Position numbers and translations under genes: made by a program. From Coniochaeta sp. PMI_546 (lineage: Eukaryota; Ascomycota; Sordariomycetes; Coniochaetales; Coniochaetaceae), in contig MU271149.1 in NCBI GenBank assembly GCA_021432605.1, positions 1-64,000 of the forward strand: 64,000 nucleotides of DNA. Reading direction: 5' to 3'. Positions 1-64,000 of this stretch are shown in pieces (position 1 is the stretch's first letter; the number at the start of each line of letters is the position of its first letter). Below the pieces are notes generated by a model, which did no database searches, was not told the DNA's origin, and worked only from the letters and a program-made list of their open reading frames with translations.

Positions 1-95
1 CCCTAACCCTAACCCTAACCCTAACCCTAACCCTAACCCTAACCCTAACCCTAACCCTAACCCTAACCCTAACCCTAACCCTAACCCTAACCCTA
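1..95. repeat. Telomere repeat array
   Basis: Perfect tandem CCCTAA, close to 16 copies, breaking off into unique sequence at about base 96. The C-rich strand runs inward from position 1, so this is the left physical end of a chromosome. TTAGGG on the other strand is the usual telomere repeat of filamentous ascomycetes. Confidence 0.99.
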
Positions 96-3000
96 GTAGT
101 TAAGTTTTAGTCTATTAAGCTTTTTCGAAAAGAATGTTATAAGATATAATTATCTTTCGGAATCTCGCTATCTTATCTATCTTCCGAATATATAATCCGA
201 TATATCGGTTTCGACCTCGTAAGGTTTTTCGGGGTCTAAGAGCGCGGTAACTAGTCGTTTGCTAACCGCCTCTTTAATTTCTTAGAACGCCTTTTTTGCC
301 TTCGGGTTTTATTAGAATTCCTTATTTCCTTTCGTTAGGTCCGTAAAAGGGGTAGTTATCTGGCTATACCTTTTTAAAAACCTTCGGTAAAAGTTAGTAA
401 ATCCTAAGAAGTTTTTAACTTCCTTAACGTTTATAGGTCGTAGCCAATCTTTAATTGCCGCGATTTTCGATTCTTATATACGTATCTTTCCTAGTTCGAT
501 CGTAAACCTTAAGAAGTCCGCTTCCTTAGTATAAAACTTGTATTTCTCCGGATCGATTAGTAGTCGTACGTTTTAAAGTTTTTATAATACCTAATAGATA
601 TATTCTTTATATTTTTCAAGTATCTTTAAATAGATAAGAATATCGTCGAGGTAAACTATTACGAATATATCGATAAACGTTCGTAATACGTAATTGATTA
701 TGGTTTGGAAGATAACGGGGGCGTTAATAAGCCCAAATAATATAACGAGGTATTCGAAGTATCCCTCTTACGTTCGGAACGTTATCTTTTATTCTTCGCC
801 TTTTTTTATTCTGATAAGGTTATACGTTCCTTTTAGATCGAGCGTAATAAACCATTCTATTTTATATAGTCGGTCCCTAATTTCCGAAATTAGTAAAAGG
901 GGGTACCGGTTCTTAATAGTAATATTATTAAGATACCGGTAATCGATATATAAGTATAGCTTCCCGTTCTTTTTTGGAACGAATAGGATAAGGTATCTTG
1001 TTAGTAACGTAGATAGTCGTATATATCCTTTTTGGAATATATCCCGGATATATTCCTTGAATACTTACCTTTGTAATTTATTTAGGAGGTAAATCTTATA
1101 AAATTTAGGTTATTATCCTTCTTCGAAAGGTATTTCGTAATCTTACTTGTTATATTAAGGTAAGGCTTCTTCTCCCGATTGTTTTTCGAATAGTCGTTTG
1201 TATTTCCGGTATTCTCCCGGTATTCTTAATTCTATAACGTATATAGCTTTCTCTTGGATCGGTTTTATCGCGTTTATAAGTATTTCTTCCGAGTATTTCT
1301 AAAAAGTCGGATTTTTTTTCTTATAGTTACCTCGTTATCGTTCGGAATCCTATATCCGGTTATCCTAATATAATTAGTTAGTATCCCAATCGATTCGTAG
1401 GTTCCATTTTCTAAGCTACGTAATACCTAATATTAACTTATATTTTATAATACGAATAACGTTTAACGAGATCGTCTTCGTTTAACCAAAATAGGTTATC
1501 TTGGTAAACCGGGTTTCTTTTCGTACCTATCCGTTATTATATATAATTCGTTCTCTTTCAAAGTTATTAAGTATATAAGGGTATTCTAACAATTATATTC
1601 GTAGGTCGAACTCTTGGATAATCTTTTCCGAGATAAAATTCCCTTACGTTCCGTTATCGATTATCGCGTAGAATAGGTAACTCTTTAATATAACTATTAC
1701 TATTAAATGGTTATTGTTATTTGGTTTTCTAATAATCGTTAGGGATTTGCTAGTTAGACCCGGTTATAATCCCTTTATAGGCGGTCCCTCTCGTTTTTTA
1801 ACCTTTGTCGCTATTATTTAGTAAGTTCCCGCTAAACCTTTTCTAAGTCCTTAGTACTATATTCGTAATTTTTTAAGTTAAACGGCTCCGTCTTCTAAAA
1901 GGTTTCCTTTCTTCGTTATTCCCGTATTTATCGACTATTCTTTAGTACTTAACCGATATATTATATAAGGTTATTATTCTTCTTATATCTTTCTAAGATT
2001 TTAACGAACTCTTAGTCGGTTATTAACGTCGTAGTCGATTTTTCTTATTTTAGGGAAAGTTCGTCTAATAATTCGTTAGTAATCCCCGACTATTACGTTT
2101 CTAATAGTCTCGTTATTTATTCTTCAAAAAGTTCCTTAAATCTTCGTATCTTTTTAACCTAATCTTATAACGTAGGTTACCGTTCGTACGTTTATTTACT
2201 AGGTCTTACTTAGGTCGTTGTTTTTTATCTAGCGGGGGTCCGGCGTCTTCGTTCTAATAATAAGGTAACGAGGAACCTCTTTTCTTCTCGCCTCTTATTT
2301 ATTATATATTCGTATTACTACGATATTTTACTAGCCCGATACTACTTATATTTGGGTTCCTTATATTTCTAAAGTAACCCCTTTTTATATACCTCGGGGT
2401 ACTTAGGATCCCTAATTAATATAACCGCCTTATAATAGATATATCTTCCGACTATTTTCTATAACTTTAGTTTTTCCTAACGGTAAGGGTTATAAATAAT
2501 ATCGTCTTTCTATCGTCGTGGAAAAAAATTATTCTTAACTTTAGGTACCAAATATTCGAGATACTTGTCGTAGATATACGACGTCTAATAGATCAAGTAA
2601 TAGTATTTTCCGTCTAGGCTTATATCGTAATAATCGTTATCTCGGTCTTCCGTCTATTTCCAATCTTTCGGGAATATCCCGATTTTGGAATTTTCAATAG
2701 TTTTACCGTAGGTAATTATTACGTTATCCCGAATCGCGGGCTAATAACGAATACGTATTAGATCTCTTAGGAACGTTAGGGTCTAGTCGTAATCCCTTTT
2801 TTCTACCTTAAAAGTTATTTCTTTTTCGAGAAAAGAATATTCCTTTTCTAAAGTCTATAATACGGCCTTTCGTTAATCTTCGTAGGTTTTCGCGATAGTT
2901 TCTTCAAGTTCGACTTTTATCGCGTCTATTTAATATTCGGTTAACGTATTATCGTTATCGTCTTATAAGGTTTCTTTCTTAGATATCGTATCGTCGTACG

Positions 3001-4575
3001 ATCTTTATTAAATAATCCCGACAAAGTTAACTCGTCCGGTTATAATCTATCGGACTTTTATCCTAATAACGGTTAGTACGGGGTTTATAGTTTCGTAACC
3101 GTTTCGGCTAATAGTATTGATTTACCGGTTCGTAATTCTTTCTTTCAATCTTCGGGATTCCTAATATTTTCGAACAAAATATCCTTTCTTTTAGTAATTG
3201 AAATACTTTACGTCTTTCTTATCCTTTTTCTTATATCGTTAGATAACGTCGAACGTTATTAATCTATTTCGTTATCCGTAAGAAATATTATAATTTTGGA
3301 TCTTTTTCGAAATATTAGTTTAAGCTTTCTTAACTAGTTACTAAGGAATCTTTATAGCTCCCTTCCTTTCTATACGTCGTTTATATAAACGGTTGTCGAT
3401 TCTTACGGCTATCTCGACGTAGGTAAATAGTTCGTCTAATCGGTCTTTTTTGATTAGTTCGTCTTTAACGTTTTCTTTAAGTCTTTAATAGAACTATACT
3501 ATAAGAGGTTTATCCTCTTATTTTAGCCTAGAAAAGATTTGCCTAAATTATAAGACGTAGTTCGAAACTAACCTTTTCTATCGGAAGGCTTATAATTTAC
3601 GTTTAGCTATCTTTTCCTCGTCTAAGGTACCGAAAGTCTTTTTTAGAATATCGGCGAAGTTTAAGAAAGATCCGAAGATCTTATTGGTCTCGTCGTCGCG
3701 ATCCGACTTTCCGTTCTTAGAATAGTCCCGTAAGATTAGTTTAAACTAATTGAACGCGTCGCCCTTTAAGAGGTAGGTAACGTAAAGAACCTTACGTTCC
3801 TTATCCGGAAAGTCGTATATATTATACCGGAAATAGGTCTTAGATTAGGTAAGGAAACCCTAAAGGGTCTTTAGACTCCCGTCGTAAGCCTGAGGCGGGG
3901 ATATCTTAAGACGGTTACTTCTTCTTCTAACTTATTACTCTTAAAGTTATATAAGTATAGCTCGAAGCTAAACGATTTCGTTCGTTATAATCTAAGGCGA
4001 GATTCTTTAAAATACCGTTTGAACTTATAGGTTCGAATTATTTACTTTCGGTATTACCGATATTATTATTTATAGAATATTATTTAGTAATACGTAAGTA
4101 ACTAAGTTAAATAAGAACGATTAACGTATAACGAATTAATATTCTAGAATACTAACCGATATTTGGGGTCTATTAATAATTAATCAGGTACGTACGGTAA
4201 GTTATAATAAGATCGTATCTCGCCAAAAGGTAGATTATTACTTTAAAAAAGGGTAGGTAATTAAACGTAGAAAATTGTATATTAATCGTTATAGAAGTAA
4301 CTCGTAACTATCTAATAATAAAGACTATTTAAATATAAGATATTCCTTCGTAGATTATTTCTCTCGTAATAATCTTTTTTGCTATAGTTAATAATCTAAG
4401 GCGAACTAGCTTACCGTAATCCAAGTAATCTTTTATAATAGCTTACTACCTTATATACCTAGTCGCCTGGTGATCCCCTTGTAATTGGACAACCGTTACC
4501 CCGTAATAGTTGTTCCGTTCCGCGTCCCGTTAGCCTAATAGGTACGGTTCGTAATAAAATATCGGTAGATAATCT
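96..4575 (-). mobile_element. Decayed Ty3/Gypsy (chromovirus) 5' part, cut by the telomere
   Basis: On the minus strand around 632-658 the reading YLDDILI fits the reverse transcriptase active site of fungal Gypsy elements, with family-typical residues just before it. Gag and protease should lie toward higher coordinates and the 5' long terminal repeat at about 4,127-4,575. RNase H and integrase, expected below 500, are largely missing because the telomere begins there. The element is a fossil, saturated with RIP changes and broken in very many places. Age is hard to give because RIP acts fast; it is not a recent active copy. Confidence 0.75.
4127..4575 (-). repeat. Long terminal repeat of the left Gypsy fossil (inverted mate at 8,410-8,851)
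   Basis: This stretch, read on the minus strand, matches the plus strand of 8,410-8,851 almost base for base, with differences mainly of the C-to-T/G-to-A kind. It lies at the 5' side of the minus-strand reverse transcriptase fossil, which is why I call it a long terminal repeat. The inner edge near 4,127 is fairly clear; the outer edge near 4,575 is fuzzy because similarity fades. Confidence 0.7.
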
Positions 4576-4579
4576 TTAC

Positions 4580-6450
4580 CTACTCGTTATTTTAGTAGTT
4601 CTTATAGTATATCGTTACGAAATATATCATACCTTAGTATACGAATACGTTACGGACGCCGCCGTTAGCCGTATTATTATACCGGATCCCGAATAGTTCG
4701 GGTACGCGTACCGGTTACCCGCCCGCTATATATATAAGTATTAGTAATAGTTCCCGGAACTCCTCGAACTATTACCGGTACCGGCGGACCGTTATTAACC
4801 TATACGGATACGTATTCGGACCGTCGTCCGATAACTATTCCGTTTGTTTGGCCGGTTACCGTATGATTTACCGTATAATTTAGCCTACGCCGTTATATAC
4901 TTACGTATTCCGGTCGTCTTATAAGAACGAGTACCCGACGCGGTCCTCGTTATAATCGTCTTCGATCGATATTTACGGGATCGGTAATTATTCGTCGGTT
5001 ATTAACAACCGACCTAATTACGCCTTGGCCTCGTCGGCTAGCCCGTAAAGTATATCTATTAGCTAGCCTATTATTATCTTAATCCGTTAATATATTACCT
5101 AATCGCCTTACTAATCGATCGATCCGTTAGCCGCCGTCGTATACCGGATCTTTAGTCCGTACGTACGTATATCAAATATCTAATCGATCGGGCTCGGTTC
5201 CGACTTAGAATTAACTAGGATTATAAACCGTTATACTTTAGCCCTAACTATCCGGAATATACCGGGTACGGTATCTCGTACTTCTCGCCGGCCTAGAACC
5301 TTTTCTTTCGCCGTTACCTATTTATCTTTCTCGGTTACGGCTTGGTAAACTACTAGTAGCCTTAGTATTTTGATAACCGCGGAATATATTTATATATAGT
5401 CTTATACCGTTACTTACCTACCGTCTTCGTAAAGTCTTATAACCGCTAGCCCGTTAATAACGATGTTTTTGTAATAGCCGTCTTTTAACGCGTAGTCGAA
5501 AAACTCTACTATTATATTTAAGTATTTACGATCGGCCGAACCCTCGTCCGTATTAACGGCGAAGTCGATTAGACGTTCTTACCGGTACGTTAGTTCGTAC
5601 GGCGGCCGTTCGTCCTATTCTCTAATACGTAATACGTAATATACTAACTTACGTATTATTTCCTTATACCTAACCTACGTATCGTTTTCTATCCGACTAT
5701 CAAACGGTTTTTTCGGCTTCGTTTATACGTTATTCCGGTTGACTTCGAACAACGCGGCGTATCTTACGCGTTACGGAACGGTTACGGCCTTAACTTGTTT
5801 TAGAACCCGTTCGTAGTTTTGTTATACCTATTATAATACGACCTCGTCGTCTTCTACCGGCCTAAATAATACCCGTAACTATTCTCGGTCGAACCCTTAT
5901 AGATATTCCGCTTATCTTACGCGCCGTAACTACGGGTTCGGCTTAGTCTTCTCGTCGGGTACCTAGATCTAACGTTTCCTCGCGGAAAACCGGGCTACTT
6001 ATTTTTAATATACCCGTATAAGACGTTATTCTATCGTCTCCTCGGTTTCGGAACTTTCCTAATATATCTCGTTATAACCGACTTCAAACTAGCCGTTAGT
6101 TTACCGCGACGGGAAAAACCGTTAGTAACGTACGCCTTCGATCTATAGTACTAAACCCGGAGTTTCTTTATTTGGCCGTCCTTTTTTCTTCGGATTCTAC
6201 TATATATAAATCCGTTTATAATAATCTCTTATATACTTTGCCCGCCGGTTTATATACGGGTATCGTCGATAACGTAAACCGTCTATCTTCGGCTTATCGA
6301 TATATAGGATCTATATTATCGTCGGCGCCGGGAATACGAACTCCGCCAATTATACGCGTTTTTATATAATACCGGCAATACCTTATACCTTATCGTAGAT
6401 TATCTTACGTATTTCTAGCTTGATATAACTATATCGAACCCGAAGATAAG
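4580..6450 (-). pseudogene. Decayed telomere-linked helicase / OrsD-like gene
   Basis: Read on the minus strand, 5,340-5,520 gives stretches such as ALKDGYYKNIVINGLAV and IYSAVIKILRLLVVYQ that I recognise from very large fungal subtelomeric proteins with an OrsD-like (DUF3505) region, often annotated together with RecQ-type telomere-linked helicases. More weakly similar sequence runs from about 6,400 down to 4,600. Only the middle of such a protein is visible; no helicase motif was seen, and the left Gypsy repeat sits where the rest would continue. The copy carries RIP damage throughout and cannot be functional. Family assignment is from memory of the wording, not from a search. Confidence 0.55.
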
Positions 6451-7004
6451 TACTAATTTCGTCCGTAACGTACCCAAATTTATATTATATACAAATAATA
6501 AATGGGTATTCAACTAGATAAACGAACGGTTTTATATCGTTTAGACGAAAGTTATAATAATTGTTTTTCTAAACGAAAACCTAACGTATATTATCGTAAG
6601 AATAATTATCTATACGATTTACGAACTAACCTTAAACCCTATTCCTATCTCCTAAACTAGTCTTACCGGTTACGCGTTTGGACCGTCTAATTTATTATCG
6701 GTTAATTAACTATCTACTTAGCAAACCGGCGCCGTTTGGATTACCGTTCCCTAGTTATATACGACCCTATCAAACGAAAACCGTCTAACTTCAAACTACT
6801 AGTATTTCATAATTATTAATCGTTATAGCCTACTAATATAAATTTCTACTTTGTCAAATAGGGCGAATAACCTATATCAATCTTATTAAATTTATATATC
6901 GGTATCTAAATACTTTCTATTCCTTAAAATCAAATGCCTTTTACCCTATACTGTTACAAGTAGGTCTTAGCTTTGGCGGTGATTTTAAATACCTTCTACT
7001 ATAA

Positions 7005-7067
7005 GGCTACGTAGAATTACGGATAGGTTACGTAGAATTACGGATAGGCTACGTAGAATTACGGATA
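7005..7067. repeat. Three 21-base tandem repeats
   Basis: Three adjacent copies of a 21-mer starting GGCTACGTAGAATTACGG; the middle copy differs at one base (C to T). The array lies in the RIP block, just before the right Gypsy fossil. No function is apparent. Confidence 0.9.
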
Positions 7068-7199
7068 GCTAAAGGACTTCGGGTTACGTAACTAATTATT
7101 ATAATCGTAATAATTAAGAAAGATTATAATCGGTACGATTATAACTATCGTTATAATCATTATAATTTCTATTAGTATATAAGAAGGAATCCTTCGGGA

Positions 7200-8851
7200 T
7201 TCTATTATAGATAGTTCTTAATTACCTAATAATCAATCTAAATATTCAATCGAGGTTATTATTAAATAAGATACTTATCTTAACGATACCAAAGTAAAGA
7301 CTATTTATTATACCTTAACTTACTTACCTTAAGTAATAAAACTTACCTTCTAATCCTTAACCCGTCTTAGAATCGTTATATTAGACCTTTTGAAATCGAA
7401 GAAATAGTATCGGATATTAATTATAAACTTTACCTATTAAAGATAATAAAAATTTACCCGGTATTTTACGTATTATTATTAGAACTAGTAACGGCTAATA
7501 TTAAACTTTAGAAGTTAGTCGAAATAGAATCTATAGAATTAGAATACGAGATTAAAATAATCTTCGATTTTAGAAAAAAAAGATATTAGATAGAATACTT
7601 AATTAAATAGAAAAACTATAATAATTCGGAGAATATATAAGAGCTAATTAGGAACTTAACGAACTATTAATAATTATATAAATAGTATTATTAATAATAC
7701 TTTAACCTATTTTTAACGAACTATTATTAAAAACGGCGTTCTAATTAACTATGCCGAAAATACTAAAAGACTATACGTCGATTATTACGTCGGATTCCTA
7801 ATAATCTATTTCGTCTAGGTTATTAAGATTCTATAAACCTTAGGAAACTATAAGGGTTCCCCGGGATATTAACGAACTTTTTTATTATCGAAAATATTCG
7901 AAACGTAATAAAGATTCGTCTAATTCTCGTTACGTTTAGAAAAATCGTTTACGACGTTCGCGAAAGAGGTTTTCGGCGTCGGATTTTTCCCGGTCTAGAC
8001 GACGAGATTTTTAGATAATATACGAAATTATTTTTATTAATATATAACGAATTTTTTTTCAAACTATCAAACTTACGGGAGGAAACCGAGATTTTTAAAC
8101 CGTTATAAAATCGACCGCGACGAATATATTTATTATATCGCGTTATATTTTTTAATATTTTATATTTTATCCTTCGAAAATAATAAAATAAATAGGGTAT
8201 AATTTCGAAACCTAATTTATCGATTATAACGGTTAGACGATAACGTTATTTAGTTTTCTTTAACTTTTCTTTAAAAGATTTTATTATATAACCAAATATT
8301 ATATTAATATTACGGGAAATAAAAAAGAAAGAAAATTAACAACTTATTTTAACGTAGATATTAACGTTATTTTATAATCTACCTTAGCTTTCGGAACGAA
8401 AACTTAGAAAAAGGATATCGTATTATAAACTATACTTATTAAACTAATAGGATACGGAACGGAATAACTATTACGGGGTAACGGTTATCTAATTACAAAA
8501 GGATTATTAGGTAACTAGATATATAAAATAGTAAGCTATTAATAGAAGATTATTTGGATTATAGTAAGTTAACTCGCCTTAGATTACTAGTTATAACGAA
8601 AAAGATTATTACGAGAAGAATAATCTACGAAAGAGTATCTTATATTTAAATAGTTATTACTATTAGATAATTACGAGTTGTTTCTATAACGATTAATATA
8701 TAGTTCTTTATATTTAATTACCTACCCTTTCTTAAAATAATAGTCTACTTTTTAACTAGATACGATCTTATTATAACTTACCGTACGTACCTGATTGATT
8801 ATCAATAGACCCTAAATATCGGTTAATATTTAAGAGTATTGATTCGTTATA
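7200..8851 (+). mobile_element. Decayed Ty3/Gypsy chromovirus 3' part
   Basis: On the plus strand at about 7,370-7,690 the sequence reads as the end of a Gypsy integrase followed by a chromodomain: the integrase tail pattern that ends in a 'FxVLLLE'-like motif, then an 'IEYLIK'-type chromodomain strand with its 'NNSEN' loop. This order defines chromoviruses. A long terminal repeat follows at about 8,410-8,851. Everything 5' of the integrase end is missing or unrecognisable. It is a RIP fossil, broken in many places. Confidence 0.65.
8410..8851 (+). repeat. Long terminal repeat of the right Gypsy fossil (inverted mate at 4,127-4,575)
   Basis: Plus-strand partner of the inverted pair. Over the best-aligned part the two copies have almost the same length (383 and 382 bases), so they derive from one family. 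It lies 3' of the chromodomain, in the position of a 3' long terminal repeat. Confidence 0.7.
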
Positions 8852-9259
8852 ATTAACCTTACGAAAGTTCGGTAATAACGATATTTTACTTAATAATACT
8901 TATATCTCGACGGAAAATAAAAGAAAAGGAATAAAAAAGGTAAAAAAATACTCTTAAATATCAAAAGTACAAATAACCTTACGTATACTATTATAAGATT
9001 ATAAGAAGAGTACCTTTTAATAATTAGAAATACGGGTCGGATTATTCTCTTATACGATATAAAAATAAATAACTTACGTTAAATAGCTACAAATCTCTCT
9101 TAAAAGACGTTAGAGAGAAATCGAAAATAAGGGTTTTTGACGTTAAAACGACTAGGAGATTGACTTTGTTTTACGGGTAAAGAGAGGTCTCTATAGTATT
9201 CCTAATATCTAAGGATTTACGACTTTTATATACCCTTTAAATCCCGTGACGGGCTTCTA

Positions 9260-12033
9260 CAACTCTATAGGTTACGTCCCTAGCTAAAGTGTAGCTTACT
9301 AGCATCTACGTCGTCTCTGTTTCTTTTCCCTTGACTACGGCCCCTATCTTCCTCAGAGTCATGTACTTTTCTTATGATATCAAGCTTCGTAATCACTAAC
9401 TAGATATTAACTTAGTCTCTAGACTTGTGAGCCCGTCACAACATGCGTTTGCAGTTACAACCCGCTTATTACGATGTGCTCCTCCTTAGGATGCATTACC
9501 ATCCCTGTTTAAGGAACGTATCGACGCAGTCTGACTTATGAGAATACACGTTCTTTTTGCTGTTTAGTTATAGGTCTATTCTGAAGCCAAGAGTGTGAAA
9601 ACATGATATTAGAATGGTCAACGGTTATTAAGGCAAGCAACAAGAACACAATTAGTAGTATTTGTATGTAGAACATCGATCATACAGATATAACCTCTGA
9701 TTCACTGGTACAGAACCGTCCGAATTATCTAAGTGCTAAAATCCTCGCATCCCCAGTTCCTTGCCCCGATGAACCACACAAACATGCCTGGTGTGCAAGC
9801 TTAGCAAGAGAGAGTAAGGACATTGAGCTTCAGCAGAGATAAATCATTGAGATTTGCCGTATTGTGTGTGACATGGTCGAAGCTGGACTTTGCTATATCA
9901 AAGGCAGAGAGAAACGTTGAGATCGTGATCGTTAGACTGCGCGAAAGGCAGAACCAGTGGTTCTGCAAGTGGCTCATATTAAGGGGTGAACTCTATTAGA
10001 GTTAACATCAAATTGGACGTTAACTTCAACGCGAGGTCAGCTTAGTAGCAAGCTTTGTTTGTCAGAGAAGAAGGTAGGCAGAAGGTAAGAACTGTTCAAT
10101 TGGTGTAGCAATAGCAAGAGAACTGAAGACTATACAATTACGTGATCTGCTCGGCAAGCTTAAAATCAGGTGTGACCGCGACAGGTCTGGTCGCGAAACA
10201 GATCTAACCGCCTTAGGGATAGTGTAGCTCGGCAGCTAGCCCTACCAAGACCATACTCAGACGGATCGACGCATGTTGGTGGTCAAAAGGATATAGATAG
10301 GGCCATACGATATACACCCATTCGGCTTTTCGCGAGGTTCCCATTTGACTATTTACGCGGTATAGTCTTTGCGCAAATTGATTGGTTGAGAGGTCTCTTT
10401 AATGCAAGCCCCGCCGGTTCAATCGGCAAACGGGCTTCGTCCGTTATCTCGGAGCACAAATACCTACATTATAGAACCGCTCGTCAGGACAAACCACATT
10501 CCTATGTCCTACCGAGTTCGCTGGTAAGGGCTTCGAATCCCGAGTTCCCTTTGCTTGACGAACTATACAAGCCACGTCTGTTCCAGAAGCTTTGAACATG
10601 TATCTATCGCGTTACTCGCTCTCTGTCACGCTCGTCTTCGGCCACTTTGCCGCAAGTTATAACAACGAGCAGGTCGAGACACAGGAGGCTGTCCTAGGTA
10701 TACGATGTGGCGCTGGCGAACGTTTGTACTGTTGTGATTTCGTAGATAGCATGCCGGCTAACGGACCGCACTGCTTGGGTCAGTCTCTGCTTGAAGTCAT
10801 GTTCAGACGTTTATATCATATCCTACTAACTAAGTTTTCTTACTAGGGACTGGCTCTCCTCTTTCAGAGCCACTATGCTCTGAGTACGGTGACCCTACTA
10901 TTCCATGCTGCATTTCTGAAGTGAGTGCGTGCACCCCTTAACTCCTACCCTTGAGCTAAGCATTTATATTTAGGATAACACGAACTGGTTTTGTTCGAGA
11001 TGAACGATGAGATCTTGGGCTTGGCAATGTTCCATAGTACAATCTGGTATCTATTTGCCACTCCTTTCTAAGCGCATTCACAACGGTTTTCGTCGGCCAG
11101 CCATACTCTTTCTCTACGCTGCTCGAAGATTCTAGAATTATCGTCTACTCATTCTTGTCGGTGAAGAAAGGCCGCAGAGAAATGAGCATGCCTATACAAT
11201 AATACAAACACGCCCCGATTCTAACCTAAGATGCAGTGAAGAAACGGCGAGTATAAGCATAAAGAAGAACGGGAGATTGGTGGGTCCGGCGTGGCACATC
11301 GAACGTGAAGTGCCTGTCTAACACGCATCCTTAACCAAGGTGCCAATGGTAAGATGTATACAATGAGAGCTAGGATAGCTGCGAAGAATATAGTTGGTGT
11401 ATGTCTGTCACACACTCGTAGCACTTCTACGCTGTCGTCCTCTTGATACTAGATATGACCTGCAACGAATTCTTGAATGTGGTTTTGCTTTATCACAACG
11501 CCTTTAAAAATTGCACTGATCGGTGCAACTAATGACTTACCAAGCACGCTTTGCTTTGCTTTAATAATCGAGTGGATGAGCACGTCATATTCTGGCACAG
11601 AAGATGTCACCGCAAACACTGTGTTTTGTCTTTTCAATACCATCATTTTCTCCGCGGCCGCACGCTAGACATACATGAAGTCGAACTCCTTCGGCTTAGC
11701 CAGGCGATCGGCCGGGCCAATCCAATCGACATCTTAGGATTCCCTCCTAGGCCATGCGAAATAGTGCTCAATTAGCAGGCAACGCTGTCGCAAAAAGCTC
11801 CCTGTAACGAACTGTACCCATAACCTCGGGCCTCCGGCTATTAAGAACGGTATACCGCCAGCCATAAGGACTCTCCTAGAACGAAACCAATGCCGGATAT
11901 CTGGGGACATCCTTCCGATGCCAGAGTCATCTTTACGCCCATCCGCCCTCGCAGATACCACGCAGCAAAGCAAAGCCCTCATACCTCCGCAATGACGCAA
12001 TCAAGTTTGCATCCACAACCGTGATGGTGGGAA
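9260..12033. other. Subtelomeric stretch without a recognisable gene
   Basis: Base composition returns to normal here. Short open frames exist on both strands, for example at 10,386-10,846 and 11,734-12,000, but none has recognisable domains, a convincing start or splice structure. I see no RNA gene or repeat. Confidence 0.6.
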
Positions 12034-12417
12034 TCACTGCTTCGACTTCTCCAGCTCAGCCAGCTTAGCGAGGAGGTCGTAGCGCCTGGTCGTGAGAAGC
12101 AATCTCTCCATTTCGATGTTGGCTATCTTGGTGCCATTGACGAGAAGCTCGTCCTCAATCTCCTGTCTGCCTCCACGGGTTGACGGCCGAACGGCGGTGG
12201 CGACAGCTGGATCGTTGTTACCGGAGAAGGTCGCCGTAGAGGTCTGGGTTGTAGGTGCTGTAGCGGACAGAGGAGCGGCGGTGCGGCACAAAGGCGCGAT
12301 CCAGTCTAGAAAGCCTGTGTTCATGGCCGCGATGGTGCTGAGTACCGAGGCGTTGTCGGAGGCTGCAGCGAAGTTGACGGCATTGCGTGTATTGGGCGCA
12401 CGCGAAATGTCTTCGGC

Positions 12418-12540
12418 AGCGGACAGCCCATTCGCAGCGGACAGCCCATTGGCAGCGGCCTCATTGGAAGCGGCCCCATTGGCAGCGGCCTCATTGGAAG
12501 CGGCCCCATTGGCAGCGTGGAAGCGGCCCCATTGGCAGCG
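12418..12540 (-). repeat. Imperfect 30-base and 18-base coding repeats
   Basis: Two complete copies of a 30-mer, one shortened copy and related 18-mers in tandem. On the minus strand they encode AANGAASNEA-type and NGLSAA-type units. The shortened copy lacks seven bases near 12,517. Confidence 0.85.
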
Positions 12541-12663
12541 GCCAGCCCATTGGCATCGAGCGTCTGCAGAGTCCTCATGGCGATCGATCTCGCCTCGGGC
12601 GTGGTGCATGTGGGAGCCATGAATCGTGTGTTGGTAGCAGGAGACTTTCTTGACGGAGAAGCC

Positions 12664-12818
12664 GCCTTGGTAGGAGTTGCTTTAGTAGGAGTTGCCTTAG
12701 TAGGAGTTGCTTTGGTAGGAGCTGCTTTGGTAGGAGCCGCCTTGGTAGGAGTTGCTTTAGTAGGAGTTGCCTTAGTAGGAGTTGCTTTGGTAGGAGTTGC
12801 TTTGGTAGGAGTTGCTTT
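12664..12818 (-). repeat. 15-base minisatellite, about ten units
   Basis: Tandem units of the form GTAGGAGTTGCTTTG with a few substitutions. On the minus strand each unit encodes KATPT or KAAPT, a lysine-rich low-complexity tract. Such arrays change in copy number easily. Confidence 0.9.
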
Positions 12819-12886
12819 GAGGCTAGGAGCCTTGCTTGGGGTGTCTATTCAGGTAGCGAAAAAAAGAGAACCTCGTTAGACTACTA

Positions 12887-13259
12887 AACCTAAAGAAAGT
12901 GCCAAGGTGAGTTCTGCAACGCTTCGATAGCTTCCGTTGATGTGTTGATAAAGTCCAGCTCCTTGTACTGGACAGGATAGAGGAAGTGGTTGCTCTGGCG
13001 AACCAAGCGGCGGCTGTCGTTATCCCTGGGCCACGAGAGCTTTAGTCCATAACCCCGACATGTCTCTCGCCGCTCTCTACAATTAGAACAAGACGGCAGA
13101 GACCGGTCACAGGCAATCTTGCGGTCTAGGAACACAGAGGTAGTCAGCACTGGCAGAGTTGGCGTCGTCTCCGGCGCGTGGTTTGGCTGCCTCACCTGGG
13201 CAATTCCAGCACCGCTTTTGGCCAGGCCTATTTGGCAGGCGATATTTCGTTGCCTGCAT
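12887..13259 (-). pseudogene. Cut-down Zn2Cys6 transcription factor (N-terminal part)
   Basis: Starting at the ATG at 13,259, with an intron at 13,126-13,195 (GTGAGG...CTAG), the product is 100 residues. It holds a perfect Zn2Cys6 binuclear cluster, C-x2-C-x6-C-x6-C-x2-C-x6-C, starting at CWNC (residues 18-21), where the intron falls inside the cluster as is common. A basic SWPRDNDSRR stretch and FINTSTEAIE follow, as at the front of Fungal_trans_2 regulators. Such proteins usually run 400-600 residues, whereas this one stops at 12,887 and I see no activation or regulatory domain after it. It may be a relic or a short DNA-binding protein. It is 1.6 kb from the MFS pump gene. Confidence 0.65.
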
Positions 13260-13927
13260 CGTACACATATCTGCAGGGGACGTAATTATATATGCGTTTT
13301 GAGCAAAGACAGGAGATAGGTACCTCAGGTTTAGCACAGGTGAAGAGTGCGGAAGTAAGCATGGCAGCTGAATAATCACGTTTTCAACGACGGGAGCGAC
13401 AAGGACAAGGGCGTTGGACATTCTTTTGTTGCTAACGCAAGGCAATTTAATACCACTATGTTTTGATGATCCCATGTTAGTTGCGTTCAACATGTACTGG
13501 ACGCCATCAATGACATGAACTATTGTCCCCTTTCACGTAGACGTCTTTTGCTGCAGATTGAAGCGCAGAATGTATCCAAAGTCGTGGTTCCACTAAGGCA
13601 CATCTGCAAGATATGCATTTTGCGAGGACGACAAGCCTGGTCACCAAAGCTCCTTATGTAACCTTGTGATGCAGTTGCGCGTTGGAAGCGCGGGTAGCGC
13701 CGGCGCCTAGATAGGGGCCAAGTGAAGGCAGCAACGTCAGCAGTTACAGTGACGTCACTAAACCTGCTTTGACGACTTGTAGCGACCCCGCACCCTAACT
13801 GTGTTCCAACCCATTTAATAACTTTCCCCCAGTCCATGTCCATTCCTCCTACTACCTTAATCTACTTCTCAACTCCATCCTTTGCACCTTTAATATCGTC
13901 CAAGCAGCACTTCAGAAGCCTTCGACA
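13260..13927. other. Intergenic region between the Zn2Cys6 relic and the PLDc_N gene
   Basis: Open frames here (for example 13,520-13,843 minus) look accidental. The last 100 bases before 13,928 are pyrimidine-rich (CTCAACTCCATCC), as in many fungal promoters. Confidence 0.5.
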
Positions 13928-14315
13928 ATGATGCAGCAATTTATCGCCCAGCTTCTCCTCGCCACTCTAGCGCTGGCTGCACCTGTTGCGGAAGGGACAG
14001 TTGCTGCCACCGCTGGCGGCAATGCCTGGCAATACGGCACAGGTGGCGGTATCATCGGTCTCATCGTACTAATCCTGGATATCATCGTTTTTGGTTCGTG
14101 ATTCCCTAAGCTACAATGGTCTGAGAGACTTGCGCGTCAGCTAACTCTTTGTCTTGTTTCCAGTCGAGGTCATAAAGTCCAGCCGACCTCCTTCCCACAA
14201 GCTGCTCTGGTCTCTCTTGGTGTTCATCTTCCCCATCGGCGGCTTGATCATTTACTGGCTCTTCTCCAATCGTGCAGCCCACAATAGCGGGTCTGGCTAC
14301 GAGGCTCTACCTTAA
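13928..14315 (+). CDS. Small membrane protein with PLDc_N-type domain
   Basis: Two exons, 13,928-14,093 and 14,164-14,315, joined across a 70-base intron (GTTCGT...TTCCAG), give 105 residues. A signal-like N-terminus (LLLATLALAAP) is followed by a glycine-rich turn, a membrane helix (GGGIIGLIVLILDIIVF), the conserved EVIKSSRPPSHKLLW hairpin and a second helix (LLVFIFPIGGLIIYWLF) with the SNR end. This is the N-terminal domain of phospholipase D/cardiolipin synthases (PF13396), here on its own without any catalytic HKD motif, as in many ascomycetes. A membrane location is likely; no enzyme activity is expected. The gene was not apparent from a single long frame because of the intron. Confidence 0.85.
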
Positions 14316-14903
14316 ACAGCAGCGATGTTCTGGAAGTACGGGCGTGTGAGGGTCGACTACTTCTTTCAGTTGTGTGGTCTCTGCGGGACGACCATGCGGA
14401 GGTTTGTTATACGATGCTTGGAGGCTAGGCAAAGAGATGACGTTCCGCTTTCTTTAGATGTGGCGGGGAGGACTTGAAGTACCACGTAACACTTGATGTT
14501 TTCACTGCGGCACGCGACATGTTTCTCTTCCGGTTACAACATATACCTAATGAGGACTCACTTATCATTCGGGCGCCATACGCCGTCGTGGATCACTATA
14601 AAACACGTTCTTCCTCGCGGCCTTGCATCTCTTGCTTGTTGGCCGGCTTATCAGCTGTGCTATGGCGGGTAAGCGGCCTTTAGGAGTGGAGGACGACGAG
14701 CTAAAGCAACATTGTGAAGGCAGGTGAGATGAGGGCCAACATGAAGTGACGAACCGAGGGATTAAGTAATCCGTAGTGATGGTGCCGCCATCCCAAACTT
14801 CGCAAGGTCGAATTCCGCGTTCAAAGTGTTTACTCTCTATTCCTTATTGCAAACAGCTACCAGTCCTGTGATGTGACAACATCCGCATCTCCTATCCTTT
14901 AGA
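14316..14903. other. Intergenic, 3' ends on both sides
   Basis: Lies between the ends of the convergent PLDc_N gene and the MFS pump gene. One short open frame (14,474-14,683) has no recognisable feature. Confidence 0.5.
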
Positions 14904-17058
14904 CTATACGTCGACCGTTTTGACTTCCCCGTGGTGCGAAGGGTGTCTTTGGTGGGGACCGTGCATCTTGCGCTCCACCCGGTCAGTCAGCAGGCTGCGT
15001 GCATCTTTGGAGAACAGGCAGCCCACGATAGCAATACCACCGAAACCCAGACTAGCCAAGTACACGGTCTGGAATGCTTGTGAGTAAGCCGTTGGCATGA
15101 CGCTCGCCACTGCTCTGCTTATTGCGTCGGTGATACCTGGGAACGTCGCCAGCTTGCCTGCCTTGGCAGCGGCGGTGAGCGCGCCTACCTGGTCAGCTGG
15201 CAGGCCAGCGGCGGTAGCGACTGGGCCAATGTTAGCGGGCAGTGTGATTGCGAGTCTGTTGGTCAAAATGGTCGAGTACACCGCGACGGCAACGGAGCCT
15301 CCAGCGGAGCGGATCGATGCCAGCAAACCCGAGGCCAAACCGATGTCAGCGGGCTTGAGGAATAAGGGGGCGACGGCCATCGACAGCAACTCGATACAGC
15401 CGACGAAAAAAGGACCCAGGATGGTAAGCACGATTCCCATAGTCTTCTTCCCTGGGTCGAGAGCGGCCAAAGCGCCAACAAAGCCAACCATGCCGGCCGT
15501 GGAGAAAATGATCCAATACCGAATGTTGCCAGCCCACTTGATGAGAGCACCCGCGCAGATCTGACCCAGGGCGGTTGAGGCACCAACGGTGCACGACAGC
15601 CAACCGGCGTAGTCGACATCCTTAGTGAAAAGGGCCTGGATTTGCTGTGGCCACAGAAGGACGGCCGAGTAATAGAACATCTGTGTCCAGCGATGTCAGC
15701 GTAGTGCTTTGGTTCTCACATTGCATGCCGTCATGGAACTGGTGGGACGTACACTAGCGACGGTGGCACAGCAAACGAGGGAGATGAAGCCTCTGTTGGC
15801 AAAGAACTTGACAGGAATGGCTGGGTAGGTTAGGTCTGCATATGCCTCGTAGACGAAGAGGATGGCGAGCAGGACGAAGCCGATGACTATGCTGGAGATA
15901 ACTGCTGCCGATTTCCAGGGATAGATGACGCCGCCCCAGGAGACGCCCATGAGAAACAAGGTCAAGCCAGCGGTCCAGAGGAAAATGCCTAGATCTGAAA
16001 CAAGGGATATTAGTGGCTTGAAGCACCAGCGCTTTAGTATCATGCTTACAGTCAAGCTGCTTCAGGAGTTGCCTCTTGGTCTTGCGTTCATGAAGTAGTT
16101 CAAACGTCGGTGGGTGGTAAAAGAAGAATAGCAGCGCGATCGCAAGGCCGACGGTAATAAGGTTGATATAGTAGGTCCACCTCCAGCCCATGCTCGGATG
16201 TGCCATCATCTTACGCGCTGCACCAGGAACACATATCAGTTCTATGACAACACTTCAAGGAATCGTATCAGGCTATCGGGGATTTTACCGATGATGGGCC
16301 CAAAAGTGGCAAAGGGAGCGTTGGTCAAAAAGACAAACGACATGACGGCCGGACGGTACTTGTTCGGCACGAGCTCTCCTAAAGCGACGTTGAAGGACAG
16401 CTGGACAGTCTCTCCGAGACCGTAGATGGCGCTACCAACGATCAGGGAGTTGATGTTAGTGGCCGTGGCGCAGACCGCGATGCCTACGAGAGCAACAAAG
16501 TTGCCACCGATAAAGAACCATCGCCGACCGAAAAGATCAGATAGACGGCCGACGATAGTATAAGTGAAGGACAAGGCAAGAGTCCGGGCGATATTGACCC
16601 AGGATATGTAAGCGCTCGGGCATAAGGAAGGCCGAGTTAGTTACAGTTGCTCTCGGTTTCTTGCTCGCAGCATGATGGGAGCTTACCAATGTCGGCGTTG
16701 ATGTATGTCAACACGTTTGTGGGCATTAGCAAGAAGATATAAGCTGAAATTGCCGACAAACAGAAGCCCTTCCAACCACTTTGTCAGGCACTGCTCTCCA
16801 AATTTGCAAGATTTGTTCTGCGGTTATGCTCACAACCAAGGATCCGATAAATCGGACCGAGTAAAAGTATCCCTGTGGCAGATTGTCACCAAGTGCTTCC
16901 GACCTAATGGACGAGGCATCATCCTCGCGTTGGCGACGCTGCTGTTTCTCATATAGCTTCTCGTCAAGATTCTCGACATGGCTGGACTCGTGGTGAATGG
17001 CCGTCTCCGTCTTGACGATCTCAACGTCAGCGGCTCGGGGTTCATTCGTCACAGACAT
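14904..17058 (-). CDS. TRI12-like MFS efflux transporter, possibly splice-impaired
   Basis: Six exons on the minus strand: 17,058-16,834; 16,768-16,687; about 16,621-16,289; 16,217-16,050; 15,994-15,753; 15,680-14,904. The product, roughly 605 residues, belongs to the TRI12/siderophore-type drug:H+ antiporter group with about 14 membrane helices: LPQGYFYSVRFIGSL start, GRLSDLFGRRWFF (the MFS motif A loop), GWRWTYYIN, FYHPPTFELLHERK before the central loop, and WGGVIYPWKS. It should sit in the plasma membrane and export a small compound. Oddity: the intron after 16,687 has a good GTAAGC start, but where homology demands the acceptor (16,622-16,623) the minus strand reads AT rather than AG; the nearest AG, seven bases on, breaks the frame. 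The gene may thus be impaired, or use a rare site. It may belong with the catabolic cluster next to it. Confidence 0.8.
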
Positions 17059-18389
17059 GACGAGTGAAACCAGCTTGATAAGATAAGACTTGATATCGAC
17101 AGCGTCACAAGTTGAGCAGAGTGCAAAATCTTTTCAGATCTGCAAGGACTAACACGATTCGACTGAGAACCCGCTTGTTCAGAAAGAGAGGCAAAAGGGG
17201 GATTGGGAGGAGCTTAGAACATGCGTCGATCACAGACTCTATATCGTTGCCGATGGTGTAAATGTCCCCTTCGAAAGTCTCGGCATCTGTACTACATTTT
17301 GGCAGTTCCAGATCTGCTCCCCCTTCCCTCTCCCCGCGTTTTGTGAGGCCCAGACGCGACGACAATGAACAGAGATGGGCCCCGCATTGTGAATTCCACG
17401 CCAATGTTTTGCCCATGTCCCAACGTGTCATCTAGTCTTTCTCCGGGGGAAGATGAGGAGGTTTTGGGTTGTTGGTTGTGGTGTGGGAGGGTAATCTGCG
17501 GCTAGTGATTCATCAGCATCATTTAGGGTCTCAGCACCCTGGATGCCGATCTGAACACCCTAGCCCTTCAGCCCACAGCAATAGCACTCGACATGGCAGC
17601 TGTTATTAGTGCTTCTCTCAACCTGGCACTGCACAGAAACACCCTGTAAGTCGTCTTGAGACGTCATGCACTTATTCATTAGAGGACATGGTTCTCCATA
17701 TGGGCTCTTTCGAACTTCGAGTTCGCTGACCTAGGCACGAGGGCTGATCCTTTGCTCCGGCTCGTCAGTGACCAACTATGCATGTTTAACAATTGAGTGA
17801 CAGTGATACCCCTTAAGGCGACGCTCCGCTCGGACTATAGACAACCAGCACGTCATCACCCGGATCATCTCTCCCGCACTGTTAAGCTGCAAATGCACCC
17901 ACACACTACAGTCGCTTGCCTCTAGCTGTCACTAAACGATCACCTCCGTCGGTATCCCACTAGCTTCTATACTATGTTCCGTTCCTCAAGCTCGACAGAA
18001 GCCGTCGACGGCCGACAGCAGAATCGACCTTTGCGTGTCGACTGTAAGGCTCCCACGCAACACGCAACCCCTTCTTCCCTGTTGACTCGAAGCTACTACT
18101 CCGCATTCAGGAACGGATCAGAGGTAGTTGTAACAGATCTGGATTGGGAAAGCGGAAAGTGGTGTCTATAGTATTGATGATGCAGTGAGATTATACTCTC
18201 ACCATAGAAAAGGACGAGAGGATGTATAATAACTCCTACTTCCGGAAACGATGCACCGTTCATCTTGCCAACGATACAATGCCTGACGGGAAACAAAATA
18301 ATAATAGAGGGTATTGGACCCAATAAGCTCATCTAAGTCATAGAAGACCAAGAATAATATACACGGCTATGTAAGCATAACTCACAGCG
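17059..18389. other. Intergenic region upstream of the MFS pump
   Basis: Carries the promoter of the minus-strand pump gene and the 3' flank of the next enoyl-CoA hydratase. Open frames at 17,105-17,431 and 17,974-18,332 show no domain. No CCTCGG hexamer was found here, unlike the other promoters of the cluster. Confidence 0.5.
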
Positions 18390-19220
18390 TCATAATCTAC
18401 TCCCCTTCCACTGCGGCTCGCGCTTCTCCGCAAAGGCCTTCAGGCCCTCGATAATGTTCTCCCCTCTCTGCAGCTCAGCAAACTCCTTCTCTAGCGTCCA
18501 ATCGACAGCGCGCTCGACGCTTGCTGTCTCCCAGCCTTGGCGTAGGCCTGCCCGCGTGCAGATGATGGCGTCCGGGCTGTTCCTGGCGATGGCTTCGGCA
18601 AGCTTCACAGCCTCGTCAACGACTTTGTCCTTGGGCACGACCTTGTTAACAAGACCCCACTGGTACATCTCCTGCGCCGTCACGTTACGGCCAGTCAGCG
18701 CAAACTCCGATGCACGCTGCAGGCCAATGGTGCGAATCAGGCGCGGCAGGGCGCCGCCAATAGCAGCAATGCCGCGGCGCACCTCGGGCAGGCCAAAGTA
18801 TGCATCTTCAGCGGCGATAACTAAGTCGCAGTTGACTATAAACTCGGTGCCGCCGCCCATAGCCAGGCCGTTGACGGCGGCGATGACAGGCTTCTTGCCT
18901 AGGCGGCGGCTGAGAGGCTTGAAGGCGGGCGCATTGCCCATCCGAGCCTTCGGGTCGGCATCGTCCGACATGGAGTTGTTCCACTCTTTGAGGTCGGCGC
19001 CGGCTGAGAACGCGCGGCCTGTGCCTGTGATGATAGCGACGGTAAGGGTGTCCTCCTGGTCGAACCATTTCCACACCGAGTCCATCTCCCACTGGCCAGC
19101 CGTTGACATGGCGTTGAGATCCTTGGGGCGGTCCATGCGCACCAGCACGACGCCCTTAGCCGGGAAGGTCAGTTTGAGGAAGGTGGGCGTTGGCGGAGGG
19201 GGAGTGTTGGTGGGCGCCAT
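18390..19220 (-). CDS. Enoyl-CoA hydratase/isomerase family protein, peroxisomal (PTS1 SRL)
   Basis: Single exon, 276 residues from the ATG at 19,220 (three bases further out lies only a GTG). Crotonase fold: the oxyanion-hole loops AFSAGADL (about 70-77) and NGLAMGGGTE (117-126), and both catalytic glutamates of true hydratases are present, Glu126 in GGGTE and Glu146 in FGLPEV. The last residues are KGSRL, a peroxisomal targeting signal type 1, so it should hydrate trans-2-enoyl-CoA, or act on a related thioester, in the peroxisome matrix. It is divergent from a second hydratase at 20,475, and a CCGAGG hexamer lies at 19,572 in its upstream region. The exact substrate cannot be told; methylglutaconyl- or isohexenylglutaconyl-type acyl-CoAs are possible given the AtuA neighbour. 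Confidence 0.9.
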   Translation of the reverse strand: MAPTNTPPPPTPTFLKLTFPAKGVVLVRMDRPKDLNAMSTAGQWEMDSVWKWFDQEDTLTVAIITGTGRAFSAGADLKEWNNSMSDDADPKARMGNAPAFKPLSRRLGKKPVIAAVNGLAMGGGTEFIVNCDLVIAAEDAYFGLPEVRRGIAAIGGALPRLIRTIGLQRASEFALTGRNVTAQEMYQWGLVNKVVPKDKVVDEAVKLAEAIARNSPDAIICTRAGLRQGWETASVERAVDWTLEKEFAELQRGENIIEGLKAFAEKREPQWKGSRL

Positions 19221-19571
19221 CACTGCGGTTGTGTTTATGCGTGCCCGAGTGTGTGTGACAAGCTGGTCAAATGGCTGGTAGAGGTCGAAAGGTTTCAGGT
19301 GAGTAAGATTGAACTGAAATTAGGATGAACGAAAATGGACAGCGGGCGTTGAGATGCCAACGTCAGAGCACAGCACGAGCAGGGTGAATCGTGTTTGACA
19401 CTGAGAAACTGGACGGCGATCGAGATAGGTAGAAACAAAAGAAGCTATTAGACTTGGTATTGAGGAAGTGACGACATGAACTATCTTCATCGAAGATCGA
19501 AGGTACTGTATGAGTGTTGTATTACCACCATCGTAAACCGCAATCAAATCTTGGAGTTTGTGAGCCACGAG

Positions 19572-19577
19572 CCGAGG
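19572..19577. promoter_or_regulatory. CCGAGG hexamer (FarA/FarB-type core) upstream of hydratase 1
   Basis: CCGAGG, the complement of CCTCGG, about 350 bases upstream of the hydratase start at 19,220. CCTCGG is the known core bound by FarA and FarB (Ctf1 family) at fungal beta-oxidation and peroxisome genes. A single hexamer is weak evidence by itself. Confidence 0.4.
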
Positions 19578-20064
19578 GAACTCCATAGGCCCGGTCCGTA
19601 GCAGGATGTATACCACCAGTTCTGATTCAGCATCTACAGAGATAAGACGGCATCATGGTTCTTTCCATATAGCCTCTCAGAATAGCTGGCTAGGAACCTT
19701 AATCTATGACTAAAGGTCGTTCAATATAGTCGCTCGCTCACTGGTACGGGTTATCCCGCCCGCTATAGTCTGGATCTTGGTCTAGAGTCTGACCTCAATT
19801 CCCTGCAACCACACCTCTCGGTATGTGGGCAGAATCTGGGGTCGAGGTGAACTAATGAATCATTTAACCCAGCGAGCCATGTGCATCTCCCTGCGAGACA
19901 ACCCTAGCTTCCTGTATGTCAAGAGAGCTAACACCGAGCGGTTCCCCGCGTCCCCCGCTTCCCCGCACTTGAGGGCGGAGATGAGGTAGCGGAGAGTCAG
20001 TAGCCGTGTGTGCGCTCAAGAAAAGGATCGCAGTTGTGGTGATTCACCGTGGTTATGGAAATGT

Positions 20065-20070
20065 CCTCGG
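20065..20070. promoter_or_regulatory. CCTCGG hexamer upstream of hydratase 2
   Basis: CCTCGG about 405 bases upstream of the ATG at 20,475, in the divergent region shared with hydratase 1. Same reasoning as for the site at 19,572. Confidence 0.4.
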
Positions 20071-20474
20071 CAATGGCTCGTGTATGGTTTGGTTCGGTTC
20101 TCTTAGCTGGCCGAATCGATGCACAAGCAAGAGGCCTTAGGCAGTTGAGGTTGTCACATATCTTGGTAGAGGAGTTTTCGTGGGACGTCCTTCCGAGTCT
20201 CACGGATCGCATTGTTTGGCAATAATACGTACCAAAGGCTATTCTCAAACTAACATCGCGTACACCATACTTGGTAGGTCTTTGATGTTCTATACTACTA
20301 TCACTACCCTTCTTGTCGACATCGCTACTGCTACCAAAGCTACCTCTATTACCTCGCCGACTCTGTCCCTTGTGCCTCCCGGCTCCTGTCACTGAAATCT
20401 CCTCTCCTTCTCCTTCGCTCTCTGCAGCCTCTGTCGCTTCTATCTTTTTTGCCTCCATCCACCTCACTAGCAGC

Positions 20475-21487
20475 ATGTCGGTCCCGCGCACCAAAAACGC
20501 CGTTCCAAGTTGGATTGAGGTGCCCTACCCGCACCTCGAGCACAGCCTCGTGTCCTTCCCCGTTAAGCACGTACTTCTTGTCACCATTAATCGACCCGAT
20601 TACCGCAACTGCCTACCCGTCGAGGCCACAATCGAGCTTGGCGCCTTGTGGAAGTGGTATGACTCGGAGCCCGAGCTACGCTGCGCCGTCATAACGGGTG
20701 CCGGCGACAAGGCCTTCTGTGCCGGCATGGACCTCAAGCAGCGCCTCGACATTCTTAAGACTAACGAGGTTGCACTTGAGTATCCACAGGGTGGATTCGG
20801 CGGCATGTCGAACAGAACAGGAAAGAAGCCAATCGTGGTGGCCTGTAACGGGCACGCACATGGTATGTTCTCTCATGTGCTCTCTGAATTTGGCTCTGAC
20901 TCTCTCTCCCCCTCTCTCTTTCTCTTCCTCTATATATGCATATTCAACCTTCTACATACCCATTCCTTTCATTCGTGATTTGTGATTTGGGAAGGAGACA
21001 AGACTGATAAAGTGCTTAAACAGGGGGTGGCATGGAAATGATCCTCAACGCCGACGTCATCTTTGCCTCCCCTAACGCGGATTTCCGTCTCCCCGAAGTC
21101 ATCCGCGGCGTTTCAGCCCTCGCCGGTGCCTTGCCACGGTGTATGGTGCTCTTTGGAAACCACCGCACTATGGATATCATCCTCACTGGCCGAGTCTTAA
21201 CGCTCAAAGAGGCTGTTGAGTGGGGCTTTGTCAAGGAGGTGGTGCCACAGGACAAGCTGGTGCAGCGCGCCGTTGACTATGCTGCCGAGATCGCGAGCTT
21301 GGCGCCCGACAGCGTCATCATCTCGCGGCTGGCAGCGCGAGAGGCTTGGGAGACGGGCATCAGCCGGGCCACGATGCGTGGCCAAGAGTTATGGGCAGAG
21401 AACATGCTTAAGAGCAAGAATGCATCAGAGGGATTGGCTGCGTACAGGGAGAAGAGGGCTCCGAACTGGTTCCCATCCCACATATAG
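20475..21487 (+). CDS. Second enoyl-CoA hydratase/isomerase family protein
   Basis: Exons 20,475-20,862 and 21,024-21,487 around a 161-base intron (GTATGT...ACAG, rich in CT) give 283 residues. The start MSVPRTKN is chosen over an in-frame upstream start because the fold begins here and the upstream part is low-complexity. Crotonase motifs: FCAGMDL (81-87) and CNGHAHGGGME, which the intron splits. Glu134 (GGGME) and Glu154 (RLPEV) match the two catalytic glutamates. The C-terminus is PSHI, not a good peroxisomal signal; it may work in the cytosol or enter peroxisomes with a partner. Its sequence is clearly different from hydratase 1, so this is not a recent duplicate; the two may take different steps of one pathway. 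Confidence 0.88.
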
Positions 21488-21703
21488 AAGTATGTGTGAA
21501 GTTTTGTTGAGTGCAGGGACTAGACTCAAGTTCCAAAATGATCGCTGCATAATTACGTGATAATGGGGTCATTATTGTGCTCATTGTGCTGTCATTCAAA
21601 AATCAAGCAAGTTATCAGGCTCTGCCTCTTCTAATAACCTACATTGCATGACGAGATGATGAAAATACTACCCATCTATTCCCACACTGATCTAGGTTTC
21701 TTC

Positions 21704-22760
21704 TTAGAGTTTGCTGCTTGTCCCTGCCTGCTTGATCTTAGCCTGTCCGTTCGACAGCGCCACCCTCCCATCGCCCTTGACCACAGTCTCGAAGTGGATG
21801 ACATCGAACACGTCTTCGGACCCGACCTTCCACATGCGTGTCTCGAGCTCATCACCTGGGTACACGACGTTCTTAAAGCGTGCCCTGAATGCCTTGAAAC
21901 GCGCCGGATCCGACCCGCCGAAGACCTTTAGTACGCCGTGCGCCGCGATGTTCCATGTTCCGAGGCCCTGCAAAATGGAGCCCTTGAAGCCAGCGCGCCT
22001 GCCAAACTCCTCGTCGGCGTGCATTGGATTGTAGTCGCCGCAGAGGCGGTACAGCAGTGCTGACTCCGGCGTTGTCTTGAACTCGTAGACTGCGTCGGGG
22101 CTCCGGGCGGGCATCTCAGTGGTCGGCTTACTGGGCCCCCTAGGTCCACCGTAGCCGCCTTGGCCGATGCCAAAGGCCATCGACGACATCTTGACGTAGA
22201 CCTTGCCAGTCTTGATGTCTACAAGTTCCTGCTCGGCCTCCAAGATCATGGCACCGCCTTTATCATAAACACCGATGACTCGGTTGTGGATCTCAAGATC
22301 CAGTCCGTCGGAGCTGACAGGGACGGGGTTGATAATCTCGATGCCACGCTCGCCGTCCACGGAGCGCTGGGCGTCAAAGGGTGGGGTACCGGGGATGTCG
22401 GCGCTGATCATCTTCTCGATGAAGTCGTAGACGTCCTGGTCCGTCGTCTTGAACCCCAGGTTGATGGGGAATGTAGGGAAGGCAGCAAAGTTGGGATGCA
22501 GCTCGTAAAGAAAGTGACGCTCGTCGGCCTGAATACCAATAGCATTGGCCTGAGCGAAACACAATGAGTCAGCGGTTAGCCACTGAGAGGCGGCTTTCAC
22601 GGATCTCTGAGGTGCATCTCACGAATAACAGCACATCCCGGCGATTATAGCTGCACTTTACTGGGGGGTATTTGTACCCAACAGCTTTCCGGAAGTCGAC
22701 ATTGTCATACCTACCAGAGGCATTTCTGATGGGCTTGTCACGGGAACTTGGGAATGCCAT
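21704..22760 (-). CDS. MaoC-type (R)-specific enoyl-CoA hydratase 2, peroxisomal (PTS1 SKL)
   Basis: Exons 22,760-22,623 and 22,549-21,704 with a 73-base intron give 327 residues. This is a double hot-dog protein like the hydratase 2 half of fungal multifunctional enzyme Fox2, but stand-alone: YNRRDVLLFANAIG at the start of the N-terminal hot dog and the hydratase 2 motif GDYNPMHAD with Asp218 and His223 as the catalytic pair, then GFKGSILQGLGT. It ends in SSKL, a strong type 1 peroxisomal signal. It should hydrate 2-enoyl-CoA to the (R)-3-hydroxy form in peroxisomes. A CCTCGG hexamer lies upstream at 23,133. Its presence beside two crotonase-fold hydratases suggests a substrate that ordinary beta-oxidation handles poorly. 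Confidence 0.92.
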
Positions 22761-23132
22761 ATTTGAAGTGACGGGAGAAGATCAGGTGTGGCTGTGCGGA
22801 ATGGAAGAACACATAAGGAGCGAGAGGCCAGAACGCTGAGACCGAACACACCAGGGGAAGAATTGTATGCAGTGAGTTAGTGCACCTTAAATGACAAGTC
22901 AATGAAGGATGATATAGGGCCCAGCACTTGCGGAAGCAGGGATCAGGGCAACGAGATAGTGTTGGAGATGTGGGGAAGGATGTGGAAGGATGAGAAAACT
23001 TAGTCGCTACGTGCGGGGGAGAGAGTCACATATACCGTCAGTGGTCACTGATACACCTCCATCATAATCCGGGCCTTGAGCATGGAACAAAGAGCGGAAG
23101 ACGGGTAAGTCACCCTGGCTTGTATACCTGAC

Positions 23133-23138
23133 CCTCGG
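23133..23138. promoter_or_regulatory. CCTCGG hexamer upstream of the MaoC hydratase
   Basis: CCTCGG in the 620-base region between the MaoC gene start (22,760) and the end of the AtuA-like gene (23,380), about 375 bases from the start codon. Confidence 0.4.
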
Positions 23139-23379
23139 TCGATGACTGTTGACACTGCCCGGCATCCTACTGTCACAGAGCATCATTACATTGCAGCAAC
23201 GATCTGTCAAAACTAACCAAATAACAAATGCACTCGTTCTTGTTAGACGTTTGATCTGATACAATGAAGAACGGCGTTTTTGTACTTTAGAGCAGGCATG
23301 CTTCCCATTGCTTGCTGCTCTTGTAATTATTGAGACAAATAGTGATTTCATAATTAATAGATGTTTAACAGACGTTATG

Positions 23380-25236
23380 TCACAGTTTTACTTGAGTACG
23401 GCCAGCCAATGCCATGTTGTCCCTCCGTCTCTTTTGCTCTTCCTCGAGTAAATCCACTGGCAGATCAACGTGCCTCGCCCGTAGGAACTCGCCGAAGCTT
23501 TTCCCAAACCCATCGATAAGACTACTGCTACTAACGCCCTCCTGCAGGATCCCCTTGACCACGAAATGAACTGCCCACAATCTCGGAAACTCGCACCGCT
23601 CCACAGTGAACTTGTCGCTCCAGTCGTCGCCCAGCAGCTCCATCATGTTGCGACTCGTCATGAATGACTGCAGCCACGGCCAGGCGGAAGCGTTGCGCAC
23701 CCAGAAACCCACATTGGCGTTGCCACCCTTGTCGCCGCTACGCCCAAAGACTAGGTCTCCCAGCGGCCGCCGCACGGTCTTCGATGTCAAGGTGAAAACG
23801 CCCTGCGGCTCGAAGGTACGCTGCTGCGGCGCAGCTGCCGCACATAACTTTTCTGGCCGCGCTTTCACTGGGTACTTCTTGCCCGTGTCGAGCAGGTTGA
23901 CCTCGAGCGGCACCATGATCTGTGGTACTAACGCGGGGAAGTACTTGACGTACGGCCGCGGCTCAAGTGTCCGCCAGTCCATCGACAACGACAAACCGCA
24001 GAAGCCGCTCATTCCATTGTAAAATATCCCCTGCCGGATCTGTGCCATGGTCTCCTTTCTGGCTGCCTGCGCAAAAATGCGGATCTGTACTGTCGCGTCG
24101 GCCTGGCACCTTGGGTTCTCGGCCGCTGTGCCGTAGCGCGCGATACACACGGTGTTGAAGTCGCCGAGATTAAGGCGGCCCAGGATACCCTGCTGGAACT
24201 GCTGGAACTTGAAGTCGGTGTCTAAACCGGCACAGTAGCCGGAAATTTCGACCTGGTATCCACCATGAAGGCATACCGCCAGCTTGGCTGTGGGTGGTGG
24301 TGCCGAGCCTTTCACTCCACTAAGCTTGACACGATCCTTGCCAACTTCGTGTAGCTGCACGTTCTCAATATCGGCGACGACGTCAGGATTCAGGTATTTT
24401 GAGCCCTGGATCTCGTACAGTAGCTGCGCTTTGCAGGTATCGATAGTCACTGCACCGTTGGTGCCCTCGATCTTAGTCACGACAATGGTGCCGTCAGCCG
24501 CGATCTCGCCTATGGGGAAGCCCGGACTAAGCACCATGCGGATCTCGGGCGCACCGCAATAGTTGCCACCCGTGACATACGGCCCGCACTCGATCAGGTG
24601 GCCAGCCATGAGGCCGCCCGCGAGCTGGTCGTAGTCCTCTGGGCCCCAGCCGTGCCACCACGAAGCCAGCCCCATGACGGGACTAGCATCGCAGCACCGT
24701 CCGCAGATGACAATATCAGCGCCCTCTTGAAGCGCCTGGATGATACCCGCCTGACCAATGTAGACATTGGCCGTGAGCATAGACTTCATATCTGAGTCTT
24801 GCAGATACAATCCCGGTCGATCCAAATGATTGATATGCCCAAACTTGTTGTTCCGAACCTGTTCTGTAACATTGTCGCCGGCCACCCACGCAATACGCAC
24901 CCCATTCAGTCCTAACGATTTAAGGTATTTGTCCGTTGCCATGGCCAGACTCTTAGGGTTAAGGCCGCCGCCATCGTGCACGACTTTGATCTTGTTCTTG
25001 ACCAACACCCTGGCCGCGTCGCCGCCGTTCCACGCGAGCTGTTCGAGGAAATTAGCCTCGAAGCCGAGTTCTGGATTCGTCTGCAAATCGATCGCTCGCC
25101 ACGCGAGGTTGAATTCGGCTAAGTAGTCAGCCGTGATGGCGTCAACGTTGCCAAATCTAGCGAGCTCGTAAAGCTGATCGAGGCCATCGTTGATGGCGCC
25201 AGAGCAGTTGCCTATGCGTATGGGACGGCGAGCCAT
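23380..25236 (-). CDS. AtuA-like protein (acyclic terpene utilisation family, DUF1446)
   Basis: One long exon. I start at the ATG at 25,236 (MARRPIRIGNCSGA), giving 618 residues, because this is where family similarity begins; the in-frame ATG 150 bases upstream would add an unlikely leader. The main AtuA domain (PF07287) covers about residues 5-450: GNCSGAINDGLDQ, ITADYLAEFNLAWRA, DGGGLNPK, GRCCDASPVMGLASWWHGW. A C-terminal AtuA-like ferredoxin-fold domain (LGDLVFGRSGDKGGNANVG) covers about 490-590. AtuA belongs to the citronellol/geraniol degradation operon of Pseudomonas; its biochemical step is not settled. The end, QVKL, is at best a weak peroxisomal signal. It shares a 709-base divergent promoter with the acyl-CoA ligase, so the two are probably coexpressed. 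Confidence 0.88.
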   Translation of the reverse strand: MARRPIRIGNCSGAINDGLDQLYELARFGNVDAITADYLAEFNLAWRAIDLQTNPELGFEANFLEQLAWNGGDAARVLVKNKIKVVHDGGGLNPKSLAMATDKYLKSLGLNGVRIAWVAGDNVTEQVRNNKFGHINHLDRPGLYLQDSDMKSMLTANVYIGQAGIIQALQEGADIVICGRCCDASPVMGLASWWHGWGPEDYDQLAGGLMAGHLIECGPYVTGGNYCGAPEIRMVLSPGFPIGEIAADGTIVVTKIEGTNGAVTIDTCKAQLLYEIQGSKYLNPDVVADIENVQLHEVGKDRVKLSGVKGSAPPPTAKLAVCLHGGYQVEISGYCAGLDTDFKFQQFQQGILGRLNLGDFNTVCIARYGTAAENPRCQADATVQIRIFAQAARKETMAQIRQGIFYNGMSGFCGLSLSMDWRTLEPRPYVKYFPALVPQIMVPLEVNLLDTGKKYPVKARPEKLCAAAAPQQRTFEPQGVFTLTSKTVRRPLGDLVFGRSGDKGGNANVGFWVRNASAWPWLQSFMTSRNMMELLGDDWSDKFTVERCEFPRLWAVHFVVKGILQEGVSSSSLIDGFGKSFGEFLRARHVDLPVDLLEEEQKRRRDNMALAGRTQVKL

Positions 25237-25945
25237 AGGTGCGGTCCAGACGAACCAGAGAGACTCAGTTGGACGGACGGCTGTGACAGATGGACTTGTC
25301 AAAAATGTTGCTCCTCGACTTGCTCTCACCCGAATGCTTAGATGCATGCGCAACCAACATTGGCCTCCAACACAGCGCATCAACACCTGAACACCGTGTT
25401 CCTTTCGGCAATTCTCGCGGAGGCGGCCGGCGGGGGAGAAAGAGCCCTCCCCCCTGCGTGGGAAAACTTTCCCAGACCCCTTGTGAAGCTAAGGCGCGAT
25501 GAATCATTGCTGGTGGGGTGGGCAAGTCTTGGGGTAATTAACCTTCTCGTTCATTCGCACAATGAGCGGGAAATGTACAAACCACACCGAAATCGTGGCA
25601 ATGGTACGAATACATCCACCGAAGCCCATGTCTCTATGCCGTAGATGAGGTGTGTTAATGGGCGCAGGAGAGGGGTCTCATCGTCACCTCGAAGCTTTGC
25701 CACTAAGAGACAAATGAATCATTGAGTGTAGGAGGACCAGGTTAACGACTTCCCGAATCCCTAGACTTGCGTAAGTTCGATGCATATCTTACGGTAAATC
25801 AAGAAACTCGGGCAAAAGCAGAATTAGTCTCATGGTCTACCGTATGTCCGAGGCTTTGAGCTGCGCTGCTGCATAGTCAACAAAAGATAGAGAGGGATCT
25901 TTCCTCAGCTCGTGTTGCGCGCAATCACACACCCAAACCGCCACA
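25237..25945. promoter_or_regulatory. Divergent promoter region between AtuA-like gene and acyl-CoA ligase
   Basis: 709 bases between two start codons pointing apart. It contains GC-rich direct and inverted GGCGG/CCCCC-type tracts around 25,415-25,460 and a CCGAGG hexamer at 25,848-25,853, about 95 bases before the ligase start, a typical activator distance. Confidence 0.55.
25848..25853. promoter_or_regulatory. CCGAGG hexamer near the ligase start
   Basis: Best placed of the four CCTCGG/CCGAGG hexamers, about 95 bases upstream of the ligase ATG at 25,946. Confidence 0.45.
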
Positions 25946-27619
25946 ATGAGAATTCACAGGGGCGAGACTATCGCTATCCCGCGGGACCAGAACCTCACTG
26001 AGCTGCTGCACTCCTCGGCCTTTCCGCTACTGCCTGACTCGCACCTTATTGCTACGGATAGCTTAACCAACCGTAGCATCACGATCGGCGAGCTTCGAGA
26101 GCGCGCAGGCCGCATCGCGGGGGGCTTGTATGATGAGTTCCACCCCATCGACCAGGCGCGGTGGGCCATTGTTCTGCCTAACAGTGTCGAGTACCTCGAA
26201 ATCTTCCAGGCTGTACTGTGGACCGGCGGCGTTGGCTGCCCTATCAACTACGCCCTCAAAGCCATAGAGATTGGCCATGCTATCACCGTCTCCAGGCCGC
26301 ACTATATCGTCGTCTACGGCCCCGCCGTGTCGATGGTGCTTGAAGCCGTTGATATTGCCGCTAAAGAGCTGGCAGAGAAGGGGAACAAGTGGCAGAGACC
26401 GGCCATAGTCACAATGATCGCCAAGGCCGCCGGTATCAAGCACATCCCGGATGACTTTTACAGAGCCGAGCGCCTACCGATTCCGCATTACAATGACACG
26501 TCAAAGCGCTTGGCCTCGATACATCTCTCGTCAGGCACGACCGGAAAGCCCAAGGGTGTCGAGCTTACACACTTCAACTTTGTTGCCAACTGTCATCAAC
26601 TCGTCTCTCATGACCCCAAACAGTTTGGACCGGCCTCCAGGACTGTAGCTTTCACGCCGTGGGCGCACATTGCCATGACGACGGCGCCGCTCTTTCTAGG
26701 GCCCTACAGCGGGATGTTTCACCACGCCATGCCTCAGTACAGCCCCGAGAAGCTCGGCGAGCAAGTGGCGTCCAACCATGCGACTAACTTCCAGGGCGTG
26801 CCTAGCGTCGTGCTCACCCTGGCCAACTCGGACCTCACGTCGAGATACGACTTCTCCCACGCCCAGACCATTATGGTGGGTGGCGCGCCGCTGAAACAGA
26901 ACCTCATAGACAGATTGTTGAGCAAGGCGCCGTGGAAGTTGAGGCAGGTGTACGGCATGACTGAGGCGGCGGGATATGTCGCATACCAGAAACTCGACGA
27001 GGAGCTGCCCGAAGGAGTAGTGGGCAAGCTTCTACCCAATATCGAGGCACGATTAATGAGGGAGGGTAGCAGTGATGAAGTCGCTGTCGGCGAAGCAGGA
27101 GAACTATGGCTACGAGGACCCAATATCACCCGTGGCTACGCGTTTGACGAGGATGCAAACGACCAGGCATTCCCCCTGCCGGGCTGGTACAACACGGGAG
27201 ATGTCTGCAAGATCGATGACCATGGCAGGGTCAGTATCGTGGGGAGAACGAAGGAACTTATCAAGTACAAAGGCTTTCAAGTGGCGCCGGCTGAACTCGA
27301 GAGCTACCTCAACTCACACCCTCATGTCGTCGAGGGTGGTGTCGGTGCCACCTGGGACGAGAGCCAGCTGACCGAGCTGCCAACGGCCTGGGTTGTGCTA
27401 AGAGATCACATCAAGGGTGACGAGGAGACAAGGAAGGCCCTCATGGATATCCACCGCAACGTCGACGAGCAGGTCAGCGGGTATAAGAAGCTGCGGGGAG
27501 GTGTCTGGCACATTCCGGCCCTGCCCAAGAATCCAACGGGCAAGATCCTGAGGAAAGTCATGGTCCAGATGAGAGACGGGTTGTCGTCATTAGAGCATAA
27601 GATCATGTCCAAGCTGTAG
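25946..27619 (+). CDS. Acyl-CoA ligase (AMP-binding, 4CL-like), peroxisomal (PTS1 SKL)
   Basis: Single exon, 557 residues. ANL-superfamily motifs are complete: the phosphate loop SSGTTGKPKG (about 197-206), YGMTEAAG, GWYNTGD, the hinge GRTKELIKYKGFQVAP and the catalytic lysine in NPTGKILRK near the end. It ends in MSKL, a peroxisomal type 1 signal. The layout is that of 4-coumarate-CoA-ligase-like fungal enzymes that activate aromatic, medium-chain or isoprenoid acids to CoA thioesters. It would supply the first step of the cluster, making the CoA ester that the hydratases act on. Substrate cannot be read from the sequence with confidence. Confidence 0.93.
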   Translation: MRIHRGETIAIPRDQNLTELLHSSAFPLLPDSHLIATDSLTNRSITIGELRERAGRIAGGLYDEFHPIDQARWAIVLPNSVEYLEIFQAVLWTGGVGCPINYALKAIEIGHAITVSRPHYIVVYGPAVSMVLEAVDIAAKELAEKGNKWQRPAIVTMIAKAAGIKHIPDDFYRAERLPIPHYNDTSKRLASIHLSSGTTGKPKGVELTHFNFVANCHQLVSHDPKQFGPASRTVAFTPWAHIAMTTAPLFLGPYSGMFHHAMPQYSPEKLGEQVASNHATNFQGVPSVVLTLANSDLTSRYDFSHAQTIMVGGAPLKQNLIDRLLSKAPWKLRQVYGMTEAAGYVAYQKLDEELPEGVVGKLLPNIEARLMREGSSDEVAVGEAGELWLRGPNITRGYAFDEDANDQAFPLPGWYNTGDVCKIDDHGRVSIVGRTKELIKYKGFQVAPAELESYLNSHPHVVEGGVGATWDESQLTELPTAWVVLRDHIKGDEETRKALMDIHRNVDEQVSGYKKLRGGVWHIPALPKNPTGKILRKVMVQMRDGLSSLEHKIMSKL

Positions 27620-29108
27620 TCGGGATGTACGTATTTTGCTAGAACAGAAAACAAATCTGAAAGGCTGCCAAATTGACATATATACTTCTGTTCACGACTT
27701 GCTTCATTATCACCATAATACTAGTTCATTGATGCCAAGCTGCATGGCGGCATCCATGTCCCCTCTTTCCTACATTTACTAGAGAGTGCGCTCAGCATGA
27801 CATGATGGCAGCTCCAGGATTGCATGCATAATTCGGAACGCCTCCTGAGGAAATGGCAGTTCATTTGCCTTTATGACGATCACTGGGATACTGCAGGTCA
27901 TCTTCTTGCCTTCTCAGGGTCTGAGAACATGCTGTGTTGTGAAGATAATGCCTCCTGAAAATCACCTTTTTCTTATCGGTGTTGTCGGTGATTTCAACTC
28001 CGGGACAAATGTTGACTTCCGTTAAAAGTGGACTTGCCCGACAGAACGGCCATGCCGAGATGGGTGGGGCCGTGTCGTGCGCCTACTGCACCGGACACGA
28101 AGAGCCCCTTTTCTCGAACTGTCGCCTCAAATCACCACTTGTCGCTAAGATACTATTCATGTCCAACACTATTCCCTATACGCATCTCCTCATAAATTGT
28201 AATTAACATTGGATCACTCAGTCCTAATCAGTGTCAACTCCGAGATTCCGATGCTCGAAATGCCAAGTATGAGGTCCATGACCCAGACATCGGTCATTTC
28301 CATCGGATCACCTATGCTATGTTCCGGACTAACACAACAAACAAGATGTTGAAATTATCATCTCTTCGGGTGCATGCTACACCTCGCTAACACTAGTAGT
28401 GTGGAATCTGTTCAGGAATGATCGTGTGGTGTTATCTGCCGGCTTGCGGTTGACAATTGCCTCTGCATACTACATATGTCGTGCCTCGGTAGTGCCTTGG
28501 TACACTCTTGATAGCCACTCACAGCTTGATATCCAATCCTCATCCTGCATGCCACAGGAGGATGTGACTAAGCTCATCGCATTGGACCTGGGCTTCGCTG
28601 ACCAACTGTTGGTCTTTGTGTTATCACGCAGCCAGAGCCGAAGCAGCTGAACACGCAGTTTTCCAGTGGTGGGCTGCCGATCGGTTTATCTCGAAATCGA
28701 TAAGGGCGCCTAGCCGAGCCAGGCGGGAGCAATGGTCACATCACAGGATTCAGAGCTGAACTGCATGGCGATTTCGGAAAGGCCACAGACTCTCAAATTC
28801 CGGGACGTAAAAGTTGCCTGGGGCAAAGCGAGCACTCGTAGGACGACACTCGCGAGTCACATATGCAGTCATCCTCCACCCTATTGCCAAACACGTTGTG
28901 CATATCAGGGTGGAGTTACGGCGCTGAAGAAATCGCCACTTCTTGCAACGTGAGACTATATAGCTTCGTGGTTGCTTCGTCCACTTGCCCAGGACGTTGA
29001 CCAGGATCACAGTATCTTGAGCTAGGATAATTATGGTGTACTAATATCCATTTCCTATATTCTGACCGGTACCTTTCTCCAAAGTGTTAGTCGCCTTCAC
29101 CACTCGCC
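27620..29108. other. Intergenic, no gene recognised
   Basis: Small frames at 27,979-28,206, 28,399-28,650 and 28,732-28,953 lack any recognisable domain or good intron signals. The last 60 bases contain the promoter of the gene at 29,109. Confidence 0.5.
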
Positions 29109-31425
29109 ATGCCCAGTGGCACAGATGAGAACCGCTCGACCGTGGATGAGGCCGGGTCAATACCAATACCATCTCCAGATCCGCAAAATGACAAGTCAGA
29201 TCCCGCAGTGACTATCGCCGAGGATCATGTTGGTCCGGCCGAGAATCCTGAACCGGCTGGGGCGACAATCAACGGCGCAGCTGGAGAAGAGGAACTCCCG
29301 AACACCAAAAATAGAAATGTTCGTGTCCATGTTAGCCGGCGATCTACAGAGACTGGCGAATCGAAACTATCTAAACGGCGTTTTATCATACGGTGGCCAA
29401 ATACCAAGGAGCCTGGTACCGGTATTCACTGGTACACGCCTATCATGATGATCCTACTAGGTCTGGCTGGACTCTTCGGTGGCCTTGGTCATCATCTATA
29501 CAATGCCAGCATGGAGGGGCGACCCGTTATTGACGACGGCCAGTGGCCGCAGCGGTGGGGTGTTGCCATGGCCTTCTTTGTGAAGATGACTCTTGTGGGA
29601 GCCGTGCAGATGGCTGTTAAACAACGTGCCTGGGTGAGTGACAGTACTGAGGGTGAGACTCAGCCTACGTGTCGCCAGCTAATACGAGCCGTACAGCTTA
29701 CCGTTAAGAAAAGAGGCTTCAAAGTGAGGACGCTGGACAGTATATTCCATGTACGTATTTCCCTTGCCAGCTCTTGTCACCACACTCCTGATTAGATGTG
29801 CAGGCATGTTACGATCCCGCCGAGTTCTTAGACAAGGAGCTGTTCGCTGGCGCTTTTTTCCCGGCACTGTTGGCGCTTTTGGTGTGGTATGATTTGTCTT
29901 CTTTACTGTATCGAACACTACCCAAGCTGAACTATCTTCGAATCCAGGATTCTGCCTCTGAGCGCAATCGCGTCGCCTTCCACATTGACCGCGACCAATG
30001 GTATTCGAAATTTTTCAGCAACATGCAGCAATGTGTCCACCCTGGACTTCGGCCTGGAGAATGGTTACGGGATCGAGGACCGTGACCTTGGTGTTGATAA
30101 ACAGGGCATGTCCTTCTGGGATACATTCGACAACACCACCTCATTCTTCAACCAGCCATCCATGGACAGTCGTCGAAACTTCCAGCTCAGCTTGCTATCA
30201 GATCAGCCTCTGCAGCCTGACAGCCCCTGTCCGACAGATAGCAACTGTACCTTCTCGCTTGCATTTGCTGCCCCATCCTATAAGTGTGAGCCGCGCGATG
30301 ATTTTGGCGGCATGCGAACATACAACTTGTCACAGATGGCCCCACAGGGCGATCTCCTTTATGCCAGTTACTCATCTTTTCAAGAAGACTTCGTCGGCAG
30401 ACCCCTAGGCTGGAATCGTACCGTTCCCAACAACGACACTGGCGTCTTCAGACGCGAGCCAAGCCTGTGGGTGGCTTGGGTTTATAACACCACTCTCCCA
30501 GCTACTGTCGAGAACTCGACTCAGTGGAACACATCCTACTGGGGACACCAGCTGATACAGCGGGTCATGGAATGCACATTCTGGAACTCGACATATTCTT
30601 ATAACCTTAGCTACTTGCAAGGTAAAATGAACGTAGATGATTACAGTGTTCGGCAGGATGTCCTGATGCTGCCCGAGGGCAGCGTCATGGCTCCGTACAT
30701 GCCCAATTATATGGAGTGGTCGTAAGTCGTCCTTACCCTTCGAATTTCATGTCAACAAGGGCGAAAGGGAATTTGGGGCAGCGTACTGACTCAGTCGCAG
30801 AGGTTTTCACGGCACCGGATGGCTATACCGAACGATGCTGGCGGGTAACATCTCCCAAAAAGGCCAGGCCAGCTATGTCATCACCGAGTCGGACATATCT
30901 CAAACTGACATCCTCGACCCGGGAAGCGGACTACCCTACGACGAAGATCTTGGCCCATCCATTGAGCGATCATTTCATGACGTCTACTTGTCATTCCTGG
31001 CAGATTCTAAACAGAAGAGTCAAGTGTTCGTAAACATGCCCTGTGAAGCAAGCGCGCACGTCCTTGTGTGGAGTTACAGGCCGACATGGTTAGCGGTGTC
31101 GTATTTCATTGCCGTTGGCCTAACTTTCGCCGCCATTGGTGTCGGCCTACACGCAATCGCGACCAATGGATATGTGGCGCAGACTAACTTCAGTACCTTC
31201 CTCACAACCACTCGCAACCCAGAGCTGGACAAGTTGACTGAAGGGTCATGCCTGGGATCATGGCCTTTAAGTAAGGAGTTGCGCAATACTCGACTACGCT
31301 TCGGGCAGATACAGGCGGGTGGCCGTAGCCCAATTGACGACGTCGGAGGAGACCGACTGCTCCATGCCGCGTTTGGGTTCGTGGATCAAGTGACGACTAT
31401 GGAGAAGGGGAAGAAATATGTTTGA
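29109..31425 (+). CDS. Large fungal membrane protein with N-glycosylated outer loop
   Basis: Proposed exons 29,109-29,633, 29,679-29,750, 29,804-29,886, 29,948-30,721 and 30,801-31,425 give 692 residues. A polar, disordered N-terminus (about 1-105) is followed by membrane helices at about 115-135 (PIMMILLGLAGLFGG), 150-170 and around the joined exons reading FFPALLALLVWILPLSAIA. A loop of some 350 residues rich in Cys and N-x-S/T sites (NGTC-like NCTF, NTTL, NSTQ, NLSY) follows, then a last helix (WLAVSYFIAVGLTFAAIGVG) and a tail. This fits a widespread ascomycete family of unknown function with a 'TLDSIFHACYDP' signature. The 45-base segment 29,634-29,678 has GTGAGT and CCAG ends but is a multiple of three, so it may be kept. 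Function unknown; a plasma-membrane protein is my inference. Confidence 0.8.
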
Positions 31426-31645
31426 GGTCTTAGCTTATCATCGTGCCGCTCCATGTTTCTTAGTAGAGCTGGCAAGGAATGCTGACGTGCATTTGATGAG
31501 GTTCCCTGGAATCCTTGGACAAAAAGCGCATGGTTTCAGCTTTCTCGTACTCGTTTTTAACTTGGAAATGTAAACAAAATGGCATCCATCCTTCAAATGA
31601 CAATCCGTCAACCCTCGATACCTTACATTGACTCATGCTACCCCG

Positions 31646-33087
31646 CTAGCCTCGAAACCATCTCCAGGGTTTCGTCTTACTCTTGTGATTCTCACTTCCG
31701 ATACGGCTTTTAGGACCAACGTCTTTGGAGCTGAAAGGATCGACCAACTCCGTCACATACGGATCGTTATAGTATGTGTTTAGCTCTGTTTCACTTCCCG
31801 GCAGGCCACGGGATGGAAGGCTGCTCGTCTCGGTCACTCGAATCTCATGCTTGACGCTGAATTCCCTCGTGACGAAAATTGCACCGAGGTAAGGGCGGAG
31901 GACCGGCCAGAATATCGGAACAGATGCACAGATGGATGCCACATTGACCTCGAGAACCATGAGTAGGATGCTCTTGGGTCCGTACCATGTAGGGTCGTGT
32001 GTTGGATACCAACCACCCTTATAGTAGATGGTCTCGTAAATGCGCCATGTAGAGAGCGTGATGACTCTGTTTTCGGCATGTTAGTGGCGAGTGAACGAGT
32101 ACCATCCGTGCCAGTTGTAAGGATCTCACAAAGGGGAGACGTACGTAGCTCCCATCAGGAGGAGGACCATGAGTCCCAGACGAGTACGGCTTGTCACATC
32201 AGGCTGGAAGTAAAGCTGAAACGGAATGGCCGTGATGTATATGTCGAAGACGGTGTTGATCAAGTTGTGTGAGACGAGTGTCGCCGTGAATAGGTCCGGG
32301 TTCTGCGATGCGTATCCCCAGCATCGGGCATTGGTGGCAAAGATATCCCAAGCATTTGAAATGACAGTGCAGGGGAACAAGGAGAGTATGATGAAAGTGA
32401 GCCCCCATAATGTGACGAAAACAAGACCGATAAGACTTGCACGATACGCCCAGGTGCCCTTGTCAAAAAGGCGAAGAAACTGGCAAAGTAAGCTCAGTTT
32501 GATGAATGTGGCCGACAGGTTCAAGTTGATGTTTAGAACATAGAACAGCTTCAAATACATCCTGACGCTCCCAACTGTAAGAAGAAGAAAGTGTCGTCCG
32601 GTGCCGTATTTGATCGCTGGGTTCAATGAGCTTCAATGTCTCATCGGCTTGTAAAGGTGTCCGAATCATATTACTCACAGACCAAAAATACGATGGAAGC
32701 AACCGATGTGAAGATCTAAGTTAAGCCATGAGTATTAGTGATCACTTCCGATATGAAGCTCTCGCGACGTTAAACCACATACAAGGTAGAGGAAGACGAA
32801 AAGATCATCCAATCCTGACATTCGCACCACCCTCAACCGCACGTAGAGTCTGAAGCAGACGAATATCCATGATAATGCCTACAACAGTCAGTATCATTAC
32901 TACGGTGGAGCTGACAGAAACTTCGTATTTCCGCGTCTATCGGAACTTTTCGGCATACCAAGAACGCGCTTGTAAAGCCTATCAGGCAACTAGCTTGATT
33001 CGTAAAAGGAATAGGTTCCCTGAAGTTGTCATAATCAGGGAACCCAAAGATGTTGATGAGCTGCGTGGAGTCGCTGATGGTTGGCAT
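31646..33087 (-). CDS. Rhodopsin-fold fungal integral membrane protein (Pth11-like group)
   Basis: Five exons on the minus strand (33,087-32,959; 32,878-32,783; 32,715-32,679; 32,616-32,145; 32,066-31,646) keep the frame and give 384 residues. Seven membrane helices with the signature of the fungal rhodopsin domain (PF20684): RMSGLDDLFVFLY after helix 2, IKLSLLCQFLRLF, the WGLTFIILSLFPC helix, NLINTVFDIYITAIP and a late VASICASVPIFWPVLRP helix. The tail from about 310 is polar, with a VTETSSLPSRG segment. No CFEM domain precedes it. Relatives are often called Pth11-like receptors and act in sensing surfaces or chemicals; that role is inferred. Starts at MPTISDST; the upstream part of the open frame is the 5' leader. 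Confidence 0.85.
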
Positions 33088-36000
33088 GGTTTTTCCTGGT
33101 CTTGCAGGCTTGTGATTCGGCGCTAGTATCGTCAAAGAAGAAGAGTTGTCATGCCGGGGTGAAAGGCGGCGAGAGATGTTGGATGCGTAAATAATGTGCA
33201 GATATTCTGATTTTGAAGCTGGGCAGCTAAAAGGGGAGAGCCCGTTCAGGTATATCTTGTTGGCTTCGTACGACGGGATGCTTGTTTGAGGGAACGCCAC
33301 CTAAGGAGGCCTTGTTCGTTATTGGAACATTCAAGACGTTTGGTGCAAGAAGATTTGAATGACGACCCAGACCAACACACACGCTAACTAGTATGCAATG
33401 CCTGCTTTTTTGGAGGTCAAGGCATATGTCCGGGGTCCGAGCTTGCACTTACAGCACGGCTAGACTGCGATACTCTTGCCCTGGTCACGCTCTCTAGTAA
33501 AATGTCCTTGTTGCTGTGGACGCTACGATAGTCGTTGCCTGGTTCTAGAAGAGGATTCTCGGAAGGACAAAAAGAAGGAGGTCATGGCGTGGTCTTGCAG
33601 ATCGCAAAAAATAAAAGAGTCCTTCGACACGGGCCGTGTTCTTGCTTCTTGCGTATCCTCCAATCGCAAGAGGACGGGATCTTCAGAGATGGAGTTAATT
33701 TGTCAGGTATCAAGCTTCATATCAGTGTGATGGGTAGCATCCATCCCGTCGGTATCATTATATTGTTGTACATGCAGGGTCTGAGAGCCGGACTTGAATT
33801 GTACCCTGTAGTGCATGGATGCTCAATGTCTCAAGTTTCGCAAATCTTCCAGGCGAGAGTCTGCCACTTACGCGTAGATGTATGATTGGCTACCACAAGA
33901 GTATTCAACAAGCTGGCGCGGCTACATCCGCGAGGCACAATATATGATGAGGAAGAAGACATGCAGAATTGTACATATGGATTGTTACGCTAACGTGAAG
34001 CTGTCTGATCCTGCAGAACCTGTTGGGTTTCATATTGTATAAGGACTACGTATCTCAAGAGCAGACATCTATGCACAGAATCTGCCTAAGTCCTTGATCT
34101 GGGGATACAATGCGACGGAAGGCGGCAGAGTGCCGCAGCAAGTGGCGTAATGCTTTGACACTTATTACAACAAAGCTTGGCAGGAAATGTGAGCGAAGTA
34201 TTTCGTCCCGACACGAGTTACTTACTAGGCGAGCATGGGATTACGTCCTGTACATTCTCGCGGCTCGGATGTCACACTGCAGCTTCCATAGCTTCAATGC
34301 TGGTTGACTCAGGGTTAACTCAAGAGTAGTGACAGCCAATGAAAGCTCTGCCCAATCGACACTATACCACTGCGGGAAGTTTGGTGGGTGAGATGATGCT
34401 CTGTGCGGCTTACTGCCGCTCACAAAGATGCATAACCTGTCTGCGACCAGCAGTGTCTCAATGGCACCAACAACAACAGTTCAAACAGCTTGTTGACAGA
34501 CCGTGTCTTCCAGTTGCAGGCTCTGAGTGAAGTAATTGTGTAGATTCGTGCTCAGCAAACAAAATGCTACGTCTACTTGCAGATTCGTCATCTCTTGCTT
34601 TGTCTCGACAATGACTTAGCGCTGCAGCAGTGAGGCACGGGAACTTAAAAACACTTGAAGGCGAAGGATTACACGGACCTCTATGCTCAACATTGGACTT
34701 GATGCGGCGTTTTCCTGGTGCGGTGAGCTTCGAGCCTCGAGTGTTTCATGTCTGTGCTTACTCCTTGTGACTCGAAGGATTTGGGATGAAACAAGTATTC
34801 GAAGTCAACATAATTCGAATTTAGAATCACTTTAGGACAGGCTCTGAAGCACCTGATGGCCAAAGGAAAGAACCGGTCAGGCCTGTATTATTCTTTTCAA
34901 ACCGACGCTTCAATAGAGTTTGACAAAGTAATAATGCCTGAAAGACTCTCCACCATGTGTCCATGTCAACTTTGTTAACTAGAAGTAGCCTTGGTTCTGC
35001 TGATAGTGATATTGACCGTTGGTCTCTACAACCCCTATGCAAGCAAGCGACTTACTAGTATTGCCATTACCCTGAATTAGAGTCACCAAACAAGGTCAAT
35101 TTGTGGTCAACGACGTATTCTCTTCACGATGACACTGCCCTATAGCTTGGCCGACGTGAGACAACGGTATCTATCGCAATTCGAGATTTGATTATCTCGT
35201 CTGAGCCAACGAAGGCTCTTGTTTTTGAGTTCAACATTGGGATGGTTCGCTCACAGTCCGAATTTGCAGCGGTTTGAATAGTAGGGATGATGAAGACGAC
35301 TCGTCTAAGGCATTTTGCGCTAGCAAAAAATGTCAGCACGTCAAGCCGTCTCAGGGCAATTGAGTGATTTACAAGTCGTCTCACTAAGATGAAGTGCCCC
35401 TTGTGGACAGGGATTGATGACGAGGCCGAGAGCACATGAGAGTAACAGGTGCAGTCACAATTTAGGTTATTTTCACTTTAAGTATAGGTCTTCCAGAAGT
35501 TCCAGTGGTCGGAGCCGACCAAGGATCAGATGAAAGGGGAGATTGGGCATCTGCTTTCCAGCAGCTCCAGACAGAGTGGGCGCAAGTTTCCATTTTCGGG
35601 CTGCATTACAAACTTCAGAGAGTGGTGACACTGAGAAGCTGGAAGAGGATATTATAGTCTTTCCAGGGCTAGGTTGAGGTAGCATATATGTAGGGCTCTA
35701 AGGTATGGCTGCTGCGAGGGAGATTACCACTATTGCCACCATGCGGCAGTGTGAAGCATCTGAGAGCTTCCACAATGATAAGGGTGGACTTCCGGATTAT
35801 ATGGGCTTATAGTAGCTATCTGCTGATAATAAGGTAGTCGATCAAACCCCGTTGTAGGCTGCGGAGCTTTGGGGACTGAGAATTGGCGCAAATCGGACTC
35901 CGTCTATGATAGAGGAACATCCCTACTTTGTAGAGTTAGAGGCACATTGGCTGTGAGTGTCAACTTTAACAAGAACATTGTAGTATTCAGGCCTGGGTTT

Positions 36001-36143
36001 TATAGGTGGCATCTTAACGAGCTCGTTGTTCCTCAGCATTTGGAGTGCAGTACATGATAGCCCAGACATTTGGAATGTTACCCTCGCTCACTAAAAAGCG
36101 TTGCCTGCAGTCAGTCCGCCAGGGGAAGTATCAGTGCCGAAAG
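33088..36143. other. 3 kb without a recognisable gene
   Basis: Many short frames on both strands (for example 33,535-33,885, 35,124-35,435), all without domains and with no matching splice signals. Composition is ordinary, not RIP-like. Nothing repeated was noticed. Confidence 0.5.
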
Positions 36144-36530
36144 TCAGGAGCTCAGCTGCTCTCTGTAGGACTGCCAATCTATGACAGTAAAGACCCTTGA
36201 GATCTTTCCTCTATCAAGCCAATAGATTGCATGCTCGGCGAAGTTGACGGGTCGTCCATTCGGCTCTACGCCAGCATACGTGCGCACTGGGGTCCCTGTG
36301 AATTCAAGTCTGGTGCAGATTCGCTGCCTCTCCTCGTCCACGATCAGATCACGGACGCTGAATACGAGGTCAGAGATAGCTTCGAAGCTGTCCTCCATCA
36401 ACGTTCGGTATTCGTCGAGTGACAGCCTTCGACCGCACCATATGACATGAGTATGGCAGTACTTATGCAGCTCAGTCTTCATGGTCTGACTGTTTATGCA
36501 ACGGATGTAGGCGGTATACAACTGGGTCAT
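36144..36530 (-). CDS. SnoaL-like polyketide-cyclase-type protein (downstream member)
   Basis: 128 residues. N-terminal helix LYTAYIRCINSQ, then the SnoaL core RLSLDEYRTLMEDSFEAISD, VRDLIVDEERQRICTRLEFTGTP, and the conserved end VEPNGRPVNFAEHAIYWLDRGKISRVFTVID typical of the SnoaL/ester-cyclase group of NTF2-like folds. Such proteins bind small hydrophobic ligands; some cyclise polyketides, many have unknown roles. Its ATG overlaps the stop of the upstream ORF (ATGA), in another frame. It could be the second half of a two-domain protein split by a one-base indel, a reinitiated ORF, or a normal gene. Confidence 0.75.
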   Translation of the reverse strand: MTQLYTAYIRCINSQTMKTELHKYCHTHVIWCGRRLSLDEYRTLMEDSFEAISDLVFSVRDLIVDEERQRICTRLEFTGTPVRTYAGVEPNGRPVNFAEHAIYWLDRGKISRVFTVIDWQSYREQLSS

Positions 36531-36979
36531 ATCGTCATGCGAGGCGTGTCCTGCTCCCGAGCCAATTGGTTAGGTGCTGGTTCAAGATTTGCGAGACACT
36601 GGTTCATCGTGTCAGTGTCTGTGATTGCCCTGATAGCGGATATCCTCGCATCTTCAACAGACAGGATGAGATGCTGCGGATACTCGATGAAGCGTTCGTT
36701 CGGTGCCATGGTTACGTCTCGACACGTTGCTGTAGCATGGGCGCTGGCAATGATTCTGGCTCCTATCCTGCTGTACCATCGGTCATGTACCAGTATCTCC
36801 AGCTTCCGACTAATAGTCGATGATCTTTCAATTTCGTTCTGAAGTTGCAGCAAGTAATTCTGTGCGGACATGCATGTGCCATTGTAGGATATTGTGCTTG
36901 AGAGCACTTGGGAGAGCTCCGACCATTGCTGCTGGTTAAGAAGGTCAAGATATTGGTGGAAGATTATATCGGCGCCCAT
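36527..36979 (-). CDS. SnoaL/NTF2-like protein (upstream member)
   Basis: 150 residues from the ATG at 36,979. A helical start (IIFHQYLDLLNQQQWSELSQVL), a mid-region NGTCMSAQNYLLQLQNEIE and beta strands (LEILVHDRWYSRIGARIIA, YPQHLILSVEDARISAIRAITD) fit the cone-shaped NTF2-like fold shared with its neighbour. Similarity to SnoaL is weaker than for the downstream ORF. It ends ...PRMTI, and the stop codon shares four bases with the next start. No catalytic assignment is possible. Confidence 0.7.
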   Translation of the reverse strand: MGADIIFHQYLDLLNQQQWSELSQVLSSTISYNGTCMSAQNYLLQLQNEIERSSTISRKLEILVHDRWYSRIGARIIASAHATATCRDVTMAPNERFIEYPQHLILSVEDARISAIRAITDTDTMNQCLANLEPAPNQLAREQDTPRMTI

Positions 36980-38638
36980 CTTGCCTCAAATCGAATGCTA
37001 CTCAAAGAGGCTGTCATGGGAAACTAGGGCTTCGTCAGGATATAAGAACAATAGCAAGCACCTTGAATACACGGATCACGCCTTTCACTAGACAGGACGT
37101 CGGGAAAGGGCAGGGATGCGGGAGCTAAGGCAGTTAGACACTCGGACACCGCTGGGCACTGACATCATTTCCAAGAACGAAGAACTCGCAATCTCGCCGT
37201 TTTCCCTTTTCGATTGGTGACTGGCCATTGCAAGCAAAGCAGGGATGAGGAGAATCTTGCTGCAAGTTTATTATATTTTACAGGTCTTCTAGGATATAGG
37301 TAGATTACTTCACGAAGTCTTCACTGTGATGGCGTATATCAGCAGCAGGAGCGATCCCCAAGTCCGGGATGCAAGGCAGCCCGAAGATACTGTACCCTGG
37401 ATCCACTTACCACAACTCAACTCCCGTAACCACTCAGTTCAATGCTGGGAGTCATCCCTGTGATACTGCTTTCCCAGCGCTTCACACGCACGAACGTACA
37501 TCACATACTTTTCTGCTGTGGCTTGCCATCACAGGTCTCACCTTAATTACAACAAAGATGTCCGTCAAGGCATCTCCGAGTGACCTCCAAAAATGCTCGA
37601 CTTATGAATTCTCGGCTGTCAAGCCCCTGGTTCCCACAGGGGTTCGGAAGCATCTCCCGATACTCCATCCAATCAGGCATTGAATGGAACGAGGAGATAT
37701 GTCCGTCGCGTATATTCCCCCACACTTGTCCTCTCTACTGCCCTGTCTTCCCATTCAGTAAAACGCGTCGGCTACATGTTGAGAGTTGGATTTCCTCGAC
37801 AAACCAAACATATCCACAGACTCGAAGACAATTCTCTGAGTCTTACCCTATTTGCAACTAGATGAGCTGGCAAAGTCGTCAGTGGAACACTGGCCGTAAT
37901 GGCTACCTTGCACGTGTACACATCAGGCACTGCCCTGCAAAATGACCTGCTGTGTTCCAAAGACGTGCCACCAGGTTAGCACTGCTAAGCTGACAAGACA
38001 ATGCCCAAGTCTTTGTATGTCTTGCCCAAGTGGATGATTCGATTTGATCAAGCGGCCCATGTAGGTCGCAGTGTCATTCTTCGTCATGATTGTCTGACTG
38101 TGGGTGCACTCACTCCCAACCACATCCATTCTGATTTGTTCGGCTGCGAACTGCAATGCCTGCTGTTACCGTCGGCTTCACCTACCCCGAGCAGCCATTG
38201 CCACCAACCACTGTGAGACGAACAGATCTGCACGGTTCCCCGGACTCTATGCATACGTGCTTTGCCCTGGTACCCCAGATCCTCGAGGCTCCAGATCCAC
38301 TCTCCCCGTCCTTGCACTTTCCACTAATCACTGAGCAGAGCCCACTGATTCTCCGAGGCAGGGCCATTGGCTAGGTTATGCTACTGAACGACGCATGATA
38401 ACTCCAAATAGGTAGGCGGATCCAGATACAGAATATGGACAACTACTAGTGTAGTGTGATGGTCTTCTCCGGTCCGAGCATCCTGCTTCTCCACCATGGA
38501 GACGTAGGGGTTCGCTCAAAGGAAGCTTCTATAAGAGGAGATTCCTGGCCACCAGGTTTTTGGTTGCAGTTAGCCCCATCATCTTGATCGATCGCGAATA
38601 TTCTTTCTTCCGGTCCTGAGGGTCAGGGTTCCTTCAAG
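36980..38638. other. Intergenic, no gene recognised
   Basis: Short frames such as 37,369-37,683 and 37,923-38,374 show no domain. The 3' part carries the promoter of the sugar transporter at 38,639. Confidence 0.5.
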
Positions 38639-40469
38639 ATGTCGGGCGATACCATCGAGCAGAAAGTCACTCGGCCAGAACAAGTGGAAGATGGGGGTGG
38701 TCTAGACTACAGGAGGTCCGCCGAGGCAGGTTACAATGATAAGATCTTGAACCATGAGGCCAAGCAAGGCGCAGAGGCAGAGCACAACTTGAGTTTGGTC
38801 CAGGCTATCAAAACATACAGACGAGCCGCACTGTGGTCCATCTGTGAGAACCCCTCTACTTATCACCAAAGTAATTCCTGAGCCCATACACTATCATATC
38901 ATCTAACCTACCACCTCTCCGACAGTGATCTCCACCACCGTTATTATGGAAGGATACGATGTTACGTTGTTGGGAAGCTTCATCGGATATCCCGCTTTCC
39001 GAGCCAAGTATGGTGAGTGGTACAGTGAGAAAGACGGCTATCAGATCTCGGCGTCATGGCAGACAGGCCTCAACGACATTGCTGCCGTCGGTAACATCAT
39101 TGGCGCACTCCTGAACGGCTATTTAACTGCCAAATACGGGCATCGCAAGGTACTCATGGGCACCATGGTTGCTCTGACAGCCTGCATTTTCATGGTCTTT
39201 TTCGCCCCCAACATCCAGGTCCTGCTCGTCGGTGAATTTCTCTGCAACATCCCCTGGGGCGTGTTCGCAACAAGTGGTCCGGCCTACGCCGCCGAAGTGG
39301 CACCGCTCGCTCTAAGAGGATACTTGACGGCCTATGTCAACCTCTGCTGGGCCATTGGACAGCTGATATCCGCTGGTGTTCTCAAGGGCCTGGTGAACAA
39401 CCAAACGCAATGGGGTTATCGAATTCCCTTCGCTATTCAGTGGGTCTGGCCTGTTCCACTGTTCAGTAAGTCCTATGTTACAACAAGACTACGTCAATAG
39501 CTGCTCTGACAGATTTTGCATAGTTGCGGCACTGCTTGCCCCAGAGTCTCCGTGGTTCCTTGTCCGTGCCGGCCGGCTAGATGACGCCAAGAAGTCCCTG
39601 GCCCGTCTTTCACAGCCCGAGCACAACGTCGACTACGACGCCGCCATCTCTCTCATGGTCCAAACGAACAAACTGGAGAAAGAGGAGCGCGCAGGTGTCA
39701 CGTACTGGGATGCCTTTCGGGGCACCAATCGTCGACGCACCGAGATCGCCTGCATGTGCTTCTTGTCACAGATTACAGACGGTGGTGCCCTCTGCTACAG
39801 CGGCACCTTCTTCTTTCAACAGACGGGTATCTCGGCAGACACATCCTATGCTATTGGACTCGGCGGTACTGGCGTTGCCTTTATTGGCACTATTATCTCC
39901 TGGTTCTACATCTCCAAATTCGGCCGTAGAGATATCTGGCTGTGGGGGTTTTATGTGCTTGTTGCCGTACTCTTCACCATTGGCATCCTGGCCTGTGTGC
40001 CCCAGACAATGCCTATCGCCTGGGCTCAGTCGTGTCTGACGCTGGTCTGGTTGGGTGCCTACTCGATGAGTGTCGGACCTATTGTGTACACCATCGTTGC
40101 GGAGATTGGCAGCACCCGATTGAGAACCCAGACAGTGGTCCTTGGTCGCAGTACTTACTACGTCGGGAATATCATCGGCGGCGTGCTTCAGCCTCACTTT
40201 ATGTCTCCTACCTCCTGGAATGCTCAGGGCAAGACGGTAAGTTGGAATCACTCGTACATGGCCCCACGTCCACATTTACTGATACTATCATCTAGGCTTT
40301 CTTCTGGGGTGCTCTGTCGTTCCTGACCACAGTTTGGGGATACTTCCGACTTCCCGAAACCAAGGACCGCACGTATTATGAGCTCGATGTCATGTTTCAG
40401 AAGGGTATTTCTGCACGGAAATTCTCAGCGTATAAGATTGACGGCGACGAAGTCTACCTGAATCATTAA
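38639..40469 (+). CDS. MFS sugar transporter, alpha-glucoside (MAL) type
   Basis: Exons 38,639-38,843, 38,926-39,465, 39,524-40,236 and 40,296-40,469 give 543 residues with 12 predicted helices. Sugar-porter marks: EGYDVTLLGSFIGYPAF in helix 1, YLTAKYGHRKVLMG (motif A), VAPLALRGYLTAYVNLCWAIGQL, PESPWFLVRAGRLDDA (the PESPRWL-type motif after helix 6), SKFGRRDIW and PETKDRTYYELD at the end. The VNNQTQWGYRIPFAIQWVWP wording is that of the alpha-glucoside:H+ symporters such as maltose permeases rather than of quinate permeases. It acts in the plasma membrane, taking up disaccharides or a related sugar. The gene is convergent with a 3-dehydroshikimate dehydratase, 95 bases apart. Confidence 0.93.
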
Positions 40470-40564
40470 GCCAACTCCTCAGGGGATTGTGCTGTCAACC
40501 TTCTGTACTGACTGTCGGAGTGCTCAATGGACAGCCAGCCGCCAGGGTCTCGGAGAGTCGCTTT

Positions 40565-41602
40565 TCACACTTTTGTCGTGTCGACCTCGCTGAGAAGCTT
40601 GTTGTGTGAGTCCATAGCCTTTTTTGCAAATGCCATCAAGTCATTCCCGTATTTTGTATTGAACTGTCCATCAAACACTTCAATACTGAACCACCCACGA
40701 AAGCCGGTGGCAAGAACAGCCTGCACGAAAGCACCGATAGGCAGATAGCCACCATCGTATGGGAGCGGTCTGTAATCGTGACTCCACCGTCCCCTCGGCC
40801 TCAAGCCAGACTCGTCGGGCTTGTCGTCCAAAGGTGGTGAGACCCGGTAGGCATCGCTGATTTGTAGAAAGTATATCTTCTCCGCGGGGATAGTTCTCGA
40901 GAGCTCCTGCAAGCTGATGCTGTAAGTGAGATCCAGCTCGTATTCCGACATACCTGCCTTCTCGACTCTTCCTGAGTTAGTCGTCGGGTCACCCCACTCT
41001 CCGCCCGCTGTCTGGAATGTGTCGAGGCAGAGTCCGATGTTGGCACGGTTGGCCTCTTGAACAATGGTCCACACCTGTTTCCACGTCGATGCGTGAGTCG
41101 CCCAGCACCAATTCTCGTATGCCAGCCGATAGCCCCTGTGTGCCAGCATATCTGCCAATTCGGCCAGGTCTGCTGCCAGCTCAGAGATATTGGAGCTGAT
41201 TCCCTCAGAATCTGAGGAGCCAACCTGCAACATGTCGGTTCCAACGGCATCCATGATGTTAATCCATCCACGCGCGCGTGCGAAGGCCTCCTCTCGCTCC
41301 CTGCTACCCTTGGGCCACCCTTCGAAATTGGAAAATGGCTGGAGGACCAGTATCTTTAGTCCATGTCCCTGACAAAGCTTGCCGACTTCAACCCCGGCCT
41401 CACAAAGCGAAACGTAGTCGTCATCCGGGACGTCACGTTTGAAGTGCCTGTTGGCAAAAGCCTGCAAGTCCGGAAAGGAGAGCTCGATTGCATCAAACCC
41501 GGCCTTGGAGAGAGCCTCAATCTTTTGATGTAGTGTATGTTGAGGTAGGCCAATGGAGCATGAGGCGAAGGACACAGGCACTCTAAGAGTCGGCGCCGCC
41601 AT
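40565..41602 (-). CDS. 3-Dehydroshikimate dehydratase (QutC/Qa-4 type)
   Basis: Single exon, 345 residues from the ATG at 41,602 (MAAPTLRVPVSFASCSIG); an ATG 51 bases upstream would add 17 residues. It is a TIM-barrel of the xylose-isomerase-like (AP endonuclease 2) family. Metal-binding positions expected for fungal 3-dehydroshikimate dehydratase are visible: Glu in LAYENWCWATH, Asp in IGLCLDTFQTAG, Gln in FLQISDAYR and Glu in FSIEVFDGQ. The enzyme turns 3-dehydroshikimate into protocatechuate in quinate/shikimate use. Other quinate-cluster genes (dehydroquinase, quinate dehydrogenase, repressor or activator) are not in this window, so it may be a dispersed copy. Confidence 0.9.
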   Translation of the reverse strand: MAAPTLRVPVSFASCSIGLPQHTLHQKIEALSKAGFDAIELSFPDLQAFANRHFKRDVPDDDYVSLCEAGVEVGKLCQGHGLKILVLQPFSNFEGWPKGSREREEAFARARGWINIMDAVGTDMLQVGSSDSEGISSNISELAADLAELADMLAHRGYRLAYENWCWATHASTWKQVWTIVQEANRANIGLCLDTFQTAGGEWGDPTTNSGRVEKAGMSEYELDLTYSISLQELSRTIPAEKIYFLQISDAYRVSPPLDDKPDESGLRPRGRWSHDYRPLPYDGGYLPIGAFVQAVLATGFRGWFSIEVFDGQFNTKYGNDLMAFAKKAMDSHNKLLSEVDTTKV

Positions 41603-42142
41603 GTTCCCCAGCAAGTGACACAAATATGGTATGCGGCTTTGATTGCTATGCAATAGCTCTCGTGTTGAACTTGGAGGTCAACCCTGATCGCTCGCAGTGA
41701 ACAAAGATGGATTCTCGATGTGATTTACCGCACCACTGTAGATATTGAGATCAGAATGATCTCATGACCGATGATGTCATGTCAAGAAATATCATGCGAA
41801 TACACGGATGCTAGCATGGTACCTCAGACACGCATAAAAGCACACATTATACGAGTAGTCGATTAGCGAGTGTCAGATTTGTTGTTGACACGTAAACAAC
41901 CTGGTTCATACATTTCCGACATTCCGTAATGATACTGGTCAAGCATAGTTGACTCCCTGGTACTGAGGGGCCTGTCTGTACCCTGATGGCCGAACAAGGC
42001 CGATTGCACGAAAACAACCCAGTGCAAAGAGTCATGAGGGGTAACGCGAACTCCTATAAGGGCCTAACGTACCGCGCAAACCATCGTCGAAGCAAGAAAC
42101 ACCGCTACGCCTTCGATATCTTAACAGCCAATAACGCCAATG
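41603..42142. other. Intergenic, no gene recognised
   Basis: Promoter of the minus-strand dehydratase and 3' flank of the F-box-like gene. Short frames around 41,847-42,171 lack features. Confidence 0.5.
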
Positions 42143-43096
42143 CTAAGCAACAACCACAACATCAGGGGTAGGAAATCCAGCAAAGGTGGTTTTCATCTGA
42201 GTCGCATCGTCCTCCTCATCCAGCTCGGTCCAGCCCCGCTCAGGACCAAAACAAATTTTCCGGCCTTGGGAAGCAGTAATCTCGAGAAGACTTCTCATCA
42301 TGGCTCCTGATTTCTTGACGCTTGTCCAAGCGTCGAAGAAGACGCGGTCAAGGTTTGGTAGCCCGGCGAGGACCTTCTCCAACAGGTTGCGGGAGAATGC
42401 TTCGTAGAAGCCATCGGCTCTTCTGAACCCATTGAAAACACCGTCACTCGGATCGCACTCTACGAACACTGTCAGATACCGCACGTTAACGCAGTCCTGT
42501 AACCCCAACGCCTGATTCACCACCCAGCCACGTGGTGGCATGCTCCATCCCGGACCAAGGCGTAGCTCTAGGGATGTGATACAGGCACGCTGGCGAGCAT
42601 TCAGGCGTGCCAAGAGCGGCTTCTTCGTCTTGAAGAAGCGTCCTGGATGCGTAGGGAAAATACGAAACGGACGGGTGCTGTAGAAGTAATGAGAAGCCTC
42701 GCCGTAAATCGTACGGCAGACCCGGAGCAGGGCCAGTTTCTTGTGGATCAATTTGTAGTTTGAGGGATCGAGGTCGATCGTGCGCTCCGACTCGGCAAAA
42801 TGATAGCCGTAGACCTTGCAGCGCAATTCGGAAGGCAGCGCCATGAAGGGAAAGGGTTTCGTCGGCCTTGCTCTCGGTGAGAGACTGGAGAGCTTAGAAG
42901 CCACCGGGCTATCGCTGAGTGTCAAGTTGCTGATGGCGACGAGGGTTAGGTCATCCTCCGGGTCCCATTCCGCTTCCGAAGCATACGTAGACGGGTAGGC
43001 GGAGCTGAGGGGCGTCGTGAGAGCGGATGGAATCGGTGTCGGAAGCGCAGAAGCGCCCACGGCGCGAGAGCCCTTGGTCTTTGGGTGACGAGCCAT
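42143..43096 (-). CDS. F-box-like fungal protein of unknown role
   Basis: Single exon, 317 residues. A disordered Ser/Pro/Thr-rich N-terminus (about 1-80) leads to FPFMALPSELRCKVYGYHF, the F-box-like start shared by many ascomycete proteins (2EXR/DUF7730 type), followed by LALLRVCRTIYGEASHYFYSTRPFRI, the usual 'bundle of helices plus outer strand' part. The remainder has LELRLGPGW and VRYLTVFVECDPSDGVF, strands of a leucine-rich-like fold. These proteins form large, poorly studied families; a role as a ubiquitin-ligase adaptor is possible but not shown. Confidence 0.8.
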   Translation of the reverse strand: MARHPKTKGSRAVGASALPTPIPSALTTPLSSAYPSTYASEAEWDPEDDLTLVAISNLTLSDSPVASKLSSLSPRARPTKPFPFMALPSELRCKVYGYHFAESERTIDLDPSNYKLIHKKLALLRVCRTIYGEASHYFYSTRPFRIFPTHPGRFFKTKKPLLARLNARQRACITSLELRLGPGWSMPPRGWVVNQALGLQDCVNVRYLTVFVECDPSDGVFNGFRRADGFYEAFSRNLLEKVLAGLPNLDRVFFDAWTSVKKSGAMMRSLLEITASQGRKICFGPERGWTELDEEDDATQMKTTFAGFPTPDVVVVA

Positions 43097-44259
43097 TTGA
43101 CACGAAGGCTCGGTGAAGCCACGAGATCTGGGAGAGTCAAGGACAACAGTGAGCGGCGTCTACACTACAAACATCCAGTTGTAAGAATACATTGCTGAGG
43201 GTGGCGTAGCGCACGGGCCAATAGAAGTGCAAGGAGAGCAGTAATAAGAAGAATTCGTACCTGAAGATCCCGAATTGACTAAGGACGACACTATTTGCCA
43301 CGGCCGGGTTTGCCGGGTTTGACGTCCGGAGAGAACGACACGGTAGACAGGTGTGACAACTCTATTTGCCGCTATAATTTGAGACTATAAGGTGGAGGGC
43401 CGTTCAAGTAGTTCAACTTGGTGTATAATGAGCGAGCTTGAATAGACGAGAGGCCAAAACTCGGAGGGTGGTCCCATCGTGAGTACTGACGACTTTGGCG
43501 ACGGAGACCACCCTCTAAGCCGCAACACTCGCAGCGGCCATGTTGACTGAGGGCAAGGATTCGAGGTGCGGGTGATTGCAAAGCGCGGTATGATTGTGTG
43601 ACGGCAACGAGACGGCCAGATGGTTGTTTCGAATCGTACGTGTAGAAAACAACCGAAGTTGTCTACCTTACAATTGTGAAAGGAGAGAGGAGTAGAGCCG
43701 GTTATAGTCAGAAGCACACGATCGAAGATGATCGGGAATGAAGAGGGGAAACCGCGAAAGGGCTGTTCTGGAGCCGAAGACGTGATTCGCTAGTAGTAAC
43801 TCGTTGCTCAAGTCTGGAAGTCGGAGCGAAGAAGGAGGGGGGCACGTGAGCTCGAGATGACGAGATGCGAGTCACTTCAGCCGTGCGGGGCTGTACTTGC
43901 TTCCTCGAGGTATTTGTGGTACACTAGTCTCTATTAGGCTAGTGCTATCATTATGTCACAGTTCAAGGTGGAAAATCAGATGCACCGAGCTCCAAAGCTG
44001 GAAGGGGAAAATTTGGTGACGGAATCTCGAATAGCTGGAAAACCGCTACTGTCAGGCCATGGCTTCTTGGTGCACATCGCAAGCCAAAGAGATCACAGCA
44101 ACACCCTCACAACTTAGGTTCTGACCGAACCTTAGCAGCCGACCTGCTTCATTTGACCCTCGATCAACATCGACTTTCTGCCTCCGACAGTGAGGTGAGG
44201 TGACCTGACCTGACCTGACCTGACGCAGTCCAAGAGCAGCACCGCACGACGTGACGGCA
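43097..44259. other. Divergent promoter region with CTGAC repeats
   Basis: Lies between the F-box-like gene and the Tim50 gene. About 35 bases before the Tim50 start, at 44,199-44,224, five pentamers of the type CTGAC follow a GAGGTGAGGTGA run, making an imperfect palindrome. Open frames at 43,372-43,717 look accidental. Confidence 0.55.
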
Positions 44260-46049
44260 ATGCTGTCTCGCGCCGTTGCCCGCTCGGCGCAAAGCGCACG
44301 AGCTGCATCACTTAGTAGCTCGCCGTATCTACTGCATCGGACAACAGCATTACCAGCAATATGGAGTCGAACTATGGCAAAGGACAGCAAGCCTCAGCAA
44401 CCGCAGCGATTTGCTCGAACACAACAACCTTCCTCGGATAAGTCTACAGCACAGACGCCGCCGTCGCCATCCCCTTCTTCGTCATCTGCAACACCTTCAT
44501 CACCAGCTACGGAGGAGACGCCCTTAAAGTCTTCGACGACGTCAGACGCCACATCCCGGTCCTCATCTGCTACAACTCAAGACGATACTTCGACGCCCGC
44601 AGATGCGTCGGAGCCTATCCCTGACCTGTCCAAGTTGCCGGACCTGACCCAGGGCATCCCCTCCACGCTTGAATATGAGACTGCGGGCTCTACCAATCGG
44701 GCTTCACTGACTCCAGTGGAAGAGCAAGACCCGGCAGCTGCCGGCGCAGGTGGCCGTGGAAAGGGAGAACTGCCGGCCTCGGCTTATATCTCGTCGTCTG
44801 AGCGAAGACGACAGAAGTGGGCTAATTATATGTTTGCGACCATCGGTTTGTCTATCGTTGGTGGTACTGTATACCTTGGCCGCGACTGGGACGAGGCCGA
44901 TTCGAAGCGGTACCAGGACGTACCAAATGGCTGGGGAGTTAGCCTATGGTGGAACCGAGCCATGACTAGGCTCCGAGACACGCTCAGCTACTACCAGGAA
45001 CCAGCCTTCGAGAAACTCCTGCCCGACCCCGATCCGTCTTTTGAGAGGCCCTACACCCTGTGCATCAGCTTGGAAGATATGCTTGTCCATAGCGAGTGGT
45101 CACGGGAGCACGGCTGGCGTGTCGCCAAGAGGCCGGGCGTCGACTATTTCCTGCGCTACCTGAGCCAGTACTACGAGCTTGTCCTCTTCACCACAGTGCC
45201 CTTCGCCATCGCCGAGCCTTTGGTGCGCAAGCTAGACCCATTCCGCTTCATCATGTGGCCTCTTTTCCGCGAAGCAACCAAGTACAAGGACGGCGAGATC
45301 ATCAAGGTATGCAGTCCTTCGAGGACAGACAGAGCGCTTCGTCCTTCCAACTCACAATCACGACTTGTACCCGCTGACACATGATTCCACAGGATCTCTC
45401 GTATCTCAATCGTGATCTATCAAAGGTCATCATTATCGACACCAACCCACAGCACGTTCGTGACCAGCCAGAGAATGCGATCGTGCTTCCCAAGTGGACG
45501 GGTGACCCAAAGGACACAGAACTCGTGTCCCTCATCCCGTTCTTGGAGTACATCCACACGATGCAGTACCCAGATGTCCGTAAGGTGCTCAAGTCTTTTG
45601 AAGGCAAACACATACCGACCGAGTTTGCGAGGAGAGAAGCCATCGCGCGGGCTGAGTTCAACAAGCAGCTGGAGGCTCAACGTGGCAAGTCCGTCGTGAA
45701 GGGCAAGGCTGGGGGCATGAGCGTACTCAGCAACCTGCTCGGGCTGAAGCCTACCAACATGAGTCTCATGGTCGGCCCTGAAGGTGAAGAGAATCCCGCT
45801 GAGGCATTTGCTAAGGGCAAGATGCTGCAAGACATCGCCCGGGAGCGTGGCCAGCGTAACTACGAACTGCTGGAGAAGGAGATTCGCGAGAACGGCGAGA
45901 AATGGTTGAAGGAAGAGGCAGAGCTCCAAGAAAAGGCACAGAAGGAGGCCATGAAGAGCATGCAAAGCTCCTTCACCAGCTGGTTTGGCGTGGCACAGGA
46001 CGGCAGCAGCTCTCAGACCTCCCAGTCGACTCTGGGCGACAAGAAATGA
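44260..46049 (+). CDS. TIM50: Mitochondrial import inner membrane translocase subunit Tim50
   Basis: Exons 44,260-45,306 and 45,393-46,049 (86-base intron) give 567 residues; the start is the first ATG (a GTG lies three codons earlier). An Arg-rich mitochondrial presequence (MLSRAVARSAQSARAA) is followed by a long Ser/Thr/Pro linker, a single membrane helix (YMFATIGLSIVGGTVYLG, about 190-207), the conserved RYQDVPNGWGVSLWW and the NIF/FCP-type domain with SLEDMLVHSEW, HGWRVAKRPGVDYFLRYL and LPKWTGDPKDTELVSLIPFLEY. The phosphatase Asp signature is changed to SLED, as is normal for Tim50, a presequence receptor of the TIM23 complex, not an enzyme. A helical tail rich in Glu/Lys ends the protein. 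Confidence 0.95.
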
Positions 46050-47218
46050 TGGGCCGGCCCTGAACTGCCGTGCCGGTATGTAACACTATCTCTGCTTCTT
46101 CAACATGCCATGTTCTGCTATCGGCCTTGTCATAGCTGAACAGCCGACTTGACACCTTATCATATTATGTTTCCCGCCACAAATCTCCCCTATTGTCCAA
46201 GGTCTACAGTTGTGGGGTCTGCATATAGACGTGAGCAGCATTCAGAGGGTCAAAGGCTTTTAAATTCCTCTGTACATGGGGTATATAATGCTTAGGTTGA
46301 TGGTCACTCGTGGCCGTCGCAGTGTAGAATAAATAGGCCATGGATAACGGGATTAACTGTCTTTGTCCTTTTCTACATCATTATTGTTGACGTGCAAGCT
46401 CTGAAGACTATTCCATTGTTCGTTTGTTAGGTTCAACTGGAAGTTTGCGTGCCCCAGGTGTTGTCGTGTAAGGTCTCACTCTGTTAGTTGGACTTGCGAC
46501 TCGTACAATTAACCCTCTCAACAAGGTCTCGTGGCAGTCTGTGGCAGGACTGGAGGATCTTTGTCAAACTTGGCTGTTCTCGCAGCTACGTCAGCGTGTG
46601 CAACCAACGCGTGGAACCAACGGTCACGATTGCCAACACCGATCCTGGTAACACGAGTCTGTCGGCAGTGGTAGATGACGCCAGCATTCCGTTCTCCTCC
46701 TCTCTTGTCATTCCTGGATATCTCGGACAGAGGCAACCAGTTCGTTCTTGCTGGTTGGTTTGGGCTCCGCCAAGCTCTCTGTAGGTACACCAGAGAACCT
46801 TAAGTGGCTTGGAATCATATGTGGTCGTGAACGACCGCCCATCTGTCGATGATGCTCGGGCGAGTATCTTGAGATTACTCCGCTGTTTCCTCACTCTGGA
46901 GGCTCTCCCCAGCGGCAAATACGATTTCATGTTGCTGACAGGTGCCGTGCTCGGTCGGCAGTTTCAGGTAGTCCAATATGTTTTGCTGGTTCATGTTGAG
47001 ATCAGCGTGACGGCGATGACTGAGTACCGATTGAAGCACGTGGAAGAAGTGTGCTCAACGCATATATGAAGAGCCTGCCTCAATCTTTTCTGACGGCTTG
47101 AAGACAACACTGTGGATTCAAAGGAGATCATCCCTGACGTGTAGTTCTCTATCCAAGAACTCCAGCCTAGAATACAACAACTGTTCGAACTCTCTTAAGG
47201 TGCCTCACTCTGCCAACT
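46050..47218. other. Intergenic, no gene recognised
   Basis: 3' flank of Tim50 and the promoter of a small secreted protein. Short frames at 46,488-47,069 have no features. Confidence 0.5.
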
Positions 47219-47492
47219 ATGCACTTCTTTCGCGCTGTTATCGGGCTTGCCCTTACGACCGTTGTCGCCGCGGCTCCGCCAATGTTGCCGATACGAGACA
47301 GCCTCCCTGAGGGCTGTCCAAAGTACTGTGACTGCTCGCAGTACACCAACTTCTCAGAGTGAGCCAAAATTGCACATTCATCAACGATAACAGATCTAAC
47401 GTGATGGTTACTCCTGAAGTGTCTTTGCATGTGCTACGAATCCCCAATGCCAGGAACTCTGCGACAAAAACCGTGTCGTCAAGGACGACTAG
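47219..47492 (+). CDS. Small secreted six-cysteine protein
   Basis: Exons 47,219-47,358 and 47,420-47,492, with a 61-base intron (GTGAGC...TGAAG), give 70 residues. The N-terminus MHFFRAVIGLALTTVVAAAP is a clear signal peptide, cut near Ala18-Ala19. The mature part of about 50 residues has exactly six cysteines, spaced C-x3-C-x-C-x11-C-x5-C-x3-C; three come from each exon, which supports the splice. Read without splicing the frame stops at 47,362 with half the cysteines. I do not recognise the family. Small, cysteine-rich, secreted proteins of fungi are often host-interaction or antimicrobial proteins; that role is inference only. Confidence 0.7.
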
Positions 47493-47839
47493 AGCCTTAC
47501 CTGGCATCGAGCTAGACATGAGAAGGTGGTGCTGCGGCTTAAGCCAATCTGATAGCACGAGCTAGCGGTCAGAATGTCCATTGGAAAGAGATATAAACCT
47601 ACACTGCAACATTGGTCCAGGGGGGGTTGCAGACATGGTGCCAGATGGGGGCACAATCCCAATTGAGACAATCGTTTATTTCAACAATGGCCGCACCTAT
47701 AGCCATGCCATTCCTTCACACACAAAGCAGGGAGCTGCTAAATTACACAGTTGAGTGAACGAGGCCTTCACATAATCAGGCTAGAATTTACAACACTGAA
47801 CCCTACACTCTAAATCTGTACATGGATATCTTACAAGTA
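47493..47839. other. Intergenic between convergent genes
   Basis: Short region between the end of the six-cysteine gene and the 3' end of the phosphoesterase gene. Nothing recognisable. Confidence 0.5.
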
Positions 47840-49588
47840 TCAGAGCTGTTTTGCTACCGTGCTCTTTTTCAGCTCTCCGTTATCAAACTTGGTCCCATTC
47901 GCCACGCCGGTCTTAACGTCATGTCCGGCGACAGACTCATGCTTTGCAAGCCCCATGGCTTTAACAACAGCGAGAATGCCGATAGCGACCATGATTAGGA
48001 CAGTAATCAGATCGAGGATATGTACCAGCCACCAAAGGTGTTGAGTACCCATTGGACATGTTGCATACTCGAACCTCCACTCCCACGAGTCCTCATCAAA
48101 CCAGGCACTAAGTAGCCCGGCATTGCCCCCGAAATCCCCCATCATGCTCCTTACAGTGATCTCCCGAATCCCCGGCAGCTGCGGCATCCCCGGGAGTGCA
48201 GAAGCTTGCGCCTCATGCCAACGACGAACCTCCCATGTGCGATCCCCGGGACCATCACCAAGGCTCTGATTGATGAAGTGCCACGTGTCGCAGCCTTCGT
48301 GGTCATGACCGTTAAGAATGACGCCAGGGCGACCGCGTCCGCCGGCTGGAGCGTTGATGTCGCCGCTCATGCCGTAGATGCCTTCCAAGAAGCCACGGCT
48401 CGCGTCGGCACTGAGCTGGTTCTGCTCCTTGAGCGAGCCATCGTGTTCATGGAAGTCGAAGAGTGGGGCGTCCACGCATACACCTTCAGGTTTGTACAGG
48501 GGAATGTGCGTAAGGACAACCGTGAATTGACCCTTGAACTCGACGGCTGATGCAGTGTTGATGACGGAGTTGATGAACCCGTATGTCGCGTCTTGAAGTT
48601 CTGTAGATAGTGCAGGAGTGTCGAGGTTCATGTCGTTGAGGACAACAACGCGAATCTCAGGCACCAGTCGCTCCGAATCACGGTTGGTCAGCTCGTCGTA
48701 TGTGGTCGCATTCAACGTAGAGTTGACGATCGGCAACTCAAAGCGTAGTTCGTAGTTAGCCTTGCCGAAAGCGCGCTCGAACCGTTCAAAGCGCTCGTCG
48801 TTGATGTCTCCCGCATATCCTATGTCGTGGTTCCCTGCCACATTGATAATCCGTCGAGTCCATCGTTCTCCGGTTTCATCGTCTGCAAGCACGCCCAGTA
48901 ACCCGGCCAGCTCATAATCTTCACCTGGTAGCCGCGCAACGTCATCAGGCATTCGCTCGCCACCGCGGAAGACGCGAGTCCAGTATCGTTTGCTTCGTCG
49001 TTCAAACTCTTCATCGTCGAGCCACTGGCTACCGACGAGGTCCCCTAGCACAGTGACATGGGTTGGCTTCGTCCACCAACGAACAGTCCGGTAAATATGT
49101 GCTAGATAGTAGTCGTTCCCGAATAGGTCGATGCGCTTGCGTATGGATTCGATCGTGTTAGGGATGTCCTCGAAGTAGAAGTCGATCGTTTCGTGAAGGC
49201 TCTGCCGGACGCGCTCGCGCAGCGAACAGTGGGTAGACCTGAAGGTCAGGTGTGATAGCAGGCTGGACAAGTGCGGAAATGATTTGCCACGAGCATTCGG
49301 AATCGACGTGTCGCCTTCGAGCTGCGGATCGCCTAGGGCCAGCAGGCGGAATGGTGCCAGGACAGGCTGATTTTTGGCATGGATGGGCCAGTGTAGCTTG
49401 GCGGTCTCCTGGAAAGCTACGGGGCCTGAGGCCACGGAAGAGTTATCAGGCAATGGTAGTGGAAAGGCACATCGTTGGATGAGCGGAAACAGGTACAGGT
49501 AGATTGTGAGGACTACCGAGAGCGGAACGAGCACTCGTAAGAGTCGCAACCCATTGCGAAGAGCCGTGGTGGGGGAGAGTTGGGTCAT
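47840..49588 (-). CDS. Ted1/Cdc1-like metallophosphoesterase of GPI-anchor remodelling
   Basis: Single exon, 582 residues from the ATG at 49,588 (frames extend upstream only through a non-ATG codon). An N-terminal membrane helix (LVPLSVVLTIYLYLFPLI, about 21-38) and a C-terminal one (ILDLITVLIMVAIGILAVV) flank a lumenal calcineurin-like phosphoesterase domain with all metal motifs: LGDPQLEGD, LGDLVGSQW, NVAGNHDIGY, LTHIPLY and NGHDHEGC. This is the family of yeast Ted1/Cdc1 and mammalian PGAP5, which remove ethanolamine phosphate from GPI glycans in the ER and affect cargo exit. It ends in a Lys-rich cytosolic tail (ELKKSTVAKQL), which could act in ER retrieval. Confidence 0.92.
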   Translation of the reverse strand: MTQLSPTTALRNGLRLLRVLVPLSVVLTIYLYLFPLIQRCAFPLPLPDNSSVASGPVAFQETAKLHWPIHAKNQPVLAPFRLLALGDPQLEGDTSIPNARGKSFPHLSSLLSHLTFRSTHCSLRERVRQSLHETIDFYFEDIPNTIESIRKRIDLFGNDYYLAHIYRTVRWWTKPTHVTVLGDLVGSQWLDDEEFERRSKRYWTRVFRGGERMPDDVARLPGEDYELAGLLGVLADDETGERWTRRIINVAGNHDIGYAGDINDERFERFERAFGKANYELRFELPIVNSTLNATTYDELTNRDSERLVPEIRVVVLNDMNLDTPALSTELQDATYGFINSVINTASAVEFKGQFTVVLTHIPLYKPEGVCVDAPLFDFHEHDGSLKEQNQLSADASRGFLEGIYGMSGDINAPAGGRGRPGVILNGHDHEGCDTWHFINQSLGDGPGDRTWEVRRWHEAQASALPGMPQLPGIREITVRSMMGDFGGNAGLLSAWFDEDSWEWRFEYATCPMGTQHLWWLVHILDLITVLIMVAIGILAVVKAMGLAKHESVAGHDVKTGVANGTKFDNGELKKSTVAKQL

Positions 49589-50066
49589 GTAGATCACCGC
49601 ATGAGTCAAATTCTTCTGTCCTCAACAGTAGCCTCTTCCAGGTTCAAGGTCGAAGATGCAGGAATTGCAGGATTGTCGAAAAGGTTCGTGTTTACAAAGG
49701 ATGTTGATGGTCGGCACAAGAAATATTTTGGACCCCTGGAAAGCTACATCCACGCAGCCTGCAGGGTACTACTATATTCCCAGTGCCTCACGGAGGCTCT
49801 CCACTTTTCGGGCACTCCAGGTTCCTTTTACCCCTGACCTTCACCAAGTTCCTGTACAACGTACATACCTTCTCAAGTTACAGGTCATTTCTCTACAATA
49901 ACGACATATTGTTGCACATAACCAAGCAGGAGGAAGAACTAATGTCGTTTCTATCTGTACTGCGCATCTTGACCGAGCCGCTCTCTAGTTAGACAGCCAG
50001 ATTCGATGACGAACTCGGGGCTTTAAGCACGCAGCTCGGCATACAGGTCTGTGGCTCAACCACGTC
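49589..50066. other. Intergenic, no gene recognised
   Basis: Promoter of the Ted1-like gene and 3' flank of the next minus-strand ORF. Three overlapping plus-strand frames (49,580-49,992) look accidental. Confidence 0.5.
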
Positions 50067-50514
50067 TCACGTCTCCTTCGCCTGCGTCAACGCCAGGCTC
50101 ACCATATCACCCTCGCCAGGTAAGAGGCACTCTTCAAGGCCAGAGACATGCAGCTTAGCTCTGGTATACCTATCCGACCGTGTCTCAACCACGGTGCCTT
50201 GGACTGCTGGCGACATGTTCATCTGTGAGGCGCACTCAAGCTCCAGCTGGCCTGCCCCGAATAGGACGCTGGCCACCTCCGCATACAAGCGAGCATCTTC
50301 TCTAGTGCAGACCAGCGACAAGCAGTTTCCTCAATCGATGGCTTTATCTCATATTCCAAGCACTCGTCAATTGTGCCCGTAAGCTCCGGTTCAAGACGGA
50401 GTGATGCGGCGTCAAGGTCGTGCAAAGCGTAATGCACAATGACTATCGTGCGGCAATGAGTCCGCGCTTGCGCTTTTCGCCGGTATTCTGTCGTAATTCG
50501 AGCCTCCGCAGAGC
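50067..50514 (-). CDS. Possible small gene, frame unresolved
   Basis: Two adjacent minus-strand frames look coding by codon choice: one reads ...IVIVHYALHDLDAASLRLEPELT, the other ...EDARLYAEVASVLFGAGQLELE to the stop at 50,067. They meet near 50,320 but differ in phase; I did not find a convincing intron joining them, and the first frame lacks a clear ATG. It sits directly after the ubiquitin-like gene. It could be a real gene with an unseen intron or a decayed one. No family was recognised. Confidence 0.3.
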
Positions 50515-50985
50515 TCAATCGGCCATTTCGTCATCCGGACTAGGAAACTCGACATTGAATGTTAGACTATCGTCGGCATCTGCCGGACCCTGTAGGACGA
50601 AAGCAACGACAGAGTTGTTCTTGATGTTCTTATCTACCGGCTTCTCGTCGCCGGTGATACCGAGATTTCTCCAGCCTTGGGACGGATCGCTTGGGGTCTT
50701 CAAGACAGCATATGCAACATGCACCTGCTGATCCTCGGCGGGAACAGGTGTGGTCACGGGCGAATCGCGCGAAGCGTGTAGACCGTCTGGGTATCTCTCG
50801 CGTAAAATGGAGAGCAGCTCGTCGGTGATCTTGGAAAAGGGTTGAAGTGGATTGACGAACATGAAGACGGTGTGCTTCCCGTACTTCAGGCGAAGGGAGA
50901 TATCGACATCGTCTGGCTGTCCCCTACCTCCTGCCTGCGCGAGATGTTGATGTTAGCTCGCCAGCACACGAAGAGCATTTTCCAT
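50515..50985 (-). CDS. Small ubiquitin-fold-like conserved protein
   Basis: Proposed exons 50,985-50,970 and 50,930-50,515 give 143 residues in frame. The intron is only 39 bases (GTGTGC...GGCAG), very short even for fungi, so the first exon is tentative; the second exon is well supported. The sequence DVDISLRLKYGKHTVFMFVNPLQPFSKITDELLSILRERYP looks like the first strands and helix of a ubiquitin-like fold, followed by a loop and the strand NNSVVAFVLQG. I recall similar unnamed proteins in other ascomycetes. Function unknown. Confidence 0.55.
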
Positions 50986-51398
50986 GTCAACCGCTTGATG
51001 TTAAGCAAAACGAAGAAACAAATCGTACCATATCGCGCTGTATCTCTTTTTTTTTTGGTGAGAAGTGTGTGATTTCCGATGCGACACACGTATCGTTTAA
51101 TTATCAAATTAGGTGTATACTAAAGGTATCTACCGCAGTTCGAGGATTTGTTGGCGATGATGTTGAAGGGGAATCTCTCCCTTGGAATGTGGGGCGCGCC
51201 CTTTGAAGGCCCCCATGCTCAGACTAAGTTGAAGCTCGGGCCATTTGCAGCACGTACCTACCGTTGCTTCTTTTTGTCTTCAATAGAAAACCAGGCTTCT
51301 TGAGCAACAGGTCTGGTTCCCTCTAACACGCAGACATTCACAAAACACAGAATAACTTTCTCAGGCGCCTCTGCTTATCTCTGCATAAGCAGTCCGCC
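50986..51398. promoter_or_regulatory. Divergent promoter region
   Basis: About 410 bases between the ubiquitin-like gene and the Tim17-like gene, transcribed apart. Contains a T run at 51,047-51,056; no specific site recognised. Confidence 0.45.
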
Positions 51399-52098
51399 AT
51401 GGCTTCAGCGACAGAAATTTCGGCTCGATCCGAGGACCAAGAGTCCAGGCCAAGGCAGGAGGAAATGGACGAACTGTACAGAACATCACGTCTCTCGATA
51501 CCGGCTCCTCTCCGTTTACCCATGGCTTCCGGTATGGCTTTTCTCGTTGGCCTGGGCCTCGGCACTACCAAGGGGAGCAAGATGGCAGGTCTACGGTTCC
51601 GTGCCGAACACGCTCACAAACTCCCTACTACTACCACTGGCTGGTTCCTTTACCACAAGAGCAAGAACTACCATGTTGCTTATGGCGGCCTCCGCGAAGG
51701 CTTGAGAATGGGCGTCAAGGTCTGCTTCTGGACCACGACAATGTTCAGCATCGAGCACATGTTCGACATATCGCGGGGCCAGAAGGACTTCCTCAACACG
51801 GTTCTGGCGTGCGTCACCGTCGCCGGCGGGTTCAGTTTGTGGAGTACGTGGCCGACTGACGTTTTACGCCGAGCCTCTCTTCGATTCTCACTGCTGCCAT
51901 GACTACTAACATATCGCAGATCGATTTTCGCTCCCGATGGCGGCTCGGACGACGAAGACGGCTCTTGTGGTTGGACTCGTCTATGGAGGCTTGCAAGATC
52001 TCGCTGGCGCCGCCAGAGGTCGGCCGATCGGATACATCGATTTTATCAAGAGACGCGTTGGGCAGAAAGAGCTTCAAGAGCCTAAGCACGCGCTGTGA
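51399..52098 (+). CDS. Tim17/22-like fungal membrane protein
   Basis: Exons 51,399-51,843 and 51,920-52,098 (76-base intron GTACGT...CGCAG) give 207 residues. After a polar N-terminus come four glycine-rich hydrophobic segments: MASGMAFLVGLGLGTTKGSK, YGGLREGLRMGVKVCFWT, VLACVTVAGGFSLW and TTKTALVVGLVYGGLQDLAG. This small-xxx-small pattern and size resemble the Tim17/Tim22/Tim23 family (PF02466) of inner mitochondrial membrane proteins, with an extra C-terminal GRPIGYIDFIKRRVG. The match is by pattern only. A mitochondrial membrane protein is the best guess. Confidence 0.75.
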
Positions 52099-52416
52099 GC
52101 GACAGGAAGGAGTATCCCCAGTTCTCCTATCGACACGATGATCATCCACCTTCGGACTTGGATACCGTATGTCGGATTTCATTGACGGACTGCGGCTCCC
52201 AAAAAAGCGAAGGATACAGTTTGGATCTGCCGAAGTCCGACCTCACGCCGGTCAGCTGACGCCAACCAGCGCGTTCGGCATAGGCAGGTTGGCATGCGCG
52301 AGGACCAGCATCTTATGTTCGAAGCCGATGCCGCTCACTCCTGAGTACCAGTTGTTACAGCTCCATTCAATCAGCGGAGCCAAAGTTGCGACATGTTCAT
52401 GCCCTCACCCACTACC

Positions 52417-52796
52417 TCAGCTGAGCCGTTCGTTAAGCCGCTCACTGACATATTGAATCGTTGAAGGACGGCGGGATCTAGGCCCAAATTCCCATGGCCG
52501 TGACCTGAGCTCGGCATTGGTACCCCACACAAAGCCGAGCATTACGAAGTACAATCCAGCAGGGAATGCGGTGAGCGCAGCAAAGACTGGAACTTTACCA
52601 TCTTGGGCCAAGACGTTGGCTTTGAGGCGGCGGGTTCTGATTTGCCAATCCACTTGGTGCCGGCTATTAGCGGCGTTGCAACAGCGGCGACACTATCACG
52701 TGGCACTGATAAGGGAAACCCCGGTAACATCATCGAAGGACGGAGAATGCTCGACAAAGCAACCACACGACCTCGAATGATAGGCAAATGGCCCAT
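52417..52796 (-). CDS. Small protein with one membrane helix, hypothetical
   Basis: The minus strand from 52,650 to the stop at 52,417 reads VDWQIRTRRLKANVLAQ, a helix PVFAALTAFPAGLYFVMLGFVWG and a polar tail RSRRPSTIQYVSERLNERLS, with coding-like codon choice. An upstream frame from the ATG at 52,796 can join it if an intron of 62 bases (GTTTCC...AATAG, about 52,668-52,729) is removed; the donor is poor. It resembles small mitochondrial membrane proteins but I do not recognise a family. Confidence 0.35.
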
Positions 52797-53196
52797 CTGC
52801 ACCTCTGCCACGGCATGACGTCCTAAAATGTTATGTGCCTGTAGGATTCTTTGCTCAAGGTAGTGTGCCGGTTCTCGGAGATAAAGGGCCCTGGAAGCTG
52901 GCTCTCCATGACAAGGAGCATCTTACGTAGGGAGGTATATAACTACATGCTGTACGTTACCGGTCTTCCCCAAATATTGTAACAACGGCCAGACTCTTGT
53001 GGCTGCTCTTCATCTACGCAACCTTCATACATCCAAGTGTATTGCCATTCACCTTGCAAACCACCTGAATTCCCAACGACTTGTCCTTTACGATACCCGC
53101 CCTCTCCCCCCCCCCCCATCTCTCCTTGTACATCGTCTATCTTCTTGCTCCGTTCGTGTTTGGTAGGGCTGGGTGCTGGTATCAGTCGCCCTAACA
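52797..53196. promoter_or_regulatory. Upstream region of proline dehydrogenase with poly-C tract
   Basis: About 400 bases before the proline dehydrogenase start, pyrimidine-rich from 53,080, with a run of about 12 C at 53,107-53,118. Confidence 0.5.
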
Positions 53197-54825
53197 ATGC
53201 CGCCGTCGTGCACTTCGATCTCTCTCCAGAGCCCACGACTGACTGGTGGAGCACGAAGGGTTCAGCTAGGGACAGCTGCTTCACTTTGCTCATTCGCACC
53301 TGCTGTTTCAACCACATCGGCTTACAGACCTGGCAAAGGCACCTCACAATGTAGAGGAATACATAAAACGTCCGCTAGAATGGCAGCAGCAACTCCATCT
53401 CGCTCCCTTCACTCATCTTCAAATCGTTCGTCGGCCTCGGATGATATGCTACTCTCCGCGACGGCCCATGACTTAACAACAACCTCCAACACCGGCGCAA
53501 CTACCGGTCTCGACACAGAGCCCAACATGGCTCAATCTTCTCCCCTAGCCGTGCTGCCCTTTACAACGATAGTTCGGTCCCTGTTGACAACCACCATCTC
53601 ATCATCTCCTCTACTTCTGCCACCATCTTTGGCTGTAATGTCCGTGATGGCTCATACTACCAATCCTCTCCTCAACCCGGATCGGAATCCCATTCTCAAA
53701 TATGTTACTAAGAAGACTTTTTACGCACAATACTGCGCTGGGGAGAACGCTGGGGAGGTGCGACACACGGTCGAAACCCTGAAGCGGATCGGTTTCAGCG
53801 GCGTGATCTTGGGCTACGCGCGCGAGGTGGTTCTCACCCCGGCACAGACGGCGGATCTTGCATCTTGTGGCGAGGGCGCCATCGCTGAGGAGTGCATCAG
53901 GAACGAGATCAACCCCTGGGCCTCCGGGACTCTGGAAACGGTGCGACTGGCTGCGCCAGGAGACTATGTCGCGCTCAAGTTCACTGGAGCAGGGCGGCAA
54001 GCGCTCTATACTCTATCCAAGCAGCTGCCACCGTCGCCTCCTCTTGCCTCAGCTATAGACTCTGTCTGTCAGCTGGCGGCGTCGCGTGGCATCCGCCTGC
54101 TTTTTGATGCTGAGCAGCAGGCTCTACAGACCGGCATAGATGACTGGACTCTCGACTATATGCGCCGCTACAATCGTGACGGTCGCACTGTCATCTACGG
54201 AACCTACCAAGCATACCTCAAGGCCACCCCTGCGACGCTGTCGAAGCACCTCGCCGCCGCACAAAAGGAGAACTTCTCGCTCGGGGTCAAGCTCGTTCGC
54301 GGAGCGTACCTGGGTTCGGATCCTAGACATCTCATCCACGACACAAAGGCAGATACAGATGCCGCTTACGATGGCATCGCTGCGGCTCTACTCAGACGCT
54401 CGTGGAACGGTCCGTTGATTCGCCCTGACGGAAATGCCTCCGATGCCTTCCCCAAGGTCAGCATGGTGCTTGCATCGCACAATCGCGACTCTGTGCTGAA
54501 GGCACGAGCCATTCTGGAGGCCGGCGAGACGGACACAGAGGTGGCCTTTGCCCAGCTGCAGGGGATGGCGGACGAGGTGAGCTGCGAACTTGTGGCTTCG
54601 CCCAAGGCTGTCGACACTGATTCTGGGGCTGAGAAAAGGCTGGCACGGAGTCGGCTAAAGGTGTACAAGTACCTTGTCTGGGGTTCGACTGGCGAGTGCA
54701 TGAAGTATCTACTAAGACGGGCGCATGAGAACCGTGACGCCGTGGAGAGGACTCGGAGTGGAAGGGATGCTATGCGAGCAGAACTGTGGAGACGACTGAG
54801 AGCAGTGTTTGGCCTCTCTGCCTAA
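53197..54825 (+). CDS. Proline dehydrogenase, mitochondrial
   Basis: Single exon, 542 residues from the first ATG at 53,197. The N-terminus is Ser/Arg-rich and poor in acids (about 1-100), a mitochondrial presequence; the catalytic barrel starts near NPLLNPDRNPILKYVTKKTFYAQYCAGE. PRODH motifs: FSGVILGYAREV, RLLFDAEQQ, VIYGTYQAYLKAT, VKLVRGAYLGSD, MVLASHNRDS, VAFAQLQGMAD and RLKVYKYLVWGSTGECMKYLLRRAHENRDA, the last with the arginines that hold the proline carboxylate. It oxidises proline to pyrroline-5-carboxylate with FAD at the inner mitochondrial membrane. The pyrroline-5-carboxylate dehydrogenase and proline permease that cluster with it in Aspergillus are not in this window. Confidence 0.95.
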   Translation: MPPSCTSISLQSPRLTGGARRVQLGTAASLCSFAPAVSTTSAYRPGKGTSQCRGIHKTSARMAAATPSRSLHSSSNRSSASDDMLLSATAHDLTTTSNTGATTGLDTEPNMAQSSPLAVLPFTTIVRSLLTTTISSSPLLLPPSLAVMSVMAHTTNPLLNPDRNPILKYVTKKTFYAQYCAGENAGEVRHTVETLKRIGFSGVILGYAREVVLTPAQTADLASCGEGAIAEECIRNEINPWASGTLETVRLAAPGDYVALKFTGAGRQALYTLSKQLPPSPPLASAIDSVCQLAASRGIRLLFDAEQQALQTGIDDWTLDYMRRYNRDGRTVIYGTYQAYLKATPATLSKHLAAAQKENFSLGVKLVRGAYLGSDPRHLIHDTKADTDAAYDGIAAALLRRSWNGPLIRPDGNASDAFPKVSMVLASHNRDSVLKARAILEAGETDTEVAFAQLQGMADEVSCELVASPKAVDTDSGAEKRLARSRLKVYKYLVWGSTGECMKYLLRRAHENRDAVERTRSGRDAMRAELWRRLRAVFGLSA

Positions 54826-55144
54826 CCTAGCACAGTTGCATGAGGTGGAGGATCCGGAGCGATTCGACGTTTGACGTGTCCATCGTTGATACTGCACATG
54901 GTTCTTCTCCCTTTATCCCACGAAATCACCAGCGTTAGACGGATTGATAGGATGTGCCCGGGACTTTGACTCCCTGGCTGCGTCTTTAATTATGAGGAGT
55001 AGGCCTATAAAGAGATACCTGAATCACAAGCCACCTACAGACATCCTGCGCATCTGCTGTCTCCCCGCAAATGATACCGCACAAGGACTCCTAAACGCCG
55101 GCGCTATGCATATATGCCCGACTGCCCGATCAATGGGCATGTCT
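54826..55144. other. Intergenic between convergent genes
   Basis: 3' ends of proline dehydrogenase and the Cgi121 gene; nothing else recognisable. Confidence 0.5.
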
Positions 55145-55824
55145 TCAAAGACCTCGCAATGCCATTCCGCCCAAGGCAAGCAAACCCATCTCGTTTATCT
55201 TTCTTGCGTCATCCTCGCCGTCCAAGGTTGGGGCGTTGTTGAGCTTGTAGTATTTCCGCACCCTGGACCAATCTGTGCACTCTGCCAATTCGGTATCAGT
55301 GAGCGGCACCGGGGCGCCTTGCACTGTTTCCAATAGGTGACTGAAGACATCTTCCGCTGATGGTGGCTGCGGTCGTGACTCGGTAGGGAAAAGCACCTTG
55401 ACAATTACAACATCCTTGGTTGTGGGTGTGATGCCCCAACGACGGTATGCTTCAGATATCTAATCGCGAGAATTGAAGAGACATGGTCAGCTGGAAGCAC
55501 GACGGAACGGCAAGGAGCCAGGCCGGAGAGGTATGATAGCAGACATACATTGTTTGAGGGACTCAGTGCGCACACAACCTCGGAGTGGACGTTGGGTGTC
55601 TTGAGCGTGCCGTCCAGTAGTACGGTAAGGGCTTTATAGACAGCGGCGAGGAGATGCAGTCGCGAAATGACGGACGAGGCGTCGATGAAGGCGTACTCGA
55701 AATCGCTGTTCCTGGCTAGGAGCTGCGACTGGAGGTACCCGGCATTGGACACACCGCGAAACAATCCCACATAGACCCGGTGCGTGTCAGGGACATGCTC
55801 GAGGCATATCTCTTCAAGCGGCAT
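55145..55824 (-). CDS. CGI121: EKC/KEOPS complex subunit Cgi121
   Basis: Exons 55,824-55,549 and 55,459-55,145 (89-base intron GTATGT...GATTAG) give 196 residues. The TPRKB/Cgi121 pattern is clear: LEHVPDTHRVYVGLFRGVSNAG, then FEYAFIDASSVISRLHLLAAVYKAL, LKTPNVHSEVVCALSPSNN, ISEAYRRWGI and DVVIVKV, where the intron falls right after SPSNN. Cgi121 binds Bud32 in KEOPS, the complex that makes t6A in tRNAs and touches telomere upkeep. The C-terminal extension (about 125-196) with YYKLNNAPTLDGEDD is usual for filamentous fungi. Confidence 0.93.
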
Positions 55825-56393
55825 GATGTCTTCCAGGCCCCTGGGCGCCTTCAGTTGCTGCTGTGCTGCCTCGCTGTACTCTTCGCGAATTTGCCTTTGG
55901 CGTTTTGGAGGGGTAAGTCTTCCTTAGGTAGGTCCGATACGTTCTTTGGAACTTTGCTGAAAGGCTAGCGGGGTACCTGCATCAAAGCGTTTATGCTAGT
56001 AACAGTGCGATAGAAGCAGCACCCCCTGTATTTCTTACCACCAGTAAGGCTGCATGTCGCGAAGAGGTCCAGAAGAATCCAAGCAAATGCATCAATGCCG
56101 GCGCGACTCCACACCTTGGATCTCTCGTGCAACGACCCGCCCGGCAAACTCCATCCAGCTTCCCCAGATCTTGACGGTAACCCCCGTCAGCTTTCCTGTG
56201 CCCTTGACTTGGTCCAAGCTGTGGGAGTCCAAGACCTCAAATCAGGTCGTGAAGGCATGTTGCGATCCTGATAGCCTGGATTTATAAACTCGAGGGTCCT
56301 TACCCACAAGCACGCGGCAGCGATACGGCGCCGGGCGCCGGCGCGGCACACTTCGTGGATACCCGCCTCTTCATCAACTATTTGCCCCCCATC
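55825..56393. promoter_or_regulatory. Divergent promoter region of Cgi121 and the large Zn2Cys6 regulator
   Basis: 569 bases between starts pointing apart; GC-rich GGCGCCGGGCGCCGGCGC palindromic run at about 56,325-56,345, some 50 bases before the regulator start. Confidence 0.5.
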
Positions 56394-59300
56394 ATGCCTC
56401 CCGGGCGACCAACCAAGCGACCCAGCGATGCTGCCGAGGGCCTCGCCGCTCTGTCAGATAGTCCGCCGCCCGGTCCAAGGCTCAAGCAGGCGCGGATTGA
56501 GCGCGGTCCTGAGGATTTCTCCAGCGTGGTGAAGAACAAACTTCAGTCGTATACTCGCACAGGTCAAGCCTGCGACAGGTGCAAGGTGCGCAAAGCCCCA
56601 GCCGGAGATAGCACTTTTGGAATTGTAGCGGTTTTATTTGCTAACTATTTGGCTTCCATAGGTACGCAAGATCCGTTGCGACGCGCTTCCAGAAGGATGT
56701 TCCCATTGTACGAACCAGAGCCTCGAATGCTACGTCACGGACAGAGTCACCGGCCGCACCGAGAGGCGAGGTTACATGCAGCAGTTGGAGCGCGAGAAGG
56801 CGGGCATGTTGAACCACATTCGAGATCTGGAAAAGCTCCTGCTGTCGAATGGGGTTGAAGTTCGCCCATGGGAATGGTCGCCATATGGACCGACCTGCCC
56901 TCCTGGTGTCTCTTTCGACAACATGGGTAATCCTATGCAAGACCCCAGCGCCAAAGACCAGTGGACACAAATCGGTGCCGTCTGGGTTAAGAATTACGGA
57001 TCCAAGTCACAGTACTTTCCCCCTGGATATTCGATAGGCAATTCCACCGGAGCGAGCCAATACTCGAGACTTGCATTACTGGAAACTCGACCGACCGAAG
57101 GATATCTTGGCGTGCTCACAGATAGTGCCCCATTGAGTTCCATCAAGGGAACGAAACTATCCATACTCGGTACCACCATCGATATCACGTCCTTTGACGC
57201 TCCGGATATGGACGAGCCTATACCAGGCACTCCAATCGGCTCCCCTCTGTATAACAAGTCGCTCATGGCGTTCCTCCAGTCAACGCTGGGCATCAATCCA
57301 AAGTTAGACGACGTTGATTTGCCATCCAGGCATGATGCCTTCACGTACTCGGAATGGTACTTCCTAATGATCCACCCCTTCATGCCTGTCTTGCACAAGC
57401 CTTCCTTTCTGAAACTTGTAAGCAGGGGCCACTCCCATGGTATCAGTAGAGATCTGTATCACTGATAGACTCGGCAGTTGACGAGGATATATGACGAGGC
57501 TGATTTTAAGCCGACGATCTGTGAGCTTGTCACCGCTCACATGGTCTTTGCGACCATCTATTTCCAGTATGGAATACGTAACCGGGAGGAGCCCGACAAG
57601 TACTCGCAACTGAACGACCTCTCCAACAAGCATTACCACTGGTCTTTGAGCAAGTTTTTCAACCTTGCAAGCGAGAACACAGTGACGGCAGTTCAAGCTT
57701 TGTCCATGATCGTAGTTCACACCCGAAGCTTCCCGAAACCCGGTTGTTCGTCTGTCATTGCCAATTATGCGTTGTCGAGGGCTATCGAGCTCGGCCTACA
57801 TCGCGGTATAAAGCTTCCTGACGGAGGCGCTACTATTGACAACGAGGTGAGAAAGAGGGTTTGGTGGGCCACGCTTGCACTGGCAGTCACCCTCAACGGT
57901 CGCCTAGGGCGGCCCATGCCAATTACACTGGAAGACTTCGACGTCGAACTCCCACTGGCCATAGCCGACGAATACCTTACCGACGAAGGGATTTCAGATC
58001 CGTCTCAAATCGGCCAATGCAGTTTTTCAGTCGGATTGACAAGTTTCAAAATGGTACCTCTGTACATGGAGATGTTTTCCAATATTTATAGTGTGCGCCG
58101 AAACCCTGAGAAGTACGTGGACGTGGTCCGTGGCCTCGAAGAGAGTATGCAAGCTTTGCAGGACAGCCTTCCGGATGAGCTCAAGCCCGACAAGTGCCAG
58201 TCCAGCAGTCGAGTCTTTGCCCTTTACACAGAGGCGATGGCTCTGGAATTCTACCTCTGCCTCAGACATCCGTCTGTATGTATGACGCAGGACCGCGACT
58301 TCTGTGCAGACAATACTAGGATATGTGAAGCGACAGCGGGCAAGCTGCTAGATGTTGTCACCAGTTTGCTGAAGATCAAATCACTCGACACGACCTGGTA
58401 TCAACTCTCAGTATACGTGGCCGCCATATTCTCCAGCCTCGTCGCTCATTGGGAAAGGAGGTTTGATACCAGCCCGGCTGAGATCGCTATACTCAGAGGA
58501 GAGATGAAGATGTGGATGAACGTTGTGTATGAGATTGGTCTGACACTAGGTAAGCTCCAGAGATCGGCAGGCATGGCGCGCGGCAGGCTGGCGTACTGAC
58601 CATCTCCTAGGGCCAGGAGCCAAACTTAGCGACGAAATCGGCATGGTAGTTGACCGCACGATTGCCATGATAGAGCACGACATGAATCGAAAAGCGACGG
58701 GTCAGCCGGCTCAGCCAAGTCAGCAAGTAGCACCACAGCAAACCGCAGCACAGCTCCAGCAAGACATGTCAGCGCCGTCAAGGGAGCAAGTCACGAGCAC
58801 GGCTTCCGCTGGAAGTTTTAGCACCAACGACCAGCAGCATGGCGGTACGGCAAACGATGATGGCTACTACAACGCAGGGATTGCGAATCATTCCTCAAGC
58901 GGATATGGAGGTGCAGTGGCGTACGCCAGCCAGGCGGCAGCGGGCAGCCAGGTTTCAAACAGCAACGGCATGGCCGGCGTCGGACCCTATGACCCTGCTG
59001 AGAGCGCGCATTATCTCTACGCGGCGGGTGCAACCACCAACCCAGCCTCAGGCATGGACCAGTCGGCCTCATCGACCAACCCTCTCATCGCTTTTGCGTC
59101 GCAAGCAACTGCCCAGGTCGGTGCTACCCAACCCGGTACGCAGACTGACGAGTGGCGCCAGCCTCAGGCAAGTCTTGCTGCCGCCGCAGCGGCAGCCCAG
59201 GCTCAGGCGCAGGCGCATGGCACTAACGGCTGGCATGACTGGACCGCTGCAATAGCCGACAGCCAGACAGATCGCTACAGTGCCAATGCTCTACTCACAC

Positions 59301-59464
59301 TAGGCGCCGGGCGGCCTAGTGATGGGAATCCAGCCGCCGGCCTTGGTGGTGGCGTCTCTGTTTCTGCAGATATGGGCATGGTCGGTCCCTCCGGCTCGGC
59401 GGCGCACCCTGGGCAGTGGCCACTCCTCTTGTTTGACGGCAACGGCTCTGTAAATGGATCCTGA
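56394..59464 (+). CDS. Zn2Cys6 transcription factor with fungal-specific regulatory domain
   Basis: Exons 56,394-56,585, 56,662-57,417, 57,478-58,549 and 58,611-59,464 give 957 residues. A nuclear-localisation-like start (GRPTKRPSD) leads to the cluster CDRCKVRKIRCDALPEGC...C near residue 60, perfect C-x2-C-x6-C-x6-C-x2-C-x6-C, with intron 1 inside it. A coiled coil (MQQLEREKAGMLNHIRDLEKLL) for dimer formation follows at about 105-130. The fungal-specific domain (PF04082) spans roughly 290-600: SEWYFLMIHPFMPVLHKPSFLKL, ALSRAIELGLHRGIKL, EVRKRVWWATLALAVTLNGRLGRP. The last 250 residues are rich in Gln, Ala, Ser and Gly (AAAAAAAQAQAQAHG), an activation-type tail. I recall closely worded proteins in other Sordariomycetes, suggesting a conserved regulator; its targets are unknown. 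Confidence 0.93.
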
Positions 59465-62400
59465 ACCATGGGTCGGCAACACATGGCGGTCGCTGTGACA
59501 GCGGATTATCTATGATAGAGTTGTGGCACGTTAACAATGCAGGTGTGTGTTACATAGGAGGGACAACCACATGACTGAATGCATGGTTTGGACGGCAAGT
59601 ATGAAGGGTTCCCCACGAGTTCGTGACGGACCAGAACTGGTCAGGCGCATGGGAGTTTTTATCTTCTTCTTTCTTACCTGGAATTGGATGAGGTTTGCAT
59701 TCTTCAGAGGTCTGGGAACACTACTTGTACCAATATCAAACCTGGGCCTGGTCGCTTGTGGGTGGGTTGGTTGTTTTTTTTTTTTTTTTTTTTTTTTTCT
59801 TCTTCTGCGGCATTCGCCCAAATAATATGTTAAGGGTTTTGTCCGAAATGACGTGTACGGCCTATGCCGCCGTGCTACGTCACTAGAGGTAGGAGACTAT
59901 GAGGATGGCGGGATAACTCACTAAGAGCAAGCAGATATTGGAAGAATACATGGCTGTCCATATTGTCAGGATATCATGCGGGAGGAGCCACCGCAGGTGA
60001 ACGGAGCCTCTCTACGTTCGGTTGGAGCGAACATGTGTCGCGTGCCTGAACCTCTTAGCGGCAATTAAGTGTCACCTTTCTTGACATGGGAAGTGGCAGG
60101 GATGTATCGTCGTGGGCACAATACTAATCGAACGGCGAAGCATCTCTTTGGTGACAGTTCCGAAGGGCAACAACCTTCACGTATTCTGAGGTGAAGTCAT
60201 GATAACCGGATCTTCAAGCCGATGACGTGGTAACTAGCAGTCTTTCTTATCATCAAAAACTCCAAACATCACCCGATCACTGCGGCTGAGATAAGATGGC
60301 TCCAAGTGTGCCGCACATTTGCGCTCTCAAGTGCTCTGTTTGCAGTGTGGCGTCGGAAATTTCCAGCATCTCGATGCTATCGTCCACATCGCCCCATTAC
60401 ACCACCTTGCCGGTTTGCGATCAAGGAGGCAGCTGCCACACTTGAGTGCTTCCGTGAGGCCAGACCTTCGAGTGAGGTGACTCGCGGGTGAGATACCTAG
60501 TCATGTAGATGCACGGCGGCACGGACTGTCCAGATCTCTGGAACAACCTAGCTTGCTGCGGGCTTACTCCCAGGCTGGCTGCGAATGCAGTATTACAGGC
60601 CCGAGCATGGATATCGACATGGATGGATTGAACGTGAGCATGATATATACGTGTACATGGAAGCATTGGTGAGCCCAGACATGAAGGTCTCAATGCTTAT
60701 GCAGAAGCTCTCCAAACCGTCACGGAAGCACGGTTCGCCCAGGTGCGACAGTAAAACCCTACAACCCCAAACGACGGGTTGCATTGGATTGCTATAATTG
60801 GAGTCCGCGGATTTCAGGTGTTACATTGGGAGCGGCGATAATGATAGGCTCGTGTTTGCTCGATCCCAGGGGCCTAGACCGCCGGAGGTTACGACACAAA
60901 AGGTAGCTGCGATAGCTTCATCTCGCAGCACTAGTTACCAGTTGCGCGGCGGTGGTCAGACGACGTAATGATGGCTAGATATGCAGATCGAATGGCAAGA
61001 GAGCAGTAACCATGACCAGAAGAAACCTCAAAGCCAACAAAAAAAACATATGTCATGGCGATTCATACACACAAAGAGGCGATAAGCTGGTGGCGTGTCC
61101 AAGACTCCTCGTCCAAAAAACTTGACGCGCTTGTAAGTATATGACCTGCCTCTTTTGAACCATTATCTAGATGCGGCTACTCGGTTTTTTGGTAGGCCAC
61201 ACCATCATGGAAGCGGAAGTTCGTTGACGAGCAGGACGAGCCGCGCCGGGGGGTTCAAGGGCCAGTGGCGATCGAGCCTGGCCCTGGGAAGCCACCCATG
61301 TCACTAACGCTCCCCACCTACGCAGCAACTTCAGCGAGGGTCTGGGTGGAGCGAATCTTGGCAATTTGATTGGGCAGGTACCATGAAGACATGGCACCCC
61401 GATCGCTGCTTCCTCGGATGCACATTCGAGACTAGCGCTCCCTTAACAGCTAACGGATACTACTCCGCTATTGCCTTGCAGCGGTCGTGCTGAGAATATC
61501 TATCTGAGCTAAGAGATATATGGCAGGAGGAATTACTGGCGGTATGTGTTGAATGTCATCAAACTGGTGGGGTTCTGCCTCGTTCCCAAAGTGAATCAAG
61601 CCGCTTCTGCCCTCGGCTACTTGAGCGCTATCGGAAGGAGGCCAACCCCTACCCCGCAAAAACAACAACCCTGAGTCATGTGAGAAGGGAAACTGCCGCA
61701 GCCAGTGCGGCGCGTAGCGTGAGCTTAATCCAACTTGTAAATGGGGAAGGCGCGAATGGCCCTTGGTATTGTCAGCTATTGTACATCGTGTATATTGAGA
61801 CACTATTGCTGGCTTCATTGAACAAAGCGACAAATTCCAATTCTCATTCAATGTCTTGGTGAGCTCGACCTGGTTTGCTGATTGCCGTCACCGTGTCAGG
61901 ACACGGTCGGGTCATACTCGCAGACACTCGCAGAAAGACGGGGCGCTTATTGCACACTTTTGATTAATGAAGAGCTAGAGATATTGCCTTTTTAGATTGG
62001 CTATCGCCCTCTATGTTTTCTTGCCGTTCTAGTGTAGGAATCCGGAGTCTACTGCCTGATTTCGAAGCTCGGACAAGTTGCCAATGCCAACCAGAGCACC
62101 AAATGTACAAGCCAACCCGACCTGCCTAATACGGAATATCTCCTAAATGCCAGCCAATCGGCTGTCTAGATTAGCAAATCGGACACCCATCTCCTTCCTT
62201 TCAGTTGGGTCGCCTTGGTGGGAAATATGAGGGATCGCCAGCCCCCAGAATGCACAGAACAGCGCCTCGTACCCTGTGTCGCGTTGGCGAAATGCATGAT
62301 CCTGGGCGGACGTTTCATTTCTTATCTCTCTGTACTGCGCAAGGATTCCGCTGAGACGGCCGATTCGTCGCTTGACTGATCAACGCCCCGCCCATTTTGT

Positions 62401-62860
62401 CCCCGATACTGCATTGTATGCTCCCCGGCTTGACAGTTTGAGCAGGTGGCAAGACCAGCACTCGAAAGACATCGCTGAATCCGAGGCTCTGGGTGTTCTG
62501 GTTTTGTGGTGAATTGTACATGGGGTCGCCCGCCATCGCATTAGACGGTACGCATCTGTACCAAGGTCCCAGAGTACCACGCTGCCACGGACATTGTTAC
62601 CTTGTGGTGCACTCCATCTGCCATGCACCACTCGAGATATGCACGGGGCCGCCGTCCGTTGATTTATTATGAGTAGGGATCTGCGTTGTAACGAAGGAGC
62701 TTAAATACTTCATGCTGTCCCATTCGCATGGCTATCCCGTTTCCTTTCCTCTTCCTTCTACTCCCCCATCACCTCTGGACATCTCTTGTCACACGCCCTA
62801 ACTTGGCGTGGTGTTCTATTTCGGATCCCCATTGTGAGATATCAGGGCCAGCTCACCAAT
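59465..62860. other. 3.4 kb without a recognisable gene
   Basis: Many short frames on both strands (60,306-60,491, 61,468-61,851, 62,315-62,631) lack domains and splice signals. A poly-T run lies at 59,772-59,798. The last 150 bases are pyrimidine-rich (CCTCTTCCTTCTACTCCCCC), a usual promoter look before the OPT gene. Confidence 0.5.
59772..59798. repeat. Poly-T run
   Basis: About 27 T in a row followed by CTTCTTCTGC, roughly 310 bases after the stop of the Zn2Cys6 gene. Could be a replication-slippage tract or an old A-tailed insertion; nothing inserted is recognisable next to it. Confidence 0.9.
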
Positions 62861-64000
62861 ATGGCGGACTACAGTGAGAAGCACGAAGTCCACGCTACGG
62901 CGGCGGGCAACGTGAAGTCCTTTGCCGACGGCACACCTCCATTCGAGAATACCAACAATATGAAAGACGAGGTCAAGATTGAGGTCGAGGAGGAAGAGGA
63001 GGAACTGGACCTGTATAAGCCTCTCGTCATGGATCCTGGCATTCCACACGAGCCCAATCCGTTGACCATCCGCGCTGTGGTCACGGGTTGCGTTCTCGGT
63101 GCTCTCGTGAATGCGTCCAACCTTTACCTTGGTGAGTCGGGACTTACGTCGCACCGTTTCAGGCGTTTTAACGTGGGCTCGGAGGCTAACCTTTTTCTGC
63201 AGGTCTCAAGACTGGCTTCACCTTCTCGGCTTCCATGTTCGGTGCCATCTTTGGCTACGGAATCGTTAAGCTGATGTCCAAGGCTGGCAAGATCCCCATC
63301 ATTGGCGGTGCTTTTGGTCCTCAGGAAAACTCCATCATCCAGGCCGCCGCCACTGGTGCTGGTGGTATTGCCGGCATCTTTGTTGCCGGTATTCCTGCCA
63401 TGTACCAGCTTGGTGTGATGGGCCCGGATCCTGACGTCCCCCGCAACCCGAAGGAGGACATCGGTGCTATCTTCACAATAACCATCGTCTGCTCTTTCCT
63501 CGGCCTGTTCTTCGTCACCCCGCTCCGGAAGTTCTTCATCATCCAGGTAGCTCGGGAGTTGAAGCTCATGTTTCCTACCCCGACCGCCACTGCTCTTACT
63601 ATCAAGGCAATGCACGCCGGTGCCGCGGGAGGCATCGAGGCAATGAAGAGGCTCAAGGGTCTCGGTATTGCTTTCGGCGGCGCCTTCATTCACCGAGTCG
63701 TATCATACTATGCGGTCGGCATCCTGTACGATTGGCATGTCTTTACTTGGATCCATATCTGGAGTGGCTACACGAGCTGGGCCCTCAACATTGAATCGTG
63801 GGGTTGGTACTTTGAATGGACACCGGCCTTCATTGGCTCTGGTATCCTCATCGGCCTAAATCCCGCCATCTCCATGTTCGTTGGTTCATTGCTTGCCTGG
63901 GGCCTCATTGGTCCTTTACTCGTTCACTACGGGGAGTGCATCGGTATTCAGGCAGCCCCTGAAGACCCAAAGTGGGACTCCTACTACTCCTTCACCTCTC
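62861..64000 (+). CDS. OPT-family oligopeptide/siderophore transporter (5' part, runs off window)
   Basis: Exon 1 62,861-63,131, intron 63,132-63,202 (GTGAGT...TGCAG), exon 2 from 63,203 to beyond 64,000; about 356 residues are visible. The start MADYSEKH is followed by an acidic stretch ([17 protein letters not shown]), then [39 protein letters not shown], the classic first helix of the OPT family, [47 protein letters not shown] and [17 protein letters not shown]. These proteins move oligopeptides or metal complexes across the plasma or vacuolar membrane with protons. The wording fits the larger fungal OPT2/YSL-like branch. The 3' part is outside the window. Confidence 0.93.

What the first reader, a model, noticed from the sequence alone, without database searches (positions are those of the whole stretch)
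18390..27619. Subtelomeric peroxisomal acid-degradation cluster with an AtuA-like protein
Five adjacent genes combine into one route: an acyl-CoA ligase (SKL end), two distinct crotonase-fold hydratases (one with SRL), a MaoC hydratase 2 (SKL) and an AtuA-like protein, with an MFS pump beside them. Directly seen: motifs, catalytic residues and peroxisomal signals. Known: AtuA belongs to bacterial geraniol/citronellol degradation and has no settled reaction; such a set has both (S)- and (R)-type hydratases, unusual for plain fatty acids. Inference: a dispensable pathway for a branched, isoprenoid or plant-derived acid. Missing members (acyl-CoA oxidase, carboxylase, thiolase) would be needed from elsewhere.
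Basis: partly seen in the sequence, partly recalled or inferred. Interest (0 to 1): 0.75.

Follow-up and report, generated by a model that had tools for sequence, protein, structure and literature searches.

The report
Fungal cluster for breaking branched acids
Near the end of a fungal chromosome lie five neighbouring genes, kept together in many other moulds, that look like a kit for breaking down acids whose side branch blocks ordinary fat burning, and the long-puzzling member of the kit now looks like the enzyme that cuts at the blocking carbon.

Summary
Telomere repeats lie at 1-95, and five adjacent genes occupy 18,390-27,619: two crotonases, a hydratase 2, an AtuA protein and an acyl-CoA ligase, in Coniochaeta sp. 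PMI_546. AtuA and ligase homologues share 36 contig lengths besides this one, seven of them under 14 kb. Thyridium and Neonectria magnoliae locus tags run ligase, AtuA, two genes, crotonase 1. Peroxisomal tails are conserved in the ligase and crotonase 1.

Best reading: a peroxisomal route for acids that already carry a beta-branch with a second carboxylate (CoA activation, dehydrogenation by enzymes from elsewhere, hydration to a tertiary alcohol, AtuA cleavage). The substrate is unknown; dispensability and induction are untested. This is a new, eukaryotic, carboxylase-free variant of a known kind.

The parts
1..95 (.). telomere repeat (CCCTAA)15.8; left end of contig C7
14904..17133 (-). TRI12-type MFS transporter in several exons; beside the cluster, membership not shown
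   Evidence: a TRI12 MFS also lies near the second AtuA locus of this genome
18390..19220 (-). ECH1: SidH-like crotonase, 276 aa, tail SRL, Glu126/Glu146
   Evidence: (SidH 7oeq 281.6 bits, next 143.2)
20475..20862 (+). ECH2 exon 1 (SidH-like crotonase, 283 aa in all)
21024..21487 (+). ECH2 exon 2, tail SHI, Glu134/Glu154
22623..22760 (-). MaoC (hydratase 2) exon 1
   Evidence: homologous start in P0075
21704..22549 (-). MaoC (hydratase 2) exon 2, tail SKL, Asp218/His223
23380..25236 (-). AtuA, 618 aa: CmlA-like body (about 2-450) and CmlB-like ferredoxin-fold C-terminal domain; tail VKL
25237..25945 (.). shared intergenic region between the divergent AtuA and ligase genes (possible two-way promoter, inferred)
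25946..27619 (+). acyl-CoA (AMP-forming) ligase, 557 aa, tail SKL

Best explanation
The five genes encode a peroxisomal catabolic route for an acid whose beta-carbon carries a branch, so that ordinary beta-oxidation stops there, and which already bears a second carboxylate one carbon from that branch point (for example a ring-opened or 3-alkyl-glutarate-like diacid). Steps: (1) the ligase makes the CoA ester; (2) an acyl-CoA dehydrogenase or oxidase from elsewhere in the genome sets the double bond; (3) the SidH-like crotonase ECH1 (or ECH2) adds water to the trisubstituted enoyl-CoA, giving a tertiary 3-hydroxyacyl-CoA; (4) AtuA cleaves the bond between the tertiary carbinol and the carbon bearing the free carboxylate, a retro-aldol lyase as in ThnQS and citramalate lyase, leaving a 3-oxoacyl-CoA; (5) a thiolase from elsewhere finishes; ECH2 and MaoC serve further rounds. 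Shown by computation here: gene content, conservation of the neighbourhood, tails, predicted fold of AtuA, absence of a carboxylase gene in the cluster. Inferred: the order of steps, the class of substrate and the AtuA reaction in this fungus.
Against: No substrate, expression or enzyme data for any member. A shared fold is not a shared reaction, and the sequence link to CmlA is weak (E 0.0014 overall; its two stretches have i-E 0.36 and 42, and Y274, E275 and K318 lie in the weaker one). The ThnQS activity rests on unpublished results cited in a review. In F. zealandicum the ligase is far from AtuA-ECH1 (tags 9453 against 1610/1607); in Xylariaceae FL1651, FL1019 and FL0255 the listed ligase is on a different contig from AtuA; in Xylaria grammica ligase (g1219) and ECH2 (g4356) are far apart. 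Contig lengths belong to a protein cluster's longest contig, so they are indirect evidence, and 83 of 120 AtuA rows show no shared length with the ligase list, which is itself capped at 120. The ACOX search found nothing here, but its controls rang nowhere either. The trees are rooted at the midpoint, so 'sister' depends on rooting; 15 other bacterial loci outside that clade also showed no carboxylase, some with short flanks.
Confidence: 0.55

Rival explanations
1. Classical Atu chemistry in a fungus: a citronellic/geranic-type acid is activated, carboxylated by the genome's one MCC-like carboxylase, hydrated and cleaved by AtuA.
For: AtuA homology; the bacterial Atu-like loci read also hold an AMP ligase and a crotonase; PF01039 match at C5:2440235.
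Against: No carboxylase in the cluster, and none at the nearest bacterial loci; the C5 carboxyltransferase lies near an acyl-CoA dehydrogenase domain, which looks like leucine breakdown (recalled: a mitochondrial pathway). O. piceae has the ligase (66%) yet did not grow on a monoterpene mixture (PMC3680317, passage), though that mixture held no acyclic acid.
Confidence: 0.12
2. Salvage of mevalonate-type acids (anhydromevalonate from hydroxamate siderophores, 3-hydroxy-3-methylglutarate, 3-methylglutaconate): ligase, SidH-like hydration, then AtuA cleavage to acetoacetyl-CoA and acetate.
For: ECH1 and ECH2 are SidH-like; HMG-CoA is the proposed substrate of Fer4, an enoyl-CoA hydratase of siderophore biosynthesis (PMC10098057, passages); SidI, SidH and SidF are peroxisomal (PMC3709128, passages).
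Against: The likely siderophore SidH of this genome is another gene (C8:1790659-1791494) beside a SidF-type PF13523 gene; no alcohol or aldehyde dehydrogenase among the 25 window ORFs scanned; hydratase 2 and a second crotonase would have no clear job.
Confidence: 0.14
3. A biosynthetic cassette that tailors an acyl chain in peroxisomes, like SidI-SidH or the AK-toxin genes (recalled), with the TRI12 MFS as exporter.
For: SidH likeness; MFS beside it; peroxisomal tails.
Against: No polyketide synthase, NRPS, acyltransferase or P450 domain among the 25 window ORFs scanned (not every ORF was scanned); a lyase and two kinds of hydratase point to breakdown; ECH1 is very conserved (82-100% in 54 of 54 rows).
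Confidence: 0.09
4. C5-diacid breakdown (itaconate, mesaconate, citramalate): ligase, MaoC hydratase, AtuA as citramalyl lyase.
For: Fold match to citramalate lyase; a DUF1446 gene lies beside methylaspartate ammonia-lyase in enterobacteria (PMC4682846, passage).
Against: The MaoC is of the MFE-2 hydratase-2 kind, not the itaconyl-CoA hydratase kind (recalled); two SidH-like crotonases are unexplained.
Confidence: 0.06

Closest known systems
thn operon of anaerobic naphthalene degradation (N47, NaphS2), with AtuA-like lyase ThnQS
   Same: AtuA-like lyase with crotonases, MaoC proteins and CoA handling, and no carboxylase in its table; a hydratase makes a tertiary alcohol that the lyase then cleaves (PMC12016498, sections 12 part 1 and 13)
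   Different: Anaerobic bacteria; aryl-CoA reductases, dehydrogenases and thiolases in the operon; lyase of two genes; CoA-transferase in place of a ligase; no peroxisome. ThnQ and ThnS were not fetched or aligned here
Atu (acyclic terpene utilisation) cluster of pseudomonads and actinobacteria
   Same: AtuA homologue (30-38% in the 40 plasmid rows listed, 34-42% in the 80 genome rows), AMP ligase, crotonase
   Different: Atu-type loci have a biotin carboxylase and dehydrogenases (atuABCDEFGH as described in PMC4847356, passages); none here; MaoC and a second crotonase are extra
Citramalate lyase CmlAB (PDB 9erq, 9evf)
   Different: Window AtuA is a single chain; 16% identity in the structural alignment; activity untested; 9evf holds ADP and pyruvate, so nucleotide use by AtuA is an open question
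SidI-SidH-SidF peroxisomal siderophore pathway
   Same: Acyl-CoA ligase plus SidH-type hydratase with PTS1 tails
   Different: No SidF in this cluster; the likely sidH-sidF pair is on contig C8. Kinship of the window ligase to SidI was not tested

Membership tests
AtuA family (PF07287 + PF23544) | Both domains over the curated cut-offs | tested here: met
   509.1 bits (cut-off 22.8) and 56.4 bits (cut-off 27)
Atu pathway cluster | Geranyl-CoA carboxylase subunits in the cluster | tested here: not met
   No PF01039 match on the window; the genome search reports matches only at C5:2440235-2441476 and C3:85062-86772
Atu pathway cluster | Acyl-CoA dehydrogenase (AtuD) and SDRs (AtuB, AtuG) in the cluster | tested here: not met
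   PF02770: none of 9 matches on the window; no SDR among the 25 window ORFs scanned
Thn-type carboxylase-free AtuA lyase route | AtuA-like lyase with CoA activation and hydratases, no carboxylase | tested here: met
Thn-type carboxylase-free AtuA lyase route | Lyase cleaves a tertiary beta-hydroxy acyl-CoA | not testable with these tools
   needs an enzyme assay
Citramalate lyase (CmlAB) superfamily | CmlA fold and CmlB fold | tested here: met
Citramalate lyase (CmlAB) superfamily | Cleaves citramalate to pyruvate and an acetate unit | not testable with these tools
   needs an enzyme assay
SidH (siderophore mevalonyl-CoA hydratase) | Nearest solved relative is SidH | tested here: met
SidH (siderophore mevalonyl-CoA hydratase) | Lies with sidF or other siderophore genes | tested here: not met
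   The PF13523 gene lies beside the C8 SidH-like gene (51% to ECH1 over 96-276), and none was seen here
Peroxisomal matrix proteins (PTS1) | Conserved C-terminal PTS1 tripeptide on ligase and ECH1 | tested here: met
   ligase 114 of 120, ECH1 54 of 54
Peroxisomal matrix proteins (PTS1) | PTS1 on AtuA and ECH2 | tested here: inconclusive
   AtuA strict pattern 46 of 120, any [KRH][LM] 84 of 120; ECH2 SHL 48, SHI 9, SYL 9 of 66
Peroxisomal matrix proteins (PTS1) | Conserved PTS1 on MaoC | tested here: inconclusive
   SKL in the window; the two merged models end VKL and NKL; no wider set was fetched

The most novel reading that the evidence does not exclude
Many filamentous ascomycetes carry, in peroxisomes, a complete lyase bypass for acids with a blocked (tertiary) beta-carbon: a eukaryotic, aerobic counterpart of the naphthalene ring-II lyase route, which needs no carboxylation and works on ring-opened plant diacids (terpenoid, resin or lignin derived). 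AtuA would be a citramalate-lyase-type C-C lyase that sits on one chain and is imported into peroxisomes.
Probability: 0.4. Interest if true: 0.75.

Novelty: new variant of a known kind. Interest (0 to 1): 0.6.

Why it matters
AtuA-family proteins occur in many fungi but are annotated only as unknown (DUF1446) or 'terpene utilisation'. If the model is right, one testable reaction (tertiary-alcohol C-C cleavage) explains a gene cluster found, at least in part, in four classes of ascomycetes, gives fungal AtuA a first function, and shows how peroxisomes deal with branch points that stop beta-oxidation. It would also tie citramalate lyase, bacterial Atu and naphthalene degradation together as one lyase superfamily.

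Tried and rejected
Grosmannia monoterpene link: ligase CMQ_6959 changes 1107-fold on monoterpenes (PMC4368105 Table 3, passage), but no row named Grosmannia is among the 120 listed hits for AtuA, for the ligase or for the crotonases (many rows have no name), so orthology is not shown. Wang et al. 2014 on limonene is not held; nothing of it was seen. Limonene ring cleavage in Castellaniella defragrans is described as working without atu genes (PMC4109377, passages), so AtuA is not a marker of limonene use.

Literature: searches (1 paper; 7; 4; 30 of 37 listed) on AtuA, DUF1446 and acyclic terpene utilisation with fungal words showed no paper describing this fungal cluster. I looked at passages only: PMC5371717, PMC4682846, PMC5595782, PMC12148953, PMC3948071, all mentions in passing; also PMC8120277. 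One search listed 25 of 67 papers, none of those with 'citramalate lyase'; one search listed 15 of 166, of which I looked at passages of PMC8473912 (citramalate lyase named, no structure of the AtuA type). No paper on 9evf was found in these listings.

Solved structures by single sequence: nothing below E 0.28 for AtuA; only the profile and the fold search found 9erq/9evf. Foldseek's second match under E 0.001, an aspartate kinase (3aaw, TM 0.18 by query length), was not taken as kinship.

ABM partner: an ABM domain follows the ligase in gene models P0132, P0195 and P0240; none in the window, but one lies between two AtuA paralogues on C2. Left out of the model.

MaoC and ABM in bacteria: 0 of 80 AtuA loci matched the fungal MaoC or ABM by tblastn at 1e-6; distant MaoC could be missed. 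So I found no bacterial locus with the fungal gene set.

Acyl-CoA oxidase: nothing found and the controls were silent, so no conclusion.

VIA list: the rows after 9evf_A centre on the ferredoxin-like part near 324-432 and were not used.

Full report
What is there. The window starts with telomere repeats and is the left end of contig C7 (2,482,315 bases) of a 33.5 Mb genome. Between 18,390 and 27,619 lie five genes, in order ECH1(-), ECH2(+), MaoC(-), AtuA(-), ligase(+), with Pfam matches over the cut-offs. ECH2 and MaoC have one intron each. ECH1 and ECH2 are 40% identical. Both crotonases keep the two glutamates of crotonase, and MaoC keeps the Asp/His pair of hydratase 2 (positions; the meaning of these residues is recalled).

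Is it a conserved unit? Fungal genomes could not be scanned directly, so I used three protein searches (only the best 120 hits of each are listed). Each row gives the longest contig that holds the protein. The AtuA and ligase lists share 37 lengths, own contig included; seven contigs are under 14 kb, so there the genes must be close. The crotonase list splits into 54 ECH1-type rows (82-100% identity) and 66 ECH2-type rows (70-100%). Shared lengths, own included, are 19 for AtuA/ECH1, 20 for AtuA/ECH2, 17 for ligase/ECH1, 16 for ligase/ECH2 and 8 for ECH1/ECH2; five contigs hold all four genes and 13 hold three (one row without a contig was left out). Locus tags agree. Thyridium has ligase 3416, AtuA 3417, ECH1 3420; Neonectria magnoliae 6333, 6334, 6337. 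AtuA and ligase are neighbours in 7 of 8 fungi with readable tags of one series; AtuA and ECH1 are three genes apart in 6 of 7 and five apart in one; AtuA and ECH2 are two apart in 3 of 3. Ligase and a crotonase are direct neighbours in Verruconis gallopava (ECH2, tags 06385/06386) and Polytolypa hystricis (ECH1, 04789/04788), so the order differs there. MaoC is merged with AtuA in the gene models P0075 and P0112. Exceptions: Fusarium zealandicum (ligase elsewhere), Xylariaceae FL1651, FL1019 and FL0255 (ligase on another contig), and Xylaria grammica (ligase g1219, ECH2 g4356). Contigs with at least two of the genes come from Sordariomycetes, Dothideomycetes, Eurotiomycetes and Leotiomycetes (class placement recalled).

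Where it works. Ligase tails fit a PTS1 pattern in 114 of 120 and ECH1 tails in 54 of 54. ECH2 ends SHL in 48 of 66. AtuA ends [KRH][LM] in 84 of 120 and strictly [SACP][KRH][LM] in 46, against 0 of 5 bacterial AtuAs looked at. MaoC ends SKL here, but VKL and NKL in the two merged models. The PTS1 definition and the activity of variants such as ARL, AKL and PKL are from PMC3709128 (passages). The ligase and ECH1 are thus very likely peroxisomal, MaoC likely, AtuA and ECH2 probably.

Why no carboxylase. Of 80 bacterial AtuA loci, 57 have a biotin carboxylase or carboxyltransferase within the fetched flanks; 13 have none with at least 5 kb on both sides, and 10 have none with shorter flanks. In a tree of 33 rows fungal AtuAs form one group (100/99), split into the cluster type and four paralogues of this genome, and lie beside a bacterial group (97/95; Streptomyces, Saccharopolyspora, Pseudonocardia, Gordonia, Sphingobium) without carboxylase. 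In the larger tree that bacterial group has eight loci, none with a carboxylase, five of them with full flanks. In Gordonia (L064) and Sphingobium (L126), 2 of the 5 loci whose neighbours were scanned in part, a CoA-transferase III follows AtuA. The root of these trees is a midpoint, so I claim nearness, not direction; 15 loci elsewhere in the tree also lack a visible carboxylase. In the window's genome the carboxyltransferase matches are on C3 (long frame, taken as acetyl-CoA carboxylase) and on C5 near an acyl-CoA dehydrogenase domain, which fits leucine breakdown. So carboxylation is probably not a step of this route: the acid brings its second carboxylate along.

What the crotonases add. 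SidH is the nearest solved relative of ECH1 and ECH2 (281.6 and 221.2 bits; next 143.2 and 146.8). SidH is the mevalonyl-CoA hydratase of siderophore synthesis, so this subfamily is known to act on a 3-hydroxy-3-methyl acyl-CoA, the kind of tertiary alcohol an AtuA lyase needs. The genome's likely siderophore SidH is on C8 beside a SidF-type gene, so the cluster pair is a separate branch.

Model and its limits. Ligase, dehydrogenation, hydration by ECH1, cleavage by AtuA, thiolysis; ECH2 and MaoC for later rounds. Thiolase-domain matches (12, five of them over 200 bits) and acyl-CoA dehydrogenase-domain matches (9, eight over the cut-off) occur elsewhere in the genome; an oxidase could not be tested. 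The substrate is not known. Monoterpene evidence from Grosmannia concerns a ligase whose orthology I could not show, and O. piceae, which has the ligase at 66%, did not grow on a monoterpene mixture. 'Dispensable' remains a guess from position.

Verdict. It is a new eukaryotic, carboxylase-free variant of AtuA-based catabolism with a clear bench test.

Noticed in passing
G000 contig C2:2,269,772-2,284,744 (L009, L010): Second AtuA locus of the same genome: TRI12-type MFS, two AtuA paralogues, and between them an ABM-domain protein 47% identical to the ABM half that follows the ligase in Ilyonectria P0195.
   Followed up: partly
P0132, P0195, P0240 (Xylariales, Ilyonectria, Colletotrichum): Gene models in which the cluster ligase runs on into an ABM-domain protein: an extra pathway member in some fungi, or merged neighbouring genes.
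   Followed up: partly
G000 contig C7:2,438,223-2,438,705 (L016, L017): Weak AtuA match near the other end of the same contig, beside an isocitrate/isopropylmalate dehydrogenase-type gene and an SGL-domain gene.
   Followed up: no
window 12890-13282 (-): Zn2Cys6 binuclear cluster domain near the MFS; a possible regulator of the cluster.
   Followed up: no
window 7001-9000: Very AT-rich stretch (GC 0.24-0.27) between telomere and genes, as might be left by repeat-induced mutation (inferred).
   Followed up: no
L064 and L126: Bacterial AtuA followed directly by a CoA-transferase III gene; L126 adds ligases, acyl-CoA dehydrogenases and an old-yellow-enzyme-type gene, which recalls the thn operon.
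   Followed up: partly
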